64,000 bases of DNA, taken from Flavobacteriales bacterium (lineage in GTDB: Bacteria; Bacteroidota; Bacteroidia; Flavobacteriales_F; PHOS-HE28). The number at the start of each line of letters is the position of its first letter. Within the stretch, counting starts at the first letter, position 1. This document shows positions 1 through 64,000 of this stretch, piece after piece. The stretch spans positions 350,794 to 414,793 of the forward strand of contig JAHBUK010000004.1 of NCBI GenBank assembly GCA_019638115.1, written 5' to 3'. The translations under genes were made by a program, and so were the position numbers. A model generated the notes under the pieces. It ran no database searches and was not told the DNA's origin. It was given only the letters and a program-made list of their open reading frames with translations.

Positions 1-98
1 AGGTTCGGGGCGAACGTGCGGCGCGTCTTGCGGTTGGAGTGGGAGACCTTGTTGCCGGTGATGACGTGCTTACCGGTGATCTGGCAGATCTTGGACAT
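1..98 (-). CDS. rpmB: 50S ribosomal protein L28, 5' part only
   Basis: Reading leftwards from ATG at 98, the 32 visible codons give [20 protein letters not shown] followed by [12 protein letters not shown]. This is the conserved N-terminus of ribosomal protein L28, including the CQITGK and the N-VSHSN-KT-R-F segments. L28 is a late-assembling large-subunit protein. The gene runs off the left edge, so only about the first 40% is visible. A TACATTTG -7 box lies 22 bases upstream of the start, so it appears to have its own promoter rather than reading through from cinA, which is more than 500 bases away across a repeat region. Confidence 0.93.
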
Positions 99-120
99 GG
101 CTGTACGGATTACGGGGGCG

Positions 121-128
121 CAAATGTA
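121..128 (-). promoter_or_regulatory. -7 box of the rpmB promoter
   Basis: The minus strand reads TACATTTG, a perfect match to the Bacteroidota -7 consensus TAnnTTTG, with its downstream end 22 bases before the rpmB ATG. No TTG -33 box was found at the expected 19 bp. Confidence 0.6.
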
Positions 129-153
129 AAGGTTTATATGGAATGTTGGTTGG

Positions 154-469
154 GGTTGGGATAGTTGAGGGGTTGGGATAGTTGAGGGGTTGGGAATGGT
201 TGAGAGGTTGGGAATAGTTGAAGAGGTTGGGAATGGTTGAGAGGTTGTTGCTTCGCTTTGCTCGCAATGACCGGGTTGAGAGGTTCGTTGAGGGGTCGGG
301 GCAATGTCCGGCAGGCTTCCAGCCTGTCGATGCAGTTCGGTTGAGAGGTTGGGATTAGTTGAGAGGTTGGGAATAGTTGAGAGGTTGGGATAGTTGAGAG
401 GTTGGGATAGTTGAGAGGTTGGGATAGTTGAGAGGTTGGGATTAGTTGAGAGGTTGGGATAGTTGAGAG
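154..469. repeat. Tandem repeat array, 17-18 bp unit, two blocks
   Basis: Imperfect head-to-tail copies of GGTTGGGATAGTTGAGA occupy 154-242 (about five copies) and 347-469 (about seven copies). They vary mainly in GGGATAG, GGGATTAG and GGGAATAG. The blocks are separated by a dispersed-repeat-like element (247-272) and by a short inverted repeat CAGGCT-TCC-AGCCTG at 312-326. Frames through the array stay open on the minus strand (NPSTIPT/SQPLN-like peptides), but their composition is repeat-driven and not a plausible protein. The array fills the space between the 3' end of cinA and the rpmB promoter; no gene is seen in 129-642. Confidence 0.85.
247..272 (-). repeat. Dispersed repeat element, copy 1 (GCGAGCAAAGCGAAGCAAC type)
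   Basis: On the minus strand this reads GGTCATTGCGAGC followed by AAAGCGAAGCAAC. The same 26 bases recur at 473-498 and in degenerate form at 513-538. From general knowledge, short TCATTGCGAG...GAAGCAA elements are scattered between genes in many Bacteroidota and other genomes; their function is unknown to me. Confidence 0.65.
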
Positions 470-472
470 GTT

Positions 473-498
473 GTTGCTTCGCTTTGCTCGCAATGACC
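473..498 (-). repeat. Dispersed repeat element, copy 2
   Basis: Identical to 247-272 over 26 bases, placed directly after the second tandem block. Both copies therefore terminate a run of 17-18 bp repeats. Confidence 0.65.
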
Positions 499-512
499 AT
501 GGTTGAGGGGGT

Positions 513-538
513 GTTGCTTCGTAGAGCCTCGCAGTGAC
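513..538 (-). repeat. Dispersed repeat element, degenerate copy 3
   Basis: Plus-strand GTTGCTTCGTAGAGCCTCGC AGTGAC resembles the two upstream copies but differs in the centre. It lies about 100 bases beyond the stop of cinA, the last recognisable piece before the gene. Confidence 0.45.
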
Positions 539-642
539 GGCTCGCAATGTCCAGGATTGAGGTGGTTTACGACCTTAATGGATCTTCCGAAGGACCTACG
601 ACGCGGATCCTTCAACCGTACCAGCCACCGAACGCACTATGG

Positions 643-1929
643 TCAAAGGTTCTCGTCGACCATGGGGCGGTGCGCCGGGTGGTCCAGCAGTTCCTTGCGC
701 AGCATGTTCAGGGCGGCCAACGCACTGCGCTTGATCACCAGATCGCGGCTTCCGGGGAAGTTCCCCATGGTACTGCGCACGCCATGAGGTCCCGCCACTG
801 CTATCCACACCGTACCGACCGGCTTCTCCGGGGTGCCTCCATCCGGTCCGGCCACGCCACTGATGGCGATGCTGTGGTCGGTACGCAGCGCCTGCCTCAC
901 CCCTTGCGCCATCTGCTCCACAACGGGTCTGCTGACCGCCCCTTCCAGCTTCAGCATATCCGCCGGAATGCCCAGTTCGGCCATCTTCACGGCATTGGCA
1001 TAGCTTACCACACCGCCCACGTAGTAGGCGCTGCTTCCCGGTATGCTGGTAACCAAGTGGCTCACAAAGCCACCGGTGCAGCTTTCGGCCAGCCCCAGGG
1101 TCTCCCCGCGCTCCTTCAGCATGCGCCCCACCACCTGTTCCAGGCGCTCCTCCCCTTCACCGAAGATCAACTCGGGGATCAGCCGGTACAGTTGCTGGGC
1201 TTTCTGGTCCACACGGTCACGCGCTCCGAGGGGATCGTTGTTGGCATACGTGCTCAAACGCAGCTTCACCAGACCGGGACTGGGCAGGTAGGCCAGTTTG
1301 ATGGCGCCTTCGGCCAGGCTGTCTTCCCAAGCGGCAATGCGCTGCGCAAGGTGGCTCTCCCCGAGGCCCGTTGTGAGCACGGTGCGATGCACGATGGTGG
1401 GGGGCGTGAACCGGCGCTTCAGTTCAGGTAGGATGTGCTGCTCCATCATCGCCTTCATCTCGTAGGGCACCCCGGGCATGCTCACGTACACGCGTCCTTC
1501 GCGCTCGAACCACATGCCGCTGGCCGTTCCCCGCTCGTTGGGGACCACGGTGCAATTCTCCGGCAGGTCAGCCTGTGCCCGGTTCACCTCCAAAGGCTCC
1601 CGGCCAAGGCTCTCGAAGAAGGCCGCGATACGGGCTTCGATGTGTGGATGGCGTACCAGATGAGTCCCGAAGAACTCGCACAGGGTATGCTTGGTGATAT
1701 CGTCCTTGGTGGGCCCCAGCCCTCCGGTGATGAGCAGCACATCGGTCCGGACCTGGGCCAGGGCATCCAGGATCTCCTGGCGATCATCACCGATCACCAG
1801 TACGCGTGTCGCACGGATGCCGATCAGCGAAAGCTGTTCACCGATCCAGCCCGCATTGGTATTGATCGTTTGGCCGATCAGTAGTTCGTCGCCGATGGAC
1901 AGGACGGTGGCGGTGATCTCTTGGGACAT
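643..1929 (-). CDS. cinA: CinA family nicotinamide-nucleotide amidase / competence-damage protein
   Basis: The 428-residue length is normal for full-length CinA. The N-terminal half (about 1-170) is the MoaB/MogA-like domain, with VLSIGDELLIGQTINTNAGW and LLITGGLGPTKDD. The C-terminal domain (about 265-420) is the PncC-type amidase with ESCTGG and an Ala/Gly-rich VGGVVSYAN segment. Family knowledge: CinA deamidates NMN in pyridine-nucleotide salvage, and the N-terminal domain acts on ADP-ribose-type compounds. A -7-like box GACATTTG ends four bases before the ATG, so the mRNA may be leaderless. The gene faces the repeat region and is separated by 66 bases from the next minus gene upstream. 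Confidence 0.95.
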   Translation of the reverse strand: MSQEITATVLSIGDELLIGQTINTNAGWIGEQLSLIGIRATRVLVIGDDRQEILDALAQVRTDVLLITGGLGPTKDDITKHTLCEFFGTHLVRHPHIEARIAAFFESLGREPLEVNRAQADLPENCTVVPNERGTASGMWFEREGRVYVSMPGVPYEMKAMMEQHILPELKRRFTPPTIVHRTVLTTGLGESHLAQRIAAWEDSLAEGAIKLAYLPSPGLVKLRLSTYANNDPLGARDRVDQKAQQLYRLIPELIFGEGEERLEQVVGRMLKERGETLGLAESCTGGFVSHLVTSIPGSSAYYVGGVVSYANAVKMAELGIPADMLKLEGAVSRPVVEQMAQGVRQALRTDHSIAISGVAGPDGGTPEKPVGTVWIAVAGPHGVRSTMGNFPGSRDLVIKRSALAALNMLRKELLDHPAHRPMVDENL

Positions 1930-1933
1930 GGTG

Positions 1934-1941
1934 CAAATGTC
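1934..1941 (-). promoter_or_regulatory. -7-like box immediately upstream of cinA
   Basis: Minus strand GACATTTG (one mismatch to TAnnTTTG), separated from the cinA ATG by only four bases. A start site at the usual distance would fall on the start codon. Confidence 0.4.
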
Positions 1942-1995
1942 GCCACGCGACCCGCTCGATGGCCTGAGTGCAAGATCGACGGGGCTGCGGTCCGA

Positions 1996-2682
1996 TCAAT
2001 TCGGCCGCACAGCGAACCACAAGTGGTGCTTGGTGCCCTTGTTCCCGTGGGCGAATACCTTCTGCTCCTCCACGTGGAAGCCGGCCATGCCCAGGCGGCG
2101 GGTGAAGGGTGGATGCGGATGCGTGCTCCAGACCGCCAGCACGCCACCGGGGCGAAGTGCCACATAGGCGGATCGCAGCCCCCGATGGGAGTATAGGCGG
2201 TTGTTCCGCGGCTGGGTCAAGCCCTCCGGACCATTGTCGGTATCGAGCAGGATGGCATCGTAGCTTTCCTTGCCGCTGCGGATCAGCTCCAGCACATCCC
2301 CAAGGTGCACGATCGTGCGCGGATCACTGAGGGGCATGCCGGCCCGCTCGCCCATGGGCCCCTGGTTCCAGGTGACCACCTGGGGCACGAGCTCCGCCAC
2401 GATCACCTTGCCTTTGTCGCCCACCTTGCGCAGTACCGCAGCAAGCGTGAACCCCATGCCCAGCCCGCCGATCACCACATGGGCCTGTTCGGGGTGGCGT
2501 AGGCGCTGCAAGGCCAGATCGGCCAGGGCATCCTCCGAACCGTGGTGGGCCGTGGTCATCAATTCACCGGTGGCCCCGGCCACCTCGATGGTGTAGTCCT
2601 GGTCGCGCTGGTAGAACAGGAGTTCCCCTGCACCGCCGGGTATCGGGGCACGGTCCAGGAGCTTGTTGATGCGCATCTTCAT
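1996..2682 (-). CDS. Spermidine-synthase-like SAM-fold protein
   Basis: This 228-residue protein has the Rossmann-like fold of the spermine/spermidine synthase family. Visible are the VIGGLGMGFTLAAVLRK glycine loop (about residue 70), VIVAELVPQVVTWNQ for the second strand with an acidic residue, a GDVLELI segment, and the acidic YDAILLDTDNGP motif where aminopropyltransferases bind substrate. Annotation pipelines usually call this type spermidine synthase, but the N-terminal polyamine-binding domain is short, so a methyltransferase-like role cannot be excluded. The start could be the ATG at 2682 or the one two codons in. The gene lies head-to-head with the CotH gene, 94 bases apart. Confidence 0.75.
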   Translation of the reverse strand: MKMRINKLLDRAPIPGGAGELLFYQRDQDYTIEVAGATGELMTTAHHGSEDALADLALQRLRHPEQAHVVIGGLGMGFTLAAVLRKVGDKGKVIVAELVPQVVTWNQGPMGERAGMPLSDPRTIVHLGDVLELIRSGKESYDAILLDTDNGPEGLTQPRNNRLYSHRGLRSAYVALRPGGVLAVWSTHPHPPFTRRLGMAGFHVEEQKVFAHGNKGTKHHLWFAVRPN

Positions 2683-2763
2683 GGGCAGGGTGCCGCTCGG
2701 CGATGATCGCAGAACGGGGGCACAAGGTCCGGTAAAGCACGAACATCAGCACCAACGGCCCCC

Positions 2764-2771
2764 TACCTTTG
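2764..2771 (+). promoter_or_regulatory. -7 box of the CotH/T9SS gene
   Basis: TACCTTTG is a perfect TAnnTTTG match, only five bases before the ATG at 2777. It helps choose that start over ATG codons further upstream, and suggests a leaderless or near-leaderless mRNA. Confidence 0.6.
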
Positions 2772-2776
2772 CACGT

Positions 2777-5233
2777 ATGGCCCGGTCCATGCTCAAGCAC
2801 CTGTTCGCGATCGCCAGGCCAAGTGCCTTGGTGGCGCTGAGCGTGGCATGGAGCGCAGCACCGTTGCGGGCACAATTGCTGATCAACGAGGTCTGCTCCA
2901 GGAACATCAGCGTGGTGGAGGACCCCATGGGCCGCCATCCCGACTGGGTGGAGTTGCACAATGCGGGAACCACAGGCATTCTGCTGAGCGACCATTACCT
3001 GAGCGACCGGGTGACGGACCGAGCACAATGGCGACTTCCGGAGGTTACGCTCGCGCCGGGTGGATACATCGTGCTATATGCCGGCAAGCACGGCGATGGT
3101 CCGCTGCACTTCAACTTCAGCATCGCCAGCGCCGGCGAGGGTGTGCACCTCTCGGACCTGGCCCTGAACCCCGTGCATAGCTTGCTGGTGCCCTCACTGC
3201 GTGCCGATCACAGTTATGGCTTGGTGAATGGCACACCACGCTATTTCGCAGAACCCACACCTGGCGCGTCCAACACCACCGAAGCCTTCCTTGGCTACGC
3301 ACCCATGCCGCTGGCCACCAAAGCACCAGGGCGATACACGGGTCCTTTGACCGTGCACTTGAGCCATGCCAACGGCACCAACCTCCACTTCTCCACGGAT
3401 GGCAGGGACCCCGATCTGGACATGCCCTTGCTGGCCGACCCCTTGGTACTGACCTCCACCACGGTGGTGAAAGCATTGGCTTCAGGGCCCGGCCTGTTGC
3501 CTTCGGATCTTTTCGTGGCAACCTACTTGATCGACGTTGCCCACGACCTGCCGGTGATCTCGCTCTCCACCCACCCGGACAGCCTGTGGGATTGGAACCG
3601 GGGCATCTACATGTTCGGCCCGGAGGCCGATACGACCTTTCCCTATCGGGGAGCCAATTTCTGGCGGAACAACCACATCCCCGGACACTTCGAGTTCTTT
3701 GATGAAGGCGGCAACCTGGGCCTCTCGCAACGCGTGGACCTCCGGATGCATGGTGGCTCACAGGCACGCACCAGGGACCAACGCCCCTTCCGCATCACGG
3801 CCCGGAGCCGCTACGGCAGCAACAGCCTCTCCTTCCCCTTCTTCCCGGAACGCGGCAGGCTGGAGACCTACAAGCAACTGGTGCTGCGCAATTCGAGCGG
3901 CGACTTCTGCCTGTCCAACTTCCGCGATGGCTTCTGGCACCAGGTATCGCTGCACAACGACCTGGACATCGATGTGCTCGGTTTCAGACCCGTGGTGCTG
4001 TATTTGAACGGCAACTACTGGGGCTGGATGAACCTCCGCGAACGCATCAACCTCGGCCTGTTGGCCAACGACTACGGGGCGAACATCGACTCGGTGCTGC
4101 TGATGAACCAGGAGAACGTGAGCGTGCAGGGCGACACCATCCACTTCCACAACCTGCGCGAGCACATCATCCATGCGGACCTGGCACAAGCTGCCAATTG
4201 GAACGTGGTGGAGGACCAGTTCGACTTGCACAGCTTCAAGGATTACATGGTGCTGGAGATGTTCGCAGGCAATGTGGATTGGCCGGCCAACAATGTGCGG
4301 TACTGGAAACCAGCACTGAATTCGGGCAAATGGCGCTACCTGATGCACGACCTGGACGCCACCATGAACGTGTATGGCTGGATAACGATGGATGTGGACA
4401 TGTTCTGGCTGGTGCTGGAGCATCGGGCCGATAAACAGGTGAGCATGATCTTCGCCAGCCTGCTTGGTGTGCCGGAGTTCAAACGAACCTTCCTGAATCG
4501 CTTCGCCGACCTGATGAACACCACCTTTCGCGAGGATCGCCTGTTGGAGGAGAAGAACGAGATACTGGACCTGGTCACCTCCGAAGCACCCCGGCACTAC
4601 GCTCGTTGGAATTGCGACTTGGGGCAATTCAACTTGCACAACCACACCTTGCTGCCGGAGTTCTTCTCCGTGCGGGCGGGCCATGTGCGCGATCACATCC
4701 TTAGCCGCTTCAGTTTACCGAATGACGCTTTACTGGGGTTCGAGACCTTCCCTCCGGGTGCTGGCCGGATCGATCTGAACACCATCAGGCCGGAGCTTCC
4801 GTTCGAGGGCTACTATTTCAACGGCAACCCCATCGATCTGTTGGCGCACGCCGAGGAGGGCTACGTGTTCGACCACTGGAGCTACGGCCCGGAGCCGGAA
4901 TTCCAGGACCGTACTGCACGTTTGCAACGAAGCTTCGCCGAGAATGGGACCATCACCGCGTATTTCCGACGTGAAGGCCAGGACCTGCAAGCCTTCCCGA
5001 ATCCGTTCAGCACCACCCTAAACCTGGGGCTTAACGCCGAGCAGGCCGGGCTTGCGGAAGTAACCGTGTATGACCTGCGCGGATCGGTGGTTCACACCAG
5101 CACCGCTGCTGCCAGCGAAGGTCAGAACCGGATCGCCCTCGACCTGGGCCAGCTTAGTGCAGGTACGTACTTGGTTAGCACCACCTTGAACGGCGCTCGC
5201 ACCAGCACACGTGTGGTGAAGCTGCCCTACTGA
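2777..5233 (+). CDS. Secreted CotH kinase-family protein with lamin-tail domain and T9SS sorting signal
   Basis: The 818-residue product begins with a signal peptide (MARSMLKHLFAIARPSALVA... ending ...PLRAQ). A lamin-tail domain follows (about 30-145, LLINEVCSRN, DWVELHNAG, LAPGGYIVLYAG), then a chitobiase-like C-terminal repeat (about 190-250, FSTDGRDPD, STTVVKALA). The CotH kinase-like domain covers about 255-620 (LPVISLSTHPDSL, WGWMNLRERIN, WRYLMHDLDATMN). The last 80 residues are a T9SS type A sorting domain (FPNPFS ... LSAGTYLVST). CotH of Bacillus phosphorylates spore-coat proteins; in Bacteroidota such multidomain forms are exported to the cell surface with unknown targets. The longer frame starting at 2663 was rejected because it overlaps the divergent gene and lacks the signal peptide at its N-terminus. 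Confidence 0.9.
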   Translation: MARSMLKHLFAIARPSALVALSVAWSAAPLRAQLLINEVCSRNISVVEDPMGRHPDWVELHNAGTTGILLSDHYLSDRVTDRAQWRLPEVTLAPGGYIVLYAGKHGDGPLHFNFSIASAGEGVHLSDLALNPVHSLLVPSLRADHSYGLVNGTPRYFAEPTPGASNTTEAFLGYAPMPLATKAPGRYTGPLTVHLSHANGTNLHFSTDGRDPDLDMPLLADPLVLTSTTVVKALASGPGLLPSDLFVATYLIDVAHDLPVISLSTHPDSLWDWNRGIYMFGPEADTTFPYRGANFWRNNHIPGHFEFFDEGGNLGLSQRVDLRMHGGSQARTRDQRPFRITARSRYGSNSLSFPFFPERGRLETYKQLVLRNSSGDFCLSNFRDGFWHQVSLHNDLDIDVLGFRPVVLYLNGNYWGWMNLRERINLGLLANDYGANIDSVLLMNQENVSVQGDTIHFHNLREHIIHADLAQAANWNVVEDQFDLHSFKDYMVLEMFAGNVDWPANNVRYWKPALNSGKWRYLMHDLDATMNVYGWITMDVDMFWLVLEHRADKQVSMIFASLLGVPEFKRTFLNRFADLMNTTFREDRLLEEKNEILDLVTSEAPRHYARWNCDLGQFNLHNHTLLPEFFSVRAGHVRDHILSRFSLPNDALLGFETFPPGAGRIDLNTIRPELPFEGYYFNGNPIDLLAHAEEGYVFDHWSYGPEPEFQDRTARLQRSFAENGTITAYFRREGQDLQAFPNPFSTTLNLGLNAEQAGLAEVTVYDLRGSVVHTSTAAASEGQNRIALDLGQLSAGTYLVSTTLNGARTSTRVVKLPY

Positions 5234-5242
5234 ACAAAGGGG

Positions 5243-5250
5243 TACCTTCG
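5243..5250 (+). promoter_or_regulatory. -7-like box before the NPPHGEPGH lipoprotein
   Basis: TACCTTCG lies ten bases beyond the stop of the CotH gene and 19 bases before the ATG at 5270. It matches TAnnTTTG except for one C. Confidence 0.45.
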
Positions 5251-5269
5251 CACCACGTTCAACCCTTCC

Positions 5270-5713
5270 ATGCCAACAATGCGCACCCTGCCCACTTTTG
5301 CTGCAGCCATCTCCATTTTGCTCCTTGCTGCCTGCGGGCAGAACGAACCCGTAAAGCAACCTACTGCCACGCAACCTGCCCCTGGTTCCGTGGTGCAGCC
5401 GGTGCAAACCATGGGTGAACCAGCGGCACAAAGCATGAGCTCGGCCGGGACACCTGCCCTGAACCCGCCACACGGCGAACCAGGCCACGTATGCGAGATC
5501 CCGGTGGGTTCCCCATTGGATGGTTCCGCAGCTCCGGCACCAGCACCGACCATGGCTCCTGCCCCTCCGTCCATGATCCCCACGCAGTCATTGACCATTC
5601 CTGCCAATGGTGGTGCTCCCGTTCCCAGCGGAAGCATGTCAGGCAAGCCGAATCCACCCCACGGTGAGCCCGGCCATGTGTGTGAGCTGGGAGTGGGAGA
5701 GATCCTACCCTGA
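5270..5713 (+). CDS. Small Pro-rich lipoprotein with duplicated NPPHGEPGHVCE motif
   Basis: The 147-residue protein has a lipoprotein signal (AISILLLAAC, Cys24 from the first ATG) and should be anchored in a membrane. The rest is low-complexity, rich in Pro, Ala, Gln and Met. It is punctuated by two near-identical motifs, NPPHGEPGHVCEIPVG (about residues 64-79) and NPPHGEPGHVCELGVG (about 128-143). Each motif has His, Glu, His and Cys residues that could bind a metal; this is inference. I recall similar His/Cys motifs in other uncharacterised Bacteroidota lipoproteins but know no function. The start may be at 5270 or the ATG at 5279. The gene converges with the GNAT gene, six bases apart. Confidence 0.75.
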   Translation: MPTMRTLPTFAAAISILLLAACGQNEPVKQPTATQPAPGSVVQPVQTMGEPAAQSMSSAGTPALNPPHGEPGHVCEIPVGSPLDGSAAPAPAPTMAPAPPSMIPTQSLTIPANGGAPVPSGSMSGKPNPPHGEPGHVCELGVGEILP

Positions 5714-5719
5714 TCGCGC

Positions 5720-6841
5720 TCAAAGCGCCTTTTCGTAAACGCGGTAGCGTTTGCGAACACGTGCGCCAAGCCGCTCCAGCTCGGCGCGCATGCGCATGTT
5801 GCTCTCCAACACCAAGTGGCTATCGAGCAGTGTCAAACCGCGCGCACGAGCCTCTTGGAAGAGGCTTGTTGCCAGCACCGTTGTGAGGCCCCTGCCCTGC
5901 TGGTCCGGCCGCACCGCTCCGAGGAACAGGTCCAGCTGCCTGGTACTGCGCATGGCGCGCAGAATGTGCCACCAGCCCAAGGGGAAGAGGCGGCCTTTGG
6001 CGCGTTGCAAGCCGATGGACATGTCGGGCATGGCCACTACGAAAGCGACGGGCCGATCAGTAGCATCCACGATGAGTTTCACAAGGCTCGGATCGAGCAC
6101 GGGCATGTATTTGGCAGCCAACTCCTGCATCTCCTGTTCGCTCATGGGCATGAATCCCAGCAGTTCGCCATAGGTCTCGTTCACCAATCGGAGCACAGGA
6201 ACGATCCAGGGTCTCAAGTCCTGTTTGGTGCGCAAGTGGAGAAGTCGCAGATCACCCTTGCCCATTACCCGTTGCACCAAGCGTTGATACACCTCGGGCA
6301 GCTCCGAAGGAATTTCCACTTGGTATACGAGCGCATCCGCATGCTTGCCGTAACCGCACGCTTCCACCAAGGGAGCCATGTATGCTGGATCCGTGGGCGT
6401 GGCCAGCACTGGCAGGTATTCAAAACCATCCACCTGCATGCCTTGTGGATCTTTATCGCTAAGCCCAAAGGGGCCGATGATGCGATCCATGCCTCTACCG
6501 CGAGCCCAAGTTTCTGCTTGTGAAAGCAGGGCAGCCACTACATCCTGTCGGTCTATGGAAGCAAGCTGGTAAAAACGCCCGCAGGACTCACCGCGCAGTG
6601 CATTGTATGCAGGATGAATGATGCCCATTACCCGCCCGACCACAGCTCCATTCTCGATCGCCAACCAGCGTTCGTAGTGACATGCGCGCAAGGATGCATT
6701 CTTGGCTGGGCTGTGGAATTCCTCTTCATCAGCCCAAAATGGAGGAACGTAATTCGGCCTTCGGGCTGGCAATAGCGACGGCAAGCGGATGAATGATCGC
6801 AGCTCGGCACGCTGTTCAACCCGGATGATACTCAAGCTCAT
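5720..6841 (-). CDS. GNAT-family N-acetyltransferase-like protein
   Basis: This 373-residue protein opens with MSLSIIRVEQRAELRSFIRL and the PNYVPPFWADEEEFHSP motif. It has an IGPFGLSDKDPQGMQVDGFE segment in the middle and a C-terminal GNAT-like core (FLGAVRPDQQGRGLTTVLAT, with the Q/R-x-x-G-x-G/A acetyl-CoA loop, near 310-330). Proteins of this length and layout are common in Bacteroidota and are annotated as GNAT acetyltransferases or simply hypothetical; the substrate is unknown. Its upstream region is shared with the divergently transcribed PA-domain gene. Confidence 0.75.
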   Translation of the reverse strand: MSLSIIRVEQRAELRSFIRLPSLLPARRPNYVPPFWADEEEFHSPAKNASLRACHYERWLAIENGAVVGRVMGIIHPAYNALRGESCGRFYQLASIDRQDVVAALLSQAETWARGRGMDRIIGPFGLSDKDPQGMQVDGFEYLPVLATPTDPAYMAPLVEACGYGKHADALVYQVEIPSELPEVYQRLVQRVMGKGDLRLLHLRTKQDLRPWIVPVLRLVNETYGELLGFMPMSEQEMQELAAKYMPVLDPSLVKLIVDATDRPVAFVVAMPDMSIGLQRAKGRLFPLGWWHILRAMRSTRQLDLFLGAVRPDQQGRGLTTVLATSLFQEARARGLTLLDSHLVLESNMRMRAELERLGARVRKRYRVYEKAL

Positions 6842-7146
6842 GAAAGTCGGCTAATTAGCACAACATTAACCAGTTACGGACGATCCATGATCACACTACC
6901 GGTCCTTTTGCTTGGTTACAGCCACACTTCGGGGCCATGAAAGGATGGCGCAATTCATGATCGATCTTGGCAACGATCGAAGCCAGCTTCTGCGTTGATC
7001 ACAGGGGTATGCAGATCCAAGGGACAGGGACATTCATACGCGCGATTTTTTGGTGGCGCGTTGATGAATGGTTAACATTGTGACGCAGTAGAGCCCCACT
7101 TCTTAGGGGTGTGATGCAAAGAACCGTTCAACCTAAACCCATTCAG
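6842..7146. other. Divergent intergenic region with two mirror-image promoters
   Basis: No gene was seen in these 305 bases. Each outward-facing gene is preceded by the same 14-base theme: TGGTTAATGTTGTG on the minus strand (box TAATGTTG at 6861-6868) and TGGTTAACATTGTG on the plus strand (box TAACATTG at 7073-7080). Both boxes are one mismatch from TAnnTTTG. The rest shows a few short palindromic words such as CGATCTTGGCAACGATCG. Confidence 0.5.
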
Positions 7147-8844
7147 ATGAAAAAGACCTTACTCACTCTGGGTGTTCTTCTGGCGGCCTCCTACTCACAG
7201 GCCCAGGTGACCACCTTCGTATTGGAACCAGAGGCACTCTCCGGTGCTCTGGAGTTCACATGGCCCAGCTGGGGCCAGACGCCCGACCTGAACGACCCGG
7301 CCGAACAGGTGATCGGTACCGCCGTATTCGTTGACGACGGGAATGTTGATCCCGTTATCGCTCAGCAAGGCTGCAACCCTCTGACCAACGGTGTTGACGT
7401 AGCAGGCAAGATCGCCTTGGTGCGTCGCGGCACCTGCGAATTCGGTGTGAAAGCACTGAATGCCGAAAACGCTGGTGCGATCGCTGTGGTGATCGTGAAC
7501 AACCAGCCTGGTGCACCCATCGCCATGGGTGCCGGTGCCAACGGTGGTAACGTCACCATCCCTGTGGTGATGATCACCCAGGAGGCCGGCAACGCACTGG
7601 AAGCAGAAGTGAACGCGGGCAACGTGGTGATGCTGATCGGCAGCGTGTTCGGGGTGTACGAGTACAACCTGTTCACCGGCTCCAAGCAGGCGAACATCTC
7701 CCGTTATTCCGCCATGCCCGGCCCCTTGGCCACCGCCGACGGGTTCAACGTGAACATGGGCAGCTGGATCAAGAACTTCGGTTCCGCCACCCAGGACAAC
7801 ATCACCCTGCGTGGTGTGGTGACCCAGAACGGCACCGAGGTGTACAACAACGTTTCCGCTCCTGCCACCCTGGCCTTGGGCGATAGCGCGTTCTTCGCGC
7901 TGCCCCTGTTCAGCCAGAGCAGCTACAGCGGTCTGTACGAGTTCACCTACACCATCAACTCGCCGAACGAGGACGACTTCCCCAGCGACAACAGCTTCTC
8001 GTTCAACTTCCTGGCCGACTCCCTGGTGGCCTATGCCCGCGTGGATCCTGCCACGAAATTCCCGATCCCCGATAGCCATGTGCGTGCAGCGGATGGAGCA
8101 AGCTTCATGGCCTGCACCTACTTCCGCCACCCCAATGCAAGCAGCTACCGGGTTGACGGTATTTACACCTCTTCGGCCCGTAGCGGTGGCGCATCCGTTG
8201 ACGGAGACGTGCTTGAGGCTCGTGTTTACGAGTGGAATGACAACTTCAGTGGTTGGAGCGATGCAGCAGTTTCCAACATCGTGCAGCAGCCCGACTTCAC
8301 CACCGATTACTTCTACACGGAGAACTTGGCTGCTACCGGTATTTACATCCCTTTGGTGGCCTCCTTCCCCTTGGTGGACAATCAGCGCTACCTGTTCTGT
8401 TCCTACTCACCTGCTGAAGAGGTGTTCCTGGGCTTTGGCGATGTGCTGAACTACGAGCGGATCCAAGCCGATAACGACCAGCCGATCTACTTGGCTAACA
8501 ACGGTGCTGAGTGGTTGTCATTCTCCAATGCCGACCACACCGCAGTAGGCATCCGTATGGTGAGCACATCCATCGGCATCGACGAGCGTGAGCGTGTGGA
8601 CATCACCCCCTACCCGAACCCGACCACCGACTTCCTGCAGATCCCTTTGAACGGACACAGCGGAGCTGCCACCCTGCAGATCTTCGACCTGGCCGGTGCT
8701 AAAGTGGGTGAGCGTCGTGTGAGCGTGGGCGGCGATCAGGTGCTGACCATGGACCTCAATGGCCTGGCCAACGGCACCTACGTGTTCCAGATGAACTTCG
8801 ATGGTGGAAAGTTCTCCACCTTCCGCGTGGTGGTGAGCAAGTAA
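7147..8844 (+). CDS. Secreted PA-domain protein with T9SS sorting signal
   Basis: Starting at ATG 7147 (MKKTLLTLGVLLAASYSQAQ, a clear signal peptide), the product has 565 residues. A protease-associated (PA) domain covers about 65-165 (GKIALVRRGTCEFGVKALNA, GAIAVVIVNN, IPVVMITQEAGNAL). A beta-rich region of unknown role follows (about 185-480), and a T9SS type A domain closes the protein (YPNPTTDFLQIPL ... LANGTYVFQM). No protease catalytic motif is visible, unlike M36 or S8 enzymes that often carry PA domains, so it is better seen as a surface or binding protein. The ATG at 7111 would put 12 residues ahead of the signal peptide and is less likely. Confidence 0.88.
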   Translation: MKKTLLTLGVLLAASYSQAQVTTFVLEPEALSGALEFTWPSWGQTPDLNDPAEQVIGTAVFVDDGNVDPVIAQQGCNPLTNGVDVAGKIALVRRGTCEFGVKALNAENAGAIAVVIVNNQPGAPIAMGAGANGGNVTIPVVMITQEAGNALEAEVNAGNVVMLIGSVFGVYEYNLFTGSKQANISRYSAMPGPLATADGFNVNMGSWIKNFGSATQDNITLRGVVTQNGTEVYNNVSAPATLALGDSAFFALPLFSQSSYSGLYEFTYTINSPNEDDFPSDNSFSFNFLADSLVAYARVDPATKFPIPDSHVRAADGASFMACTYFRHPNASSYRVDGIYTSSARSGGASVDGDVLEARVYEWNDNFSGWSDAAVSNIVQQPDFTTDYFYTENLAATGIYIPLVASFPLVDNQRYLFCSYSPAEEVFLGFGDVLNYERIQADNDQPIYLANNGAEWLSFSNADHTAVGIRMVSTSIGIDERERVDITPYPNPTTDFLQIPLNGHSGAATLQIFDLAGAKVGERRVSVGGDQVLTMDLNGLANGTYVFQMNFDGGKFSTFRVVVSK

Positions 8845-8866
8845 GCCATCACCAGCAACTTTGCGG

Positions 8867-8891
8867 GCGCGGCCTCCTTCGGGGGCCGCGC
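8867..8891 (+). terminator. Hairpin after the PA-domain gene
   Basis: GCGCGGCC (8867-8874) pairs perfectly with GGCCGCGC (8884-8891) around a 9-base loop, 22 bases past the stop codon. The following sequence has only a short T run, so this is a moderate-quality terminator. Confidence 0.6.
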
Positions 8892-8942
8892 TCGTGCTTT
8901 GTGGCTGTCCGTACCTCCAAGTGCGAGGTCCGCTCACCTTGC

Positions 8943-8950
8943 TATCTTCA
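8943..8950 (+). promoter_or_regulatory. -7-like box immediately upstream of yajQ
   Basis: TATCTTCA ends five bases before the ATG at 8956, the same very short spacing seen at cinA, the CotH gene and nhaC. Confidence 0.4.
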
Positions 8951-8955
8951 CCCCC

Positions 8956-9447
8956 ATGCCAAGTTTCGACATCCTCAGCAAGGTGGACATCCAGATGCTG
9001 GACAATGCCATCAACGTGGTGAAACGCGAGATCGACACGCGTTACGACCTGCGCGGTACGAACACCACCATAGAATTGGACAAGAAGGCGCTGACCATCA
9101 GGCTTAGCACTGATGACCACATGAAGCTGGACTCGGTGCTCGACGTTCTGTTGGAGCGGAGCGGCAAACAGAAGGTGGACGTGCGCAGCTATGATCTGAG
9201 CGAAGAACCCGTGCCAAGTGGCAAGTCGTTGTACCGCGTCATCAAAGTGAAGCAGGGCATTGAGCGGGAGACCGCCAAGAAGATCGTAAAAGCGATCAAG
9301 GACAGTGACCTGAAGGTTCAACCGCAGATCATGGACGACATGGTCCGGGTGACCGGCAAGAAGATCGACGACCTGCAAGAGGTAATGGCCCTTTGTAGGG
9401 AAAAGGATTTCGAGCTCCCCCTGCAGTTCGAGAACATGAAAAGCTGA
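8956..9447 (+). CDS. YajQ family nucleotide-binding protein
   Basis: The 163-residue protein starts MPSFDILSKVDIQMLDNAIN, the hallmark of the YajQ/UPF0234 family. It continues with IDTRYDLRG, a second ferredoxin-like half (YRVIKVKQGIERETAKKIVK) and the conserved C-terminal VTGKKIDDLQEVMALCRE motif. Some members bind cyclic di-GMP and work with a transcription factor; others were described as nucleotide or nucleic-acid binding. Length is normal. The frame continues to an ATG at 8899, but that would overlap the upstream terminator and adds a non-conserved extension. Confidence 0.93.
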   Translation: MPSFDILSKVDIQMLDNAINVVKREIDTRYDLRGTNTTIELDKKALTIRLSTDDHMKLDSVLDVLLERSGKQKVDVRSYDLSEEPVPSGKSLYRVIKVKQGIERETAKKIVKAIKDSDLKVQPQIMDDMVRVTGKKIDDLQEVMALCREKDFELPLQFENMKS

Positions 9448-9474
9448 AAACCACCAACACCTAACTCCAACGCA

Positions 9475-10482
9475 ATGCATCGGAACCTTACCCTGATCGG
9501 CCTGTTGACCCTTGCACCAGCTGCTGTGCTGGCCCAACCAACGCTCACCTTCCCGGATAACGCCCCCACACCGGGCAACAGCTACAGTGTGAAATACGGC
9601 CCCTACCAACCTGCAGGTTCCACAGGAGCAGGACAGACTTGGGATTTCGGCGACCTATCCACCGATAGCACCAGCACGGTCCATGTAGAAGCACCCAACA
9701 GCGTACCTGGGGGCGCCGGTTTCCCCAATGCAACGGCGGCCGTGGTGGCACCCGATGGCACGCAGATCTTGGAAGCCAATGCAACCGGCCTTTTCCTCTT
9801 GGGAGGTGAACTATTCGGTCAGTCCGCCCCATTCACCGACCCGGCCCAACACTTGGCGTACCCATGCACGTTCCAAACCAGTTGGGAAGACGCCTATGGA
9901 GGAACCGCCGATTTTGCCGGCCTACCGATCGAGTTGCAGGGCCAGGTGATCGGTATAGCGGATGGATACGGAACACTGGCACTGCCCGAAGCCGTTGTGA
10001 CCGATGTGCTCCGCGTTCATCGCACGGACATACTTGGCATCGTCACATTCCTGGGGACTTTCGAGCTTACCACCGAGCTCGTCCAGTTCTACAAGGCCGG
10101 CATCGACATTCCCGTGCTGGAGATCAGCTCATTGAGCGGCGACCTGCTTGGTGAACCGCTGTTGGTGCAAACCTTGCGCTGGGTGGACATGAGCGTGGTA
10201 TCCGTGAACGAACTCGAAAGTCGCGCGATCCAATTCACGGTATTCCCCAACCCCGCATCGGACATGGTACAAGTCGCCTACGACCTGGGAGACCATGCAC
10301 TGGCCAGCGTTGAGTTGATGGATCTGAGCGGACGTGCCGTTCGCAGTTTCAATGGGCTCGGTGCAGGACTTGGCAAGCAACTGCTCTCATTGCCTGTGGG
10401 GGACCTTGCGACTGGCAGCTACTTCTTGCGCATTACCAATTCGCAAGGCGCACAGGGCGTACGCCCCTTGCAGATCCAGTGA
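9475..10482 (+). CDS. Secreted protein of unknown function with T9SS sorting signal
   Basis: The 335 residues begin with a signal peptide (MHRNLTLIGLLTLAPAAVLA). A beta-rich body follows with the GSYSVKYGPY-like opening and a GAGQTWDFGDL motif typical of uncharacterised Bacteroidota surface proteins. The last 80 residues form a T9SS type A domain (VFPNPASDMVQVAYDL ... LATGSYFLRI). There is no enzyme motif. It follows yajQ by 27 bases but is functionally unrelated as far as can be seen. A strong hairpin closes the unit. Confidence 0.82.
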   Translation: MHRNLTLIGLLTLAPAAVLAQPTLTFPDNAPTPGNSYSVKYGPYQPAGSTGAGQTWDFGDLSTDSTSTVHVEAPNSVPGGAGFPNATAAVVAPDGTQILEANATGLFLLGGELFGQSAPFTDPAQHLAYPCTFQTSWEDAYGGTADFAGLPIELQGQVIGIADGYGTLALPEAVVTDVLRVHRTDILGIVTFLGTFELTTELVQFYKAGIDIPVLEISSLSGDLLGEPLLVQTLRWVDMSVVSVNELESRAIQFTVFPNPASDMVQVAYDLGDHALASVELMDLSGRAVRSFNGLGAGLGKQLLSLPVGDLATGSYFLRITNSQGAQGVRPLQIQ

Positions 10483-10500
10483 GCATCTCGCGCCTGTGAA

Positions 10501-10536
10501 CGAACAGCCCCCGGCAGTACTGTCGGGGGCTGTTCG
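10501..10536. terminator. Strong hairpin terminator after the 9475-10482 gene
   Basis: CGAACAGCCCCCG (10501-10513) pairs with CGGGGGCTGTTCG (10524-10536); the 10-base centre is itself partly self-complementary. It starts 19 bases after the stop. Symmetric enough to act in either direction. Confidence 0.75.
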
Positions 10537-10795
10537 TTCCACGGTGGGCATGTGGTTCATGTGGCCTGTCCCAAGACCTTGGTGCACAGCACTCCAACGG
10601 CCCCTCCATCCGCTGCCTGGCGAATTACCAACCTTGGTAAAATGGTGAAGCCCGCCGGTAAGAGCGGGCTTCGGTTCCGATCTTCCAAGGGATCACCCTT
10701 GGACGGAGGAGGCTTTCAACGCCGATCGGCCCATGCCTCCTCGATCAGAGATCAGTTCTATTGGCTTGAACGGCACCGGCTTTCGGAATGTTGCG
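10537..10795. other. Non-coding stretch with three further perfect hairpins
   Basis: No convincing gene. Three perfect inverted repeats follow one another: TTACCAA-CC-TTGGTAA at 10625-10640; GAAGCCCGC/GCGGGCTTC at 10647-10672 with an 8-base loop; TCCAAGGG-ATCA-CCCTTGGA at 10684-10703. The middle one could be the terminator of the minus-strand DUF6435 gene. The cluster could also be a structured RNA. Confidence 0.5.
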
Positions 10796-10969
10796 TCAGT
10801 GCTCGTCACCCATTGCCTCCAAGCGCTTCAACACCGCTTCCGCTTCAGCACGTTTGAGGTCGCTCGCTTTTCTGTTCGAGGTGCTTAGCCGATGGCTTTC
10901 CGCAAGCAAGGCCTTGTACTTCTCCTGCAATCCGATGCGCGGATCCTTCCGCTTGAACCAACCGAACAT
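10796..10969 (-). CDS. Small DUF6435 family protein
   Basis: A 57-residue frame reads MFGWFKRKDPRIGLQEKYKA and then a Lys/Glu/Ala-rich helix ending LKRLEAMGDEH. The opening MFG-F/WFK-KDP followed by Y-x-x-LL and a C-terminal VLK-LE helix matches the small DUF6435 proteins (MFGFFKKDP...KLEKEY) common in Bacteroidota and gammaproteobacteria. Function is unknown; it is probably a soluble, mostly helical cytoplasmic protein. It reads leftwards into the hairpin region at 10537-10795. Confidence 0.75.
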   Translation of the reverse strand: MFGWFKRKDPRIGLQEKYKALLAESHRLSTSNRKASDLKRAEAEAVLKRLEAMGDEH

Positions 10970-11048
10970 GGCTTGTTGTTTCCAGGAACAACGCTGACGT
11001 ACGGTGTAAGGTTCGACCCGGATGATCCGAAGGCTTCCAGAGCTGGGC

Positions 11049-11372
11049 TCAGAACATGCCGTTGCTGTTGAGGAACATCACGAAGATGAAGGTCATGAGG
11101 AAGTGGTGCAGGAGCAACAGGACGGTAGCTGCGGTGAGGACCGCCTTCCCACTGGAGTTCAGTTCCGGGAAGAGCTTCTTGTTGTTCACCAGAATGATGG
11201 GCAGGGGAACAGTGGCCAACAAGAAGGTAACCGCAAGGGCTTTGAAGAGGAATGCATTACTGAGCAGCCCGAAGAACAGGTGCGCGTAGTAGAATGCAAG
11301 CCCGATGAAGGAAAGCAGGCCCAAGCGAATGAATATCCGTGCCTCAGTGACCATTTTCTGCTTCTGTTCCAT
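11049..11372 (-). CDS. Small integral membrane protein, unknown function
   Basis: The 107-residue product is strongly hydrophobic with three likely transmembrane helices (about 13-33, 41-62 and 78-102). It has a NNKKLFPELNSSGKAV loop between helices two and three. No family was recognised. Codon use and GC content match the neighbours, and the gene is coherent over its whole length. It lies 77 bases beyond the end of the membrane-protein operon to its right and may be its last, loosely attached member. Confidence 0.65.
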   Translation of the reverse strand: MEQKQKMVTEARIFIRLGLLSFIGLAFYYAHLFFGLLSNAFLFKALAVTFLLATVPLPIILVNNKKLFPELNSSGKAVLTAATVLLLLHHFLMTFIFVMFLNSNGMF

Positions 11373-11449
11373 TAGTAGGACGCGGCGTTACTACGTGGTT
11401 GCCACGCCCGAGGTTGCGACTTATGCACAACTGACCGGAAGTGCGCTGG

Positions 11450-12133
11450 TCACGGCCGCTTCATCGCATCCAGCGCACATCCGATCAGGCCCGCCGCTGC
11501 CGGGAATACGCTCAGCAGGAACCAGGCCCATGGGAACGGCCCTGGTACATACGTATGCATGCCGCTTGCCGGATCATGCAAGCCGCGAAGCCCTTGTGAC
11601 CAGGGATCTGCCATGAAGACGAGCACCATGGCAAATGCGCCACCCACCAATAGGCACCAATGCAGTACACGCACGCGGAAATGCGGATCGCGCGAACGCG
11701 CATGAAGCAACACCAGGCCGAGTGTTATCAACCCCACGGAGATGAGGCTCGGAGCCCATACCGGCCCCACCCAAGGCAGTGGCAAAAGGAACAACAGATC
11801 GTCCGTTGACCACGCGGCGGGCCAATCCAGCAGCACTTTCAACCACGCATAATAGCCAAGGTCCCAAAGCCCGAAGCCGAAGCAGAACCAAGCAAAGCGC
11901 TCCAGCGCCTTTCGGTTGGCAATGGCCGCCACGGCAAGCAGCATGATGACGGTGGCCCCTTCCCGGAGCAGTTCAGTGGTCACCAAGATGCCATCCATGG
12001 GCACCAATGGAAACTCAAATCCATTCGGGTAGTGGAGCGCACGCAGGTAGACCACCACGGCGCTTTCCAACAAGGCCATGGAGAGGAAGAACACGGTCAT
12101 CCACGGAAGTGGGCGTAGCGTATCAGAGCGCAT
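11450..12133 (-). CDS. Polytopic membrane protein, unknown function
   Basis: From the ATG at 12133 (MRSDTLRPLPWMTVFFLSMA) the protein has 227 residues and about six transmembrane helices. Charged residues lie in short loops, and there is a WPAAWSTDDLLFLLPLPWVGPVWAP segment. No family was recognised. The start overlaps the end of the endonuclease-like gene by 11 bases, which points to translational coupling. The upstream extension to 12235 has no hydrophobic start and lies wholly inside the previous gene, so it was not used. Confidence 0.7.
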   Translation of the reverse strand: MRSDTLRPLPWMTVFFLSMALLESAVVVYLRALHYPNGFEFPLVPMDGILVTTELLREGATVIMLLAVAAIANRKALERFAWFCFGFGLWDLGYYAWLKVLLDWPAAWSTDDLLFLLPLPWVGPVWAPSLISVGLITLGLVLLHARSRDPHFRVRVLHWCLLVGGAFAMVLVFMADPWSQGLRGLHDPASGMHTYVPGPFPWAWFLLSVFPAAAGLIGCALDAMKRP

Positions 12134-13049
12134 GGTCAGCACGATCGATCCTGGCGGAGATGCCCCGGTGGTCGCTACCGGGTATGGGGAACGAGGAGAT
12201 CCGGCCCGCAACAAGCCCTGAAGAGGCCAGCACATGATCCAAGGGCATCAACGCGAAGGGGCCGATAGAGGGCCATGTGCGGAAACTGGAACGGCTGCCC
12301 GCGCGCAAGCCGCTTACCGAGCATAAGCGTAGGAAACTCCGGTCCCAGGGAACGGTGTTCAGGTCCCCGATGAGCACGGTGGGATGCTCGCTATCCTTCA
12401 AGCGGACCGCCAGTTGGCCGAGTTGCCGGTTGCGCTGTTGGAAATGACCGTGGCTTTGGGGCGATGTGGCGTGCACCGCCACGATGCGTACCGGATCATG
12501 ATCAAGGGCGACCAAAGCTTCTATGTACGGAGTGCCTTCCAGCAGATCGGCGCGCAGGTCCTGCAAGGGCACCTTGCTGAACAGTGCCATCCCGTAACAG
12601 TCCGTGCGCGGCACCAGCAAGTGGTACGGGTGGCTTTGGGCGAAGCTGCGTTCCAGATGCTCCGCCCAGTCGTGGTCCAATTCCTGGACCGAGAAAATGT
12701 CCGCATCGCGCTCACGCAGCAGATCCATTACTTCCTCCTTGCGCGTGTTCGGTTGCAACACGTTGAAGTGCGCGATGGACAAACCCGTACCACTATTCGT
12801 TCGCCCATGTTCCGCCACGGGGATCCGCACATGCAGGAGGATGAGCAGCGCTACGAACAGAGCCGAAGCAGCGGCCGGTCGGTAGCGGCGGAGGAACAGT
12901 AGTACCGCAAGCACCGGTAGGGCCCAACTCCAAGGGATCAGGAACGCACGCATCAGCATCGGCAGAAAATCGTCCGGTGCGAACACGAGCGCGGACCCGA
13001 TGGCCAGGATGGACAGGATGATCCACGGTTCTTCCCTTTTCATGATCAT
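12123..13049 (-). CDS. Membrane-anchored endonuclease/exonuclease/phosphatase-family protein
   Basis: This 308-residue protein has two or three N-terminal transmembrane helices (about 10-75). An EEP-fold domain follows with its diagnostic motifs: IAHFNVLQPN (metal-binding Asn), FSVQELDHDW (catalytic Glu), HATSPQSHG, GDLNTVPWD and a terminal GSDHRGISARI (catalytic Asp-His). All expected residues are present. Members cleave phosphodiesters in nucleic acids, inositol phosphates or sphingomyelin; this membrane-tethered bacterial type has no assigned substrate. The start ATGA at 13046-13049 overlaps the previous stop, so translation is coupled. Confidence 0.85.
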   Translation of the reverse strand: MIMKREEPWIILSILAIGSALVFAPDDFLPMLMRAFLIPWSWALPVLAVLLFLRRYRPAAASALFVALLILLHVRIPVAEHGRTNSGTGLSIAHFNVLQPNTRKEEVMDLLRERDADIFSVQELDHDWAEHLERSFAQSHPYHLLVPRTDCYGMALFSKVPLQDLRADLLEGTPYIEALVALDHDPVRIVAVHATSPQSHGHFQQRNRQLGQLAVRLKDSEHPTVLIGDLNTVPWDRSFLRLCSVSGLRAGSRSSFRTWPSIGPFALMPLDHVLASSGLVAGRISSFPIPGSDHRGISARIDRADHAL

Positions 13050-13546
13050 GCGGTTATCGGGTTACTGCCTTCCAACTTGCGGATATCGGACATTACGGGT
13101 AGCAAAACCATGGCACCGACCACACCGAATGCAGCGTCAACACAGCGCCAGAACAAGGGGATATCCCGGAAGGGCGCCCAGGTGAATGCCATGACCACGA
13201 CCAAAACGCAGCACCAAAGCCCCCACTCCACCACCCACTTGTTGCGCACTGGATCACGCAGTGGACCGATGAAGGCCAGGGCGATGACCACATGGGCAAA
13301 GGCCAGCCAGTCGGTGCCATAAAGCAGGAAGGGATAACGGTCGGCCACATCCGCCACGGCTTCAGCAGCAAGGGAGGCCCAAGCATGCCATGGTCCGGTC
13401 CAATGGGTGGTGAGTTGGGCCAACCAGGCCGTGCCCGATTCCAACGGGATCGCAGTGAGCCCACTGACCACCAATGCCGCCATGAAGAAGAGCAGTAAGG
13501 CGCGGATGCGGCGCATGTGGAAGTTCTTCGTTCTACCCATGGCCAT
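13046..13546 (-). CDS. Small polytopic membrane protein, unknown function
   Basis: The 166-residue product has about four hydrophobic helices (about 14-33, 80-100, 110-128, 140-158) and a conserved-looking YPFLLYGTDWLAFAH segment. No family was recognised by name. It starts four bases after the DUF4173 gene and overlaps the next gene by four bases (ATGA), so it sits inside a tightly coupled operon. Confidence 0.72.
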   Translation of the reverse strand: MAMGRTKNFHMRRIRALLLFFMAALVVSGLTAIPLESGTAWLAQLTTHWTGPWHAWASLAAEAVADVADRYPFLLYGTDWLAFAHVVIALAFIGPLRDPVRNKWVVEWGLWCCVLVVVMAFTWAPFRDIPLFWRCVDAAFGVVGAMVLLPVMSDIRKLEGSNPITA

Positions 13547-13549
13547 CGG

Positions 13550-15082
13550 TCATTGAGCAGCCAAGCGCTGCGCGGTGCGGTGATCGGCCCAGTTCCACTC
13601 CTGCCAACGCTGCTCCGCCATGCGTCGCTGGAACCTTGCCTTGCGCTGGTCCAACTGTTTATTGAACACGTACGGATCCAACTGGTCCACCCAGCGGACC
13701 TCGTTCCGTTGATGCTGATGGATCTGCTGTTCCACTTTGCTCAGGTCCGCATAGATCAGGGGCAGAACGTGATCGTTCATGTCCAGGTAGTTGTCAATAT
13801 CGATCTCACCTGCATTGGGATGTTGCAGGTTGGTGCGTACGATGAGCACATCCCAATCCACAGTTGTGAGCAGGACCAAGGAGAAGAAGGCCACCATGCT
13901 GTTCACCCGCACCAGGTGGAAGAAGCTCTTGCATGATCGGATCTTGCGGAACAGGGTGAAGAGCCCCACCAGTACGAGCACCAGGAACACGATGACACCG
14001 ATGCGCTTGTACGCCAGGCCATGGAAGGCCATGTAGTGGTGGTTGCGGAGGAAGACCGAGAAGCCGAGCACCAGGTTCTGAAGCACCCACAATTGGCCAA
14101 GTTGCTTCAGGCGTTCCGAGCGGGGATGGAAGTTGAGGTTGTTACGGAACAGGTAGAGCAGCACCACCATGCTCAGGAGGATGCTCAGGATCAGCACCCA
14201 GGTCCCTTCGTGCACGAACTGTTTCAAGCTGAAACCCTCAGGCACTTCAAAGCCGAACCAGACCCATTGGATATCGATGATGTTGACCACCAGGAGCAAG
14301 GCATTCACCAGCACGAGCAGGATCAAGCCCATGCGGAGTTCGCGATCCAGAGCGTTCATGCTCAGGGGTACGAGCCAAGTGGGTCGTCGGACCTTGCGCC
14401 GCAAGAGCACATCCGACCACTGCAATTCAAGGCGCGAGATCCAATCGGGGGCCGTTCGCCGAAGCAACACTGCGCATACCGCCAGTGCGTAGAGAAAGAA
14501 AAGCGTGTTGGCGGTGAATATGCCAGTGATCAGCTCGCCAAGCCACTCGAACGTGATGCCGAAAAAGCTTGCCGCCACTTGATCGAAGCGTGGATTTCCC
14601 ACCCGGTATAGTTGCATGAACACAAGCCCGATGATCACGGGCAGGATGGCCAGGCTCCAGATCGACCAACGCACTTTGGGACGCGCATCCCCATGCAATA
14701 CATCTCCGGTCCCGAGCCAAGCGACCTTCGGCAACTTGATGACCGCCGTGAAGAACTGTGGCAGCGCATACCAGACGCTTCGGATACGCGCCTCATGGGC
14801 CAATGCGGATGAGATACAAAGACCGGTGATGGTGGCCACCATGGCGATGGTACTATTGTGCACCACCACCATCAGGGCTGCGAGCACCGTTCCCAACAGC
14901 GTGGCGCGTGCAGGCAACGAGAGCCCCCGCCAACCGTAGCGCTGCAACAGAATGGCCACGTAGATCAGTGTGAAGAGCGGATAGTTGAGCCCCGCACTAC
15001 GCTCCTTGAAGAGCAAAAAGAAAATGACCGCGGTAGGGAACAGCGTGGCCAAGGTCTGCCAACGGGAAGGGATGCTCTGCAT
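13550..15082 (-). CDS. DUF4173 domain-containing membrane protein
   Basis: This 510-residue polytopic membrane protein has about ten to twelve helices. The N-terminal AGLNYPLFTLIYVAILL and internal NSTIAMV/ISSALAHE motifs are typical of DUF4173 (related to DUF4153) proteins. A hydrophilic C-terminal tail (about 415-510, DMNDHVLPLIYADLSKVEQQ) is rich in Gln and Arg. Function is unknown. It follows the winged-helix gene by ten bases, so it is probably co-transcribed with it and under its control. Confidence 0.85.
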   Translation of the reverse strand: MQSIPSRWQTLATLFPTAVIFFLLFKERSAGLNYPLFTLIYVAILLQRYGWRGLSLPARATLLGTVLAALMVVVHNSTIAMVATITGLCISSALAHEARIRSVWYALPQFFTAVIKLPKVAWLGTGDVLHGDARPKVRWSIWSLAILPVIIGLVFMQLYRVGNPRFDQVAASFFGITFEWLGELITGIFTANTLFFLYALAVCAVLLRRTAPDWISRLELQWSDVLLRRKVRRPTWLVPLSMNALDRELRMGLILLVLVNALLLVVNIIDIQWVWFGFEVPEGFSLKQFVHEGTWVLILSILLSMVVLLYLFRNNLNFHPRSERLKQLGQLWVLQNLVLGFSVFLRNHHYMAFHGLAYKRIGVIVFLVLVLVGLFTLFRKIRSCKSFFHLVRVNSMVAFFSLVLLTTVDWDVLIVRTNLQHPNAGEIDIDNYLDMNDHVLPLIYADLSKVEQQIHQHQRNEVRWVDQLDPYVFNKQLDQRKARFQRRMAEQRWQEWNWADHRTAQRLAAQ

Positions 15083-15092
15083 GGGAGTTCGA

Positions 15093-15380
15093 TCAGTTCT
15101 TGGGAAGAAGGCGTTCGATGGCGCTTAGATGATCTCGGAATGCTTGGGCGCCGGCTTCGGTGGACTTGTAGCTGGTATTCGGCCTGCGGCCGATGAAACG
15201 TTTGCGAACCTGCACATAGCGCAACTGCTCAAGCGCCGATAAGTGGCTGGCCAAGTTGCCATCGGTAACCCCGAGCAATTCCTTCAGCGTGGCATGGTCC
15301 ACCCACTCGTTCACCACGAGCACGGCCATGATCCCGAGCCGGACCCGACTTTCGAATGCCTTATTGAGCTGCTCGATCAT
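15093..15380 (-). CDS. Winged-helix transcriptional regulator (MarR/ArsR-like)
   Basis: From ATG 15380 the product is 95 residues: MIEQLNKAFESRVRLGIMAV, then the helix-turn-helix DHATLKELLGVTDGNLASHLSALE and a wing (YVQVRKRFIGRRPNTSYKST). This is the compact single-domain type with no ligand domain. The start ATGA overlaps the stop of the membrane-protein gene upstream. Regulators of this kind in Bacteroidota commonly sit next to such a membrane protein; control of the operon through the palindrome at 16052-16068 is inferred. The longer open frame upstream lies inside the membrane gene and was rejected. Confidence 0.88.
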   Translation of the reverse strand: MIEQLNKAFESRVRLGIMAVLVVNEWVDHATLKELLGVTDGNLASHLSALEQLRYVQVRKRFIGRRPNTSYKSTEAGAQAFRDHLSAIERLLPKN

Positions 15381-16042
15381 TCGGCGGTGGGTGTCCTGTC
15401 CTCCATTTCGTGGCGTACGTACATGAGCGCTCCGTAGAACACATGGAGCACACCGAAACCGATGGCCCAGAACATCAGCCCCGCACCCGGCCAGAACAGG
15501 CCGCAAAGGCCCAGCAGTAGCTCGCTGTAGCCCAACCAACGGATCTCATCCAAGGTGAACTTCGAAGCATTGACCAAGGCAAGCCCATAGAAGACCAGTG
15601 TGGAGGCCGGCACCAGGCCGGGCAAGCCATGCAGAAGCAGGGCAAGGCAGAAAATGCCACCACCGGCCAGGGGGACAAGCATGGCCACGAGAAGCCTCAG
15701 TGAAGTGGCATTGAACAGGAACTGCCCCATCCGGCGGGTTCGTTTCCACGTGAACCACAATGCACCGGCAAGTGCGGTGACCAGAACCGCCATGGCCATC
15801 AATACGAGCACCAACAGGTGCTGGCGGTAGTCCGAGTCACTGATGTGCTCATCCTGATACGTGATGGGGTGTTCGGCGACGAGCAAGGCATCCCGCATGT
15901 ACCACTGCGCCGCAAAGGCGCCGAGCAAAGCCACAACCCCGGCCACCACGCCGCTGAGGCCGCTAAGGCTTAGGAAGCGCGTGCTCCGGTCCATCAATCC
16001 GCGGATGCGTGCCAGTTCGTTGTGTGCGTCGTTGGTCTGCAT
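15377..16042 (-). CDS. Membrane protein paired with the winged-helix regulator
   Basis: From ATG 16042 (MQTNDAHNELARIRGLMDRS) the 221 residues hold a short cytoplasmic N-terminus and six likely transmembrane helices (about 26-47, 75-97, 110-130, 137-155, 160-178, 183-205). Function is unknown. Because it is cotranslated with the regulator, it may sense something at the membrane or modulate the regulator; that is inference. The ATG at 16063 would place the coding start inside the operator and -7 box, so 16042 is preferred. Confidence 0.8.
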   Translation of the reverse strand: MQTNDAHNELARIRGLMDRSTRFLSLSGLSGVVAGVVALLGAFAAQWYMRDALLVAEHPITYQDEHISDSDYRQHLLVLVLMAMAVLVTALAGALWFTWKRTRRMGQFLFNATSLRLLVAMLVPLAGGGIFCLALLLHGLPGLVPASTLVFYGLALVNASKFTLDEIRWLGYSELLLGLCGLFWPGAGLMFWAIGFGVLHVFYGALMYVRHEMEDRTPTAE

Positions 16043-16051
16043 ATTCAAAGT

Positions 16052-16070
16052 ACTTTGTATCACAAAGTTA
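16052..16070 (-). promoter_or_regulatory. Perfect palindromic operator over the promoter of the winged-helix operon
   Basis: ACTTTGT-ATC-ACAAAGT (16052-16068) is a perfect 7-3-7 inverted repeat. On the minus strand it overlaps a -7 box TAACTTTG (16063-16070) located 20 bases before the ATG at 16042. Such placement allows a repressor to exclude RNA polymerase, and the winged-helix protein encoded by the second gene is the obvious candidate. Confidence 0.65.
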
Positions 16071-16120
16071 AGCGGTGAACGCGTGTGCCCCTGGCATATT
16101 GCAGAGCGTGCGAAAAAAGA

Positions 16121-16825
16121 TCAGTGGTGCGGCGTGCTCATCGCAGCCACTGCAGCGCCAAGCAGCACTGCCATGAAACGGGCACGGTCCATACGATGCC
16201 CAGGCGAGCTCTCGAAGATGATGGTGGCACCGATGTGCAACAGCATGCCAATGGCCATGCCCAGCATGTTGTGCAGAAAGGACATGCCCAACCCTTTGCC
16301 GACCAGATCGCCCACCAGAATGCCGAGCGGTGCTGCCATGGCGAACAGCACCAACAAGGTCCAACTCTGACGAACGCCGGTGCCCGAACGCATCAGCAAG
16401 GTGGCCAGCGCAATGGCCATGGGCACCTTGTGCAACACCACACCCGCCAGGAACGGCAGGTTGCCAGCCACTTGCGGATCGGCAAAGGGGATCCCTTCCA
16501 CGAACGAATGGATGCATAGGCCGAGCACGGGCAGCACCGGCACCACAACACCACTAACGGGGTGGATATGCCCATGTTCGATACCCTTGCTCAAGGACTC
16601 CAACATCACCTGGAGCAGGAAGCCGCCCAAGATCCAGAGGCCCAGGGAAGCCCCTTCCTCTTCATACAGTTCGGGCAACATGTGAACGAACACCACGCCC
16701 AACAGGAATGCACCACTGGCGGACAGGAGCAGGTGTAACCAACGCGCATCGGGACGCAACACGCGCACCGTAGCCCCTGCTATCAGGGGCACCAAGAAGA
16801 ATGTGGCTACAACGAAGAGTATCAT
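16121..16825 (-). CDS. ZIP family metal transporter
   Basis: The 234-residue membrane protein has about eight helices and the two ZIP signature helices: HSFVEGIPFA (TM4, about 112-121) and HKVPMAIALA (TM5, about 137-146). These supply the His, Glu and Pro residues of the metal channel. A His-containing EHGHIHP loop precedes TM4, as usual for ZIPs. Family members import Zn2+, Fe2+ or Mn2+ into the cytoplasm. The start ATGA overlaps the methyltransferase stop, so the two genes form one transcription unit; no functional link between them is obvious. Confidence 0.9.
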   Translation of the reverse strand: MILFVVATFFLVPLIAGATVRVLRPDARWLHLLLSASGAFLLGVVFVHMLPELYEEEGASLGLWILGGFLLQVMLESLSKGIEHGHIHPVSGVVVPVLPVLGLCIHSFVEGIPFADPQVAGNLPFLAGVVLHKVPMAIALATLLMRSGTGVRQSWTLLVLFAMAAPLGILVGDLVGKGLGMSFLHNMLGMAIGMLLHIGATIIFESSPGHRMDRARFMAVLLGAAVAAMSTPHH

Positions 16826-17550
16826 TTGCCTGATTTGCGCAACCAAAGAACGGACCTGGAGGAACGTGCCGGATCGAATGGGCTCAATTCAGGTCCATCC
16901 GTGTGACCATCCAGCCGGAACCCGGCCTCATGGGCCATGGCTACCAACTGTTCCGGCGTTATGGCACGCACCCGCTCCTCAAAGCAGTGGCGAACGTTGT
17001 CGTCCACAACGGACACCTGCTTCACGATCACCCCATCCACCAACGCACGGGAAACATGGAATTCCAGCCCTCCGGCTTGCACGGTCTCCACGGGCACCAA
17101 TTCGGTGAGCACCCGGTGCGTGTTCATGAAGTCGATGACGAAACGACCGTTGGGTTTGAGCGCATCGGCCACGGCCAGGAACACTGCCCGGTCATCTTCG
17201 GGCCGATCGAAATAACCAAGGCTCGTGAAGAGGCAACAAGCTGCATCGAAACGTTCCTGAGCAAAGGGCACACGCATATCATGCACATGGAACTCGGCCG
17301 ATGGCACCAAGTTCCGGGCTTCCAGTATGCTCGCTTCGGAAATGTCCACCCCGGTCACATCCATGCCGGCCTCGCTCAACCAGCGGGCATGGCGGCCACG
17401 CCCGCACGCCAGATCAAGAATGCTACTGCCCTTGGGCAGGTGCCATTCGCCCAGAATGGCATCCACCCACACCCGGGCATCGCCTTCATTGCGATGGCCG
17501 TAGAGCAGCGCATAGTAGCGCGTTCCGAACCAATTCTTGAACCAGGTCAT
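16822..17550 (-). CDS. Class I SAM-dependent methyltransferase
   Basis: From ATG 17550 (MTWFKNWFGTRYYALLYGHR) the 242-residue protein carries motif I SILDLACGRGRHARWLSEAG (about 44-63), an acidic motif II VTGVDISEASI and motif FDAACCLFTSLGYF. Methyl acceptor unknown; the MTWFKNWF-YY-LLY opening is typical of an uncharacterised Bacteroidota group. A TACTTTCG -7-like box lies 26-33 bases upstream. The frame extends to 17637 but the extra residues are not conserved-looking and would run over the promoter. Confidence 0.87.
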   Translation of the reverse strand: MTWFKNWFGTRYYALLYGHRNEGDARVWVDAILGEWHLPKGSSILDLACGRGRHARWLSEAGMDVTGVDISEASILEARNLVPSAEFHVHDMRVPFAQERFDAACCLFTSLGYFDRPEDDRAVFLAVADALKPNGRFVIDFMNTHRVLTELVPVETVQAGGLEFHVSRALVDGVIVKQVSVVDDNVRHCFEERVRAITPEQLVAMAHEAGFRLDGHTDGPELSPFDPARSSRSVLWLRKSGK

Positions 17551-17575
17551 TTGTTCCCCCAGGGTGGAAGATCGG

Positions 17576-17583
17576 CGAAAGTA
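17576..17583 (-). promoter_or_regulatory. -7-like box of the methyltransferase-ZIP unit
   Basis: Minus strand TACTTTCG, one mismatch to TAnnTTTG, 25 bases before the ATG at 17550. Confidence 0.45.
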
Positions 17584-17698
17584 CACCGAAGGCATCCTGC
17601 GGGTTGACAATTCCGTGGATAACTCACGGCTCGGCACATGGCACCGGCACCGCCACTGGGATTTGCTTTGTACTGGGCGGCTCTACACGCCAATTGGA

Positions 17699-18253
17699 AT
17701 GACAGATCGCATACACGACCTATACGACGAACTTGAACGGCATCGCGTGATGCTCTCTTTCAAGGGATCGCTCACACCAGAGCTGATCACTGCATTGCTG
17801 GACATGGTGGAACGCAGAATGGAACGGATCGAAGTGGATCCCAAAGCACGTAAACGCGTATTCACCGTGGTCATAGAGTGCCTGCAGAACCTCTATCATC
17901 ATGTCGATCAGGACACGGCCGCGCCGAACGGTGAAAAAGTGCACGACCCGCATGGCGTGGTCATGATCGCACAGACCGATACCGGCTATTCCGTGATAAC
18001 CGGCAATTTCATGGCTGGCCATGAGGTGGACCGCTTGAAACAGCATTTGGACCGCATCAACTCACTGGGCCCTGATGAACTCAGGGACCTGTACCGCTCG
18101 CGCCTTTCCGACGGCACCTACACCGCCAGTGGTGGCGGTGGCCTTGGAATGATCGAGATCGCCCGAAAAAGCGGAGGAAAGCTTGAGTACGGATTTGTTC
18201 CTTACGACAAGGACAGTGCATTCTTCAGCCTGAACGTGAACGTGACAACCTAG
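17699..18253 (+). CDS. SiaB family protein kinase
   Basis: From ATG 17699 the product has 184 residues: MTDRIHDLYDELERHRVMLS, FKGSLTPELITALLDMVERR, FTVVIECLQNLYHHVD, and a C-terminal DGTYTASGGGGLGMIEIAR. The N-box-like helix with E-x-x-QN-x-x-H and the Gly-rich GGGGLGMI loop fit the GHKL-type kinase SiaB. In Pseudomonas aeruginosa SiaB phosphorylates SiaC to control a diguanylate cyclase and aggregation. Here siaC follows after six bases. No SiaA-type phosphatase or SiaD cyclase is nearby. The longer frame to 17537 runs over the divergent methyltransferase gene and was not used. Confidence 0.9.
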   Translation: MTDRIHDLYDELERHRVMLSFKGSLTPELITALLDMVERRMERIEVDPKARKRVFTVVIECLQNLYHHVDQDTAAPNGEKVHDPHGVVMIAQTDTGYSVITGNFMAGHEVDRLKQHLDRINSLGPDELRDLYRSRLSDGTYTASGGGGLGMIEIARKSGGKLEYGFVPYDKDSAFFSLNVNVTT

Positions 18254-18259
18254 ACGCCC

Positions 18260-18652
18260 ATGCAGCCCCTGCAACTGGAAGGAAGCCCCAAGACCCCGTT
18301 CGTCAACTTCGACCCCAACACCGGGTTCCTCGAATTGAAAGGACGGTCCATACCGGAGAACTCGATCGATTTCTACAAGCCGCTGATCGATTGGATCGAT
18401 CAGTACGGCCGATCACCCAAGCCGAAAACCGCCTTGCATGTACAACTGGAGTACTTCAATACCAGTTCCTCCAAGTGCATCCTGGACGTGTTCAAGAAGC
18501 TTGAAATGATCCGTGCTTCGGGCAATGAAGTAAGCGTGCTCTGGCATTACGAGCAGGACGACGAGGACATGTTGGAAGCTGGTGAGGACTATGCGGGCAT
18601 CATCAAAGTGCCCTTCCGCATGATCCAGATCCAGGAGGTGAACGACCAGTAG
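18260..18652 (+). CDS. SiaC family regulatory phosphoprotein (DUF1987)
   Basis: The 130-residue protein contains the DUF1987 hallmarks: TPFVNFDPNTGFLELKGRS, PENSIDFYKPLIDWIDQY, and LEYFNTSSSKCILDVFKKLE, whose Thr/Ser cluster is the phosphorylation site region in SiaC. It ends in an acidic YEQDDEDMLEAGEDYA stretch. In the known system SiaB kinase modifies this site and an opposing PP2C-like phosphatase removes it. It is placed six bases after siaB, so the two are surely one operon. It converges on the ABC transporter gene with a one-base gap. Confidence 0.92.
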   Translation: MQPLQLEGSPKTPFVNFDPNTGFLELKGRSIPENSIDFYKPLIDWIDQYGRSPKPKTALHVQLEYFNTSSSKCILDVFKKLEMIRASGNEVSVLWHYEQDDEDMLEAGEDYAGIIKVPFRMIQIQEVNDQ

Positions 18653-18653
18653 G

Positions 18654-21600
18654 TCAGGCCCGCCCGCCACCAGGCAACAGGCGCAACAGCTTGGGGAAAG
18701 TCTCCTGCTTGAGCGCCAGCATGAGCAACAGGCTCATGCCCCACAGCACCAGAATGTTGGCCCAAAGGGTAGGAATACGCACCCCACCGATCCATTTGGA
18801 GGGAGCATAGAAGTGCGCACCGAAGAAGCCACTGCGCAGCGGTTCCAGGTAGATCGGGTCGCTCTTCTGCACAAGCTCCCCGGCACTGTTCACGATCACG
18901 CGCACATCGTTCCGGTTGGTCACGATCTCCGCCAGGCTTTCATTCCGGTAGGTATCCAGCAGGTGGAAGTAGTTGGCCTTTGCTTCCGGTGTGGCGGTCA
19001 TCTCTGCGATGCGTTGCTCTTTCTCCCGTTCTGCTGCTTTGTACACCTTGCGGTAGTGGGTCACCAGCACGCTCAAGCGCTCCTCCAAGGCATCCAACAC
19101 TGTGTCGTCGACCTTGTCGGGCACCAGGGCCTCCACTTGTGCGAACTCGAAGCCGCCGAGTGCGGTCCGCTCCCTTAGCATTTCATTCCTGAGCAAGCTC
19201 AGATCGCGCTCCAACGCCTGTGGATCCGACCGTTTATCCAACTCGCGACGCACATCGCCGATGGTGTTTTGCAACTCACGCACCCACAGGTCCTTCTTCC
19301 AATTGGCGGTCTTCATGCGCCGATCGAACGCATAGAAATTGCGCTCGTAAGGATTGTCCATGTATTGGGTTACGGCCAACGCCTCATAGCCCCACCGCGA
19401 TGCCATCACATTTCCGACCAAGGGCACGCTCTTTTGCGAGGAGAACCAGGGGTGCAACTTGTCGAAACGTACAATGATGCCACTGAACAGGAGCTGCGGT
19501 ATGATCAGCACCGGGATCATGATGTAGATGACCTTGGCACTGTTGAAGCTGGCACTGACGTTGAGCCCCAGCACGTTGGCGAAACAGGAGATGCTGAACA
19601 GCACGGCCCAATGTGCGAGGCCAAGCTCGTTCATACCGAGCACGGTGTTGCCCACCAGCACGAAAAGGCCGGTCTGCAATGCGGAGATGAGGAACAACAG
19701 CCCCACCTTGCTCATCAGGTAGCTCGACCAACTGAGCGCCAGGAATTTCTCGCGCTGCAGGATCTTGCGGTCGCGGATGATCTCTTCCGCACTGACCGTG
19801 AGCCCCAGGAAAAGCGCCACGATGACGGCGATGAACAGGTACTGAGGAATGTTGCTGTTCTCGCGGAACACATAGGCTCCCGGAGCACCATCCGCCAGTA
19901 CCCGATACTTCAGGAAGAAGGACATGACGAAAGCCAGTGCCGGTGCTTCCAACAGGTTGATGAGCACGTACTGACGATTGGCCAACTTGCTCAATAGGTC
20001 GCGCTTGAAATAGACCTTGAGCTGCTGCCAGCGGTCGGGCGGTGCGAAGGTGCTTCGCAAGGGCGCACGTTCATCGGGCACTTTGGCCACACGCACCTCC
20101 ATTTGGGCGCGGAACACCTCGTTCCATGCCTCCGGGCTGATGCGCCGTTGGTCCGTTTCGTTGCCATATTCATCCACGAGCTTGGCCTCGAGGATGTTGA
20201 AGATCTGCTCCGGGTTTACGTTGCCGCAGGCACCGCACTGGCCCATCTCGCTGTTCACCTGGCCGGTTACTCGCTTAAAGTAGACCACGGCATCCACGGG
20301 GTCGCCGTAGTAAACCGGATGGCCTTCCTGGTCCATGAGCAAAAGCTTGTCGAACAGCTTGAAGATGTCCGACGAAGGCTGGTGGATGACCGTGAAGACG
20401 AGCCTTCCCTTCAGGGCCAGCTCCTTCAACAGGTCCATGATGTTCTCTGAATCGCGCGAACTGAGGCCACTGGTGGGCTCATCAACGAAGAGCACGCTGG
20501 GCTCCCGGATCAGCTCCAAGGCGATGTTCAGGCGCTTGCGTTGGCCTCCGCTGATGGTCTTCTCCAGGGGACTGCCCACTTTCAAGTCCTTGGTCTCATA
20601 TAGGCCCAGGGTGCGCAACATGTGTAGCACGCGCTCCGTGATCTTTTCTTCCGGTTGGTCCCCGAAGCACAGCTTGGCGTTGAAGAAGAGGTTCTGGAAA
20701 ACCGTGAGTTCCTCAATGAGCAGGTCGTCCTGGCTAACGTGACCGATGACCCCTCGGATGAGTTCCCGGTCGCCGTGCACATCCACCCCGTTGATCGTGA
20801 CCTTTCCCTTGCTGGGCTTCAGGTTTCCGTTCAACACGTTCAGCAGGGTGCTCTTGCCACTACCACTGCCACCCATGATGCCGATGAGCTTTCCGCTGGT
20901 CTCGGCCAAGTGCAATTCGTGCAGGCCGGTCCGGCCATTGGGAAAAGCATATTCCAGAGCGTCCGCACGGAATACCAACCCCGGCTTACCGGCGCGGTCC
21001 ATGAACGCCCCGAGAATGTCGCTGTAATAGATCGGCACCCCGTTCGGCGGCCGCACACTACTGCCATTGCTGAGCACATAGTGGATATCCCGGCTGATCG
21101 GTTGGCCATTGAGGAGCACTTCACCGGAACCGGCATAGCGCATCACATAGAGGCTTACACTGGGCAGGTTCAAAACCCGCAATTCGCCGTCCAGGCCATG
21201 CGCATGCAGATGGCGAGCATTGTTGAAGCCGGCGCGCTGTGCCGCATCGATGTAGAGCAAGTGGGCTTCATCTTCACGCTCCTCGCCAACACATGCCACG
21301 AACTGACGACAGCGCTCATACTCCTCAGCACTGATGTTGAAGGTATCGGCCACCGTACGCACGAATTCCGCCTCCTGTTCACCGGCCTCGCCATTGGTGT
21401 ACACGAACTCCAGCAAGTGTACCATCACCACGAACTTCTGGCGTTGGTTGAGCTCCTCGTTCACCTCGGTGCAGATCTTCAGCACCTTCACTGAATTGAG
21501 CGAAGTGCGCTTGCGGCCATTGCGCTGGCCACCAGCTGCGTGGAAGGCTTGCACGAATGCTTGGTAGCGGGCCATGTGCGCCGACGCCACTTCCGGGCTG

Positions 21601-21725
21601 AACTGCTTGCGCAGGAAGCGCTCAAGAATGGATGCGTTCTCCGGTCGCGCGCCTTCGGCGACACCATCGCCTTTGGCAATGATGGCGAACAGTTGCAACA
21701 ACGCCTTCAGGATCTTCTCACTCAT
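18654..21725 (-). CDS. ABCG-type ABC transporter: TerB-like N-terminus, ATPase and permease in one chain
   Basis: This 1023-residue fusion has several parts. A TerB-like helical domain (about 1-150, LLQLFAIIAKGDG, VHLLEFVYTNGE) comes first, then a small beta-rich domain (about 165-240). The ATPase (about 250-500) has Walker A MGGSGSGKSTLLN, Q-loop HVSQDDLL, signature ISGGQRKRLNIALEL, Walker B VLFVDEPTSGLSS and an H-loop VIHQPSS. An ABC-2 type permease follows (about 580-780, then a last helix near 990-1010). A long extracytoplasmic-looking charged insertion separates the final two helices (about 790-985). ABCG-like bacterial exporters of this type have no known substrate. A terminator lies just upstream of the start, so expression may depend on readthrough or on a promoter hidden there. 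Confidence 0.88.
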   Translation of the reverse strand: MSEKILKALLQLFAIIAKGDGVAEGARPENASILERFLRKQFSPEVASAHMARYQAFVQAFHAAGGQRNGRKRTSLNSVKVLKICTEVNEELNQRQKFVVMVHLLEFVYTNGEAGEQEAEFVRTVADTFNISAEEYERCRQFVACVGEEREDEAHLLYIDAAQRAGFNNARHLHAHGLDGELRVLNLPSVSLYVMRYAGSGEVLLNGQPISRDIHYVLSNGSSVRPPNGVPIYYSDILGAFMDRAGKPGLVFRADALEYAFPNGRTGLHELHLAETSGKLIGIMGGSGSGKSTLLNVLNGNLKPSKGKVTINGVDVHGDRELIRGVIGHVSQDDLLIEELTVFQNLFFNAKLCFGDQPEEKITERVLHMLRTLGLYETKDLKVGSPLEKTISGGQRKRLNIALELIREPSVLFVDEPTSGLSSRDSENIMDLLKELALKGRLVFTVIHQPSSDIFKLFDKLLLMDQEGHPVYYGDPVDAVVYFKRVTGQVNSEMGQCGACGNVNPEQIFNILEAKLVDEYGNETDQRRISPEAWNEVFRAQMEVRVAKVPDERAPLRSTFAPPDRWQQLKVYFKRDLLSKLANRQYVLINLLEAPALAFVMSFFLKYRVLADGAPGAYVFRENSNIPQYLFIAVIVALFLGLTVSAEEIIRDRKILQREKFLALSWSSYLMSKVGLLFLISALQTGLFVLVGNTVLGMNELGLAHWAVLFSISCFANVLGLNVSASFNSAKVIYIMIPVLIIPQLLFSGIIVRFDKLHPWFSSQKSVPLVGNVMASRWGYEALAVTQYMDNPYERNFYAFDRRMKTANWKKDLWVRELQNTIGDVRRELDKRSDPQALERDLSLLRNEMLRERTALGGFEFAQVEALVPDKVDDTVLDALEERLSVLVTHYRKVYKAAEREKEQRIAEMTATPEAKANYFHLLDTYRNESLAEIVTNRNDVRVIVNSAGELVQKSDPIYLEPLRSGFFGAHFYAPSKWIGGVRIPTLWANILVLWGMSLLLMLALKQETFPKLLRLLPGGGRA

Positions 21726-21748
21726 CCGGCCCTATGCTCCGCGGTGCT

Positions 21749-21788
21749 TAAAAAAGCGAAGCGCCCCTCTTTACGGGAGGGGCGCTTC
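21749..21788 (-). terminator. Rho-independent terminator of the 22238/21815 operon
   Basis: GAAGCGCCCCTC (21758-21769) pairs perfectly with GAGGGGCGCTTC (21777-21788). On the minus strand the stem is followed directly by GCTTTTTTA. It is the best terminator of the window, 27 bases after the stop at 21815 and 24 bases before the ABC transporter ATG. Confidence 0.88.
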
Positions 21789-21814
21789 AAGGTTGCGGGC
21801 TATTTCAGAGCCTT

Positions 21815-22234
21815 CTACTTCTTGAACCCGATCAGCATTACGGCACATCCACTGGAGACCTTTGATGCATCGAGGTGAGCTTCGAGGATGACATCCATCG
21901 TATTGGTGATGGCGAGGTCCCAGTAGGGTGCATTGCCGTGCTCCTTGTTGGTGTAGAGCAGGTTGCGCTGGCGATCGTAAACGCTGAATACCAGCGCACC
22001 ATCGCTGTCGCCCGTACAAGCAGCCACCCGGTAGGTGGTTCCACCGAACAGGGTAAGGCCGAACTCGGCCACCTCATCGCCCTGTAGCAAAGCGCGGTAG
22101 AACTGGCCATCGGGAATGTAATTGGTGGTCACGTACTTCTCACAACGGGTTGCGATCGAACCACACATGGACTGCGCTGACACCGGAGCAGCTAGCGCCA
22201 CGAAGAAGAGCGGAAGGAGTTGTTTCAGGCGCAT
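21815..22234 (-). CDS. Small secreted protein, unknown function
   Basis: The 139-residue protein begins with a signal peptide (MRLKQLLPLFFVALAAPVSA, cut before QSMCG). Several Cys residues (SMCGSIATRCEKY, AACTGD, SSGCAVML) could form disulfides in the periplasm or outside. A GALVFSVYDRQRNLLYTNKE strand pattern and a C-terminal VMLIGFKK follow. No family was recognised. It follows the lipoprotein gene by three bases, so both are one operon, and ends at a strong terminator. Confidence 0.75.
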   Translation of the reverse strand: MRLKQLLPLFFVALAAPVSAQSMCGSIATRCEKYVTTNYIPDGQFYRALLQGDEVAEFGLTLFGGTTYRVAACTGDSDGALVFSVYDRQRNLLYTNKEHGNAPYWDLAITNTMDVILEAHLDASKVSSGCAVMLIGFKK

Positions 22235-22237
22235 GGC

Positions 22238-23134
22238 TCAGGCAAGTATCAGGTTGCGAAGGGCGGCCACTTTGGCTGCAATGGCTTGGAGTTGATCTTC
22301 GGTAATGGAGACCGTGCTGGTGCTGTTGATGTACGTGGTACGTGCAGCGACATCGGTCACCGGTTTCTCGTAGGTGTATTCGTAGACCACTCCCTCATAG
22401 CTTGCCCGCAAGTCTTTCAGTGCGCTGAGCAATGCCGGTCGCATATCGCCCGTCATATGTGCATCAACCAACTGTTCCAACCCTTCCACGGTGGTCTTTT
22501 GTGCACCCACCCGGGCCATCAGGTTCTTGTTGCCTGCGGTCTTGGGATCCACCAGGGCCAGATGCATCGACTCCACCCAACCACCCAGAAGCACCATGGC
22601 GCTGAGGTCATGCTGTTCGTCGTTCTTCAGGTACTGATCCGCAGAGCGGAAGGCTGCCCCGCTGAACTGTAGGAGGCTGTCCTCGCTGCTCAGGTTGTTC
22701 CGGAACCGCTCCAGCAAGGTGCGATCGAAGGCGTTGCTGAGCTGCAATTTGTTGGCGAGCTTCTCTATGGCCTGCAACGTGGCCATGGCACGCTGCCCGT
22801 CGCTGTATACCGTTACGTAGGCCATATCAGCACCCAGCATACCCATCAAGGCCGCTTGGTTTCCCCGAGCTGTTGCTGCCTCCCCCTTCTCCAAGGCCAC
22901 GGTGCGGTCCTTCTGGTAGGCCAGACCTTCCTGCTTCAGAAGAAAGGCGGACTGTGCCGGAGAGGGAATATTGAACAACGTACCGCCTACGGAGAGCAGT
23001 TCGGTATCGCGTTGTTCATTGGAGGAGTCGGTATCCACCACATCGGTGGTCTCCGTGGGCTGGCTTCCGCAAGCAACCAGCAGAGCGCTGATGCTCACGC
23101 CAAGCGCAGCATTTCGGTAAGAACGGGATCGCAT
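22238..23134 (-). CDS. Lipoprotein of unknown function
   Basis: The 298 residues begin with a lipoprotein signal (GVSISALLVAC, Cys22), an acidic Thr-rich linker (TETTDVVDTDSSNEQRDTEL), and the conserved-looking GGTLFNIPSPAQSAFLLKQE. The rest is helical, containing GMLGADMAYVTVYSDGQRA and GGWVESMHLAL. Proteins like this are widespread in Flavobacteriales and remain uncharacterised; a role as a periplasm-facing anchored helical protein is all that can be inferred. A TACCTTCG -7-like box lies upstream. The secreted-protein gene follows three bases after. Confidence 0.8.
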   Translation of the reverse strand: MRSRSYRNAALGVSISALLVACGSQPTETTDVVDTDSSNEQRDTELLSVGGTLFNIPSPAQSAFLLKQEGLAYQKDRTVALEKGEAATARGNQAALMGMLGADMAYVTVYSDGQRAMATLQAIEKLANKLQLSNAFDRTLLERFRNNLSSEDSLLQFSGAAFRSADQYLKNDEQHDLSAMVLLGGWVESMHLALVDPKTAGNKNLMARVGAQKTTVEGLEQLVDAHMTGDMRPALLSALKDLRASYEGVVYEYTYEKPVTDVAARTTYINSTSTVSITEDQLQAIAAKVAALRNLILA

Positions 23135-23161
23135 TCGGGTCGGTTTTCGCGGTATGGAGGT

Positions 23162-23169
23162 CGAAGGTA
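23162..23169 (-). promoter_or_regulatory. -7-like box of the lipoprotein/secreted-protein operon
   Basis: Minus strand TACCTTCG, 27 bases before the ATG at 23134. Confidence 0.45.
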
Positions 23170-23234
23170 GTCCCCCTTCCTACGGCTAACCGGTACAATT
23201 GGCTTCACTTTTCAACACAGTAAGCCGGAATGGC

Positions 23235-24548
23235 CTACCAGCTTGACTTCCTAGAACCCAAAACGGCATACCAGAGGATGAACAAGTAGCAAGGCAGCAA
23301 CATCCAGTACGCCTGCTGCGGGCCCAATGCAGCCGGAAGGGCCAAGCGCCCATAGACCAAGGGCAGTATGGCGCCACCTGCAATAGCCATGATCAGCATG
23401 GCACCGCCCACGCTGGTATGGCGCCCCAGCCCCTTGATCGCGAGCGGCCAGATGGCCGGCCACATCAGCGCATTGGCCAAGCCCAACAAGGCCAGGAACA
23501 GGATGCTGACCGGGATCGTGGCCGGGGTGGTGCTCATGGCAACAAGGTCGACCACGGGCAAGGTGAACGTGGTATCCAGGGGGATCAACACCACCAGTAG
23601 GGATAGAACAACACCGACCACTGCCGAGATGCCCAACGCGGCCTCTTGGGAAATGAAGCGGGGTATGGCCACAATGCCGACCACGTAGCAGAGCACCATG
23701 GCCATCAGGGTGTAGGATGGCAGCAACTTGGCTTCCTGCAGCGGCACGCCCACCTCCTCCGCAAAAACTCCGATGGTATCCACCGCTATGACCTCCACCC
23801 CCACGTACAGGAACAAGGCCACCACGCCCAGCACCAAAGCGGGATGCGCCAATACACCGAATGCGCCACCGGACTGTTGCCGTTCGCCCATGTCCAGATC
23901 GGGAAGTGGTGAGAACCGGACAAGGGCACCCAAGGCAAAAAGCACAGCAGCCATCACCCCATAGGGCATGGTAACACGGCCTGCTATCTCGTCCAATCGG
24001 GCCAGGCGCGCATCGCCGCTCAGCAGCTGCATATCATCCTGTATGGCGGATGCATCCCCGAGCAGTACAAAGCCCACCACGAAGGGGGCGAGCACACCGG
24101 CCATCTTGTTGCAGATGCCCATGATGCTGATCCGCGCGGCGGCGCTTTCCAGGGGGCCTACCACCGTTATGTAGGGGTTGCTGGCCGTTTGCAGCAGAGA
24201 CAGACCGGTGCCGATCACGAACAGGCCGAACAGGAACATGGGGTACGAGCGGGACTGTGCCGCGGGAATGAACAGCAAGGCCCCCAACGCCATGATGAAC
24301 AAGCCGTACATCATGCCCTGCTTCATGCCGATGCGCTGCAACACGGATGCGAGCGGCAGTGCGGTCACGAAGTAGGCGATGTAGAAAGCGAAGGTGACAT
24401 AGAAGGGTTCGGCGCCTGAATCCAGTTCGCAGATGATCTTCAGGTAGCTGATCAGGGGGCCGTTGACCCAGGTAACGAAACCGAAGAGGAAGAAAAGCGC
24501 CCCGAGAATGAGGATGGGCAGAAACCCGTCCCGGTTGGATCTGGTCAT
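23235..24548 (-). CDS. Sugar MFS transporter (FHS family, glucose/galactose or fucose permease-like)
   Basis: The 437-residue protein has twelve predicted helices. It carries FHS-family motifs: FLFGFVTWVNGPLISYLKI near the N-terminus, FYIAYFVTALPLASVLQRIG, and GTGLSLLQTASNPYITVVGP in the fourth-fifth helix region. The second half repeats the fold, with FLALLGLANALMWPAIWPLA. Members are proton/sugar symporters of the inner membrane; glucose/galactose or fucose is the usual assignment, and the exact sugar is not determinable here. No catabolic gene adjoins it. A TACTTTCA -7-like box lies 17 bases upstream of the ATG. Confidence 0.9.
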   Translation of the reverse strand: MTRSNRDGFLPILILGALFFLFGFVTWVNGPLISYLKIICELDSGAEPFYVTFAFYIAYFVTALPLASVLQRIGMKQGMMYGLFIMALGALLFIPAAQSRSYPMFLFGLFVIGTGLSLLQTASNPYITVVGPLESAAARISIMGICNKMAGVLAPFVVGFVLLGDASAIQDDMQLLSGDARLARLDEIAGRVTMPYGVMAAVLFALGALVRFSPLPDLDMGERQQSGGAFGVLAHPALVLGVVALFLYVGVEVIAVDTIGVFAEEVGVPLQEAKLLPSYTLMAMVLCYVVGIVAIPRFISQEAALGISAVVGVVLSLLVVLIPLDTTFTLPVVDLVAMSTTPATIPVSILFLALLGLANALMWPAIWPLAIKGLGRHTSVGGAMLIMAIAGGAILPLVYGRLALPAALGPQQAYWMLLPCYLFILWYAVLGSRKSSW

Positions 24549-24565
24549 GGCTGCAAGTTGGCCGG

Positions 24566-24573
24566 TGAAAGTA
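24566..24573 (-). promoter_or_regulatory. -7-like box of the sugar transporter gene
   Basis: Minus strand TACTTTCA, 17 bases upstream of the ATG at 24548. Confidence 0.4.
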
Positions 24574-24645
24574 GATGAGGGCCGCTCGGACCATCGATCG
24601 GTCCGTCATGCAGTCGTACACGATCACCTGTGGATCACGTGGCCG

Positions 24646-24804
24646 TTACCAGTTCAATCCGCGCTTGTAATAGCGGGGAAAGCGGATGCTCTTCCGCACT
24701 TTCAGGTAGTAGGATCGCCAACGCGGCGTTTCGTGCAAGTACACGTTGTCGCGCTCCTGCTGTTCGGATGGCTTGCTGCCGGGATCCTTGCGCTTGCTGT
24801 CCAT
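24646..24804 (-). CDS. Very small basic protein, unknown function
   Basis: A 52-codon frame reads MDSKRKDPGSKPSEQQERDN, VYLHETPRWRSYYLKVRKS, IRFPRYYKRGLNW. It is basic and Tyr/Arg/Trp-rich. It fills the otherwise empty gap between the sugar transporter and priA, and its codon use matches real genes here. No family was recognised and there is no signal peptide or membrane helix, so it is probably a small cytoplasmic or nucleic-acid-binding protein if expressed. Confidence 0.5.
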   Translation of the reverse strand: MDSKRKDPGSKPSEQQERDNVYLHETPRWRSYYLKVRKSIRFPRYYKRGLNW

Positions 24805-24864
24805 ATCGTTAAGACAACCCCCACACCCGTTCTGTTGTTCGCGTTGGTCACGATCGTGTCATGA

Positions 24865-27354
24865 ATGAAGCTGCAAGGAAGGATCAACTTTGTGCCCTTC
24901 GCCGTGTATGTTGATGTGATCCTCCCCTTGGCCGTTCCGGGCCTCTACACCTACGCCATACCAGCAGGCATGGAAGGTGTGGAGAGCGGTGTGCGCGTTG
25001 CCGTACCCTTTGGAAGGGGGCGCAAGCACTACGGCGCCGTGGTGCGCAGGGTACACCAGGAACGCCCACCACAGGAGAAGGTGCGCCCCATCCTGTCCGT
25101 GCTGGACAGCACACCCGTGGTTACCGAGGTGCAGTTGCAGCTGTGGGAACGTATTGCGGACCACTACCTCTGCACGCTCGGCGAAGTGATGCTCGCCGCA
25201 TTGCCCGGCCAAATGGCGCTGAGCAGTGAAACACGCTTGGTGGCCGCTCCCGATGCTGCGGAAGACCATGAACTGAAGGGACGTGCAGCCATGTTGCTGG
25301 ACGCCCTGGTGATGCGCGAGACCATCACCATGGAGCAAGCTGGCGAGTTGCTTGGCTTGAAAGACCCCATGCCCATAGTGCGGGGGCTGATGGAACGGGG
25401 AGCCCTGCTCCTGGAAGAGGACCTGAAGGACACCTGGAAACCGAAGATGGTGACCTACGTGCGCCTGAAACCCGAAGCAGCCAATGAGGAAGCACTCCAC
25501 GCATGGTTCGACCGGCTGGGTGGCAAGGCGCCCAAGCAGTTGGAACTGCTGATGCGTTTTGTGGAACTGAGCCGCTGCCTAAGTGACCAGCCCCGCGACG
25601 TGGAGCGCAGCAAACTGTTGCATCTCAGCGGCGCCACCAGTGCCACCTTAAAACCCTTGGTGGAAAAGGGTCTCTTCGAGGTCTTCGAGCGGGAAGCGGA
25701 CATGCCTGCCGAAGGATTGGGCAAAGGAATGGTCCCCGACCTGTCCGAAGCCCAGGCCAAAGCGCTCAGCGAGATCCACTCCGCCTTCGCTACGCACAAC
25801 ACCTGCCTGTTACGTGGGGTCACCTCTTCGGGAAAGACCGAAGTGTACATGGCCTTGATCGAGGAGATGCAGCGGCAGAACCAGCAGGTGTTGTACCTGC
25901 TTCCGGAGATCGCGCTGACCACCCAGATGATCGGTCGTTTGCGCGCCCGTTTCGGCGAGGGCGTGGCGGTGTTCCACTCTCGCATGTCGCAACAGGAGCG
26001 CACCGGGCTGTGGATGCGCATGGTGCATGACAAGGGTGCTCCTTCGCTGGTGCTGGGGGCACGTTCCGCGCTCTTCCTACCCTTTCAGCGACTGGGCCTG
26101 ATCGTGGTGGACGAGGAACACGACGGCAGCTACAAGCAACACACACCAGCTCCGCGCTACCATGCCCGCGACATGGCGCTGGTGCTTGCCGGTCTGTGCC
26201 AGGCCAAAGTGGTGCTGGGCTCTGCCACGCCCGCCATGGAAAGTCTGCACAACGCGCGCAGAGGTCGCTATGGCCTGGTGGAACTGCTGGTACGCTTCGG
26301 CGATGTGCGCATGCCCAACATCACCCGGGTCGATCTGCGCGATTCGCAGCGGCGCAAACTGATGCGCGGGCATTTCAGTCGGACCATGTCCGAAGCCATC
26401 ACCGAAGCCTTGGGCCGGCGGGAGCAAGTGATCATATTCCAGAACCGGCGTGGCTATGTTCCGGTCTGGCAATGCGAGACCTGCAGTTGGATCCCCGAGT
26501 GCGACCACTGCGATGTGAGCCTCACGTACCACAAACGCGACCACCGCTTACGCTGCCACTACTGCGCGCGCACTTACCCCCCTCCCACTTCCTGTGGGCA
26601 CTGTGGCGGCAACCGCTTGCGCATGCTTGGCCTGGGCACCGAGAAGGTGGAAGAGGAACTCACAGAGCTGTTCCCCGAAGCGCGCATTGCCCGGATGGAC
26701 CAGGACACCACGCGCGGCAAGCAAGCCTTGGAGCGGATCCTTTCGAACTTCGGTGATGGCGCGCTGGACATCCTGGTGGGCACACAAATGGTGACCAAGG
26801 GCCTGGACTTCGATCGCGTAAGCGTTGTTGGCATCCTGAACGCCGATAGCATGCTCCGCTTCCCGGACTTCAGGGCCCACGAGCGTGCCTTCCAATTGAT
26901 GGCCCAAGTGGCTGGCCGCAGCGGACGCCGGAACACACCGGGCACGGTCATCATTCAAACTGCGGACATCCAACACCCAGTGCTGGACCTGGTGGTGCGC
27001 AATGATGTGGATGGCATGTACGCGCGCGAACTGGAGCAACGGCGCGCCCACGGTTATCCCCCGTTCATGCGCCTCATAGAACTTACCCTGAAGCACCGCT
27101 ATGAAGAGCGTGTGGCGAACACCGCCGAAGCACTCGGACGTGCCTTGCGCGAAGGCTTGGGCGAGCATGTGTTGGGGCCGGAGATCCCCGTGGTATCACG
27201 CGTTCGCGACCGCTACCTACGCAAGCTGCTGGTCAAACTGCAACGCAGCGACCACGCCCGGCAAAAAGCTTTCGTGCGCGACACGATAGACCGGGTTTTC
27301 AGCATACAGGAACACGCCGCAATCCAGTTGGTCACCGACGTGGATCCGCTCTGA
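24865..27354 (+). CDS. priA: Primosomal replication restart helicase PriA
   Basis: The protein has up to 829 residues. The N-terminal DNA-binding part (YVDVILPLAVPGLYTYAIPA) is followed by the helicase domains: Walker A LLRGVTSSGKTEVYMALIEE, VLYLLPEIALTTQM, the DEEH box GLIVVDEEHDGSYKQ and VLGSATPAMESL. The eight-Cys zinc region includes CETCSWIPECDHC, CHYCARTYPPPTSCGHC, and motif VAGRSGRR lies near the end of domain 2. PriA reloads the replisome at stalled forks. ATG 24865 gives the longest frame, but a GTG at 24904 would start exactly at the conserved VYVDVILPL, 11 bases after a CAACTTTG -7-like box, and may be the true start. Confidence 0.95.
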   Translation: MKLQGRINFVPFAVYVDVILPLAVPGLYTYAIPAGMEGVESGVRVAVPFGRGRKHYGAVVRRVHQERPPQEKVRPILSVLDSTPVVTEVQLQLWERIADHYLCTLGEVMLAALPGQMALSSETRLVAAPDAAEDHELKGRAAMLLDALVMRETITMEQAGELLGLKDPMPIVRGLMERGALLLEEDLKDTWKPKMVTYVRLKPEAANEEALHAWFDRLGGKAPKQLELLMRFVELSRCLSDQPRDVERSKLLHLSGATSATLKPLVEKGLFEVFEREADMPAEGLGKGMVPDLSEAQAKALSEIHSAFATHNTCLLRGVTSSGKTEVYMALIEEMQRQNQQVLYLLPEIALTTQMIGRLRARFGEGVAVFHSRMSQQERTGLWMRMVHDKGAPSLVLGARSALFLPFQRLGLIVVDEEHDGSYKQHTPAPRYHARDMALVLAGLCQAKVVLGSATPAMESLHNARRGRYGLVELLVRFGDVRMPNITRVDLRDSQRRKLMRGHFSRTMSEAITEALGRREQVIIFQNRRGYVPVWQCETCSWIPECDHCDVSLTYHKRDHRLRCHYCARTYPPPTSCGHCGGNRLRMLGLGTEKVEEELTELFPEARIARMDQDTTRGKQALERILSNFGDGALDILVGTQMVTKGLDFDRVSVVGILNADSMLRFPDFRAHERAFQLMAQVAGRSGRRNTPGTVIIQTADIQHPVLDLVVRNDVDGMYARELEQRRAHGYPPFMRLIELTLKHRYEERVANTAEALGRALREGLGEHVLGPEIPVVSRVRDRYLRKLLVKLQRSDHARQKAFVRDTIDRVFSIQEHAAIQLVTDVDPL

Positions 27355-27372
27355 CGGCCTACCGCCGGTTCC

Positions 27373-28791
27373 TTATTCCAGCACTACGCGTATGGCCTGC
27401 TTCCCGGCCGCACCTTGCAGTTGCAGCACGTAGAGCCCGGCCGGTGCGGCAGGCAGCGCGATGATGCCATCTCCATAGGAAAGGACCAGGTTGCCATCCG
27501 CCACCAAGCGTCCGTCCGCTTGGAAAAGGCTCCACACCACGCGATGACCAAGCCCATCCGATGCGGTGATGCGCAAGTGGTCGCTGGCCGGGTTGGGGAA
27601 CGCGCTGAAGAGGTTGGATGTACGCTCATCGATCCCGTTCCAATCACAGGGGCCTTTTTGGCTGTCGAACCAGATCTTGGTGGAGAGCAGCGCAGGGAAA
27701 GCGCAATCGCCGTGCTCCAGGCCGGCACCTGCACTGAGCGCCTGCACATTGGGCGCGCCGTTGGCCTGCATGGCCGCCAAAGCCACCAGGCTGTTCTCGT
27801 AGAACACATGGCTGTCGCTCTCGCAGTACATCATGCGCACCGGGGCATCCGGCCGCCAATCGTACAGGTCGTTATCGCGAAGCGCAACGCGGAAGTAATG
27901 CTCGGGATCGGAAGAGAAGGCTTCAAGAACGCTGTCCACCAGGATCTGGCTGGGGGCTGCGGGCATCACGGCATCCACGGCACCGGAGCCGTTGTTGCCT
28001 TGGAACAAGGGCGGTAGTATGGTGGCCCAGGGCTCCTTGAAGACCTCACTGATGTCGTTGTAGATGCCCGGGTAAACGTATCCGAAGGAGAAGATGACGT
28101 AAGGCAGGTAGTACGGTGCCGGGTAGGGATCCGGAGTTACCATTGCCTCGGCCTGTACACCGCTCACGTCATGCGGTCCGCTCAATGGGCCGGAGGCGGT
28201 AACGGTGAATTCATCCGGGTACTGTTCCTGCAACACCTTGTGCGTGGCCATGCATGCATGCCCACCTTGGGAATAGCCCATCAGGAACAACTGGCCGTTC
28301 AGTTGCACACCACGCAAGGCACAGAACTCCCGCGTTGCGCGCAGCATGTCGATGGTAGCGGAAGCTTCGGAAGCCGCATGGATGTAGGGATGCGGCCCAG
28401 GGCTATCACCCAGTCCGAGGTAATCGGGCAACGCGGCCACGTATCCCGTACCACCCAGGAAATAGCCCACGATGATCTCGCCGCTCAGGCGCGAAGGCAC
28501 ATCGTTCCTATTGAGGATGGTGCCGTGCATGTAGGAAGCCAGCGGGTGGTAGCAATTCTGCGAGAGCGGGAGCACCAAGGCGCCGCTGGCAATGGTTGGG
28601 CCGCCGAACGGGTCGATGGTGTTGTAGGTGATGCGATACACTTCAACGCCGTACTGCGCGTTGCCCACGCCGAGGGCCACCAATTCCTGCGCGGTATAGG
28701 TCTCCAGCAAGGTATCGCTCAGGAATACCTGGGCCTGCACAGCAGGTGTTGCAAAGGCTGCAAGGGCGAGGAAGGCGTAGCGTGTCATCAT
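27373..28791 (-). CDS. Secreted alpha/beta-hydrolase (lipase-like) with T9SS sorting signal
   Basis: From ATG 28791 the product is 472 residues with a signal peptide (MMTRYAFLALAAFATPAVQA). The hydrolase body has an oxyanion-type YMHGTILNR segment, DYLGLGDSPGPHPYIHA, and the nucleophile elbow LFLMGYSQGGHACMA (GYSQG, Ser about 192). It also has PVRMMYCESDSHVF for the acid and GLEHGDCAFPAL for the likely catalytic His. A T9SS type A domain ends it (AFPNPASDHLRITA ... APAGLYVLQLQG). This layout resembles secretory lipases/esterases; the substrate is unknown. The frame to 28974 adds 61 residues without export signal and was trimmed. Confidence 0.87.
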   Translation of the reverse strand: MMTRYAFLALAAFATPAVQAQVFLSDTLLETYTAQELVALGVGNAQYGVEVYRITYNTIDPFGGPTIASGALVLPLSQNCYHPLASYMHGTILNRNDVPSRLSGEIIVGYFLGGTGYVAALPDYLGLGDSPGPHPYIHAASEASATIDMLRATREFCALRGVQLNGQLFLMGYSQGGHACMATHKVLQEQYPDEFTVTASGPLSGPHDVSGVQAEAMVTPDPYPAPYYLPYVIFSFGYVYPGIYNDISEVFKEPWATILPPLFQGNNGSGAVDAVMPAAPSQILVDSVLEAFSSDPEHYFRVALRDNDLYDWRPDAPVRMMYCESDSHVFYENSLVALAAMQANGAPNVQALSAGAGLEHGDCAFPALLSTKIWFDSQKGPCDWNGIDERTSNLFSAFPNPASDHLRITASDGLGHRVVWSLFQADGRLVADGNLVLSYGDGIIALPAAPAGLYVLQLQGAAGKQAIRVVLE

Positions 28792-28925
28792 GTGCTCCGG
28801 GTGGGTTTTGCGGTTTCGCTTCGTTGGTGAAAAATAGGAACAGCGCTGGATCGACCAAAGCCGACCACCGCAGCAAGCCCCAGCCGCCGGACCCAGGGCG
28901 CACCGTATTGGGAAGCGAAGTGTTC

Positions 28926-29648
28926 TTACTCCGTGCCTTTCGCGTCCATTGCCGAACGCACCAAGGTATCCCAAGGTGGGGCTTGTGGAGCGGGTGCCTC
29001 CAGGCGCATGGTCTTGCCGGAGGAGGGATGTATGAACTCCAGGGAACGCGCGAACAACGCTATGCTGCGATCACTGGCACCTCTGCGTGCTCCGTACTTC
29101 ACATCCCCTTTTATCGCATGGCCGGCCGCAGCGAGTTGCGCCCTGATCTGGTGGAATGCGCCACCTTGGGGCACGACCTCCACCAAGGTGTAGCGGTCGC
29201 CGAAAGCCATGGGCCGCACGTGTATCACCACCGCGCGGGCGCCACGCTCACCGGGCGCTGCCACCCTGGCGGACTTGGCCTTGGTATCGTGCCGCAAATG
29301 GTGTTTCAGTTCCGTGTATCCATATGTGGAGCGCTCGGCATCCAGCTCAAAACGGCCTTCCACCAAGGCCCAGTAACGCTTGTCCACGGAATTGGAGCGG
29401 AACTGTGCATCGAGGCCAGCAGCCGCCTTGGCATTGCGTGCAAAGAGCAGGACCCCGGCCACCGGGCGATCCAAGCGATGCACCAGCCACAGACGTTCGG
29501 CGCCGCTTTGGCGGGTGGCCACTTCAATGGCGGAGGGCGAACCCGTGGGATCCGGTTGCGCAGGCATGCCACCGGGTTTCAGCACCACACAGAGGTCCAC
29601 ATCCTGGTGCAGCACCTCCAAGGCCGGGGCACCCTCAGTACTGCTCAT
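28926..29648 (-). CDS. RluA family pseudouridine synthase
   Basis: The 240-residue enzyme has the RluA catalytic motif [20 protein letters not shown] (catalytic Asp in HRLD, near residue 60). Other motifs are [20 protein letters not shown] at the N-terminus, [10 protein letters not shown], and the C-terminal [23 protein letters not shown]. It lacks an S4 domain, as several short RluA members do. It isomerises uridine in rRNA or tRNA; the site cannot be told. The ATG at 29648 overlaps the panB stop by 14 bases, and an upstream ATG at 29678 lies deeper in panB. Confidence 0.9.
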
Positions 29649-30453
29649 CGGCACTGGGAAAATCGCGGCTACGGACATCCTTCACATAGCCTTCCACAGC
29701 ACCCGTGATCACATCGTGAAGAGCGGCATAACGCCGCAAAAAGCGTGGATTGAATTCCTTGTTGATGCCGAGCATATCGTGGAGCACCAGCACCTGGCCA
29801 TCCACGCCTTGGCCTGCTCCGATGCCAATTACCGGAATGCTGACCGATGCGGCCACCTCGGCTGCCAAACTTGCGGGGATCTTCTCCAGCACGATCGCAA
29901 AGCAGCCTGCCTCCTCCAACATGCGTGCATCCTCCCGCAAGCGCAGGGCCTCCGCCTCTTCGCGGGCACGCACCACGTAGGTGCCGAACTTGTAGATGCT
30001 TTGCGGGGTAAGGCCCAAATGCCCCATGACCGGAATGCCTGCCGAGAGGATACGTTCAATGCCGCCTATCACCTCGCGCCCACCTTCCAACTTCACAGCA
30101 TGCGCTCCGCTCTCCTTCATGATGCGGATGGCGGAATTGAGGGCCCCTTTCGTGTTGCCTTGGTAGGTACCGAAGGGCAGGTCAACGACCACCAAAGCCC
30201 GCTGAACGCCCCGCACCACACTGCTGGCGTGGTAGATCATTTGGTCCAGCGTGATGGGCAAGGTGGTCTCATGACCGGCCATCACGTTACTGGCGCTATC
30301 CCCCACCAGGATCACGTCTATGCCGGCAGCGTCCACAAGACGGGCCAAGGAGAAATCGTAAGCGGTCAACATGGCGATCTTAACGCCGTTGGCCTTCATC
30401 TCCTGAAGAGTATGTGTGGTGACCCGCTTGGGTTGTACCGTTCCGGTGCTCAT
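29635..30453 (-). CDS. panB: 3-methyl-2-oxobutanoate hydroxymethyltransferase
   Basis: At 272 residues this is close to the 263 of E. coli PanB. Motifs: [20 protein letters not shown], the Mg-binding [39 protein letters not shown], and the catalytic [13 protein letters not shown] (Glu) followed by [20 protein letters not shown]. It makes ketopantoate from alpha-ketoisovalerate and methylene-tetrahydrofolate, the first step of pantothenate and CoA synthesis. No other pan gene is in the window. The ATG at 30453 ([16 protein letters not shown]) is preferred; a TAGCTTTG -7 box lies 32 bases upstream, inside the longer frame. Confidence 0.95.
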
Positions 30454-30485
30454 GGAATGGGGGGAAGCCTGATAAGGTGAAGTGC

Positions 30486-30493
30486 CAAAGCTA
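30486..30493 (-). promoter_or_regulatory. -7 box of the panB-rluA unit
   Basis: Minus strand TAGCTTTG, a perfect TAnnTTTG match 32 bases before the panB ATG at 30453. Confidence 0.55.
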
Positions 30494-30601
30494 AGTCCCA
30501 TAGGTGAGTGCCTCATGGCGCCGGTGCTTGGGATCTTGCAGCCGCTTACCGTTCATCACATACCACCACCCGAGGGCACACAGGCAAGCCCGCCCTTCGG
30601 C

Positions 30602-30609
30602 TATCTTTG
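30602..30609 (+). promoter_or_regulatory. -7 box of the lipoprotein gene at 30625
   Basis: TATCTTTG, a perfect TAnnTTTG match, 15 bases before ATG 30625 and 24 before ATG 30634. It lies within the longer frame that starts at 30508, arguing against that start. Confidence 0.55.
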
Positions 30610-30624
30610 GCCGACCTTACTCAC

Positions 30625-31701
30625 ATGCCCACAATGAAGCGTAGTCTTTTGGTGCTTTCCGCCGCTGCCCTGCTATTCGGCTGCAGTACCGATCTGGAGA
30701 TCAATGCCCCTTACAAGGACAACGCCGTGGTGTATGGCCTGTTGAACATGCGGGACAGCATCCACTTCATCAAGCTGAACAAAGCCTATTTGGGATCCGG
30801 CGATGCTTTCGTGTACGCCCAGATACCGGACTCCAACGAGTACCGGGAGGGTGATGTGACCTATGCCAAGATCTTCCGTACGGTGAATGGAAACCGGGTT
30901 GATTCGTTTCCACTGCGTGATACGATCATAGGCGGACGGGAGCCGGGCACCTTCTATGGCCCGGACCAACGGATGTACTACTTCCGAGGCCCCAGCTACA
31001 CACTGCCGCAAAGCCAAGTGCAGGTCTTCCTCGAACAGAACAGCAGCTACGAGTTGGCCATTGATGTGCGAGGCAAGCGGATATCAGCGGTAACCCCGAT
31101 CGTGAATGACTTCTCCATCAATGCGGTCGCTCAAAGCTTGGATGTGCCCATCAACCTGGTGACCGGCGCCGGAGGCTACGGCTCGTTCGAGTTCCGTTGG
31201 AACTCCAACCTGGACGGTAAGCGCTATGAGGTCAGCTATCGCTTCAACTATTCGGAAATACGCGGAACCGACACGCTCTTCAAGTCGATCACGCAGCCTT
31301 TGGGCACCCGGGTGTCTTCCAACACGGCCTCTGGCAGCCAGGCCATGTCGGTGATCTTGGAAGGCGAGTTGTTCTTCGCCACCATCCGCAACGTGGTTCC
31401 TGTGGACCCCACCGTTACCAAGCGCATTTTCACCGGTTTGGACTTCCTGGTATCCGTGGCCAACGACGATTTCCACACCTTCCTCACCCTGAGCGAACCG
31501 GTGTCGGGCATTGTGGAAGAGCGGCCCCAGTTCTCCAACGTGGAGAATGCACTGGGCATCTTCGGTAGCCGCTACACCAAGAACGTGATCGGCAAGAAGT
31601 TGAACGACCCCTCCGTGAACGAACTGCTCAACGGGCCTTACACCAGCCAGTTGAACTTCTGCTCGGCCTTCAACTCAGGCCCGCCCTACGGCTGCAACTG
31701 A
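30625..31701 (+). CDS. Lipoprotein, probable DUF4249-like outer-membrane protein
   Basis: From ATG 30625 (MPTMKRSLLVLSAAALLFGC) the 358-residue protein has a lipobox at Cys20. A beta-rich body follows with EINAPYKDNAVVYGLLNMRD, SIHFIKLNKAYLG, YELAIDVRGKRISAVTPIV and VSVANDDFHTFLTLSEP. The opening (loss of C, then VVYGLL with D-x-x-HFI-L-KAY) resembles DUF4249-type lipoproteins found near TonB-dependent receptors in Bacteroidota, but no receptor adjoins it. Function is unknown. ATG 30634 is an equally good start. Confidence 0.75.
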   Translation: MPTMKRSLLVLSAAALLFGCSTDLEINAPYKDNAVVYGLLNMRDSIHFIKLNKAYLGSGDAFVYAQIPDSNEYREGDVTYAKIFRTVNGNRVDSFPLRDTIIGGREPGTFYGPDQRMYYFRGPSYTLPQSQVQVFLEQNSSYELAIDVRGKRISAVTPIVNDFSINAVAQSLDVPINLVTGAGGYGSFEFRWNSNLDGKRYEVSYRFNYSEIRGTDTLFKSITQPLGTRVSSNTASGSQAMSVILEGELFFATIRNVVPVDPTVTKRIFTGLDFLVSVANDDFHTFLTLSEPVSGIVEERPQFSNVENALGIFGSRYTKNVIGKKLNDPSVNELLNGPYTSQLNFCSAFNSGPPYGCN

Positions 31702-31857
31702 CCAAGGCGCTGTCGTTTTGGCAGAGACATCTCCCTGTGCGTGAGAACGGCACGCATACCTGACAGCTTGGAATGACAGTTAGGCCCATGGCATGGACCT
31801 TGACCGGCGCGGCGTGCCCCGGAAGACCGGGTATTTGAGAACGCACAAACCAAGCAC

Positions 31858-33762
31858 ATGAGCAAGATCATCGGTATCGACCTTGGAACGACGAACAGTT
31901 GCGTTGCCGTAATGGAAGGCAGCGAACCTGTGGTCATCGCCAACAGCGAAGGCAAACGCACCACCCCCAGCGTGGTGGCTTTCGTGGAGGGCGGCGAACG
32001 CAAAGTGGGAGACCCCGCCAAGCGCCAGGCCATCACCAACCCCACCAACACCATCTTCTCCATCAAGCGCTTCATGGGCAACAGCTATGATGAGTGCAGC
32101 AAGGAGGTGGGTCGTGTTCCCTACAAGGTTGAGAAAGGCGCCAACAACACGCCCCGCGTGCAGATCGGCGACCGCCAATACACCCCGCAGGAACTCAGCG
32201 CCATGATCCTGCAGAAGATGAAGAAGACGGCCGAGGATTACCTGGGCACCACCGTGAGCGAGGCCGTGATCACGGTACCCGCCTACTTCAACGATGCGCA
32301 GCGCCAAGCCACCAAGGAAGCCGGTGAGATCGCCGGTCTCAAAGTGCGTCGCATCATCAACGAACCTACTGCCGCGGCTTTGGCCTACGGCATGGACAAG
32401 AAAGGCATTGACCAGAAGATCGTGGTGTTCGACTGCGGTGGCGGTACCCACGACGTGAGCGTGCTGGAACTCGGTGACGGCGTTTTCGAGGTGAAGAGCA
32501 CCGACGGCGACACACACTTGGGTGGTGACGACTTCGACCAGGTGATCATCGACTGGCTCGCCGAGGAGTTCAAGAACGACGAGGGCATCGACCTGCGCAA
32601 GGACCCCATGGCCCTGCAGCGCTTGAAGGAGGCCGCCGAGAAGGCCAAGATCGAACTGAGCAGCACCACCAGTTCCGAGATCAACCTGCCCTACATCATG
32701 CCGGTGGATGGCATCCCCAAGCACTTGGTGCGCTCGCTGACCCGGGCCAAGTTCGAGCAACTGGCCGACAGCCTGATCAAGCGTACCATCGCTCCCTGCG
32801 AAAGCGCGTTGAAGAACGCAGGCCTGAAGACCAGCGAGATCGACGAAGTGATCCTGGTGGGTGGTAGCACCCGCATCCCCGCCATTCAGGAAGCCGTGAA
32901 GAAGTTCTTCGGTGGCAAGGAGCCCAGCAAGGGCGTGAACCCCGACGAAGTGGTGGCCATCGGTGCCGCCATCCAAGGCGGTGTGCTCACCGGTGACGTG
33001 AAGGACGTGCTGCTGTTGGACGTGACCCCGCTGAGCCTCGGCATCGAGACCATGGGCGGTGTGATGACCAAGCTGATCGAAGCCAACACCACCATCCCCA
33101 CCAAGAAGAGCGAGACCTTCAGCACGGCCAGCGACAGCCAGCCCAGCGTGGAGATCCACGTGTTGCAGGGTGAACGCCCCATGGCCAATGGAAACCGTAC
33201 CATCGGCCGCTTCCACCTCGATGGTATCCCGCCAGCACCGCGCGGCGTACCCCAGATCGAAGTGACCTTCGACATCGATGCCAACGGTATCCTGCACGTG
33301 GGTGCCAAGGACAAGGCCACCGGCAAGGAGCAGAGCATCCGTATCGAGGCCAGCAGCGGCCTGAGCAAGGACGACATTGAGAAGATGAAGAAGGAGGCCG
33401 AGGCCAATGCCGATTCCGACAAGGCGGCCCGCGAGCGTGTGGACAAGCTGAACGCTGCCGACAGCATGATCTTCCAGACCGAGAAGCAGCTGAAGGAGTT
33501 CGGCGACAAGATCCCGGCCGACAAGAAGCAGCCGATCGAGGAAGTGCTGGGCCGCCTGAAGGATGCCCACAAGGCTCAGGATGTGGAAGCCTGCGACAAG
33601 CTCGTGGCCGAACTGAACACCGTGTTCAGCGCTGCCAGCGAAGACATGTACAAAGCCGCCCAGGAGGCCCAGGCCAATGGTGGTGCGCAGGCCAACACCA
33701 ACACCACTGCCGACGCTGAGGTGACCGATGTGGACTTCGAGGAAGTGAAGGACGACAAGTAG
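31858..33762 (+). CDS. dnaK: Molecular chaperone DnaK (Hsp70)
   Basis: The 634-residue length is standard. The ATPase domain shows [51 protein letters not shown] and [14 protein letters not shown]. The hydrophobic linker and substrate domain follow ([33 protein letters not shown]), and the helical lid ends in a Gln/Asn-rich tail and the EEVKDDK terminus typical of DnaK. The phosphate loop reads GGGTHDVS where E. coli has GGGTFDIS. DnaK binds exposed hydrophobic peptides in an ATP-dependent cycle with DnaJ and GrpE, neither of which is in this window. Confidence 0.98.
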
Positions 33763-33808
33763 TAGCGGATCACCATCCGACCGCTACTTGGCGGACAGTA
33801 CCATGCAC

Positions 33809-33835
33809 GAACCCCGGACCTTGTGTCCGGGGTTC
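33809..33835. terminator. Bidirectional terminator between dnaK and nhaC
   Basis: GAACCCCGGAC (33809-33819) pairs perfectly with GTCCGGGGTTC (33825-33835) around a 5-base loop, between the convergent dnaK and nhaC genes. Confidence 0.8.
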
Positions 33836-33837
33836 GG

Positions 33838-35298
33838 TCATTCAGGGGATCCCTGCGCCTTACTGAGCCTGGATATGCGAATGCCCAGCGCACCGTACAG
33901 CACGGTGATCAAGGGGCTGAGCAGGTTGAAGAAGCAGAACGGCAGATAGGCCAGGGTAGCCACGCCGAGCACGCCGCTCATGTAGGCACCACAGGTGTTC
34001 CAAGGCACCAGTGCCGAGGTGACCGTACCACTGTCCTCCAGGGTGCGGCTCAATACCTGGGGCGCCAGGCCACGCTGCCGGTAGACCGGTGCGAACATGC
34101 GGCCGGGCAGTACGATGCTGAGGTACTGATCGCTGGCCGTAACGTTCACGAACACACAGCTCGCGGCCGTGGTGGCCACCAGTGAACCATCGCCCTTCAC
34201 CAGGCGCATCACCGCCCGGGTGATCCGCTGCAGCAGCCCAGCGCCTTCCATGGCACCACCGAAGGCCAGTGCACAGATGATCAACCAGACCGTGTTCAGC
34301 ATACCGCGCATGCCACCGGCGCTGAGCAACTCATCCACCGCTTCATGCCCGGTAACCACCGAAAAACCGGGGCCCATGGCCGTGATCACCATGCGGTATG
34401 CCTGTGCCGCATAGCTGCCGGTACCGCTGCTTAACTCATGGATCAGCTCCGCTTGGAAGACCACCGCAAAAAGCCCCCCCAGCAAGGCACCCGCGAAGAG
34501 CGCTGGCAAGGCGGGCACCTTGCGCATGATCATCACCACCACGGCCACGGGCACCAGGTACAGCCACCAGCCGATGTTGAACTTGGACTGGATCGCGGCA
34601 TGGAAAGCCTCCGTGCCCACCACCTCCGTGGAAGCCTCACGTGTAAGGCCGATGCCCGCGAAGAGCAGCAGCGCGATGACCATGCTCGGAATGGTGGTCC
34701 AGAGCAGGTAGCGGATGTGCGTGAACAGGTCGGTACCGGCCACTGCGGGTGCCAGGTTGGTGGTATCGCTCAGGGGGCTCAGTTTGTCACCGAAATAGGC
34801 GCCGCTGATCACCGCCCCGGCCACCAACCCCTCATGAAAGCCCATGGCCTTGCCGATGCCCAGCAGTGCGATGCCCACGGTGGCCACGGTGCTCCAACTG
34901 CTGCCCGTGGCCAACGACACCACGGCGCACACCAGACAAGCTGCCACGAGGAAAACTTTGGGCGAGAGCAGCAACAGGCCGTGATGGATCATGGCTGGCA
35001 CGATGCCACTAAGCAACCAGGTACCCGCCAGGGCACCGATCAGCAGGAGGATCAGCACAGCGCCCAAGGCCATGGAGATGTTCCGCACCACTTCCTCCAA
35101 GAGCTGCTTGAAGGTGTTGCCATTGAAGAGGCCGATGCCGATGGCCACGGATGCCGCGAACAACAAGGCAAGCTGGTTGGGGCCGTCCAATCCGCCATCG
35201 CCGAAGACCACCACGTTCAGTCCCAGCATGGCCACCAGGAGCACCACGGGCAACAAGGCTTGCAGGATACCGGGCTCGCGCGGCGTTTTGGTGCTCAT
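33838..35298 (-). CDS. nhaC: Na+/H+ antiporter NhaC family
   Basis: From ATG 35298 (MSTKTPREPGILQALLPVVL) the product has 486 residues and about eleven to twelve helices. NhaC-type motifs include LATGSSWSTVATVGIALLGI, GAVISGAYFGDKLSPLSDTTNLAPAV (the signature), and the C-terminal ASDQYLSIVLPGRMF and DSGTVTSALVPWNTCGAYM. It exchanges Na+ for H+ across the inner membrane and may exchange other ions such as malate-lactate in related proteins. A TATATTCA -7-like box ends six bases before the ATG. The longer frame to 35430 would begin with a non-membrane extension. Confidence 0.92.
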   Translation of the reverse strand: MSTKTPREPGILQALLPVVLLVAMLGLNVVVFGDGGLDGPNQLALLFAASVAIGIGLFNGNTFKQLLEEVVRNISMALGAVLILLLIGALAGTWLLSGIVPAMIHHGLLLLSPKVFLVAACLVCAVVSLATGSSWSTVATVGIALLGIGKAMGFHEGLVAGAVISGAYFGDKLSPLSDTTNLAPAVAGTDLFTHIRYLLWTTIPSMVIALLLFAGIGLTREASTEVVGTEAFHAAIQSKFNIGWWLYLVPVAVVVMIMRKVPALPALFAGALLGGLFAVVFQAELIHELSSGTGSYAAQAYRMVITAMGPGFSVVTGHEAVDELLSAGGMRGMLNTVWLIICALAFGGAMEGAGLLQRITRAVMRLVKGDGSLVATTAASCVFVNVTASDQYLSIVLPGRMFAPVYRQRGLAPQVLSRTLEDSGTVTSALVPWNTCGAYMSGVLGVATLAYLPFCFFNLLSPLITVLYGALGIRISRLSKAQGSPE

Positions 35299-35304
35299 GG
35301 GCCG

Positions 35305-35312
35305 TGAATATA
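35305..35312 (-). promoter_or_regulatory. -7-like box just upstream of nhaC
   Basis: Minus strand TATATTCA, six bases before the ATG at 35298; another very short leader. Confidence 0.35.
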
Positions 35313-35357
35313 GGCGGCCACTTTCGGAAAGCGCGATCTCCTGAGCAGCAGCGCGGA

Positions 35358-36611
35358 TCAGCGCATGAAGTCGTCGTACAAGAGGTAGCGCTGCCGCACG
35401 CGCATGAAGGCCTGCAGGTCGGTCTTCCAACTGGCACGGATGGTCTCTTCATCCTCACCGGCCATGATCCGTTTCCGCAGGTCGGGGTCTCCGGCCAGCT
35501 TGTCGAAGAAGCGGTTGGCCAGGAAGAAGGCCTCCTTGTCGGGCGCATCGCGGTACAGGCCAATGGTCCAGTGGAGCCGGATCCGCCTGTCCATCCTGCT
35601 TTGGAAGGAACCATAGGCCGCAAGGTCCAGCCCGTTACAGACTTTGCTCTTGTGCGGCGGGTCCTTGGCCCCGGGCATGGAAACCGGGGTGAAGGTGAAG
35701 TTGCCCACCGGGTTCCCAGGGTAGCCGATGCACTGGAAGGGCTGTTCGGTGCCGCGCCCCACGCTCACCACTGTGCCCTCGAAGAGGCCGAGGGAAGGAT
35801 AGAGGTACACCGCCGACATGTTCGGCAGGTTCGGTGATGGACGCACCGGCAACTCATACTGGCGCTCGTGGTCGTAGTGCAGGCAGGGGATCACCGTAAG
35901 GGAGCAGGTAACACCGCCCTTCAGCCAACCCTCGCCATTGATCATCTGCGCATACTCCCCCACCGTCATGCCATGCACCAATGGCACCGGGTGCATGCCG
36001 ACGAAACTCTCGTTGCCCTTCTTCAGCACCGGCCCATCCACGTAGAATCCGTTCGGGTTGGGACGGTCCAGCACCACCACGGCCTTGCCGTTCTCCGCTG
36101 CGGCCTCCATCACATAGTGCAGGGTGCTGATGTAAGTGTAGTAGCGCACGCCCACATCCTGGATATCGAAGACGAGCACATCCACATCCACCAACTGGGC
36201 GGCGGTTGGTTTCTTGTTGCTGCCATACAAGGAGACGAGCGGTAGTCCCGTGGCCTTGTCGCGCTGGTCCTTCACATGCTCGCCAGCATCCGCCTCGCCG
36301 CGGAAGCCGTGCTCCGGAGCGAAGACCTTGGTGATGTTCACCTGCAAGGCCAGCAAGGAATCCACGAGGTGCACCTGCCCGATGCGGCCGGTCTGGTTGG
36401 TGACGATGGCAACACGTTTCCCGAGGAGCTGCGGCAGGTAGGCATCCGTACGCTCGGCACCCACCACCACTGGTTCCTGCGCATTGTGCACCACCAGCAC
36501 GGGTTGCGCCTCGGTGGAAGGCGAACCGCACCCGAGCAGCGCAACGGCGCACCCTATCTTCGCCAGCCCCGCCAGAAAAGCACCGCCACCCTTGGGTTTC
36601 GCACACTTCAT
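35358..36611 (-). CDS. DUF1343 lipoprotein, exo-beta-N-acetylmuramidase NamZ family
   Basis: From ATG 36611 (MKCAKPKGGGAFLAGLAKIG) the 417-residue protein has a lipobox (CAVALLGC). DUF1343/NamZ motifs follow: VAIVTNQTGRIG, VFAPEHGFRGEADAGEHV, LPLVSLYGSNKKPT, VLVFDIQDVGVRYYTYISTL, VVVLDRPNPNGFYVDGP and LYPSLGLFEGT. Characterised NamZ releases N-acetylmuramic acid from peptidoglycan fragments for cell-wall recycling. Here it is probably anchored in a membrane facing the periplasm. Its first 20 bases overlap the start of the divergent permease gene if that uses TTG 36592. The upstream frame to 36767 has no signal peptide at its own N-terminus. Confidence 0.88.
   Translation of the reverse strand: MKCAKPKGGGAFLAGLAKIGCAVALLGCGSPSTEAQPVLVVHNAQEPVVVGAERTDAYLPQLLGKRVAIVTNQTGRIGQVHLVDSLLALQVNITKVFAPEHGFRGEADAGEHVKDQRDKATGLPLVSLYGSNKKPTAAQLVDVDVLVFDIQDVGVRYYTYISTLHYVMEAAAENGKAVVVLDRPNPNGFYVDGPVLKKGNESFVGMHPVPLVHGMTVGEYAQMINGEGWLKGGVTCSLTVIPCLHYDHERQYELPVRPSPNLPNMSAVYLYPSLGLFEGTVVSVGRGTEQPFQCIGYPGNPVGNFTFTPVSMPGAKDPPHKSKVCNGLDLAAYGSFQSRMDRRIRLHWTIGLYRDAPDKEAFFLANRFFDKLAGDPDLRKRIMAGEDEETIRASWKTDLQAFMRVRQRYLLYDDFMR
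36555..36562 (+). promoter_or_regulatory. -7-like box for the LolC/E-type permease, inside namZ
   Basis: TATCTTCG, 29 bases before the proposed TTG start at 36592 and within the coding sequence of the opposite-strand DUF1343 gene. Confidence 0.35.
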
Positions 36612-38130
36612 CGCACGCCGCATCCTTTCCGACAAGGATCGCACGGACCGCATCTCGCGGCCCATCGTGGTGATCGCCATGGCGGGTATCGTACTGGGTA
36701 TGGCGGTCATGATCGTCACGCTTGGTTTCACCTCCGGGTTCCAGGGCGAAGTTCGTGCTAAAGTCATCGGTGCCGGTGGTCACCTCCAGATCACCTCCTT
36801 GCGGCAGACCGACCCCAAGGAAACGCCGCGCATCCCCATCGCTCAAGCGTTCTATCCCTGGCTGGACACCGTACAGGGCGTTTCGCACATTCAGATATAC
36901 GCCACCAAGCCGGGCATCATTGAGACCGACAACGACATCCAGGGCGTTGTTGTGAAAGGGGTCGGCAAGGACCATGATTGGACTTTCCTCAGAAGCCATC
37001 TGGTAAACGGGGGTATACCGGCCATCGGGGACAGCACGCGCCCCATCGACCTATTGCTGAGCAGCTACCACGCGGACCGCTTGCAGATCGGGCTGGATGA
37101 CACCATCACGGTCTACCTGGTGAAAGGCCGCGACGATATCCGGCCCCGAAAATTCAGGATCTGCGGGATCTACAAGACCGGCTTGGAGCAGATCGACCAC
37201 AACCTGGCCTACCTGGACATCGAGCACCTGCAACGCTTCTCGCAATGGGGCTTGAAGGCGGAGATCCTGGTGAGCGAGGTGATGGATGGGCACTATGTGG
37301 ACATCGAAGCGCTTGCCCTGGGAGGTGACCGCGTATACCGCTACCAGTGGATCGGACGCGACTTGTATGGACCAGGTCCGCACCGGATCGATCTCCGGGA
37401 CATGGAAAAAGCCGATGGCGATGGTCCACGCATAACACTGGTGGTCAGCGATGCCGACCATACCATACCGGATACGGCTTGGGTGCAATTCCCATCTGTG
37501 CAAAGCATCGGAACGGAAGAGTTGCAGTTAGTGCGAGGGGGCAGCGGGGGAAGCCACACCAAGTACTGCGGTGGTTTCGAGGTGGGCTTGGAACGCTACG
37601 AGGACCTCATGGCCATGGACGACCTCATCTACCAGGAGTACTTGGACCTCGGCTTGCGCTCGCTCAGCGCCCGCGACCGCTTCGGCGAGATCTTCGCCTG
37701 GCTGGAGCTATTGGACAAGAATGTGATCGTGGTGATCACCCTGATGGTGGTCGTGGCCATCATCAACATGACCTCGGCACTGCTCATCATCATCCTTGAG
37801 CGGACCAACATGATCGGTGTGATGAAGGCTTTGGGCAGCACCAACGGTACCATCCGCAGGATATTCCTGATCGACGCGGCATACCTGCTGGGCATCGGCA
37901 TCCTGTTCGGCGACCTGCTGGGCATCGGGCTCTGCCTGCTCCAGCAACAATTCGGCATCATCCGCTTGCCGGTGGAGACCTATTACGTGGAACAAGTTCC
38001 CGTGGACCTCGTGTGGTCTTCCATCGCACTGCTGAACATCGGCACGCTGGCGGTGTGCCTTGCGGCCATGATCCTGCCGAGCATGCTGGTGGCGCGCATC
38101 TCCCCGGCCAAGGCCATCCGTTTCGAGTAG
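36592..38130 (+). CDS. ABC transporter permease, LolC/LolE-like
   Basis: FtsX/MacB-type permease with a first helix right after FAHFIARRILSDKDRTDRIS (helix about 25-45), a large periplasmic domain (about 50-360), and three C-terminal helices (VIVVITLMVVVAIINMTSAL; LGIGILFGDLLGIGLCLL; IALLNIGTLAVCLAAMILPS) ending MLVARISPAKAIRFE. This is the Bacteroidota version of the lipoprotein-releasing LolCDE permease, which needs a separate ATPase. Homologues begin close to the F-IARR motif. The only nearby start in frame is TTG 36592 (512 residues); the ATG at 36484 would add 36 residues lying wholly over the divergent gene. The exact start is uncertain. Confidence 0.82.
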   Translation: MGFAHFIARRILSDKDRTDRISRPIVVIAMAGIVLGMAVMIVTLGFTSGFQGEVRAKVIGAGGHLQITSLRQTDPKETPRIPIAQAFYPWLDTVQGVSHIQIYATKPGIIETDNDIQGVVVKGVGKDHDWTFLRSHLVNGGIPAIGDSTRPIDLLLSSYHADRLQIGLDDTITVYLVKGRDDIRPRKFRICGIYKTGLEQIDHNLAYLDIEHLQRFSQWGLKAEILVSEVMDGHYVDIEALALGGDRVYRYQWIGRDLYGPGPHRIDLRDMEKADGDGPRITLVVSDADHTIPDTAWVQFPSVQSIGTEELQLVRGGSGGSHTKYCGGFEVGLERYEDLMAMDDLIYQEYLDLGLRSLSARDRFGEIFAWLELLDKNVIVVITLMVVVAIINMTSALLIIILERTNMIGVMKALGSTNGTIRRIFLIDAAYLLGIGILFGDLLGIGLCLLQQQFGIIRLPVETYYVEQVPVDLVWSSIALLNIGTLAVCLAAMILPSMLVARISPAKAIRFE

Positions 38131-38154
38131 TCCCGCGCATGGAGGCCCTGCGGC

Positions 38155-38162
38155 TAACTTCG
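38155..38162 (+). promoter_or_regulatory. -7-like box upstream of the cystathionine beta-synthase gene
   Basis: TAACTTCG, 41 bases before the ATG at 38204 in a 73-base gap. Confidence 0.4.
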
Positions 38163-38203
38163 CGGCTCATCACTGCCGCACAACGCACCGGCATCCCATC
38201 TCC

Positions 38204-39577
38204 ATGAAGATCCACGAGAACATCCTCAGCACCATCGGCAACACGCCCATGGTGAAACTCAACCGCATCGTAAAGGACCTGCCGTGCACCGTGCTGGCAA
38301 AAGTGGAAACCTTCAACCCTGGCAACAGCATCAAGGACCGCATGGCCCTGAAGATGATCGAGGATGCCGAGAAGGCCGGCCTGCTGAAGCCCGGGTACAC
38401 CATCATCGAAGGTACCAGCGGCAACACGGGCATGGGCTTGGCGATCGCGGCCATCATCAAGGGCTACAAGTGCATCTTCACCACCACCGACAAGCAGAGC
38501 AAGGAGAAGGTGGACGCCCTCCGCGCATTCGGCGCCGAAGTGATCGTATGCCCCACCAACGTGGACCCCGAGGACCCGCGCAGCTACTACAGCGTGAGCA
38601 GCCGCTTGGTAAACGAAACGCCAAACAGCTGGAAGGCCAACCAGTACGACAACCTGAGCAACCGCCAAGCGCACTACGAGAGCACCGGGCCCGAGATCTG
38701 GGACCAGACCGATGGCAAGATCACGCACCTTGTGGTGGGTGTGGGCACCGGCGGCACCCTGTGCGGCACCGGTCGCTACCTCAAGGAGAAGAACCCGAAC
38801 ATCAAGCTCTGGGGCATCGACACCTACGGCTCCGTCTTCAAGAAACTGAAGGAGACGGGGATCTTCGACAAGAACGAGATCTACCCCTACATCACCGAAG
38901 GCATCGGTGAGGACTTCGTGCCACAGAACGTGGACATGGACCTCATCGACCACTTCGAGAAGGTGACCGACCGCGATGCCGCGATCTACACCCGTAAGGT
39001 GGTGAAGGACGAAGGCATCTTCGCAGGCAACAGCGCAGGTGCGGCCATGGCAGGCTTGATGCAGATGAAGCACCTACTGAAGCCCGAGGACTTGGTGGTG
39101 GTGATCTTCCATGACCATGGCACGCGCTACCTGGGCAAGATGTTCAACGACGACTGGATGCGCGAGCGCGGTTTCCTGGTGGAAGAGAAACCCACCGCCG
39201 GCGATCTCCTAAAGGGCAAGGAACTGCAGCTGCTGAGCGTGGAGGCGGACGAGCCCGTGCTGATGGCCATCGACAAGATGCGCGCCCACAACATCGACCA
39301 ACTGCCCGTGTTCGAGGCCGGCAAGCCTGTGGGCACCATCACCGATGCTCGTTTGTTCGATGCCATTCTGGAGGATGCCGATGTGCGCACCCAGGCCGCC
39401 CGCGTGGTGATGGGCCCAGCCTTGCCCGTGTTGCCGTTGGATGCCACACTGGACGAAGTGGCGAAACGCCTGGGCAACGGCAGTCCGGCGGTGTTGGTAG
39501 ACATGGGCCGTTCGCCGAGCGGAGTCGAGGCGTTCGGGATCCTGACGAAACAGGACATCATCGGGAAATTGCGGTAA
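38204..39577 (+). CDS. PLP-dependent cystathionine beta-synthase with CBS domain pair
   Basis: At 457 residues it has the fold-type II PLP domain (about 1-320) and two CBS domains (about 335-457). Visible are IGNTPMVKLNRI, the PLP lysine in ETFNPGNSIKDRMALKMI, the substrate loop EGTSGNTGMGLAIAA, the phosphate-binding VGVGTGGTLCGTGRYLKE, and GEGIGEDFVP-like TEGIGEDFVPQNVD. It condenses serine with homocysteine, or makes cysteine, in sulfur amino-acid metabolism. No heme-binding N-terminal extension is present, unlike the animal enzyme. CBS pairs usually bind adenosyl compounds such as SAM and regulate activity. The O-acetylserine sulfhydrylase CysK is related but lacks CBS domains. Confidence 0.9.
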   Translation: MKIHENILSTIGNTPMVKLNRIVKDLPCTVLAKVETFNPGNSIKDRMALKMIEDAEKAGLLKPGYTIIEGTSGNTGMGLAIAAIIKGYKCIFTTTDKQSKEKVDALRAFGAEVIVCPTNVDPEDPRSYYSVSSRLVNETPNSWKANQYDNLSNRQAHYESTGPEIWDQTDGKITHLVVGVGTGGTLCGTGRYLKEKNPNIKLWGIDTYGSVFKKLKETGIFDKNEIYPYITEGIGEDFVPQNVDMDLIDHFEKVTDRDAAIYTRKVVKDEGIFAGNSAGAAMAGLMQMKHLLKPEDLVVVIFHDHGTRYLGKMFNDDWMRERGFLVEEKPTAGDLLKGKELQLLSVEADEPVLMAIDKMRAHNIDQLPVFEAGKPVGTITDARLFDAILEDADVRTQAARVVMGPALPVLPLDATLDEVAKRLGNGSPAVLVDMGRSPSGVEAFGILTKQDIIGKLR

Positions 39578-39587
39578 CCTGGTCACG

Positions 39588-40370
39588 ATGCGGATCCTGA
39601 CCGATCAGATGGGGCGAACGGTGGAACTGCCCGCCCTCCCCCAGCGCATCATCTCCCTCGTCCCATCCCAGACCGAGCTCCTCCACGACTTGGGCCTCGG
39701 CGATCGGGTCGTGGGCATCACCAAATTCTGCATCCATCCGGAGACCTGGTTCAAGACCAAACACCGCGTGGGTGGCACCAAGAAGGTGGACCTGGACAAG
39801 ATCCGCGCGTTGAAGCCCGACCTGATCATCGGCAACAAGGAGGAGAACGAGCGCAAGGATATCGAAGCACTGGAAAAAGAATTTCCGGTGTGGATGAGCG
39901 ACATCCGCGACCTGGACGGTGCCTTGGACATGATCCGGCGAGTGGGTGACGCCACCGGCACGATCGAGCAGGCAGCTGATCTTGCAACGCACATCGCAAA
40001 AAGCTTCGCGGCCATGCAGCCACGCGCGGAACCGCGTACCGTGGCCTACTTCATCTGGCGCGAACCCTACATGGTGGCTGGTCACGGAACGTTCATCAAC
40101 GACATGCTGAAGCGCATGGGCCTGGAGAATGTGTTCGATGAAGGTGATGCGCGTTATCCCACGATCACCAACAAAGAACTCGCTGAGGCCGACCCGGAAG
40201 TGATCCTGCTGTCGTCAGAGCCCTATCCCTTCCGGGAGAAACACATCCTGGAGTTGAACATGATCTGCCCCGGAACACCGGTCCACATCGTGGATGGTGA
40301 GTTCTTCAGCTGGTACGGGAGCAGGCTCGAACGTTCACCCGGATACTTCAACGGTCTGCCGATCGTTTGA
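39588..40370 (+). CDS. Helical-backbone metal receptor (cobalamin/iron-chelate binding, BtuF-like)
   Basis: The 260-residue protein matches the periplasmic substrate-binding fold class III: GRTVELPALPQRIISLVPSQ, TELLHDLGLGDRVVGITKFC, IRALKPDLIIGNKEEN, WMSDIRDLDGALDMIRRVG, and the second lobe VAYFIWREPYMVAGHGTFIN with DMLKRMGLENVF. Such proteins bind vitamin B12 or siderophore-type chelates for ABC importers. No signal peptide is visible; the protein starts directly with MRILTDQMGRTVEL. That suggests a cytoplasmic protein or one whose export signal is atypical. It follows the synthase gene by ten bases and is likely in the same operon. Confidence 0.85.
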   Translation: MRILTDQMGRTVELPALPQRIISLVPSQTELLHDLGLGDRVVGITKFCIHPETWFKTKHRVGGTKKVDLDKIRALKPDLIIGNKEENERKDIEALEKEFPVWMSDIRDLDGALDMIRRVGDATGTIEQAADLATHIAKSFAAMQPRAEPRTVAYFIWREPYMVAGHGTFINDMLKRMGLENVFDEGDARYPTITNKELAEADPEVILLSSEPYPFREKHILELNMICPGTPVHIVDGEFFSWYGSRLERSPGYFNGLPIV

Positions 40371-40398
40371 GCGGCCGGTGCGGGCCTGCTGGTGGCCC

Positions 40399-40406
40399 TA
40401 CTTTTG
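40399..40406 (+). promoter_or_regulatory. -7 box of the patatin gene
   Basis: TACTTTTG, a perfect TAnnTTTG match, 20 bases before ATG 40427. Confidence 0.5.
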
Positions 40407-40426
40407 CTGGCACCCTGCCCTTACAA

Positions 40427-42709
40427 ATGACACGCCTGCTCGCCCTTGGCATTACGCTGCTCGTTCTGGTAACGAGCACTTGGGGCCAGCGCGTGGGCGT
40501 GGTGCTGAGCGGTGGCGGCGCGGTGGGGCTTACCCACATCGGCGTTCTGCAAGCCTTGGAGGAGAACGGTGTGCCGGTGGACTACATCGCTGGTAGCAGC
40601 ATGGGCGCCTTGGTGGGTGCCATGTACGCCGCAGGCATCTCGCCCTGGGAAATGGAGGCGCTGTTCGCCTCGGAACTGTACACCATAATGGCGGAGGGTG
40701 GCGTGGAGCGCCAATTCCAGTACTACTTCAAGCAGGATGCTCCCGATGCATCCCTGATCAACCTGCGTTTCGGTCTGGACACCACCATCAGCACCTCGCT
40801 GCCTACCAACCTCCGGAGCCCCGTGCTACTCGATTTCGAGCAGATGCGTGGCTTCTCTCCCGCTGCAGCCCTGGCCGGGTATGACATGGACAGCCTGTTC
40901 GTTCCTTATCGCTGTGTGGCCTCGGACATCACCAACCAGCGAGCGGTGGTTTTCAGCAAAGGCGACCTGGCCCAGGCGGTTCGTGCCAGCATGAGCTATC
41001 CCTTCTATTTCAAGCCCATTCGCGTGGATGGCAACCTGATGATGGACGGCGGGCTGTACAACAACTTCCCGAGCGATGTGATGTATGGCGACTTCATGCC
41101 CGACTTCATCATTGGCAGCAACGTGGCCAACAACGCGCCCCCACCCAGCGAGGACGACCTGCTGAGCCAACTGCGCGCCATGATGCAGGGGCGCACGGAC
41201 TATTCGGTGATCTGCGAGGAAGGCGTGATCATAGAGCCTGTGACCGCCACGAGCCTGTTCGATTTCGGGAGTTCAGGGACCACCATCGCCGATGGTTATC
41301 GAGCAGCCATGGACCGCATGCCGGAGATATTGGCCCACGTTCAGCGAAGGGTGCCAGCAACGCAAGTGGCAGCGCAACGCAAAGCGTTCAGGGCCCAGCA
41401 ACCGCCCTTGGTGTTCGGCGATGTGCGCATACAAGGTTTGAACAAGGCCCGTACCCGTTTCGTGCGCCAAAGCCTGCTTCCGCGGGAGGGAGACCTCACC
41501 TTGGAAGCCCTGAAGCCCGCGTATTTCAGGCTCTATGCAGACAAGAACATCGCGCTACTATACCCCAAGGCCACCTATGTACCCGAGCGTGGCAACTACG
41601 ATCTGGACCTGCTGGTGAAGCCCGAAAAAGATCTGGAGGTCCGCTTCGGAGGCATCTTCTCATCCCGCCCCATCAACACCGGCATGGTGGGACTCCGATA
41701 CAACCTCTTCGGGCGCAGCTCCACCGCGTTGGAAGCCATGTCGTACTTCGGGAAATTCTATGCCAGTGGCCAGTTGAAGGCCAGGGTCCACCTCAGTACC
41801 GCGCTGCCCATTTACCTGGAGCCTGCTTTTACCTTGAACCGCTGGGACCATTTCCGCAGCTTCACGACCTTCTTCGATGAAGTGAAGCCTTCATTCGTAG
41901 TGATCCGAGAGACCTGGGCAGGTGTGAACGCGGGCCTCGGCTTGGGGAACAAAGGCCTGCTGAGACTGGATGTAAAAGGCGTGGAGACCAAGGACAAGTA
42001 CTATCAAAGCGATGTGTTCTCGAGCGTGGATACGGCGGACGTTACCATGTTCCGCTTCCTTACCTCCGGCCTCATGTTGGAGCGGAATTCGCTGAACCGG
42101 AAACAGCACCCCAACACCGGAGAGCGGCTGTTCGCGGAACTACGTTACGTTTCCGGGAACGAGTTCACCGATCCGGGTTCCACACAAACGGGCACAGCGG
42201 ATTTTGAGCAGGCCCATCAGTGGTTCCAAGCGAAGGTCAGCTTGGACAAGTACTTTCTGCCCAAGGGCGTGTTCCGTTTCGGCATGTTCGCCGAAGGCCT
42301 GGCAAGTAGCATGACCCGTTTCCAGAATTACACGGCCAGTGTCATTCGTGCGCCCGCCTTCCACCCCACCCCGGAAAGCGCCACTTGGTTCATTGAGGAG
42401 TTCCGGGCTCCCAACTACTTATCCGCAGGTTTACGCACCATCATGGCCGTAGCTCGCAACCGTTTCGATCTGCGCGTGGAGGCTTATGTGTTCCAACCCT
42501 ACGAGCCATTCGTTCGCGGAGAATCCGACGGTACGGAGACCGCTGCATCGTTCACGCAGCGCTATTTCATCGGCTCGGGTTCGCTCATCTTCCAAAGTCC
42601 GGTAGGGCCGGTCTGGTTCAACCTCAGCTATTTCGATGGGCTTGCCGACCCATGGGTGGTAAGCCTGAACTTCGGATACATCCTCTTCAACCAGAAAGCC
42701 CAGCAGTAA
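40427..42709 (+). CDS. Patatin-like phospholipase fused to a BamA-type beta barrel (type Vd-like)
   Basis: From ATG 40427 (MTRLLALGITLLVLVTSTWG, signal peptide) the 760-residue protein has a patatin domain (about 25-310): RVGVVLSGGGAVGLTHIGVL (oxyanion loop), the nucleophile AGSSMGALVGAMYAAG (GSSMG) and the aspartate in LMMDGGLYNNFPSDVM. A POTRA-like segment follows (about 340-415, FGDVRIQGLNKARTRFVRQ), then an outer-membrane barrel to the end (terminal strand FGYILFNQKAQQ). This matches PlpD-like type Vd autotransporters, which place a phospholipase A1-like enzyme at the surface; retained or released state is unknown. The upstream frame to 40367 is not a signal peptide and overlaps the previous gene. 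Confidence 0.9.
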   Translation: MTRLLALGITLLVLVTSTWGQRVGVVLSGGGAVGLTHIGVLQALEENGVPVDYIAGSSMGALVGAMYAAGISPWEMEALFASELYTIMAEGGVERQFQYYFKQDAPDASLINLRFGLDTTISTSLPTNLRSPVLLDFEQMRGFSPAAALAGYDMDSLFVPYRCVASDITNQRAVVFSKGDLAQAVRASMSYPFYFKPIRVDGNLMMDGGLYNNFPSDVMYGDFMPDFIIGSNVANNAPPPSEDDLLSQLRAMMQGRTDYSVICEEGVIIEPVTATSLFDFGSSGTTIADGYRAAMDRMPEILAHVQRRVPATQVAAQRKAFRAQQPPLVFGDVRIQGLNKARTRFVRQSLLPREGDLTLEALKPAYFRLYADKNIALLYPKATYVPERGNYDLDLLVKPEKDLEVRFGGIFSSRPINTGMVGLRYNLFGRSSTALEAMSYFGKFYASGQLKARVHLSTALPIYLEPAFTLNRWDHFRSFTTFFDEVKPSFVVIRETWAGVNAGLGLGNKGLLRLDVKGVETKDKYYQSDVFSSVDTADVTMFRFLTSGLMLERNSLNRKQHPNTGERLFAELRYVSGNEFTDPGSTQTGTADFEQAHQWFQAKVSLDKYFLPKGVFRFGMFAEGLASSMTRFQNYTASVIRAPAFHPTPESATWFIEEFRAPNYLSAGLRTIMAVARNRFDLRVEAYVFQPYEPFVRGESDGTETAASFTQRYFIGSGSLIFQSPVGPVWFNLSYFDGLADPWVVSLNFGYILFNQKAQQ

Positions 42710-42954
42710 TGGCGCTGATCGACCACCCCTTCCTGGATCGTTATGTAGCAGCCACAGGCGACCCCGAGCGCTTGGAGCGCGGCCATGGAATGGACATGGC
42801 CATTTGGGAGCGCGTGGATGAACTGCTGCTGGACCTGCACCTGATAAGACACGGCTACGCCGAGGATGGCTACAGCCGCCATGTGGACCGTGAGTTGGAC
42901 AGGCATTGCGCCGATGCCTCCGTAGCGCAGCGCATGAAGGACCTGCGGCTCTGA
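42709..42954 (+). CDS. Small conserved-looking protein, unknown function
   Basis: The 81-residue frame starts at TAATG, where the ATG shares one base with the stop of the patatin gene, implying translational coupling. It reads MALIDHPFLDRYVAATGDPE ... IWERVDELLLDLHLIRHGY ... RHVDRELDRHCADASVAQRM. The protein is acidic and helical with no membrane segment or export signal, so it is cytoplasmic even though its partner is exported. No family was recognised. A hairpin terminator lies 18 bases downstream. Confidence 0.65.
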   Translation: MALIDHPFLDRYVAATGDPERLERGHGMDMAIWERVDELLLDLHLIRHGYAEDGYSRHVDRELDRHCADASVAQRMKDLRL

Positions 42955-42972
42955 CCACGCATCCATAAATGC

Positions 42973-43000
42973 GAAGAGCCCCCGATCCCGGAGGCTCTTC
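42973..43000. terminator. Hairpin terminator between convergent units
   Basis: GAAGAGCC (42973-42980) pairs with GGCTCTTC (42993-43000), with further pairing of the inner CCG/CGG bases possible. It lies between the 42709 gene and the convergent DUF3467 gene. Confidence 0.65.
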
Positions 43001-43020
43001 ATCGTTCCATGATGATCGGA

Positions 43021-43335
43021 TCAGGCTTGCGCCGTTGGCCCACCAAAATGCATGGGCACTTCCTGCACTTCGGAAATGGTGCCGTGCACGGATTCGAATT
43101 TGTTGATGTTGTCCGCCAAGGCACGCATCAGGCGCTTGGCATGCTGCGGCGTAAGCAGGATGCGTGAACGCACCTTGGCCTTGGGCACCCCCGGCATCAC
43201 GCGCACGAAGTCCACAACGAACTCCGAATTGCTGTGCGTGATGATCGCGAGGTTGCTGTAGATGCCATCGGCCACCTCCTCACTGATCTCAATGTTCAGT
43301 TGGTTGGGGCGGGCTTGGTCCTTTGCGTCTGCCAT
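43021..43335 (-). CDS. DUF3467 domain-containing protein
   Basis: From ATG 43335 (MADAKDQARPNQLNIEISEE) the 104-residue protein has the DUF3467 core: VADGIYSNLAIITHSNSEFV, VDFVRVMPGVPKAKVRSRIL, LTPQHAKRLMRALADNINKFE. In Bacteroidota this small soluble protein is regularly encoded next to rpoC, as here, but its role is not known. A transcription-related function is a guess from location only. A perfect hairpin between rpoC and this gene suggests it is expressed by readthrough or separately. The extra 24 codons to 43407 run across the hairpin and were rejected. Confidence 0.88.
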   Translation of the reverse strand: MADAKDQARPNQLNIEISEEVADGIYSNLAIITHSNSEFVVDFVRVMPGVPKAKVRSRILLTPQHAKRLMRALADNINKFESVHGTISEVQEVPMHFGGPTAQA

Positions 43336-43371
43336 GGTTCTTTCCTGATGAGCGACAGGGTGTAAGAGCCA

Positions 43372-43408
43372 AGTGGCGAGTGGACCCGAACATGGGCCAC
43401 TCGCCACT
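43372..43408 (-). terminator. Terminator after rpoC
   Basis: AGTGGCGAGTGG (43372-43383) pairs perfectly with CCACTCGCCACT (43397-43408) around a 13-base loop, 28 bases beyond the rpoC stop on the minus strand. The T run afterwards is weak. Confidence 0.7.
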
Positions 43409-43436
43409 CCTTACTCACATCCCGCTACTCGGGTTC

Positions 43437-46400
43437 TCATTCGGTCACTTCTTCAGTGGTTGCGCGCTGTTCCAGCATGCGCTCGTACTCCTCCTTGTTG
43501 GCCACCACGGTCTTTTGGTAAGCACGTGCACCGGTACCGGCAGGGATCAGGTGACCCACGATCACGTTCTCCTTCAGGCCTTTCAGGTGGTCTTCCTTGG
43601 CGTTCACGGCAGCCTCGTTCAACACCTTGGTGGTCTCCTGGAAGGAAGCCGCGCTGATGAAGCTCTCGGTCTGCAGCGATGCACGCGTGATACCCTGCAG
43701 CATGATGCGTGCGGTGGCCGGCTTGGCGAGGCGAGCCTCCACCAACTTGGCGTCGCGACGCTTCAGTCCGCTGTTCTCATCGCGCAGCTTGCGCATGGTC
43801 ACGATCTGGCCTTCCTTCATGGTGGTGCTGTCGCCAGCTTCGGTAACTACCATCTTGTCGTAGATGTAGTCGTTCTCCTCCATGAAGTCCATCTTGTTGA
43901 CCGCTTGGCGCTCCAGGAAACGGGTATCTCCCGGATCCTCGATCTCCACTTTGCGCATCATCTGGCGCACGATCACCTCGAAGTGCTTGTCGTTGATCTT
44001 CACACCCTGCATGCGGTACACCTCCTGCACCTCGTCCACCAGGTACTCCTGTACACGGGTCGGGCCTTGTATGTCGAGGATATCACCGGGGCTGATGGCA
44101 CCATCGCTCAGCGGGGCACCGGCCTTGATGAAGTCGTTCTCCTGCACCAGGATGTGCTTGCTCAAGGGCACCAGGTAGGTCTTGCGCTCGCCGGTGCGGC
44201 TCTCCACGATGATCTCGCGGTTACCACGCTTGATCTTGCCGTAGGAGATGATGCCGTCGATCTCGCTCACCACAGCGGGGTTGCTGGGGTTACGCGCCTC
44301 GAACAGTTCGGTAACGCGGGGCAGACCACCGGTGATGTCACCACCCTTGCCGGAGCTGCGGGGGATCTTCACCAGTACATCACCTGCTTCCACTTTCTGG
44401 CCTTCCTTCACCATGATGTGTGCACCCACCGGCAGGCTGTAGCTCTTCAGCTCGTCCTTGCCCTTGAGGTCCATGATGCGGATGGTCGGGTTCTTACGCT
44501 TGTCGCGGCTCTCGATGATCACCTTCTCAGCGAAACCGGTCTGTTCGTCGATCTCCTCACGGTAGGTCGCGTTCTCCTCGATCGCTTCGAAGTCCAGCTT
44601 ACCGGCGAATTCGGAGATGATCACAGCGTTGTAGGGGTCCCAGGTGCAGATCAGGTCGTTCTTGGCGATGGGTATACCGCCCTTCACGTACAGGTAAGCA
44701 CCGTAAGGGATGTTGCTGGTGGTGAGCACGATACCGGTGTTGCTGTCCACGATGCGCATCTCCGTGCTGCGGCTGATGACCACTTCGGCGTCTTCGCCTT
44801 TGCGGTCTTTGCGCTTCACGGTACGCAGTTCGTCGATCTCCAACACACCGTCGTACTTGGCGCGCACTTCGCTGGCCTCGGTGATCTTACCGGCAACACC
44901 ACCCACGTGGAAGGTACGCAGGGTAAGCTGGGTTCCAGGTTCACCGATGGACTGGGCAGCGATCACACCCACGGCTTCTCCGATCTGCACGAAGCGACCG
45001 GTGGCCAGGTTGCGACCGTAGCACTTGCCGCACACGCCTTGTTTCATTTCGCAGGTCAACACGCTGCGGATCTCCACTTCCTCGATGGGGCTCGAAGCGA
45101 TGGCCGCTGCGATGTCCTCATTGATGGTCTCGCCGCTACGCACGATGAGCTCGCCGGTCTGCGGATGGAACACGTCGTGTACGCTGGTGCGGCCGAGCAC
45201 ACGGTCGTAGAGGGACTCCACGATCTCCTCGGCCTTCTTCAGAGCCGTGGCCACCAGACCACGCAGGGTTCCGCAGTCGTCAGCCGTAATGATCACGTCC
45301 TGGGCCACGTCCACCAAACGGCGGGTGAGGTAACCAGCGTCAGCCGTTTTCAGAGCGGTATCCGCCAGACCCTTACGGGCACCGTGGGTGGAGATGAAGT
45401 ACTCCAGGATGGACAGACCCTCTTTGAAGTTCGAGAGGATCGGGTTCTCGATGATGTCCTGACCGCCGCCGCCGCCGCCTTTCTGGGGCTTGGCCATCAG
45501 ACCACGCATACCGCTGAGCTGACGGATCTGCTCCTTGGAACCACGGGCGCCGCTGTCCATCATCATGTAGATGGAGTTGAAGCCTTGGCGATCGTTCTTG
45601 ATGCGCTCCATCAAGGTGTAGGTCACCTTGCTGTTGGTGTGTGTCCAGATATCGATGGTCTGGTTGTAGCGCTCGTTGTTGGTGATCAGACCCATGTTGT
45701 AGTTGGACGTCACTTCGTCCACCTCGGCCTGGGCGGCCTTCACCAACTTCTCTTTCGCATCCGGAATGACCACATCATCCAGGTTGAAGCTCAGACCACC
45801 TTTGAAAGCGGTCATGAAGCCCAGTTCCTTGATATCGTCCAGGAACTGCGCAGCACGGGCAGTGCCGGTCTCCTTCACCACCTTGCCGATGATGTCACGG
45901 AGCGCCTTTTTGGTGAGCACTTCGTTGATGAAGCCCACCTCGTTGGGCACCACCTCGTTGAAGAGGGTGCGACCACAGGTGGTCTCGATCATTTGGGGTT
46001 TGCCATCGGCACCCACCCAGCGCAATTTGATCCAGGTGTGCAGTTCGAGACGCTTCTCGTTGAAAGCGATGATCACCTCCTCAGGGCTGTAGAAGGTCAT
46101 GCCTTCACCCTTCATGGTGCGCTCCTCGTCGCTCTTACGGCCTTTGGTGATGTAGTACAGCCCAAGCACCATGTCCTGGCTGGGTACCGCAATGGGTGCA
46201 CCGTTGGCCGGGTTCAGAATGTTGTGGCTGGCCAGCATCAGGAGCTGTGCTTCGAGGATGGCGGCATTGCCCAAGGGCAGGTGCACGGCCATCTGGTCAC
46301 CGTCGAAGTCAGCGTTGAACGCGGTACAGACCAAGGGGTGAAGCTGAATGGCCTTACCCTCGATGAGCTTCGGCTGGAAAGCCTGGATACCCAAACGGTG

Positions 46401-47732
46401 CAGGGTCGGTGCACGGTTGAGGAGCACGGGGTGGCCCTTCAACACGTTCTCCAGAATGTCCCACACCACGGGTTCCTTCTTGTCCACGATCTTCTTGGCG
46501 CTCTTCACGGTCTTCACGATACCGCGCTCAATGAGCTTGCGGATGATGAAGGGCTTGAAAAGCTCTGCGGCCATGTTCTTGGGCAGACCGCACTCGTGCA
46601 ATTTCAGTTCAGGCCCCACAACGATCACGGAACGTGCGCTGTAGTCCACGCGCTTACCGAGCAGGTTCTGGCGGAAGCGGCCCTGTTTGCCCTTGAGCGA
46701 ATCGCTCAGTGACTTCAGAGGGCGGTTGCTTTCGCTCTTCACGGCGCTGCTCTTGCGGCTGTTGTCGAAGAGGCTGTCCACGGCCTCCTGCAACATGCGC
46801 TTCTCGTTGCGCAGGATCACCTCAGGTGCCTTGATCTCCATCAGGCGCTTCAGGCGGTTGTTGCGGATGATCACACGGCGGTAGAGGTCGTTCAGGTCGG
46901 AAGTGGCGAAACGGCCACCATCCAAAGGCACCAGCGGGCGCAGCTCGGGCGGGATCACCGGCACCACCTTCACCACCATCCACTCCGGACGGTTCACGCG
47001 GCGGCTGTTGGCGTCGCGGAAGGCCTCCACCACGTTCAGGCGCTTCAGGGCCTCGTTCTTACGCTGCTGGCTGGTCTCCGTATCGGCCTTGTGGCGCAGG
47101 TCGTAGCTCAAGCTGTCCAGGTCCAGGCGCTTCAGGAGGTCCTGCAGCGCATCGGCACCCATCTTGGCGATGAACTTGTTGGGATCGGAGTCGTCCAGGT
47201 ACTGGTTGTCCTTGCCCTGGGCTTCCATGATGTCCAAATACTCCTCTTCCGTAAGGAAGTCGAGGTACTGAACAGCATTGCCCTCCTTGTTCACAGCGCT
47301 TCCGGCCTGGATCACCACATAACGTTCGTAGTAGATGATCTGGTCAAGCTTCTTGGTGGGGAGTCCCAGCAAGTAGCCGATCTTGTTCGGCAAGCTGCGG
47401 AAGTACCAGATGTGGGCCACGGGCACCACCAGTTGGATGTGACCCATGCGCTCGCGGCGCACTTTTTTCTCGGTGACCTCCACCCCGCAGCGATCGCAAA
47501 CGATCCCTTTGTAGCGGATGCGCTTGTACTTGCCGCAATGGCATTCGAAGTCCTTCACAGGACCGAAAATGCGCTCGCAGAACAAGCCATCGCGCTCGGG
47601 CTTGTAGGTCCTGTAGTTGATCGTTTCAGGCTTGATCACCTCCCCGAAGCTGCGCTCGAGGATCTGCTCCGGGCTGGCCAGGCTGATGACGATCTTGTTG
47701 AAGTTGCTATTGAGCTTTACCTCCTTCTTCAT
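43437..47732 (-). CDS. rpoC: DNA-directed RNA polymerase subunit beta'
   Basis: The 1431-residue subunit is complete. The N-terminal zinc ribbon [21 protein letters not shown] (about 70-90) is followed by the clamp, [20 protein letters not shown], and the absolutely conserved catalytic loop [20 protein letters not shown] (three Mg-binding Asp). The trigger loop region ([21 protein letters not shown]) is present, as is the second zinc site with Cys residues around DDCGTLRG and [20 protein letters not shown]. It forms the active centre with RpoB. It lies 45 bases downstream of rpoB. It is read leftwards; the huge open frame on the opposite strand is a codon-bias shadow. Confidence 0.99.
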
Positions 47733-47777
47733 GGCGTACTGTGCTATCCGTTCAACCTTCAGTTGCTCACCCGATCA

Positions 47778-50700
47778 TCACTCCAAGGAAACGTCGAGTG
47801 CCAAGCCACGCAGTTCGTGGAGCAGCACGTTGAACGATTCGGGGATGCCCGGGGTGGGGAGGGGTTCGCCCTTCACGATGGCCTCGTAGGCCTTTGCGCG
47901 TCCGATCACGTCATCGCTCTTCACGGTGAGGATCTCTTGCAGGATGTTGGCGGCACCGAAGGCCTCCAACGCCCACACTTCCATTTCACCGAAGCGCTGA
48001 CCACCGAACTGGGCCTTACCACCGAGCGGCTGCTGGGTAATGAGGCTGTAGGGGCCAATGGAACGTGCGTGCATCTTGTCATCGACCATGTGGGCCAGCT
48101 TGATCATGTAGATCACACCCACGGTGGCAGGCTGGTCGAAGCGTTCGCCGGTGCCACCATCGTAGAGGTAGCTGCGGCCATTGCGCGGCACGCCCGCCTC
48201 GTCGGTCTCGGCATCGATCTGCTCGTGCGTGGCACCGTCGAAGATCGGGGTGGCGTACTTGCGGCCCAGCTTCTTGCCGGCCCAGCCCAGTACGGTCTCG
48301 TAGATCTGGCCCAGGTTCATACGGCTCGGTACGCCCAGGGGGTTGAGCACGATGTCCACCGGTGTGCCATCCTCCAGGAAGGGCATGTCGGCATCGCGCA
48401 CGATCTTGGCCACGATACCCTTGTTACCGTGACGGCCGGCCATCTTGTCGCCCACGGTCAGCTTGCGCTTGGCGGCCACATAGACCTTGGCCAGCTTGAT
48501 GATGCCTGCGGGTAGTTCATCGCCGATGCTCACTTGGAACTTCTTGCGCTTGTACACCCCGCTGATATCGCCGTGGCGGATGTTGTAGTTGTGGATCAGT
48601 TCACGCACCAGGTCGTTCGTGTTCTTGTCCGCGGTCCACTCGGTGGGGTCCACGGTAATGAAATCGATGGCCTGGAGCACCTTCGGGCTGAACTTCACGC
48701 CCTTCTTGATCTGCTCCTCCTTGTACTTGTTGAACACGCCGTTGGAATTCTGACCACCCACCAACTGCATCATCTTCTCGATGAGCTCGTTCTTCAGGGT
48801 GCCCAGTTCCTTGTCGTACTCCTTGTCGATCTGCTCCAGGATGGCCTTCTCGTTGGTCTTGGCCTTCTTGTCCTTCACAGCGCGGCTGAAGAGCTTCTTG
48901 TCGATCACCACACCCTTGGTGCTGGGGGGAGCCTTCAAGGAAGCGTCCTTCACATCGCCGGCCTTGTCGCCGAAGATGGCACGGAGCAGCTTCTCCTCAG
49001 GGCTGGGGTCGGTCTCCCCTTTCGGCGTGATCTTGCCGATGAGGATATCACCTTCCTTGATCTCAGCCCCGATGCGGATCAGGCCGCTTTCATCCAGGTC
49101 GCGCGTGGCTTCCTCGGAAACGTTGGGGATGTCGGCGGTGAGTTCTTCCAAGCCACGCTTGGTGTCGCGCACCTCCATGTTGTACTCATCGATGTGGATC
49201 GAGGTGAAGATGTCTTCCGACGCAACACGCTCGCTGATCACGATGGCATCCTCGAAGTTGTACCCCTTCCAAGGCATGAAGGACACCAACAGGTTGCGCC
49301 CGATGGCCAATTCGCCATCGCGGGTGGAGTACCCTTCGCACATCACCTGGCCAGCGCTCACCTTGTCGCCCTTGCGCACGATGGGGCGCAGGTTCATGCA
49401 GGTGCTCTGGTTGGTCTTCAGGAACTTGGTGAGCTTGTATTCCTTGTCATCGCCCTCGAAGCTCACGATGCGCTCTTCGTCGCTGCGCTTGTACTCGATC
49501 ACAATACGCTCGGAATCCACGTATTTCACCACGCCCTCGCCTTCCGCGGTGAGCAGCACACGGCTGTCGCGGGCAACAAGTTCTTCCAGGCCGGTACCCA
49601 CCACAGGCGCTTCAGGACGCAACAGCGGCACGGCCTGACGCATCATGTTCGAGCCCATCAGCGCACGGTTGGCGTCATTGTGCTCCAAGAAGGGGATCAG
49701 GCTTGCTGCGATAGAGGCGATCTGGTTCGGCGCCACGTCCATCAGGTTCAGCTGGCCGGGCTCCACCACCGGGAAGTCGCCCATCAGACGGGCCTTCACA
49801 CGGGTGGTCTGAAATTCGCCTTTGTCGTTCACCTTGGCGTTCGCCTGGGCGATCATCATGTTGTCCTCTTCCTCAGCGCTGAGGTACACGATCTCGGCCT
49901 TGGTGTCCACCTTGCCCTCCTTCACCGGGCGGTAAGGGGTCTCGATGAAACCGAGGCTGTTGATCTTCGAGTACACGCAGAGCGAGCTGATCAGACCGAT
50001 GTTCGGTCCTTCAGGGGTCTCGATGGTGCAGAGGCGGCCGTAGTGCGTGTAGTGCACGTCACGGACTTCGAAACCAGCACGTTCGCGGCTCAGACCACCG
50101 GGTCCAAGGGCCGACATGCGGCGCTTGTGGGTGATCTCGGCCAGCGGGTTGGTCTGGTCCATGAACTGGCTCAACTGGTTCGTTCCGAAGAACGAGTTGA
50201 TCACCGAGCTCAGGGTCTTGGCATTGATCAGGTCTGTGGGTGTGAACACCTCGTTGTCACGCACGTTCATGCGCTCGCGGATGGTGCGGGCCATACGGGC
50301 CAGACCCACGCCGAACTGGCTGTGCAACTGCTCGCCCACGGTACGTACGCGGCGGTTGCTCAAGTGGTCGATATCGTCCACATCGGCCTTGGAATTCACC
50401 AGCTCGATGAGGTACTTGATGATGAAGATGATGTCCTCCTTGGTGAGCACGCGCACGCTGAGCTCACTTTCCAGACCCAACTTCTTGTTGATGCGGTAGC
50501 GGCCCACCTCACCGAGGTCGTAGCGCTGCTCGCTGAAGAAGAGCTTGTCGATAACGCCGCGGGCCGTTTCCAGATCGGGTGGCTCGGCATTGCGCAACTG
50601 GCGGTAGATCACCTCCACGGCCTCCTTCTCGGAGTTGGAGGTATCCTTCTGCAAGGTGTTGTAGATCAGCGCGAAATCGGCTGCGTTCACATTCTCCTTG

Positions 50701-51599
50701 TGCAGGATGATGGTCTTCGCACCGCTGTCCACGATCTGCTCCACGTGGTGCTCCTCGATCACGGTCTCGCGGTCGATCAACACCTCGTTCCGCTCAATGC
50801 TCACCACTTCACCGGTGTCCTCGTCCACGAAATCCTCCACCCAGCTCTTCAGCACACGGGCGGCCAGCTTGCGGCCCACCATCTCTTTCATGGCGGCCTT
50901 GGTCACCTTCACCTCGTCCGCCAGGTCGAAGATGGACAGGATGTCCTTGTCGCTCTCGAAGCCGATGGCGCGGAGCAGGGTGGTGACCGGAAGCTTCTTC
51001 TTCCGATCGATGTAGGCGTACATGACGCCGTTGATGTCCGTTGCGAACTCGATCCAGCTGCCCTTGAAGGGGATGACACGGGCGCTGTAGAGTTTGGTAC
51101 CGTTGGCGTGGCGGCTTTGGCCGAAGAACACGCCCGGGCTGCGGTGCAGCTGGGAAACGACCACGCGCTCAGCGCCGTTCACCACAAACGACCCTTTGGG
51201 GGTCATGTATGGGATCTGGCCCAAGTACACGTCCTGCACGATGGTCTCGAAGTCCTCGTGCTCGGGGTCGGTGCAATACAATTTCAGCTTTGCCTTCAGG
51301 GGCACGCTGTAGGTCAGCCCTCGCTCGATGCACTCATCGATGCTGTAGCGGGGCGGATCGATGAAATAATCGAGGAACTCGAGTACGAACTGGTTGCGCG
51401 TATCGGTGATCGGGAAGTTCTCCGAGAACACCTTGAAGAGGCCCTCGCTGATGCGGTCCTCGGGTAGGGTTTCGATCTGGAAGAACTCCTCGAAGCTCTT
51501 GAGCTGTATCTCGAGGAAATCCGGATAATCGGTGGATAGAGCGCTGGATCCGAAATTGATCCGCTTGCTCTTCTTGGGACTGGACTTCGCCTGGGCCAT
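47778..51599 (-). CDS. rpoB: DNA-directed RNA polymerase subunit beta
   Basis: From ATG 51599 ([20 protein letters not shown]) the subunit has 1273 residues. [20 protein letters not shown] and [20 protein letters not shown] open the protrusion and lobe. The rifampicin-binding region has [40 protein letters not shown]. Further on are [51 protein letters not shown] and the C-terminal [20 protein letters not shown]. In the cluster, residues equivalent to E. coli Ser531 and His526 appear as wild type (Ser in LSR, His in THKRR). The extra 36 codons to 51707 have no homology-like content and cross the leader hairpin. Confidence 0.99.
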
Positions 51600-51719
51600 G
51601 GGGTGCGATTGTGAAGAACGGAAGTACCGAAGGAAATACCTGATCCGACTTGTCCACCTGCCTTTGTTGCCCGCTTGGATCTCAGTGGGCGGCAGGTCTG
51701 CCTTCAAAACGGCACAGCC

Positions 51720-51745
51720 GGAAAGGCCCGCCTTGGGGCCTTTCC
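51720..51745 (-). terminator. Hairpin between rplL and rpoB (possible attenuator)
   Basis: GGAAAGGCCC (51720-51729) pairs with GGGCCTTTCC (51736-51745) and the flanking bases add further pairs. It sits 32 bases after the rplL stop and 121 bases before rpoB, where partial termination sets the rplJL/rpoBC ratio in many bacteria. On the minus strand a TTTT run follows 12 bases after the stem, so readthrough is likely. Confidence 0.65.
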
Positions 51746-51776
51746 GTGCTGCTGTACCGCAGACGCTTTGAGGATC

Positions 51777-52151
51777 TTACTTGACCTCAACTTCGGCGCC
51801 GGCTTCCGTCAGTTGCTGCTTCAGGCTCTCTGCGTCCTCCTTGGACACACCTTCCTTCAGCGGCTTGGGAGCACCGTCAACGAGGTCTTTGGCCTCCTTC
51901 AGTCCGAGACCGGTGAGTTCCTTCACCAGTTTCACGACGGCCAATTTGTTCTGGCCACCGGCTTTCAGGATCACGTCGAAGCTGGTCTTGGCTTCGGCCA
52001 CTTCACCACCAGCAGCAGGGCCAGCGGCCACGGCTACGGCAGCAGCTGCCGGTTCGATCTTGTATTCGTCCTTGAGGTACTGGGCCAATTCGTTCACCTC
52101 TTTAACGGTGAGGCCTACGAGCTGATCGCCCAGGGCTTTGATGTCTGCCAT
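51777..52151 (-). CDS. rplL: 50S ribosomal protein L7/L12
   Basis: The 124-residue protein has the classic layout: N-terminal dimerisation helices ([20 protein letters not shown]), an Ala/Pro/Gly-rich hinge (about 35-52), and the globular C-terminal domain ([55 protein letters not shown]). Multiple copies bind the stalk base through L10 and recruit translation factors. Encoded 103 bases after rplJ on the minus strand, as is usual. Confidence 0.99.
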
Positions 52152-52254
52152 TTTGAATGGGTGTTACTTGCGGTTGTGTTGAGAAGCTGTCGTGGAAGTG
52201 CGTAACGCGTTGTCGGTGCAGGGGTACGGTCCCCTTTACCGTTTGTAGGTCTTA

Positions 52255-52785
52255 TCAGGCTGCCCGCTCTTCGAGGGCCTTCACCAGACCGGCGATCTTG
52301 TGACCGCCGCTGCCTTGAAGACCGCTGATAACGTTCTTCATCGGGCTCTGGAGCAGTGCAATGATGTCGCCGATGAGTTCCTCGCGACCCTTCAGGTTGC
52401 TGAGCATCACCAACTGGTCATCACCAACGAACACGGCCTCATCGATCCAGGCGCTTTTCAGGGCGGGCTTGGTGTCCTTCTTGCGGAAGTCCTTGATGAG
52501 CTTGGCCGGAGCGTTACCCTTCTCGGCGAAGAGGATCGAGGTCTGCCCTTTCAAGGTGGGCACGATGCCGCTGTAATCGCGGCCCTCGACACGCTCCATC
52601 GCTTTGCGGAGCAGGGTGTTCTTCACCACCTTCATGCGGATACCGGCCTTGTTGCAGGCGCGACGCAGGTTGCTGGTGGATTCGGCGTCCATGGACGAAG
52701 TGTCGGCCAGGTACAGCACGCCGGTGGCTTTGATCTCTTCGACCAGAACGTCGATCGCTTGGTCTTTCTCTTTACGGGTTGCCAT
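52255..52785 (-). CDS. rplJ: 50S ribosomal protein L10
   Basis: The 176-residue protein starts MATRKEKDQAIDVLVEEIKA, followed by VLYLADTSSMDAESTSNLRR, and MKVVKNTLLRKAMERV, the RNA-binding part of L10. The C-terminal helix that carries the L7/L12 dimers is at about 150-175. L10 forms the stalk base and, in many bacteria, represses its own mRNA by binding a leader RNA structure. The 103-base rplJ-rplL gap has no clear hairpin. Confidence 0.97.
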   Translation of the reverse strand: MATRKEKDQAIDVLVEEIKATGVLYLADTSSMDAESTSNLRRACNKAGIRMKVVKNTLLRKAMERVEGRDYSGIVPTLKGQTSILFAEKGNAPAKLIKDFRKKDTKPALKSAWIDEAVFVGDDQLVMLSNLKGREELIGDIIALLQSPMKNVISGLQGSGGHKIAGLVKALEERAA

Positions 52786-52802
52786 TGTCGTGTGCTGTTT
52801 GA

Positions 52803-53498
52803 TCAGACCGTTACGGTGCGGGTATCAACCTGCACGCCCGGGCTCATGGTACTGCTGATGCTGATGCTCTTGATGTAGGCGCCTTTGGCGGTGCTGGGCT
52901 TCAGCTTCACCAAGGTCTGGAGGAGTTCGTTGGCGTTCTCGCTCAACTTCTGTGCGTCGAAGGAGGCCTTGCCGATCACCGCGTGGATGATACCGGTCTT
53001 GTCCACCTTGAAATCGATCTTACCGGCCTTCACCTCGCGGGTGGCTTTGGCCACGTCCATGGTAACGGTACCGGTCTTGGGGTTCGGCATCAGGCCGCGG
53101 GGACCGAGCACACGGCCCAGGGCACCTACTTTGGCCATTACGGCAGGCGTGCAGATGATCACATCGATGCCCGTCCAACCGCCTTTGATCTTCTCGATGT
53201 AGTCATCGAGGCCGGCCATGTCGGCACCGGCTGCCAAGGCCTCCTCGCACTTGGCGGGATCGGCCAGCACCAGCACCTTCACGGTACGGCCGGTGCCGTG
53301 GGGCAGGCTCACGGTGCCACGCACCATTTCCGTGCTCTTCTTGGGGTCCACGCCGAGTCGCACGGCGATATCCACCGTTGCGTCGAACTTCGTGGTGCTC
53401 ACCTGCTTCACGATCTGGGTCGCTTCCTGCAGGGAGTAGATCTTGCTGGCATCGAACTTGGCCAGGGCGTCTTTGCGCTTTTTCGTCAGGGTTGCCAT
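52803..53498 (-). CDS. rplA: 50S ribosomal protein L1
   Basis: At 231 residues it is normal length. Motifs: [20 protein letters not shown], the RNA-binding [40 protein letters not shown], and [20 protein letters not shown]. It binds the mobile L1 stalk of 23S rRNA and, in many species, its own mRNA. It sits nine bases after rplK, so both are co-transcribed. Confidence 0.99.
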
Positions 53499-53507
53499 GG
53501 CTGTCGC

Positions 53508-53945
53508 TTAAAAGGGTTTGTCACCGGTTACCGTTACACCCATGCTGCGAGCCGTTCCGGCCACCATGCTCATGGCGCTCTCCAAAGTGAAGCAGTTCAG
53601 GTCGGGCATCTTGTCCTCGGCAATGGCTTTCACCTGGTCCCAAGAGATGCTACCCACCTTTTTGCTGTGCGGCGTACCGCTACCGCCCTTGATCTTGGCC
53701 GCATCGATGATCTGCACGGCTGCGGGCGGGGTCTTGATGATGAAGTCGAAGGACTTGTCGGCATAAACGGTGATCACCACGGGCAACACCTTACCGGCCT
53801 TGTCCTGGGTACGTCCGTTGAACTGCTTGCAGAAGTCCATGATGTTCACCCCCTTGGCACCCAGAGCGGGACCGATGGGGGGCGAAGGGTTGGCCGCTCC
53901 GCCTTTTACTTGGAGCTTGATGAGGCCTGCGATCTCCTTTGCCAT
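53508..53945 (-). CDS. rplK: 50S ribosomal protein L11
   Basis: The 145-residue protein reads [60 protein letters not shown], and ends with an RNA-binding helical domain ([20 protein letters not shown]). It forms the GTPase-associated centre with 23S rRNA. It lies 84 bases after nusG and nine bases before rplA. Confidence 0.99.
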
Positions 53946-54029
53946 TTGTCTGTGGTTGTGTCCTGGTTAACGTCCACTGCTCGCGGACTCGGACTGGTTT
54001 ACTTGTTGGTTCGTGTGGTGTGCAAATGG

Positions 54030-54581
54030 TCAGAGTTCCTTCTCCACCTGCATGAAGCTGAGCTCCAGCGGGGTCTTGCGACCGAAGATCTTCACCATCA
54101 CCTTGAGTTTCTTCTTCTCCTCGTTGATCTCCTCGATCACGCCGGTGAAGCCATTGAACGGGCCATCGATGACCTTCACGGCCTCGCCCATGTGGTAAGG
54201 GTTGTGGTTGGTAGCATCGGCATCGGCCAACTCGTCCACGGTACCCAAAATGCGGTTCACTTCGCTCTGGCGCAAGGGCACCGGCTCCCCTCCTTTCTCA
54301 GCCCCCAGGAACCCGATCACGTTGGGCAGGTTCTTGATGCTGTGTGCGATCTCGCCGGTCAGGTCGGCTTCCATCAGCACGTATCCGGGGAAGAAGTTGC
54401 GCTCCTTGCTCACCTTCTTACCATCGCGGATCTGGAAGAACTTCTCCATCGGGATCAACACCTGAGCGATGCGACCACCCATGGCGGAACGCGAAACCTC
54501 CAGGTCGATCAATTCCTTGACCTTCTTCTCCTTACCGGAAATAGCCCGGATCACATACCACTTCTTGGATGCGTCGGCCAT
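54030..54581 (-). CDS. nusG: Transcription termination/antitermination factor NusG
   Basis: From ATG 54581 (MADASKKWYVIRAISGKEKK) the protein is 183 residues. The NGN domain (about 8-110, FFPGYVLMEADLTGEIAHSI, IGFLGAEKGGEPVPLRQSEV) is followed by a KOW domain (about 130-183, KVIDGPFNGFTGVIEEINEE, MVKIFGRKTPLELSFMQVEK). It binds RNA polymerase and Rho. The start is three bases after secE, so the two are translationally close. An upstream frame to 54626 overlaps secE and was rejected. Confidence 0.98.
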   Translation of the reverse strand: MADASKKWYVIRAISGKEKKVKELIDLEVSRSAMGGRIAQVLIPMEKFFQIRDGKKVSKERNFFPGYVLMEADLTGEIAHSIKNLPNVIGFLGAEKGGEPVPLRQSEVNRILGTVDELADADATNHNPYHMGEAVKVIDGPFNGFTGVIEEINEEKKKLKVMVKIFGRKTPLELSFMQVEKEL

Positions 54582-54583
54582 CT

Positions 54584-54832
54584 TCAGGCGATGAATTTGT
54601 AGATGAAGCCCAACAGCCCTTTCCAAGGGTTGGAATCGCCCATGTTCTGCACCCCGAAGATGTAGTCCATGAGGAAAATGATGAACGAAACGATAAGGGC
54701 CGCGACCAACACCACGATGGCGCTGCTCTGCAGCTCCTTCCAGGTGGGCCAGGAAACCTTGTGTACGAGCTCGTTGTAGCTCTCGCTGAGGTATGTCTTG
54801 AAGCTTGCCACGTTGATCGTTCGCTTTGGCAC
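54584..54832 (-). CDS. secE: Preprotein translocase subunit SecE
   Basis: A short single-span form: ASFKTYLSESYNELVHKVSWPTWKELQ is the conserved cytoplasmic amphipathic motif (K-V-WPT/SW-E-Q), followed by one transmembrane helix (SSAIVVLVAALIVSFIIFLM). SecE clamps SecY in the inner-membrane export channel. No ATG start exists upstream of the motif. GTG 54832 gives 82 residues and uses the last three bases of the tRNA-Trp gene; GTG 54811 would give 75 residues and matches the family start better. The true start is therefore undecided. It follows the tRNA directly and precedes nusG by two bases. Confidence 0.93.
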   Translation of the reverse strand: MPKRTINVASFKTYLSESYNELVHKVSWPTWKELQSSAIVVLVAALIVSFIIFLMDYIFGVQNMGDSNPWKGLLGFIYKFIA

Positions 54833-54902
54833 GGGTGGCAGGAATCGAACCCGCAGCCTAAGGTTTTGGAGACCTTCGCTCTACCAATTGAGCTACACCC
54901 GT
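54830..54902 (-). tRNA. tRNA-Trp (CCA)
   Basis: Minus strand 5' ACGGGTG TA GCTC ... CACCCGT G. The 7-bp acceptor stem is perfect and the anticodon loop reads CTCCAAA (anticodon CCA). The T loop GTTCGAT is present. It lies between tuf and secE, as in many bacteria, and its 3' end touches the secE start region. Confidence 0.97.
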
Positions 54903-54938
54903 AGAGGTCCTACTCTGCTCTCTCCTATCGGCGGCGAA

Positions 54939-54964
54939 GGCCGACCCCGTTGAAGGGGTCGGCC
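54939..54964 (-). terminator. Hairpin after tuf, before tRNA-Trp
   Basis: GGCCGACCCC (54939-54948) pairs perfectly with GGGGTCGGCC (54955-54964) around GTTGAA, 23 bases past the tuf stop. On the minus strand a run of mixed pyrimidines follows, not a long T tract, so it may be partial. Confidence 0.7.
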
Positions 54965-54987
54965 CTGCCACCAATGTTATCAGGTAA

Positions 54988-56175
<1,188 letters not shown>

Positions 56176-56287
56176 TGTCGTTCGGTCGTTAGTGGTTCTT
56201 CGTTGTAATGGATCGGTCCTTGATCTTACTGTACTTGGCCTGCCCGGATCGCTCCGGACTGTGAACTCGAGCTGCTTGCGCTGCTGG

Positions 56288-56359
<72 letters not shown>

Positions 56360-56420
56360 TTCTGTGCCTGGGCAACCGGCCTTGTTGAAGGACCGGTTGC
56401 TTTGACTTTTCTTTTGGTGG

Positions 56421-56493
56421 AGCGGGAGACGAGACTCGAACCCGCGACGTTCAGCTTGGAAGGCTGATGCTCTACCAACTGAGCTACTCCCGC
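56421..56493 (-). tRNA. tRNA-Gly (TCC)
   Basis: Minus strand 5' GCGGGAG TA GCTC with 3' CTCCCGC T. Anticodon stem TCAGC/GCTGA closes loop CTTCCAA, anticodon TCC. Confidence 0.96.
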
Positions 56494-56574
56494 ATTTTGC
56501 CGGTCTTGGATCGTTGTTCTTCATTGGAAGACCCATGCCTGGAAGCGACATGGACCTGTTCCGAAGGTTTGTGG

Positions 56575-56657
56575 TGGGGAGAGCAGGATTCGAACCTACG
56601 AAGTCGTAAGACAGCAGATTTACAGTCTGCCCCCGTTGGCCACTTGGGTATCTCCCC
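56575..56657 (-). tRNA. tRNA-Tyr (GTA)
   Basis: Minus strand 5' GGGGAGA TA CCC with 3' TCTCCCC A. Anticodon stem GCAGA/TCTGC closes loop CTGTAAA, anticodon GTA. A long variable arm, CTGTCTTACGACTTCGTAGG region, fits the class II tRNA-Tyr shape and gives 83 bases. Confidence 0.95.
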
Positions 56658-56675
56658 CTTTTGATCGGCTCTCGG

Positions 56676-56748
56676 AGCCAATGAAGGGACTCGAACCCCC
56701 GACCGGCTGATTACAAATCAGCTGCTCTACCAGCTGAGCTACATTGGC
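56676..56748 (-). tRNA. tRNA-Thr (TGT)
   Basis: Minus strand 5' GCCAATG TA GCTC with 3' CATTGGC T. Anticodon stem GCTGA/TCAGC closes loop TTTGTAA, anticodon TGT. First gene of the tRNA-tuf unit. Confidence 0.96.
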
Positions 56749-56815
56749 CTGTACAGCAAGGAAAAGAACGCTCTTTTCTACCCTTTTTCGACCGCAAGGG
56801 TCGGAATTGGGCCTG

Positions 56816-56846
56816 CAAATGTAACAAGAAACCGATCCCCACCAAA
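56816..56846 (-). promoter_or_regulatory. Promoter of the tRNA-tuf-secE unit
   Basis: On the minus strand TTTG (56843-56846), 19-base spacer, TACATTTG (56816-56823). This matches both elements and the spacing of the Bacteroidota housekeeping promoter. It lies 67 bases before the first tRNA-Thr, and is the clearest promoter of the window. Confidence 0.8.
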
Positions 56847-56849
56847 TAG

Positions 56850-56879
56850 TCGGGGCCACGATGTTGATCGTGGCCCCGA
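56850..56879. terminator. Hairpin terminator after hpf
   Basis: TCGGGGCCACGAT (56850-56862) pairs perfectly with ATCGTGGCCCCGA (56867-56879) around GTTG, 41 bases beyond the hpf stop and just upstream of the tRNA promoter. It insulates the tRNA-tuf unit from hpf transcription. Confidence 0.75.
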
Positions 56880-56920
56880 AAGTCTTTCCGGAACTGCCCA
56901 TCCGGTGGGGTCAACTTGGC

Positions 56921-57226
56921 TTAAGATGCTTCGCGCAGGCGCTCCTTGGTCCGTTCAACCTGGCTGCGCAAGGCTTCCACCGCTGTGGAAGCCGCCTCCT
57001 CGAAGGTCTTGCCCTGGCGCTTGGCGAAGTGCTCGCGCCCCGGAACGGTCAGGCGGATATCCACCACCTTGTTCTGGCGGTTCTCGCCGTCATGCTCCAA
57101 ACGGAGAAAGACATCCGCTGCAACTATGTTATCGTGGAACTGGGTGAGCTTGACCAGCTTCTCCTTCAAGTAGGTCAACAACTTCACATCGGCGTCGAAA
57201 TGGATGGACTGTACGTTGATGTTCAT
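56921..57226 (-). CDS. hpf: Ribosome hibernation factor HPF / RaiA, short form
   Basis: From ATG 57226 (MNINVQSIHFDADVKLLTYL) the 101-residue protein has the HPF/YfiA fold: KEKLVKLTQFHDNIVAADVF, LRLEHDGENRQNKVVDIRLT, and the FEEAASTAVEALRSQVERTK helix. It is the short form without the C-terminal dimerisation domain of long HPF. It inactivates ribosomes during slow growth. The frame to 57295 lies inside the recombinase gene's end and was not used. Confidence 0.93.
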   Translation of the reverse strand: MNINVQSIHFDADVKLLTYLKEKLVKLTQFHDNIVAADVFLRLEHDGENRQNKVVDIRLTVPGREHFAKRQGKTFEEAASTAVEALRSQVERTKERLREAS

Positions 57227-57263
57227 GGCTTGTTGGTATGCGTTCGTATGCGTTGGATCCGCC

Positions 57264-58154
57264 TCAGCCCCCTCCTCTTGGGTGGGCCTGGGCATGTACT
57301 TTTCTTAGTTTTTCCACGGTGTTGTGGGTGTACACCTGCGTGGCCGCCAGCCCGGCATGACCAAGCAGTTCCTTCACTGCGTTGAGGTCGGCTCCTTGTT
57401 CGAGCATGTGGGTGGCGAAGGTGTGGCGCAGCACGTGCGGACTTCTTTTTTCCTGCGAGGTGACCCCACTAAGGTAATGCACTACGAGCCGTTGTACGAC
57501 ACGCCGCGAAAGCGGTTTCCCCGAAGTGCCCACCAACAGGGCCTCCTGTGTGCCGGGGGCGGAGAACAGCGCGGCCCGGGCCTGCAGGTAGCCTTGTAAC
57601 TGGGATACCAGTCCATCGCTCAAGGGCAGGATGCGCTCCTTGTTCCGCTTGCCAAGTACGCGGAGGGTCCCCGCTCGCAAGTCAGCATCCCCTACTTGCA
57701 GGCCCAGTAGTTCCGCCAAGCGCATGCCGGTACCGTAGAACAACTCCAATACGGTCCGCTCCACGGTTCCCTTGAAACCTTCGGGCCAGGCCAGGTCATC
57801 GAACATGCGCTCCATGCGCCGCTGGTCCACGAACTCGGGCAGGCGTTTCGGGGTCTTGGGCGGCTCTATCAGGGCCGTCGGTTCCACGGCAATGGTGTCG
57901 GTAAGCCGAGCAAAGCGGTAGAACCCGCGCAAGGCACTGAGCTTCCGGTTTACCGAACGGGCGCTCACCCCGGCCTCCATCAGGCTCATCATCCAGGATC
58001 GGATGAGTTTATCACCGGCCTGCTCAATGGGCCCTGGAGCGATGGTATCCACGAATGCCGCGAACTGCACCAGGTCCCTGCGGTATGCGGAGACCGTGTG
58101 GGCACTGCAGCGTTTCTCGAAGGCCAGGTGGTCCAGGTAGCGTTCCAGCAACAT
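57264..58154 (-). CDS. Tyrosine recombinase XerC/XerD family
   Basis: From ATG 58154 (MLLERYLDHLAFEKRCSAHT) the 296-residue enzyme has an N-terminal core-binding domain (SAHTVSAYRRDLVQFAAFVD, SARSVNRKLSALRGFYRFA). The catalytic domain shows all six residues: Arg in GTGMRLAELLGL, Lys in LGKRNKERILPL, His-x-x-Arg in SPHVLRHTFATHML, His in LLGHAGLAATQ and Tyr in VYTHNT. Such proteins resolve chromosome dimers at dif. In Bacteroidota this gene sits between rpsU and hpf, as here, which argues for the housekeeping role and against a phage or integron integrase. XerC versus XerD cannot be decided. Confidence 0.93.
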   Translation of the reverse strand: MLLERYLDHLAFEKRCSAHTVSAYRRDLVQFAAFVDTIAPGPIEQAGDKLIRSWMMSLMEAGVSARSVNRKLSALRGFYRFARLTDTIAVEPTALIEPPKTPKRLPEFVDQRRMERMFDDLAWPEGFKGTVERTVLELFYGTGMRLAELLGLQVGDADLRAGTLRVLGKRNKERILPLSDGLVSQLQGYLQARAALFSAPGTQEALLVGTSGKPLSRRVVQRLVVHYLSGVTSQEKRSPHVLRHTFATHMLEQGADLNAVKELLGHAGLAATQVYTHNTVEKLRKVHAQAHPRGGG

Positions 58155-58164
58155 GAAAAGCAAA

Positions 58165-58198
58165 GAAGGCGAAAAGCCCTTTCGGACCTTTCGCCTTC
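58165..58198 (-). terminator. Hairpin between rpsU and the xer gene
   Basis: GAAGGCGAAA (58165-58174) pairs perfectly with TTTCGCCTTC (58189-58198). It lies 22 bases after the rpsU stop and 11 bases before the recombinase ATG, so it may terminate or attenuate the small ribosomal message. Confidence 0.7.
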
Positions 58199-58219
58199 TC
58201 AACGTGAAGCGTTAACGGA

Positions 58220-58411
58220 CTATTGTTCGTCCGTTTGCAGACCGAGCTTGTAGGCAGCACGAATCATCTCCTTCCGGCGAACGACCGAGGGCTTGATGAA
58301 CGCCTGACGGCGGCGCAACTGGCGCATCGTCTGGGTGCGCTCGAATTTCTTCTTGAACTTCTTGAGCGCCTTGTCGATGCTCTCGCCTTCCTTGACCGGG
58401 ATAATCAGCAT
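58220..58411 (-). CDS. rpsU: 30S ribosomal protein S21
   Basis: The 63-residue basic protein reads MLIIPVKEGESIDKALKKFK, KKFERTQTMRQLRRRQAFIK, PSVVRRKEMIRAAYKLGLQT, which is S21 of the Bacteroidota type. S21 sits near the anti-Shine-Dalgarno end of 16S rRNA and helps in initiation; in Bacteroidota it takes part in hiding that sequence. Preceded by a good promoter (TTG, 19 bp, TATCTTTG). Confidence 0.97.
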   Translation of the reverse strand: MLIIPVKEGESIDKALKKFKKKFERTQTMRQLRRRQAFIKPSVVRRKEMIRAAYKLGLQTDEQ

Positions 58412-58435
58412 GGTCTTGTTTCTTCTTTCGGGGCG

Positions 58436-58465
58436 GCAAAGATAATGGGAAGATCGAATGATGCA
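58436..58465 (-). promoter_or_regulatory. Promoter of rpsU
   Basis: Minus strand TTG (58463-58465), 19-base spacer, TATCTTTG (58436-58443), then 24 bases to the rpsU ATG. Both elements match the Bacteroidota consensus. Confidence 0.7.
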
Positions 58466-58505
58466 AGCCCTTCGAAAAGGTTCTTCTCAACCTCCCCCAA
58501 CTCCC

Positions 58506-59651
58506 CTACCCCTTCAGCACGTTCCGGCTGATCACCAGCTTCTGGATCTCGCTGGTTCCTTCGCCGATGGTGCAGAGCTTGCTGTCGCGGTAGAACTTCT
58601 CCACGGGGAAATCCTTGGTGTAGCCGTAGCCACCGAAGATCTGCACGGCCTCGTTGCTGGCCCACACGGCCACTTCGCTGGCGTAGTACTTGGCCATGGC
58701 GCTTTCGGTGGTCATCTTCTTGCCGCGGTTCTTCAGGTCGGCGGCCTGCAGGGTGAGCAGTTCGGCGGCCTCGATGCGGGTGGCCATGTCGGCCAGCTTG
58801 AAGGCGATGGCCTGGAAGTTGGCGATCGGCTGACCGAACTGTTCGCGCTCCTTGGCGTACTTCACGCTGGCGTCGTAGGCGCCCTTGGCAATGCCGAGGC
58901 TGAGCGCGGCGATGCTGATGCGGCCGCCGTCCAGGATCTTCATGGCCTGCTGGAAGCCCTCGCCCACCTGGCCCAGGATGTTCTCCTCGGGCACGCGGCA
59001 ATTCTCAAAGATCACCTCGGCGGTCTCGCTGGCGCGCATGCCCAGTTTGTTCTCCTTCTTGCCGGCCTTCAGACCGGGGGTGCCGCGCTCGATCACGAAG
59101 GCGGTCATGCCCTTGCTGTCCAGCAGCTCGCCGGTGCGCACGATGGCCACCACCACATCACTGCTGATGCCGTGTGTGATCCAGCACTTGGTGCCGTTGA
59201 TCACCCATTCGTTGCCCTCCTTGCGGGCGGTGCACTTCATGCGCATGGCATCGCTGCCGGTGTTGGGCTCGGTAAGCGCCCAGGCACCCAACCACTCGCC
59301 GGTGGCCAGCTTGGTGAGCCACTTCTTCTTCTGCTCGGCATTGCCGAAGTCCTTGATGTGGCCGGTGCACAGGCTGTTGTGCGCTGCCACACTGAGGCCG
59401 ACACTGCCGCAGATGCGGGCCGTCTCCACAATGGTGGTGATGTACTCGAAATAGCTGAGGCCGGCGCCGCCGTATTCCTCGGGCACGAGCACGCCAAGCA
59501 TGCCGTTGGGGCCGAAGTGCTTCTTGAAGAGGTCCACCGGCATGTGCTGGGCCTCGTCCCAATCCATCACGTTCGGACGGAGTTCGCGTTCACAGAGGTC
59601 GCGCACGGCCTGCGCGATCATGATCTGACTTTCGGTGGTGGTGAATTCCAT
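58506..59651 (-). CDS. Acyl-CoA dehydrogenase
   Basis: The 381-residue flavoenzyme shows the family pattern: MEFTTTESQIMIAQAVRDLC, MLGVLVPEEYGGAGLSYFEY, the FAD/substrate segment WLGAWALTEPNTGSDAMRMK, WITHGISSDVVVAIV, YAKEREQFGQPIANFQAIAF and the catalytic-base motif TIGEGTSEIQKLVISRNVLK (Glu in GEGTSEI). It oxidises short- or medium-chain acyl-CoA to enoyl-CoA, passing electrons to ETF; chain length is unclear. It follows apt by six bases, last in a likely operon whose other members are not fatty-acid genes. Confidence 0.95.
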   Translation of the reverse strand: MEFTTTESQIMIAQAVRDLCERELRPNVMDWDEAQHMPVDLFKKHFGPNGMLGVLVPEEYGGAGLSYFEYITTIVETARICGSVGLSVAAHNSLCTGHIKDFGNAEQKKKWLTKLATGEWLGAWALTEPNTGSDAMRMKCTARKEGNEWVINGTKCWITHGISSDVVVAIVRTGELLDSKGMTAFVIERGTPGLKAGKKENKLGMRASETAEVIFENCRVPEENILGQVGEGFQQAMKILDGGRISIAALSLGIAKGAYDASVKYAKEREQFGQPIANFQAIAFKLADMATRIEAAELLTLQAADLKNRGKKMTTESAMAKYYASEVAVWASNEAVQIFGGYGYTKDFPVEKFYRDSKLCTIGEGTSEIQKLVISRNVLKG

Positions 59652-59657
59652 GGGTCT

Positions 59658-60191
59658 TCAATAGGTTACCAGGCGGAGGATGTCGGAGCCATAAGGCCTC
59701 AAGCGTTCAACCCCGCCCAATTGGGAAAGTTCGATGAGAAAACTGAAACCGGCCACCTGCGCCCCTTGGGAGCGGATCAGCTCGGCCGTTGCGGCCGCAG
59801 TGCCACCGGTGGCCAACAGGTCGTCGTGCACCAGCACGTTCATACCGGGGCGCAGCACATCCTCGTGCATCTCGATCTCAGCGCTGCCGTACTCCAGGTC
59901 GTACTTGTAGCTCACCGTCCGGTAGGGCAGTTTGCCCTTCTTGCGCACGGTAACGAATGGCACTTGCAGTTCCAGCGCGAGTGGCATACCGAAGAGGAAA
60001 CCGCGGCTCTCGATGCCTGCAATGGCATCGATGGGCCTGTTCTTCAGGGCCTCCACGAAACCGAGCACGGCGGCTTTACTTAACGCAGGATCCTCCATCA
60101 CCGGGGTGATGTCGCGGAACAGGATGCCGGGTTTGGGAAAATCCGGCACGTCGCGGATGGCCGCTTTCAATCGAAGTTCGAGGTCGCTCAC
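59658..60191 (-). CDS. apt: Adenine phosphoribosyltransferase
   Basis: The 177-residue enzyme has [75 protein letters not shown] and the PRPP-binding motif [20 protein letters not shown]. It salvages adenine to AMP. The start codon is GTG (60189-60191), overlapping the stop of the upstream helix-hairpin-helix gene (GTGA), so translation is coupled. Confidence 0.97.
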
Positions 60192-61138
60192 TCCAAGCTG
60201 AGGTAGGGCGCAAGTTTACGGAAGACCGCCTCATCGATCAGGACACAACCCATGATATCCTCGCGGCTTTTGAACGGCCCATGGTGCTGTCGATATGCGA
60301 TCAGAGGCTTGGCCAGCTTCCAGCGCACGTAAGGATGTGCGGCGAGTTCCTCCACAGTGCAGGTATTTATCGGTATGCGGCGTATGGCCAGAGTATCCAC
60401 CACCAGCAGCTCCTTCAGCCGGACCAGCGCATCGGGTTTGTCCTTGAGCACATACACCTCCTCCAGTTGCTCCAAGCTGTGGAAACCACCCAGGCCGTCC
60501 CTGTATTTGAGGATGCCTTTAGCGAATGACGGCCCGATACCGGGCAAAGCCACCAGTTGCAAGGAATCCGCGGTGTTCACTTCCAGCTTCCGGAAAGGGC
60601 TGCGTTCGCTTCGCGGAAACTCCGTGCGAGGCTGGTTGCTTGGCCATTCCTTGCGTTCCGTTGGATACCGTTCGCGCTTGGCTCTGGGGGGCAGTGAATC
60701 CGGTAGCAGGATGTAAGGTTCCAGGCGCTCGTACTGCCCCGGCAGAATGCTGTACATCTTGGCCAGATCACGCTTCACCCGGAAACGGCCGCCCTTGTTC
60801 AGGTAGCGTTCGATCCCGTCCACTTGCCGATCGGTGAAACCCAAGGCCTTCCAGTCGGCGCGTTCGATGCTGTTGGGGTCGAAAGGGAATGGCTCCTTGA
60901 GCAGGGTATCGGCATCAATGGCGGCCGCTCGTTCCGACACCCAGCGCTCCATCTCCTCCCTCAGTGCCGTGGTGTCCGGCAAGCTTGGCTGGAATACCCA
61001 GTTGCGCAAGGCCACCCAAATGGAGAGCGACACCAAGATCACGAGCAGGACCGCGTTCCCCCGGCGCTCACCGGTATGCAGGTGCACGAAGTCCTTCAAT
61101 TGCTCACGCAGTGGCTTAAGCGGGAGCTGGCGCTTCAT
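60188..61138 (-). CDS. Helix-hairpin-helix (ComEA-like) membrane-anchored protein
   Basis: From ATG 61138 ([20 protein letters not shown]) the 316-residue protein has one N-terminal transmembrane helix (about 27-46). Repeated helix-hairpin-helix units follow: [20 protein letters not shown] (about 95-120), [20 protein letters not shown] and [20 protein letters not shown] (about 190-235), and [20 protein letters not shown] with [14 protein letters not shown] (about 260-300). The N-T-A/C-x-x-x-L and GIG motifs are those of ComEA DNA-uptake proteins, so non-specific DNA binding outside the inner membrane is likely; a role in natural transformation is inferred. Confidence 0.82.
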
Positions 61139-61169
61139 GGTGTGGGTCCGATGCTGATGACGACGCCGC

Positions 61170-61313
61170 TCAGGGGGTATCGTTGTCGTTCTCCACGTAG
61201 CTATCCGGCTCGGGGCGCTTAGGCGTGGTGAGCACACGGTAGTAGAAATAGCCCACGCAGCAGATCACGACCAGCTGCACGGAGACCATCAGGATAAGGG
61301 CGCTGGAGTTCAT
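61170..61313 (-). CDS. Small single-span subunit of the NSS transporter (MetS-like)
   Basis: From ATG 61313 the product has 47 residues: MNSSALILMVSVQLVVICCV and GYFYYRVLTTPKRPEPDSYV then ENDNDTP. One transmembrane helix is followed by a short acidic tail. The start ATGA overlaps the transporter stop. From memory, NSS transporters of the MetP type are followed by a tiny MetS-like protein needed for activity, and this matches in position, size and layout, though not closely in sequence. The longer frame to 61370 lies within the transporter gene. Confidence 0.75.
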   Translation of the reverse strand: MNSSALILMVSVQLVVICCVGYFYYRVLTTPKRPEPDSYVENDNDTP

Positions 61314-62983
61314 GCTTTGGTGTTGTTGCCCTTCAGGCGTTTCAGGCCGGCCACATAGACCAGGGCGCACAGGCCGAGGAATGTGAGCGTGAGCAGCACG
61401 CGGGCCAGGTTGATGTAAAAGCGGCGGTCCTGCAGCTTCGCCAATTGCGCTTGGTCAGTGGCCGCAGCGATCTGTTTGTTCAAACCGCTGTTGGCCACCA
61501 TCTGCACCAGGGAGGAATCGTCCAACGGCCAGCCGGCACCGGAGAAAAGCCCCGCCATGGCCGCCTGCCAATCGTTGCCCAAAGGCGTGAACAACGAACC
61601 CAGGAACACGAAGGTGAGCAGCGCCGGCGTGATGTACTTGATGATGAACTTGTACACCCCCGGAAGCTTGATGTCCGAACCGCGCTTCAACTCGTCCCAG
61701 CCTTTGTGGATACCGAAGATCCATGCAAAGAGGATGGTCTCGGCCAGAGCGAAGACCACCAGGCTTACAGTGCCGGCCCAGTAATCGTACTCATCGAACA
61801 CACCGTGCTGGTAGAAGAACACCGTGGGCAGACCGAGCGCCAACACGAGCAACCCGAAGGTGACAGCGCCTTTGCGTCGCCCCCAGCCGAACTCATCGCG
61901 CATGAAGCCCATCCAAGGCGTGCCCATTGCAAGCGAGGAGGTGATGCCCGCGAAGAACAGCAGGCCGAACCACATGACACCGGCCATGGCACTGAGGAAC
62001 GGCCCCCACTTCTCGAACAAGTAGGGCATGGTCTGGAAGGCCATACCGAATCCCGCATTCTCCTTTACCCAATCCAGGCCGAGGTAACCGGCGGCGATGG
62101 GGATCACGATCATGCTGCCGAGCACCACTTCCACGAACTCGTTGGTGAATCCGCTGGTGACGGCGTTCAGTGCGATGTCGTCCTTGCTCCGCACATAGGC
62201 CGCATAACAATGGATGGTGCCCATGCCCACGCTGAGCGTGAAGAATATCTGCCCGGCAGCGGCCAGCCATACCTTGGGGTTGCTGAGGCTGTCGAACTGC
62301 GGGGTCCAGAGGAAGTTGAGTCCATCCCAAGCACTGGCATTGGGCACTTCGGCACTGGCTCCACTGGTGCCCAGGCTCAGTCCACGCACCGCTAGGAACA
62401 CCCCGAAGAGGATGAGCAGGGGCATGCCGATCTGGGCGGCACGCTCCACGCCGCGTAAGCCTCTGGAGAGGATGAAAGTGTTCAAGGCCAAACACAGCAC
62501 ATAGAAGATCACGGCCTCATAAGGCAGGCCCGAATGGCTCTTGCCGATGTCCACATAATCCTTGAAGAACTGGGCCACCTCGCTTTGGCTGAGCCCGTTG
62601 AACGTGCCTGCGATGCTGTGCCACACGTAGCTCATGGTCCAGCTTTCGATGTAGCAGTAGTAAGCCGCCACGGCGATGTTGGTGAAGATGCCGAACACGC
62701 CGAAGTACTTCCAGAAGGCGCGCTTGGTCATATTGTCCAGGATGAAGGGCGTGCTGTGGTTGCCGGTGCGGCCACCATAGCGGCCCATGCTCCACTCGAT
62801 CCAGAGCAAGGGTATGCCCATCAAGAGGAAACAGACCAGATAAGGGATGATGAAGGCCCCGCCCCCATTGTTGACGGCCTGCACTGGGAAGCGCAGGAAA
62901 TTGCCAAGGCCCACTGCATTCCCGGCCATGGCCAGGATCAATCCCACTCTGGTGCCCCAGGCCTCTTTCTGTGTCAACGACAT
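61310..62983 (-). CDS. Sodium-dependent transporter, neurotransmitter:sodium symporter family
   Basis: This 557-residue protein has eleven to twelve helices. The opening is diagnostic: WGTRVGLILAMAGNAVGLGN, FLRFPVQAVNNGGGAFIIPY, LVCFLLMGIPLLWIEWSMGR, with the unwound TM1 (GNAVGLGN) that binds Na+ and substrate. Further motifs are AYYCYIESWTMSYVWHS, FFTLSVGMGTIHCYAAYV and FFAGITSSLAMGTPWMGF. Substrate is likely an amino acid. It leads an operon with its small partner, the helix-hairpin-helix gene, apt and the acyl-CoA dehydrogenase. Confidence 0.93.
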   Translation of the reverse strand: MSLTQKEAWGTRVGLILAMAGNAVGLGNFLRFPVQAVNNGGGAFIIPYLVCFLLMGIPLLWIEWSMGRYGGRTGNHSTPFILDNMTKRAFWKYFGVFGIFTNIAVAAYYCYIESWTMSYVWHSIAGTFNGLSQSEVAQFFKDYVDIGKSHSGLPYEAVIFYVLCLALNTFILSRGLRGVERAAQIGMPLLILFGVFLAVRGLSLGTSGASAEVPNASAWDGLNFLWTPQFDSLSNPKVWLAAAGQIFFTLSVGMGTIHCYAAYVRSKDDIALNAVTSGFTNEFVEVVLGSMIVIPIAAGYLGLDWVKENAGFGMAFQTMPYLFEKWGPFLSAMAGVMWFGLLFFAGITSSLAMGTPWMGFMRDEFGWGRRKGAVTFGLLVLALGLPTVFFYQHGVFDEYDYWAGTVSLVVFALAETILFAWIFGIHKGWDELKRGSDIKLPGVYKFIIKYITPALLTFVFLGSLFTPLGNDWQAAMAGLFSGAGWPLDDSSLVQMVANSGLNKQIAAATDQAQLAKLQDRRFYINLARVLLTLTFLGLCALVYVAGLKRLKGNNTKA

Positions 62984-63003
62984 GTGTTCGGATTAGCGGT
63001 GGG

Positions 63004-63011
63004 CCAAGATA
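63004..63011 (-). promoter_or_regulatory. -7-like box of the NSS transporter operon
   Basis: Minus strand TATCTTGG, 20 bases before the transporter ATG. It lies just downstream of the first attC-like element. Confidence 0.45.
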
Positions 63012-63076
63012 ACCGTTGAAGCTAATCGCGGGAAGGTGAGTTGACCTGCTGCGTCAATGCCACAGGGAACCCGACC

Positions 63077-63206
63077 AACGGGCCTGCAATTGCCGCAGGC
63101 CGCCTTTCGTGTCCGATAGGTATCGGACCTTGTTCCTCGACGAAATGCACAACCCTTCAACGGGAGTTGTCACCGGGACGAGTGCGGCTTGCTGCAAGAA
63201 CATGTT
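63077..63206 (-). repeat. attC-like element, copy 1 (end of the cassette array)
   Basis: This 130-base element is related to 63855-63979. Read on the minus strand it starts CCAACATG and ends CCCGTTGG, giving the AAC...GTT ends of an attC site. The arms near 63083-63105 and 63183-63197 are imperfectly complementary over 14 bases (TTGCNGCANGCCGC type, two mismatches), leaving a central part with an 18-base palindrome GTCCGATAGGTATCGGAC at 63111-63128. It lies 15 bases past the stop of the AT-rich lipoprotein gene. Strict RYYYAAC/GTTRRRY consensus is only partly met, so this is a structural assignment. Confidence 0.55.
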
Positions 63207-63221
63207 GGCAGCATGTGCTTT

Positions 63222-63839
63222 TCAGTCATTTTTAATTCCTTCCCAATCTTCAATAAGGTCATCCCATGCCTTCTTTGATTGCGGTCTAAGCCACCTGTCA
63301 AACCCTTTGTAGTAATCCACATTATGCCATCCTCCAACATTCTGTATACCCTCAAAAAGTCCTACTACAATTAATTCTTGAGTTGACCTATCGCCATTAC
63401 TAAGTAAAACTTCCGCCGATTCAAAGAACCTATCAAAGCACGCTGTTTCATTGGACTTAAACTTCCAAACTATAAATTGAGCAAAATTTCCAATATCAAG
63501 ATATACCAATCTATCGTTCTTTAGCGAAAGAGTTTTGTATGAATCAAGTAAATAATTGTTATAGTTAGCCTTAATATCAGGGCATGAATTCGCCAATATA
63601 ATTATGCATTCCGATTGGTCTATATTCATTTTATTCAATAATATGCCTATTTCTTCAAGCTCAACAGTGTCTGGGGTGTATATAGTCCTGTAGCGTGGGA
63701 CCAAATCCTCGTCAGTCACATTGCCCATAGCACGCTTAATATCTTCCCGTGAAAATTGCCCTTCGTCACCCATACTGGTGCTACATCCACACAATGAAAG
63801 CGTTATCAGCACTGATATTATTGGCCGTCTCGCAGTCAT
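63222..63839 (-). CDS. AT-rich lipoprotein gene, probable integron cassette cargo
   Basis: The 205-residue protein has a lipobox (ISVLITLSLCGC, Cys19), then EDIKRAMGNVTDEDLVPRYR. The helical domain that follows has SECIIILANSCPDIKANYNN, FAQFIVWKFKSNETACFDRF, STQELIVVGLFEGIQNVGGW and GFDRWLRPQSKKAWDDLIED. The FFESAEVLL...ELIVVGLFEGIQN...LRPQSKKAWDDL layout recalls small immunity-type or DUF7674-like proteins; this is tentative. Base composition is far more AT-rich than any other gene here, with codons such as AAT, ATA and TTA, and a run of long A/T words, a sign of recent transfer. It fills almost all of the segment between two attC-like elements, starting 15 bases after one and ending 15 bases before the other. 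Confidence 0.85.
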   Translation of the reverse strand: MTARRPIISVLITLSLCGCSTSMGDEGQFSREDIKRAMGNVTDEDLVPRYRTIYTPDTVELEEIGILLNKMNIDQSECIIILANSCPDIKANYNNYLLDSYKTLSLKNDRLVYLDIGNFAQFIVWKFKSNETACFDRFFESAEVLLSNGDRSTQELIVVGLFEGIQNVGGWHNVDYYKGFDRWLRPQSKKAWDDLIEDWEGIKND

Positions 63840-63854
63840 TCTAGCATTGCCTCC

Positions 63855-63979
63855 AACGGGCCTGCGCTCGTCGCAGGCCGCCTTTCGTAATCTTGTTCCT
63901 GGACGAAGTGTTCATCGCTTCAACGGGAGTTGTCACCGGGACGAGGGCGGCTTGCGGCAAGCGCATATTAGCAAACGTT
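63855..63979 (-). repeat. attC-like element, copy 2
   Basis: This 125-base element has AAC/GTT ends (minus strand TAACGTTT ... CCCGTTGGAG). Its arms, 63861-63882 and 63944-63964, pair over 19 bases with two mismatches (GGCGGC...GCGC against GCGC...GCCGCC). Identity with copy 1 is concentrated in CGCAGGCCGCCTTTCGT, in CTTGTTCCT-GACGAA, and in a 28-base block at 63919-63946 (copy 1: 63155-63182). Outer arm bases differ but remain paired, as if structure were conserved more than sequence. Confidence 0.55.
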
Positions 63980-64000
63980 ACCTTTTCTCTTCCACCAATA
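63968..64000 (-). CDS. Possible 3' end of the next cassette gene
   Basis: Reading in from the right edge, ten codons give YWWKRKGNVC followed by TAA at 63968-63970, inside the outer arm of the attC-like element. Cassette genes often end within their attC site, which is why this frame was noted. Ten codons alone cannot establish a gene. Confidence 0.2.
   Translation of the reverse strand, partial: YWWKRKGNVC

What the first reader, a model, noticed from the sequence alone, without database searches (positions are those of the whole stretch)
11450..16070. Membrane-protein operon with an overlapping operator
Six genes in a row (membrane protein, winged-helix regulator, DUF4173, small membrane protein, membrane-bound EEP-fold enzyme, membrane protein) are joined by ATGA overlaps or gaps of 3-10 bases. 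The first is preceded by ACTTTGT-ATC-ACAAAGT overlapping its -7 box. The palindrome looks like the binding site of the encoded winged-helix protein. A membrane-attached phosphodiesterase-like enzyme with five unknown partners under dedicated control is an undescribed system.
Basis: partly seen in the sequence, partly recalled or inferred. Interest (0 to 1): 0.55.

Follow-up and report, generated by a model that had tools for sequence, protein, structure and literature searches.

The report
Membrane-protein and repressor pair of Bacteroidota
A six-helix membrane protein and a small DNA-binding protein sit side by side behind the same DNA palindrome in many members of the bacterial phylum Bacteroidota and appear to form an undescribed switch that controls sets of cell-envelope genes.

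Summary
The minus-strand operon has seven genes: six-TM protein, HTH_34 winged-helix regulator, DUF4153 (not DUF4173), a membrane-tethered EEP-fold enzyme and three further membrane proteins. The palindrome is part of a three-half-site operator, ACTTTG-N5-CAAAGT-ACTTTG, whose left arm is the -7 box and which ends 3 bp before the first start codon. The exact operator occurs in 80 of 295 genomes of the class (reversed pattern: 0 of 295). All 80 carry a close regulator orthologue; none of the 203 genomes without one has an exact site. Gene 1 and the regulator lie together on one strand in 92 of 92 genomes. A site with at most 1 mismatch lies upstream in 78 of 80 named loci, and with at most 2 in 19 of 20 loci from a phylum-wide search. 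57 of 80 carry a second copy behind the regulator; dispersed copies precede related genes. A paralogous pair has its own operator of similar layout. Best reading: an autoregulated repressor paired with a membrane partner that probably senses the envelope. Binding, repression and signal are inferred. Ten paper searches found no description.

The parts
   Evidence: upstream of the pair in 78 of 80 named loci with at most 1 mismatch to the first two half-sites
16063..16070 (-). -7 box TAACTTTG (consensus TAnnTTTG), overlapping the left operator arm
   Evidence: consensus and its position -12 to -5 from passages of PMC9723704
15377..16042 (-). gene 1: six-TM protein with an N-terminal helix placed in the cytoplasm by charge; proposed membrane partner/sensor
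   Evidence: AF2 model pLDDT 90.5; no Pfam family above its cut-off
15093..15380 (-). gene 2: HTH_34 winged-helix regulator
   Evidence: PF13601 E 8.5e-27; relative of 1UB9
13550..15082 (-). gene 3: DUF4153 multi-TM protein
   Evidence: PF13687 E 1.2e-31; AF2 model pLDDT 86.1
13046..13546 (-). gene 4: small membrane protein
   Evidence: no Pfam match at E 0.1; in 11 of 14 near-kin loci
12123..13049 (-). gene 5: three TM helices followed by an EEP (endonuclease/exonuclease/phosphatase) domain; candidate catalytic set N96 E123 H193 D229 N231 D293 H294
   Evidence: PF03372 E 1.4e-29; hydropathy and the seven residues, identical in all 12 homologues found
11450..12133 (-). gene 6: membrane protein
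   Evidence: no Pfam match at E 0.1; in 12 of 14 near-kin loci
11049..11372 (-). gene 7: small membrane protein, seventh member of the run
   Evidence: 11 of 14 near-kin loci

Best explanation
A two-gene regulatory dyad. Gene 2 encodes an HTH_34 winged-helix repressor. As a dimer, with a further half-site beside it, it binds ACTTTG-N5-CAAAGT-ACTTT over the -7 box and start point of its own operon and so keeps RNA polymerase off. Gene 1 encodes a six-TM protein with a conserved N-terminal helix on the cytoplasmic face. It reads the state of the inner membrane or envelope and, through that helix, changes the repressor's DNA binding (sequestration or release). When the repressor lets go, the cell makes more of the pair (feedback) and a set of envelope proteins: here DUF4153, an outward-facing membrane-tethered EEP hydrolase and three further membrane proteins; in other lineages CreD, a Coq4-like protein, DUF1361, a prokaryotic diacylglycerol-kinase family enzyme and others, often under further copies of the same operator. 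Shown by sequence: operator, its overlap with the -7 box, its conservation, the pairing of genes 1 and 2, dispersed copies. Inferred: that gene 2 binds the site, that it represses, that gene 1 is the sensor, that the output is envelope homeostasis. Rough likelihoods: operator of gene 2 about 0.93; repression about 0.8; gene 1 controls gene 2 about 0.6; envelope homeostasis about 0.55.
For: Exact ACTTTGNNNNNCAAAGTNCTTT in 80 of 295 class genomes, the same pattern reversed in 0 of 295. Close regulator orthologue (122-168 bits; next best 80 bits) in 92 of 295. All 80 site genomes are among the 92; 203 genomes have neither. The other 12 have a core site with 0-1 mismatch before gene 1 (11; the 12th, G010 = L006). 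Gene 1 in the same 92 genomes, same contig and strand, median gap 23 bp between hits, largest 671. Of 149 exact sites listed, 56 lie within 60 bp before gene 1 and 52 within 400 bp after the regulator. Site with at most 2 mismatches in the place before gene 1 in 19 of 20 loci, 19 of the 20 from other classes, up to 62% GC. Column statistics outside the searched core: T at -2, a -33-like TT[TG][GT] before site 1, third half-site CTTT; first ATG a median 9 bp after the right arm. Of 38 dispersed exact sites, 25 precede, within three genes, a family that also occurs in the cluster; by gene, 28 of 87 downstream genes against 5 of 133 other genes of the same stretches. The paralogous HTH_34 is preceded by a TM partner of about 195 aa in 23 of 24 loci, which aligns to gene 1 by profile (Prob 83, E 8.9e-6; ten other families Prob at most 4.3), with its own operator GTTTATN3ATAAAC in 14 of 24.
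Against: No binding, expression or interaction data. Co-occurrence over 295 genomes is not corrected for relatedness (sites in 50 of 155 genera). The dyad is patchy: 20 of 35 genomes of the genus, 92 of 295 in the class, 72 of 198 in the phylum sample at E 1e-25. An exact site lies directly before gene 1 in only 56 of the 92; some of the 80 have exact sites only elsewhere. Repression rests on operator position only. Nothing shows that gene 1 touches gene 2; it might be only a target. Exceptions: L067 has no good site upstream (best 2 mismatches), L030 none at up to 4 mismatches, L231 none. 12 of the 38 dispersed sites precede genes not tied to the cluster's families, some of them exopolysaccharide-like, and one was not examined. 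The paralogue partner profile has only 4 sequences. Gene 1 and DUF4153 have no fold match in the PDB, so neither has a known activity.
Confidence: 0.7

Rival explanations
1. The regulator binds the operator and represses, but its signal is a cytoplasmic ligand or its own abundance; gene 1 is only a co-regulated membrane protein.
For: The regulator also has weak matches to ArsR/PadR-type models; many such one-component regulators sense small ligands (recalled).
Against: The regulator is only 95 aa, nearly all of it the winged-helix domain. Gene 1 accompanies it in 92 of 92 genomes while the other cluster genes come and go, and the paralogous regulators have a similar partner.
Confidence: 0.22
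2. The regulator is an activator: binding at the promoter recruits or positions the polymerase, and the operator overlap with the -7 box is part of the activated promoter.
For: Site 2 copies, and site 1 in the window's near kin, lack a recognisable -33 element, as activated promoters often do (recalled).
Against: Site 1 outside the near kin has a -33-like TT[TG][GT] and a -7 box, and the operator runs past the predicted start point, which favours occlusion.
Confidence: 0.13
3. The palindrome is bound by some other widespread factor, and the encoded regulator has a different site.
For: Not excluded by any binding assay.
Against: 0 of 203 genomes without the regulator have the exact site, against 80 of 92 with it. 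Many paralogous HTH_34 pairs have a different palindrome of similar layout in the same place.
Confidence: 0.05
4. Chance palindrome or a by-product of the TTTG of the -7 box.
For: In the 64-kb window alone a match with up to 3 mismatches is expected by chance.
Against: Reversed pattern 0 of 295 genomes; both arms and the third half-site recur in loci from AT-rich to 62% GC.
Confidence: 0.01

Closest known systems
HAAS-PadR-like wHTH dyads (predicted in PMC11237479; passages read)
   Same: A stand-alone winged-helix regulator coupled to a neighbouring membrane protein, proposed there as an alternative to two-component signalling and tied to membrane stress.
   Different: Gene 1 matches no HAAS-type Pfam model and the regulator is HTH_34, with PadR only at E 0.094, below its cut-off. 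Here an operator is identified and conserved.
CreBC / CreD regulon of proteobacteria (recalled)
   Same: CreD (PF06123) is a frequent target here (24 of 80 named loci; one representative E 1.5e-139). A paper titled as reporting that a Stenotrophomonas cell-envelope-integrity homologue confers multi-antibiotic resistance was seen in a search listing only (PMC10821804).
   Different: Control here is tied to an HTH_34 regulator and this operator; I saw no kinase/response-regulator pair among the recurrent neighbours.
VanJ, membrane-tethered EEP enzyme named for teicoplanin resistance
   Same: TM helices followed by an EEP domain (VanJ's layout is recalled); weak similarity (E 5.9e-7).
   Different: 29 bits against a family cut-off of 700, so not VanJ; substrate unknown.
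PH1061 (PDB 1UB9)
   Same: Only solved relative of the regulator at E 0.001 (E 3.8e-11).
   Different: Deposited as a hypothetical protein; no partner or operator known from this search.

Membership tests
HTH_34 (PF13601) winged-helix regulators | match to the Pfam model above its cut-off | tested here: met
   93.6 bits against cut-off 27, residues 13-92 of 95
HTH_34 (PF13601) winged-helix regulators | sequence-specific DNA binding | not testable with these tools
   inferred from footprint and co-occurrence
HAAS-PadR dyad | PadR-like winged helix | tested here: not met
   PadR E 0.094, 13.2 bits against cut-off 27
HAAS-PadR dyad | HAAS domain (DUF1700/DUF1129/DUF1048) in the partner | tested here: not met
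   gene 1 (window copy and L104 copy) gave no such match in Pfam at E 0.1 and 0.05
HAAS-PadR dyad | regulator gene coupled to the membrane partner gene | tested here: met
   92 of 92 genomes, same contig and strand
DUF4153 | match to PF13687 above cut-off | tested here: met
   110.7 bits against cut-off 27
EEP superfamily (PF03372) | Pfam match and catalytic residues | tested here: met
   103.8 bits against 24.5; N, E, H, D, N, D, H identical in 12 of 12 homologues. The residue roles are recalled.
VanJ | NCBIfam NF000373 above cut-off | tested here: not met
   29.2 bits against 700

The most novel reading that the evidence does not exclude
Bacteroidota possess an ancient family of membrane-partner/HTH_34 dyads, each with its own operator of similar layout (half-site, 3 bp, half-site, then a third half-site 2-3 bp on). 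They act as a kinase-free membrane-to-DNA signalling system; the branch seen here is an envelope-homeostasis switch found across the phylum that controls CreD, DUF4153, lipid-phosphate enzymes and other membrane proteins.
Probability: 0.5. Interest if true: 0.78.

Novelty: new variant of a known kind. Interest (0 to 1): 0.62.

Why it matters
If true, it gives Bacteroidota, a phylum with few mapped envelope-stress circuits (recalled), a conserved regulator with a known operator, so that its regulon can be read off any genome that has it. It would also place orphan membrane families (DUF4153, CreD, DUF1361, DUF4184) in one response, and show that winged-helix proteins paired with membrane proteins form a recurring kinase-free signalling type beyond the HAAS-PadR dyads. 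The claim is directly testable in tractable Flavobacterium laboratory strains.

Tried and rejected
Rejected: the run as an 'EEP system' of six linked parts (the enzyme is confined almost entirely to near kin). Rejected: DUF4173. Rejected: dispersed sites as random matches, because the reversed pattern gives none in 295 genomes and downstream genes are enriched in cluster families.

Led nowhere: sigma-70-type promoter scan (0 found, 3.2 expected in shuffles) and terminator scan (12 found, 7.2 expected). PDB fold search with the gene 1 and DUF4153 models: best E 0.86 and 1.2. A complex of regulator and gene 1 could not be predicted with these tools. The one-mismatch GTTTATN3ATAAAC place at G000:C4:116459 was looked at without a clear target gene. 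Paper searches: (all ten). Searches for DUF4153 with or without 'transcriptional regulator', for ACTTTG with palindrome and Bacteroidetes, for CreD with Bacteroidota terms, and for literal operator strings, HTH_34 or PF13601 showed nothing on this dyad or operator. In the two papers opened for CreD the match was the word 'CRediT'; the other listed papers were not opened. The library lacks most subscription papers, so absence is not proof.

Dropped or uneven rows: the upstream count of 78 of 80 leaves out L040 (118 bp of upstream DNA only) and L067 (best upstream hit 2 mismatches, probably chance); one search's looser '79 of 80' counts L067. 'Near kin' are L034-L046 (chosen by regulator identity of 73% or more) plus L207, a same-genus genome; L036 and L207 look nearly identical. 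In one search, 72 genomes matched; I fetched 20 (19 of the 38 outside the class, and L233 inside it). In one search gene 1 was recognised by BLAST in 14 of the 20. Of the 38 dispersed sites one (G247:C80, L114) was not examined. The count of 24 that a first script gave left L157 out because of a distance filter; one search gives 25. The paralogue partner's start codon was chosen nearest to 195 aa, so its narrow length range is partly my choice, and its operator was first seen in the same sequences in which it was then counted, so 14 of 24 is partly circular; the single exact match in the own genome at the expected place is not. The Wza/Wzc, DUF2236/MpaB, DUF2809, DoxX and exosortase/VIT labels are my reading of sequences, not family searches. 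Genes in loci outside the window were called by a simple longest-ORF script.
Full report
WHAT IS THERE. The window lies in a 4.06-Mb genome; its closest named relatives are Flavobacteriales and Bacteroidota MAGs. On the minus strand, 16042-11049, seven genes follow one another. They are gene 1 (221 aa, membrane), gene 2 (95 aa, HTH_34 winged helix, PF13601 E 8.5e-27), gene 3 (510 aa, DUF4153, PF13687 E 1.2e-31), gene 4 (166 aa, membrane), gene 5 (308 aa, EEP enzyme, PF03372 E 1.4e-29), gene 6 (227 aa, membrane) and gene 7 (107 aa, membrane).

THE OPERATOR. Read in the direction of transcription, the sequence before gene 1 is TA-ACTTTG-TGATA-CAAAGT-ACTTTG-AAT-ATG. TAACTTTG fits the TAnnTTTG -7 box, which Flavobacterium psychrophilum work places at -12 to -5 (PMC9723704, passages). 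The start point would then fall inside the palindrome, with a leader of about 16 bases. The palindrome is joined by a third half-site, ACTTTG.

FOOTPRINT. Of 35 genomes of the genus, 20 have the close regulator orthologue, and all 20 loci (L004-L023) have the site with at most 3 mismatches to the 14-letter pattern; six of seven class-level orthologue loci (L024-L030) also have it, L030 does not. Among 80 named loci fetched with the regulator profile, 78 have ACTTTGN5CAAAGT with at most one mismatch upstream and 57 have a second copy behind the regulator. These sets overlap (Tried and rejected). Columns outside the searched core are also conserved: T at -2, CTTT of the third half-site, and, outside the near kin, a -33-like TT[TG][GT] at -25 to -22 before site 1. 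In 20 loci picked from a phylum-wide search, 19 of them outside the class, 19 have the site with at most 2 mismatches 639-710 bp before the regulator match, the place of gene 1; this includes loci of 52-62% GC. L231 has none.

UNBIASED GENOME TEST. In 295 genomes of the class the exact 16-letter pattern ACTTTGNNNNNCAAAGTNCTTT occurs in 80, the same letters reversed in none. A profile search for the regulator splits the same genomes cleanly: 92 have a hit of 122-168 bits, all other listed hits are at most 80 bits. All 80 site genomes are within the 92; 203 genomes have neither (Fisher 9e-60, not corrected for relatedness; 50 of 155 genera have the site). The remaining 12 regulator genomes have a core site with 0-1 mismatch before gene 1 (11; G010 as L006).

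THE PAIR. A profile of gene 1 hits 93 of 295 genomes: the same 92 plus one weak lone hit, G164 at 44.7 bits. In 92 of 92 the two genes are on one contig and strand; the median gap between hits is 23 bp, the largest 671 bp. The rest of the cluster is exchangeable. Among the 80 named loci, clustering finds DUF4153 in 41, CreD in 24 and a Coq4-like protein in 25; others hold DUF1361, DAGK_prokar, metallophosphoesterase, peptidase C92, DUF218 and DUF4184. Among 14 near-kin loci the window's order is kept: gene 3 in 14, gene 4 in 11, gene 5 in 11, gene 6 in 12, gene 7 in 11; contig ends explain the misses except in L034, which lacks genes 4 and 5. In the other 67 loci tblastn found gene 3 in 32, gene 4 in 7, gene 6 in 4 and gene 5 in 1.

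DISPERSED SITES. Of 149 exact sites listed, 56 lie within 60 bp before gene 1, 52 within 400 bp behind the regulator, 3 further upstream of gene 1 and 38 elsewhere. In 25 of the 38 a family known from the cluster follows within three genes (DUF4153, Coq4-like, small TM proteins, c27, C92, a B12/radical-SAM protein, a large protein shared with L067). As a control, 28 of 87 downstream genes but only 5 of 133 other genes in the same stretches belong to these families. The rest precede, by my reading, exopolysaccharide-like genes (3), DUF2236-like genes (3) and genes that I could not assign (6); one site was not examined.

GENE 1. AlphaFold2 gives six long helices, the first (residues 4-52) combining an N-terminal stretch with TM1 (pLDDT 90.5). 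Invariant or near-invariant residues include I13, M17, S20, F23, S25-G28, S30 and G31, at the N-terminal end that positive charges place in the cytoplasm (inference). No fold match in the PDB (best E 0.86).

A DUPLICATED DYAD. The genome has a second, more distant HTH_34 gene (L204). In 23 of 24 paralogue loci examined a TM protein of about 195 aa lies directly before it, and a profile of four of these aligns to gene 1 over 154 columns (Prob 83, E 8.9e-6) while ten other families give at most Prob 4.3. Many paralogue pairs have another palindrome, GTTTATN3ATAAAC, with at most one mismatch in 14 of 24, against 0.4% of shuffles (the motif was found in the same sequences). In the own genome it occurs once without mismatch, before that pair, and once more with one mismatch elsewhere. 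Central spacer and third half-site follow a similar layout. This supports, semi-independently, that HTH_34 proteins bind the palindrome before their partner gene.

HOW IT PROBABLY WORKS. The repressor occupies operator and start point; the membrane partner, through its cytoplasmic helix, relays the state of the membrane; release raises the pair and its target membrane proteins. The targets point to the envelope. CreD is linked to envelope integrity in other bacteria (recalled). DAGK, EEP and metallophosphoesterase suggest lipid or lipid-carrier phosphate chemistry (inference). The EEP enzyme has three hydrophobic segments and, by the charges between them, faces outwards (inference), as I recall for VanJ; its seven candidate catalytic residues are identical in 12 of 12 homologues. 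Binding, direction of control, sensor role and signal remain to be shown.

KNOWN OR NEW. The nearest concept is the HAAS-PadR dyad (PMC11237479, passages), but neither protein matches its defining domains. Ten paper searches showed no description of this dyad or operator, within a library that lacks most subscription journals. I rate it a new variant of a known kind: a one-component winged-helix autoregulator with a membrane partner.

Noticed in passing
site 2 behind the regulator, e.g. L051 8286-8330, L084, L105: A tract of 7-8 T: each of positions -15 to -9 of the second operator copy is T in 93-96% of 57 sites, seen also in other classes, and site 2 lacks the -33 element of site 1. Role unknown (terminator, bend or roadblock).
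   Followed up: partly
G000:C1:844970-844984 (L204, L260): A paralogous TM-protein/HTH_34 pair with its own operator GTTTATN3ATAAAC just upstream of a TAnnTTTG box; similar three-half-site layout.
   Followed up: partly
L177, L178, L180 (G084, G311, G238): Single exact operators 26-30 bp before genes that read like exopolysaccharide export (Wza/Wzc type) in three genomes of one family; suggests capture of surface polysaccharide genes into the regulon.
   Followed up: no
L145, L153, L067: Operators before large membrane proteins that look like exosortase-associated VIT proteins (my reading).
   Followed up: no
L067, L074, L112, L113: Extra genes (peptidase C92 or DUF218 type) inserted between gene 1 and the regulator.
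   Followed up: no
window 16121-16846: ZIP-type zinc transporter gene (PF02535) ends 52 bp upstream of the operator on the same strand.
   Followed up: no
window 9475-10482: Protein with a Por secretion-system C-terminal sorting domain (PF18962), typical of type IX secretion substrates (recalled).
   Followed up: no
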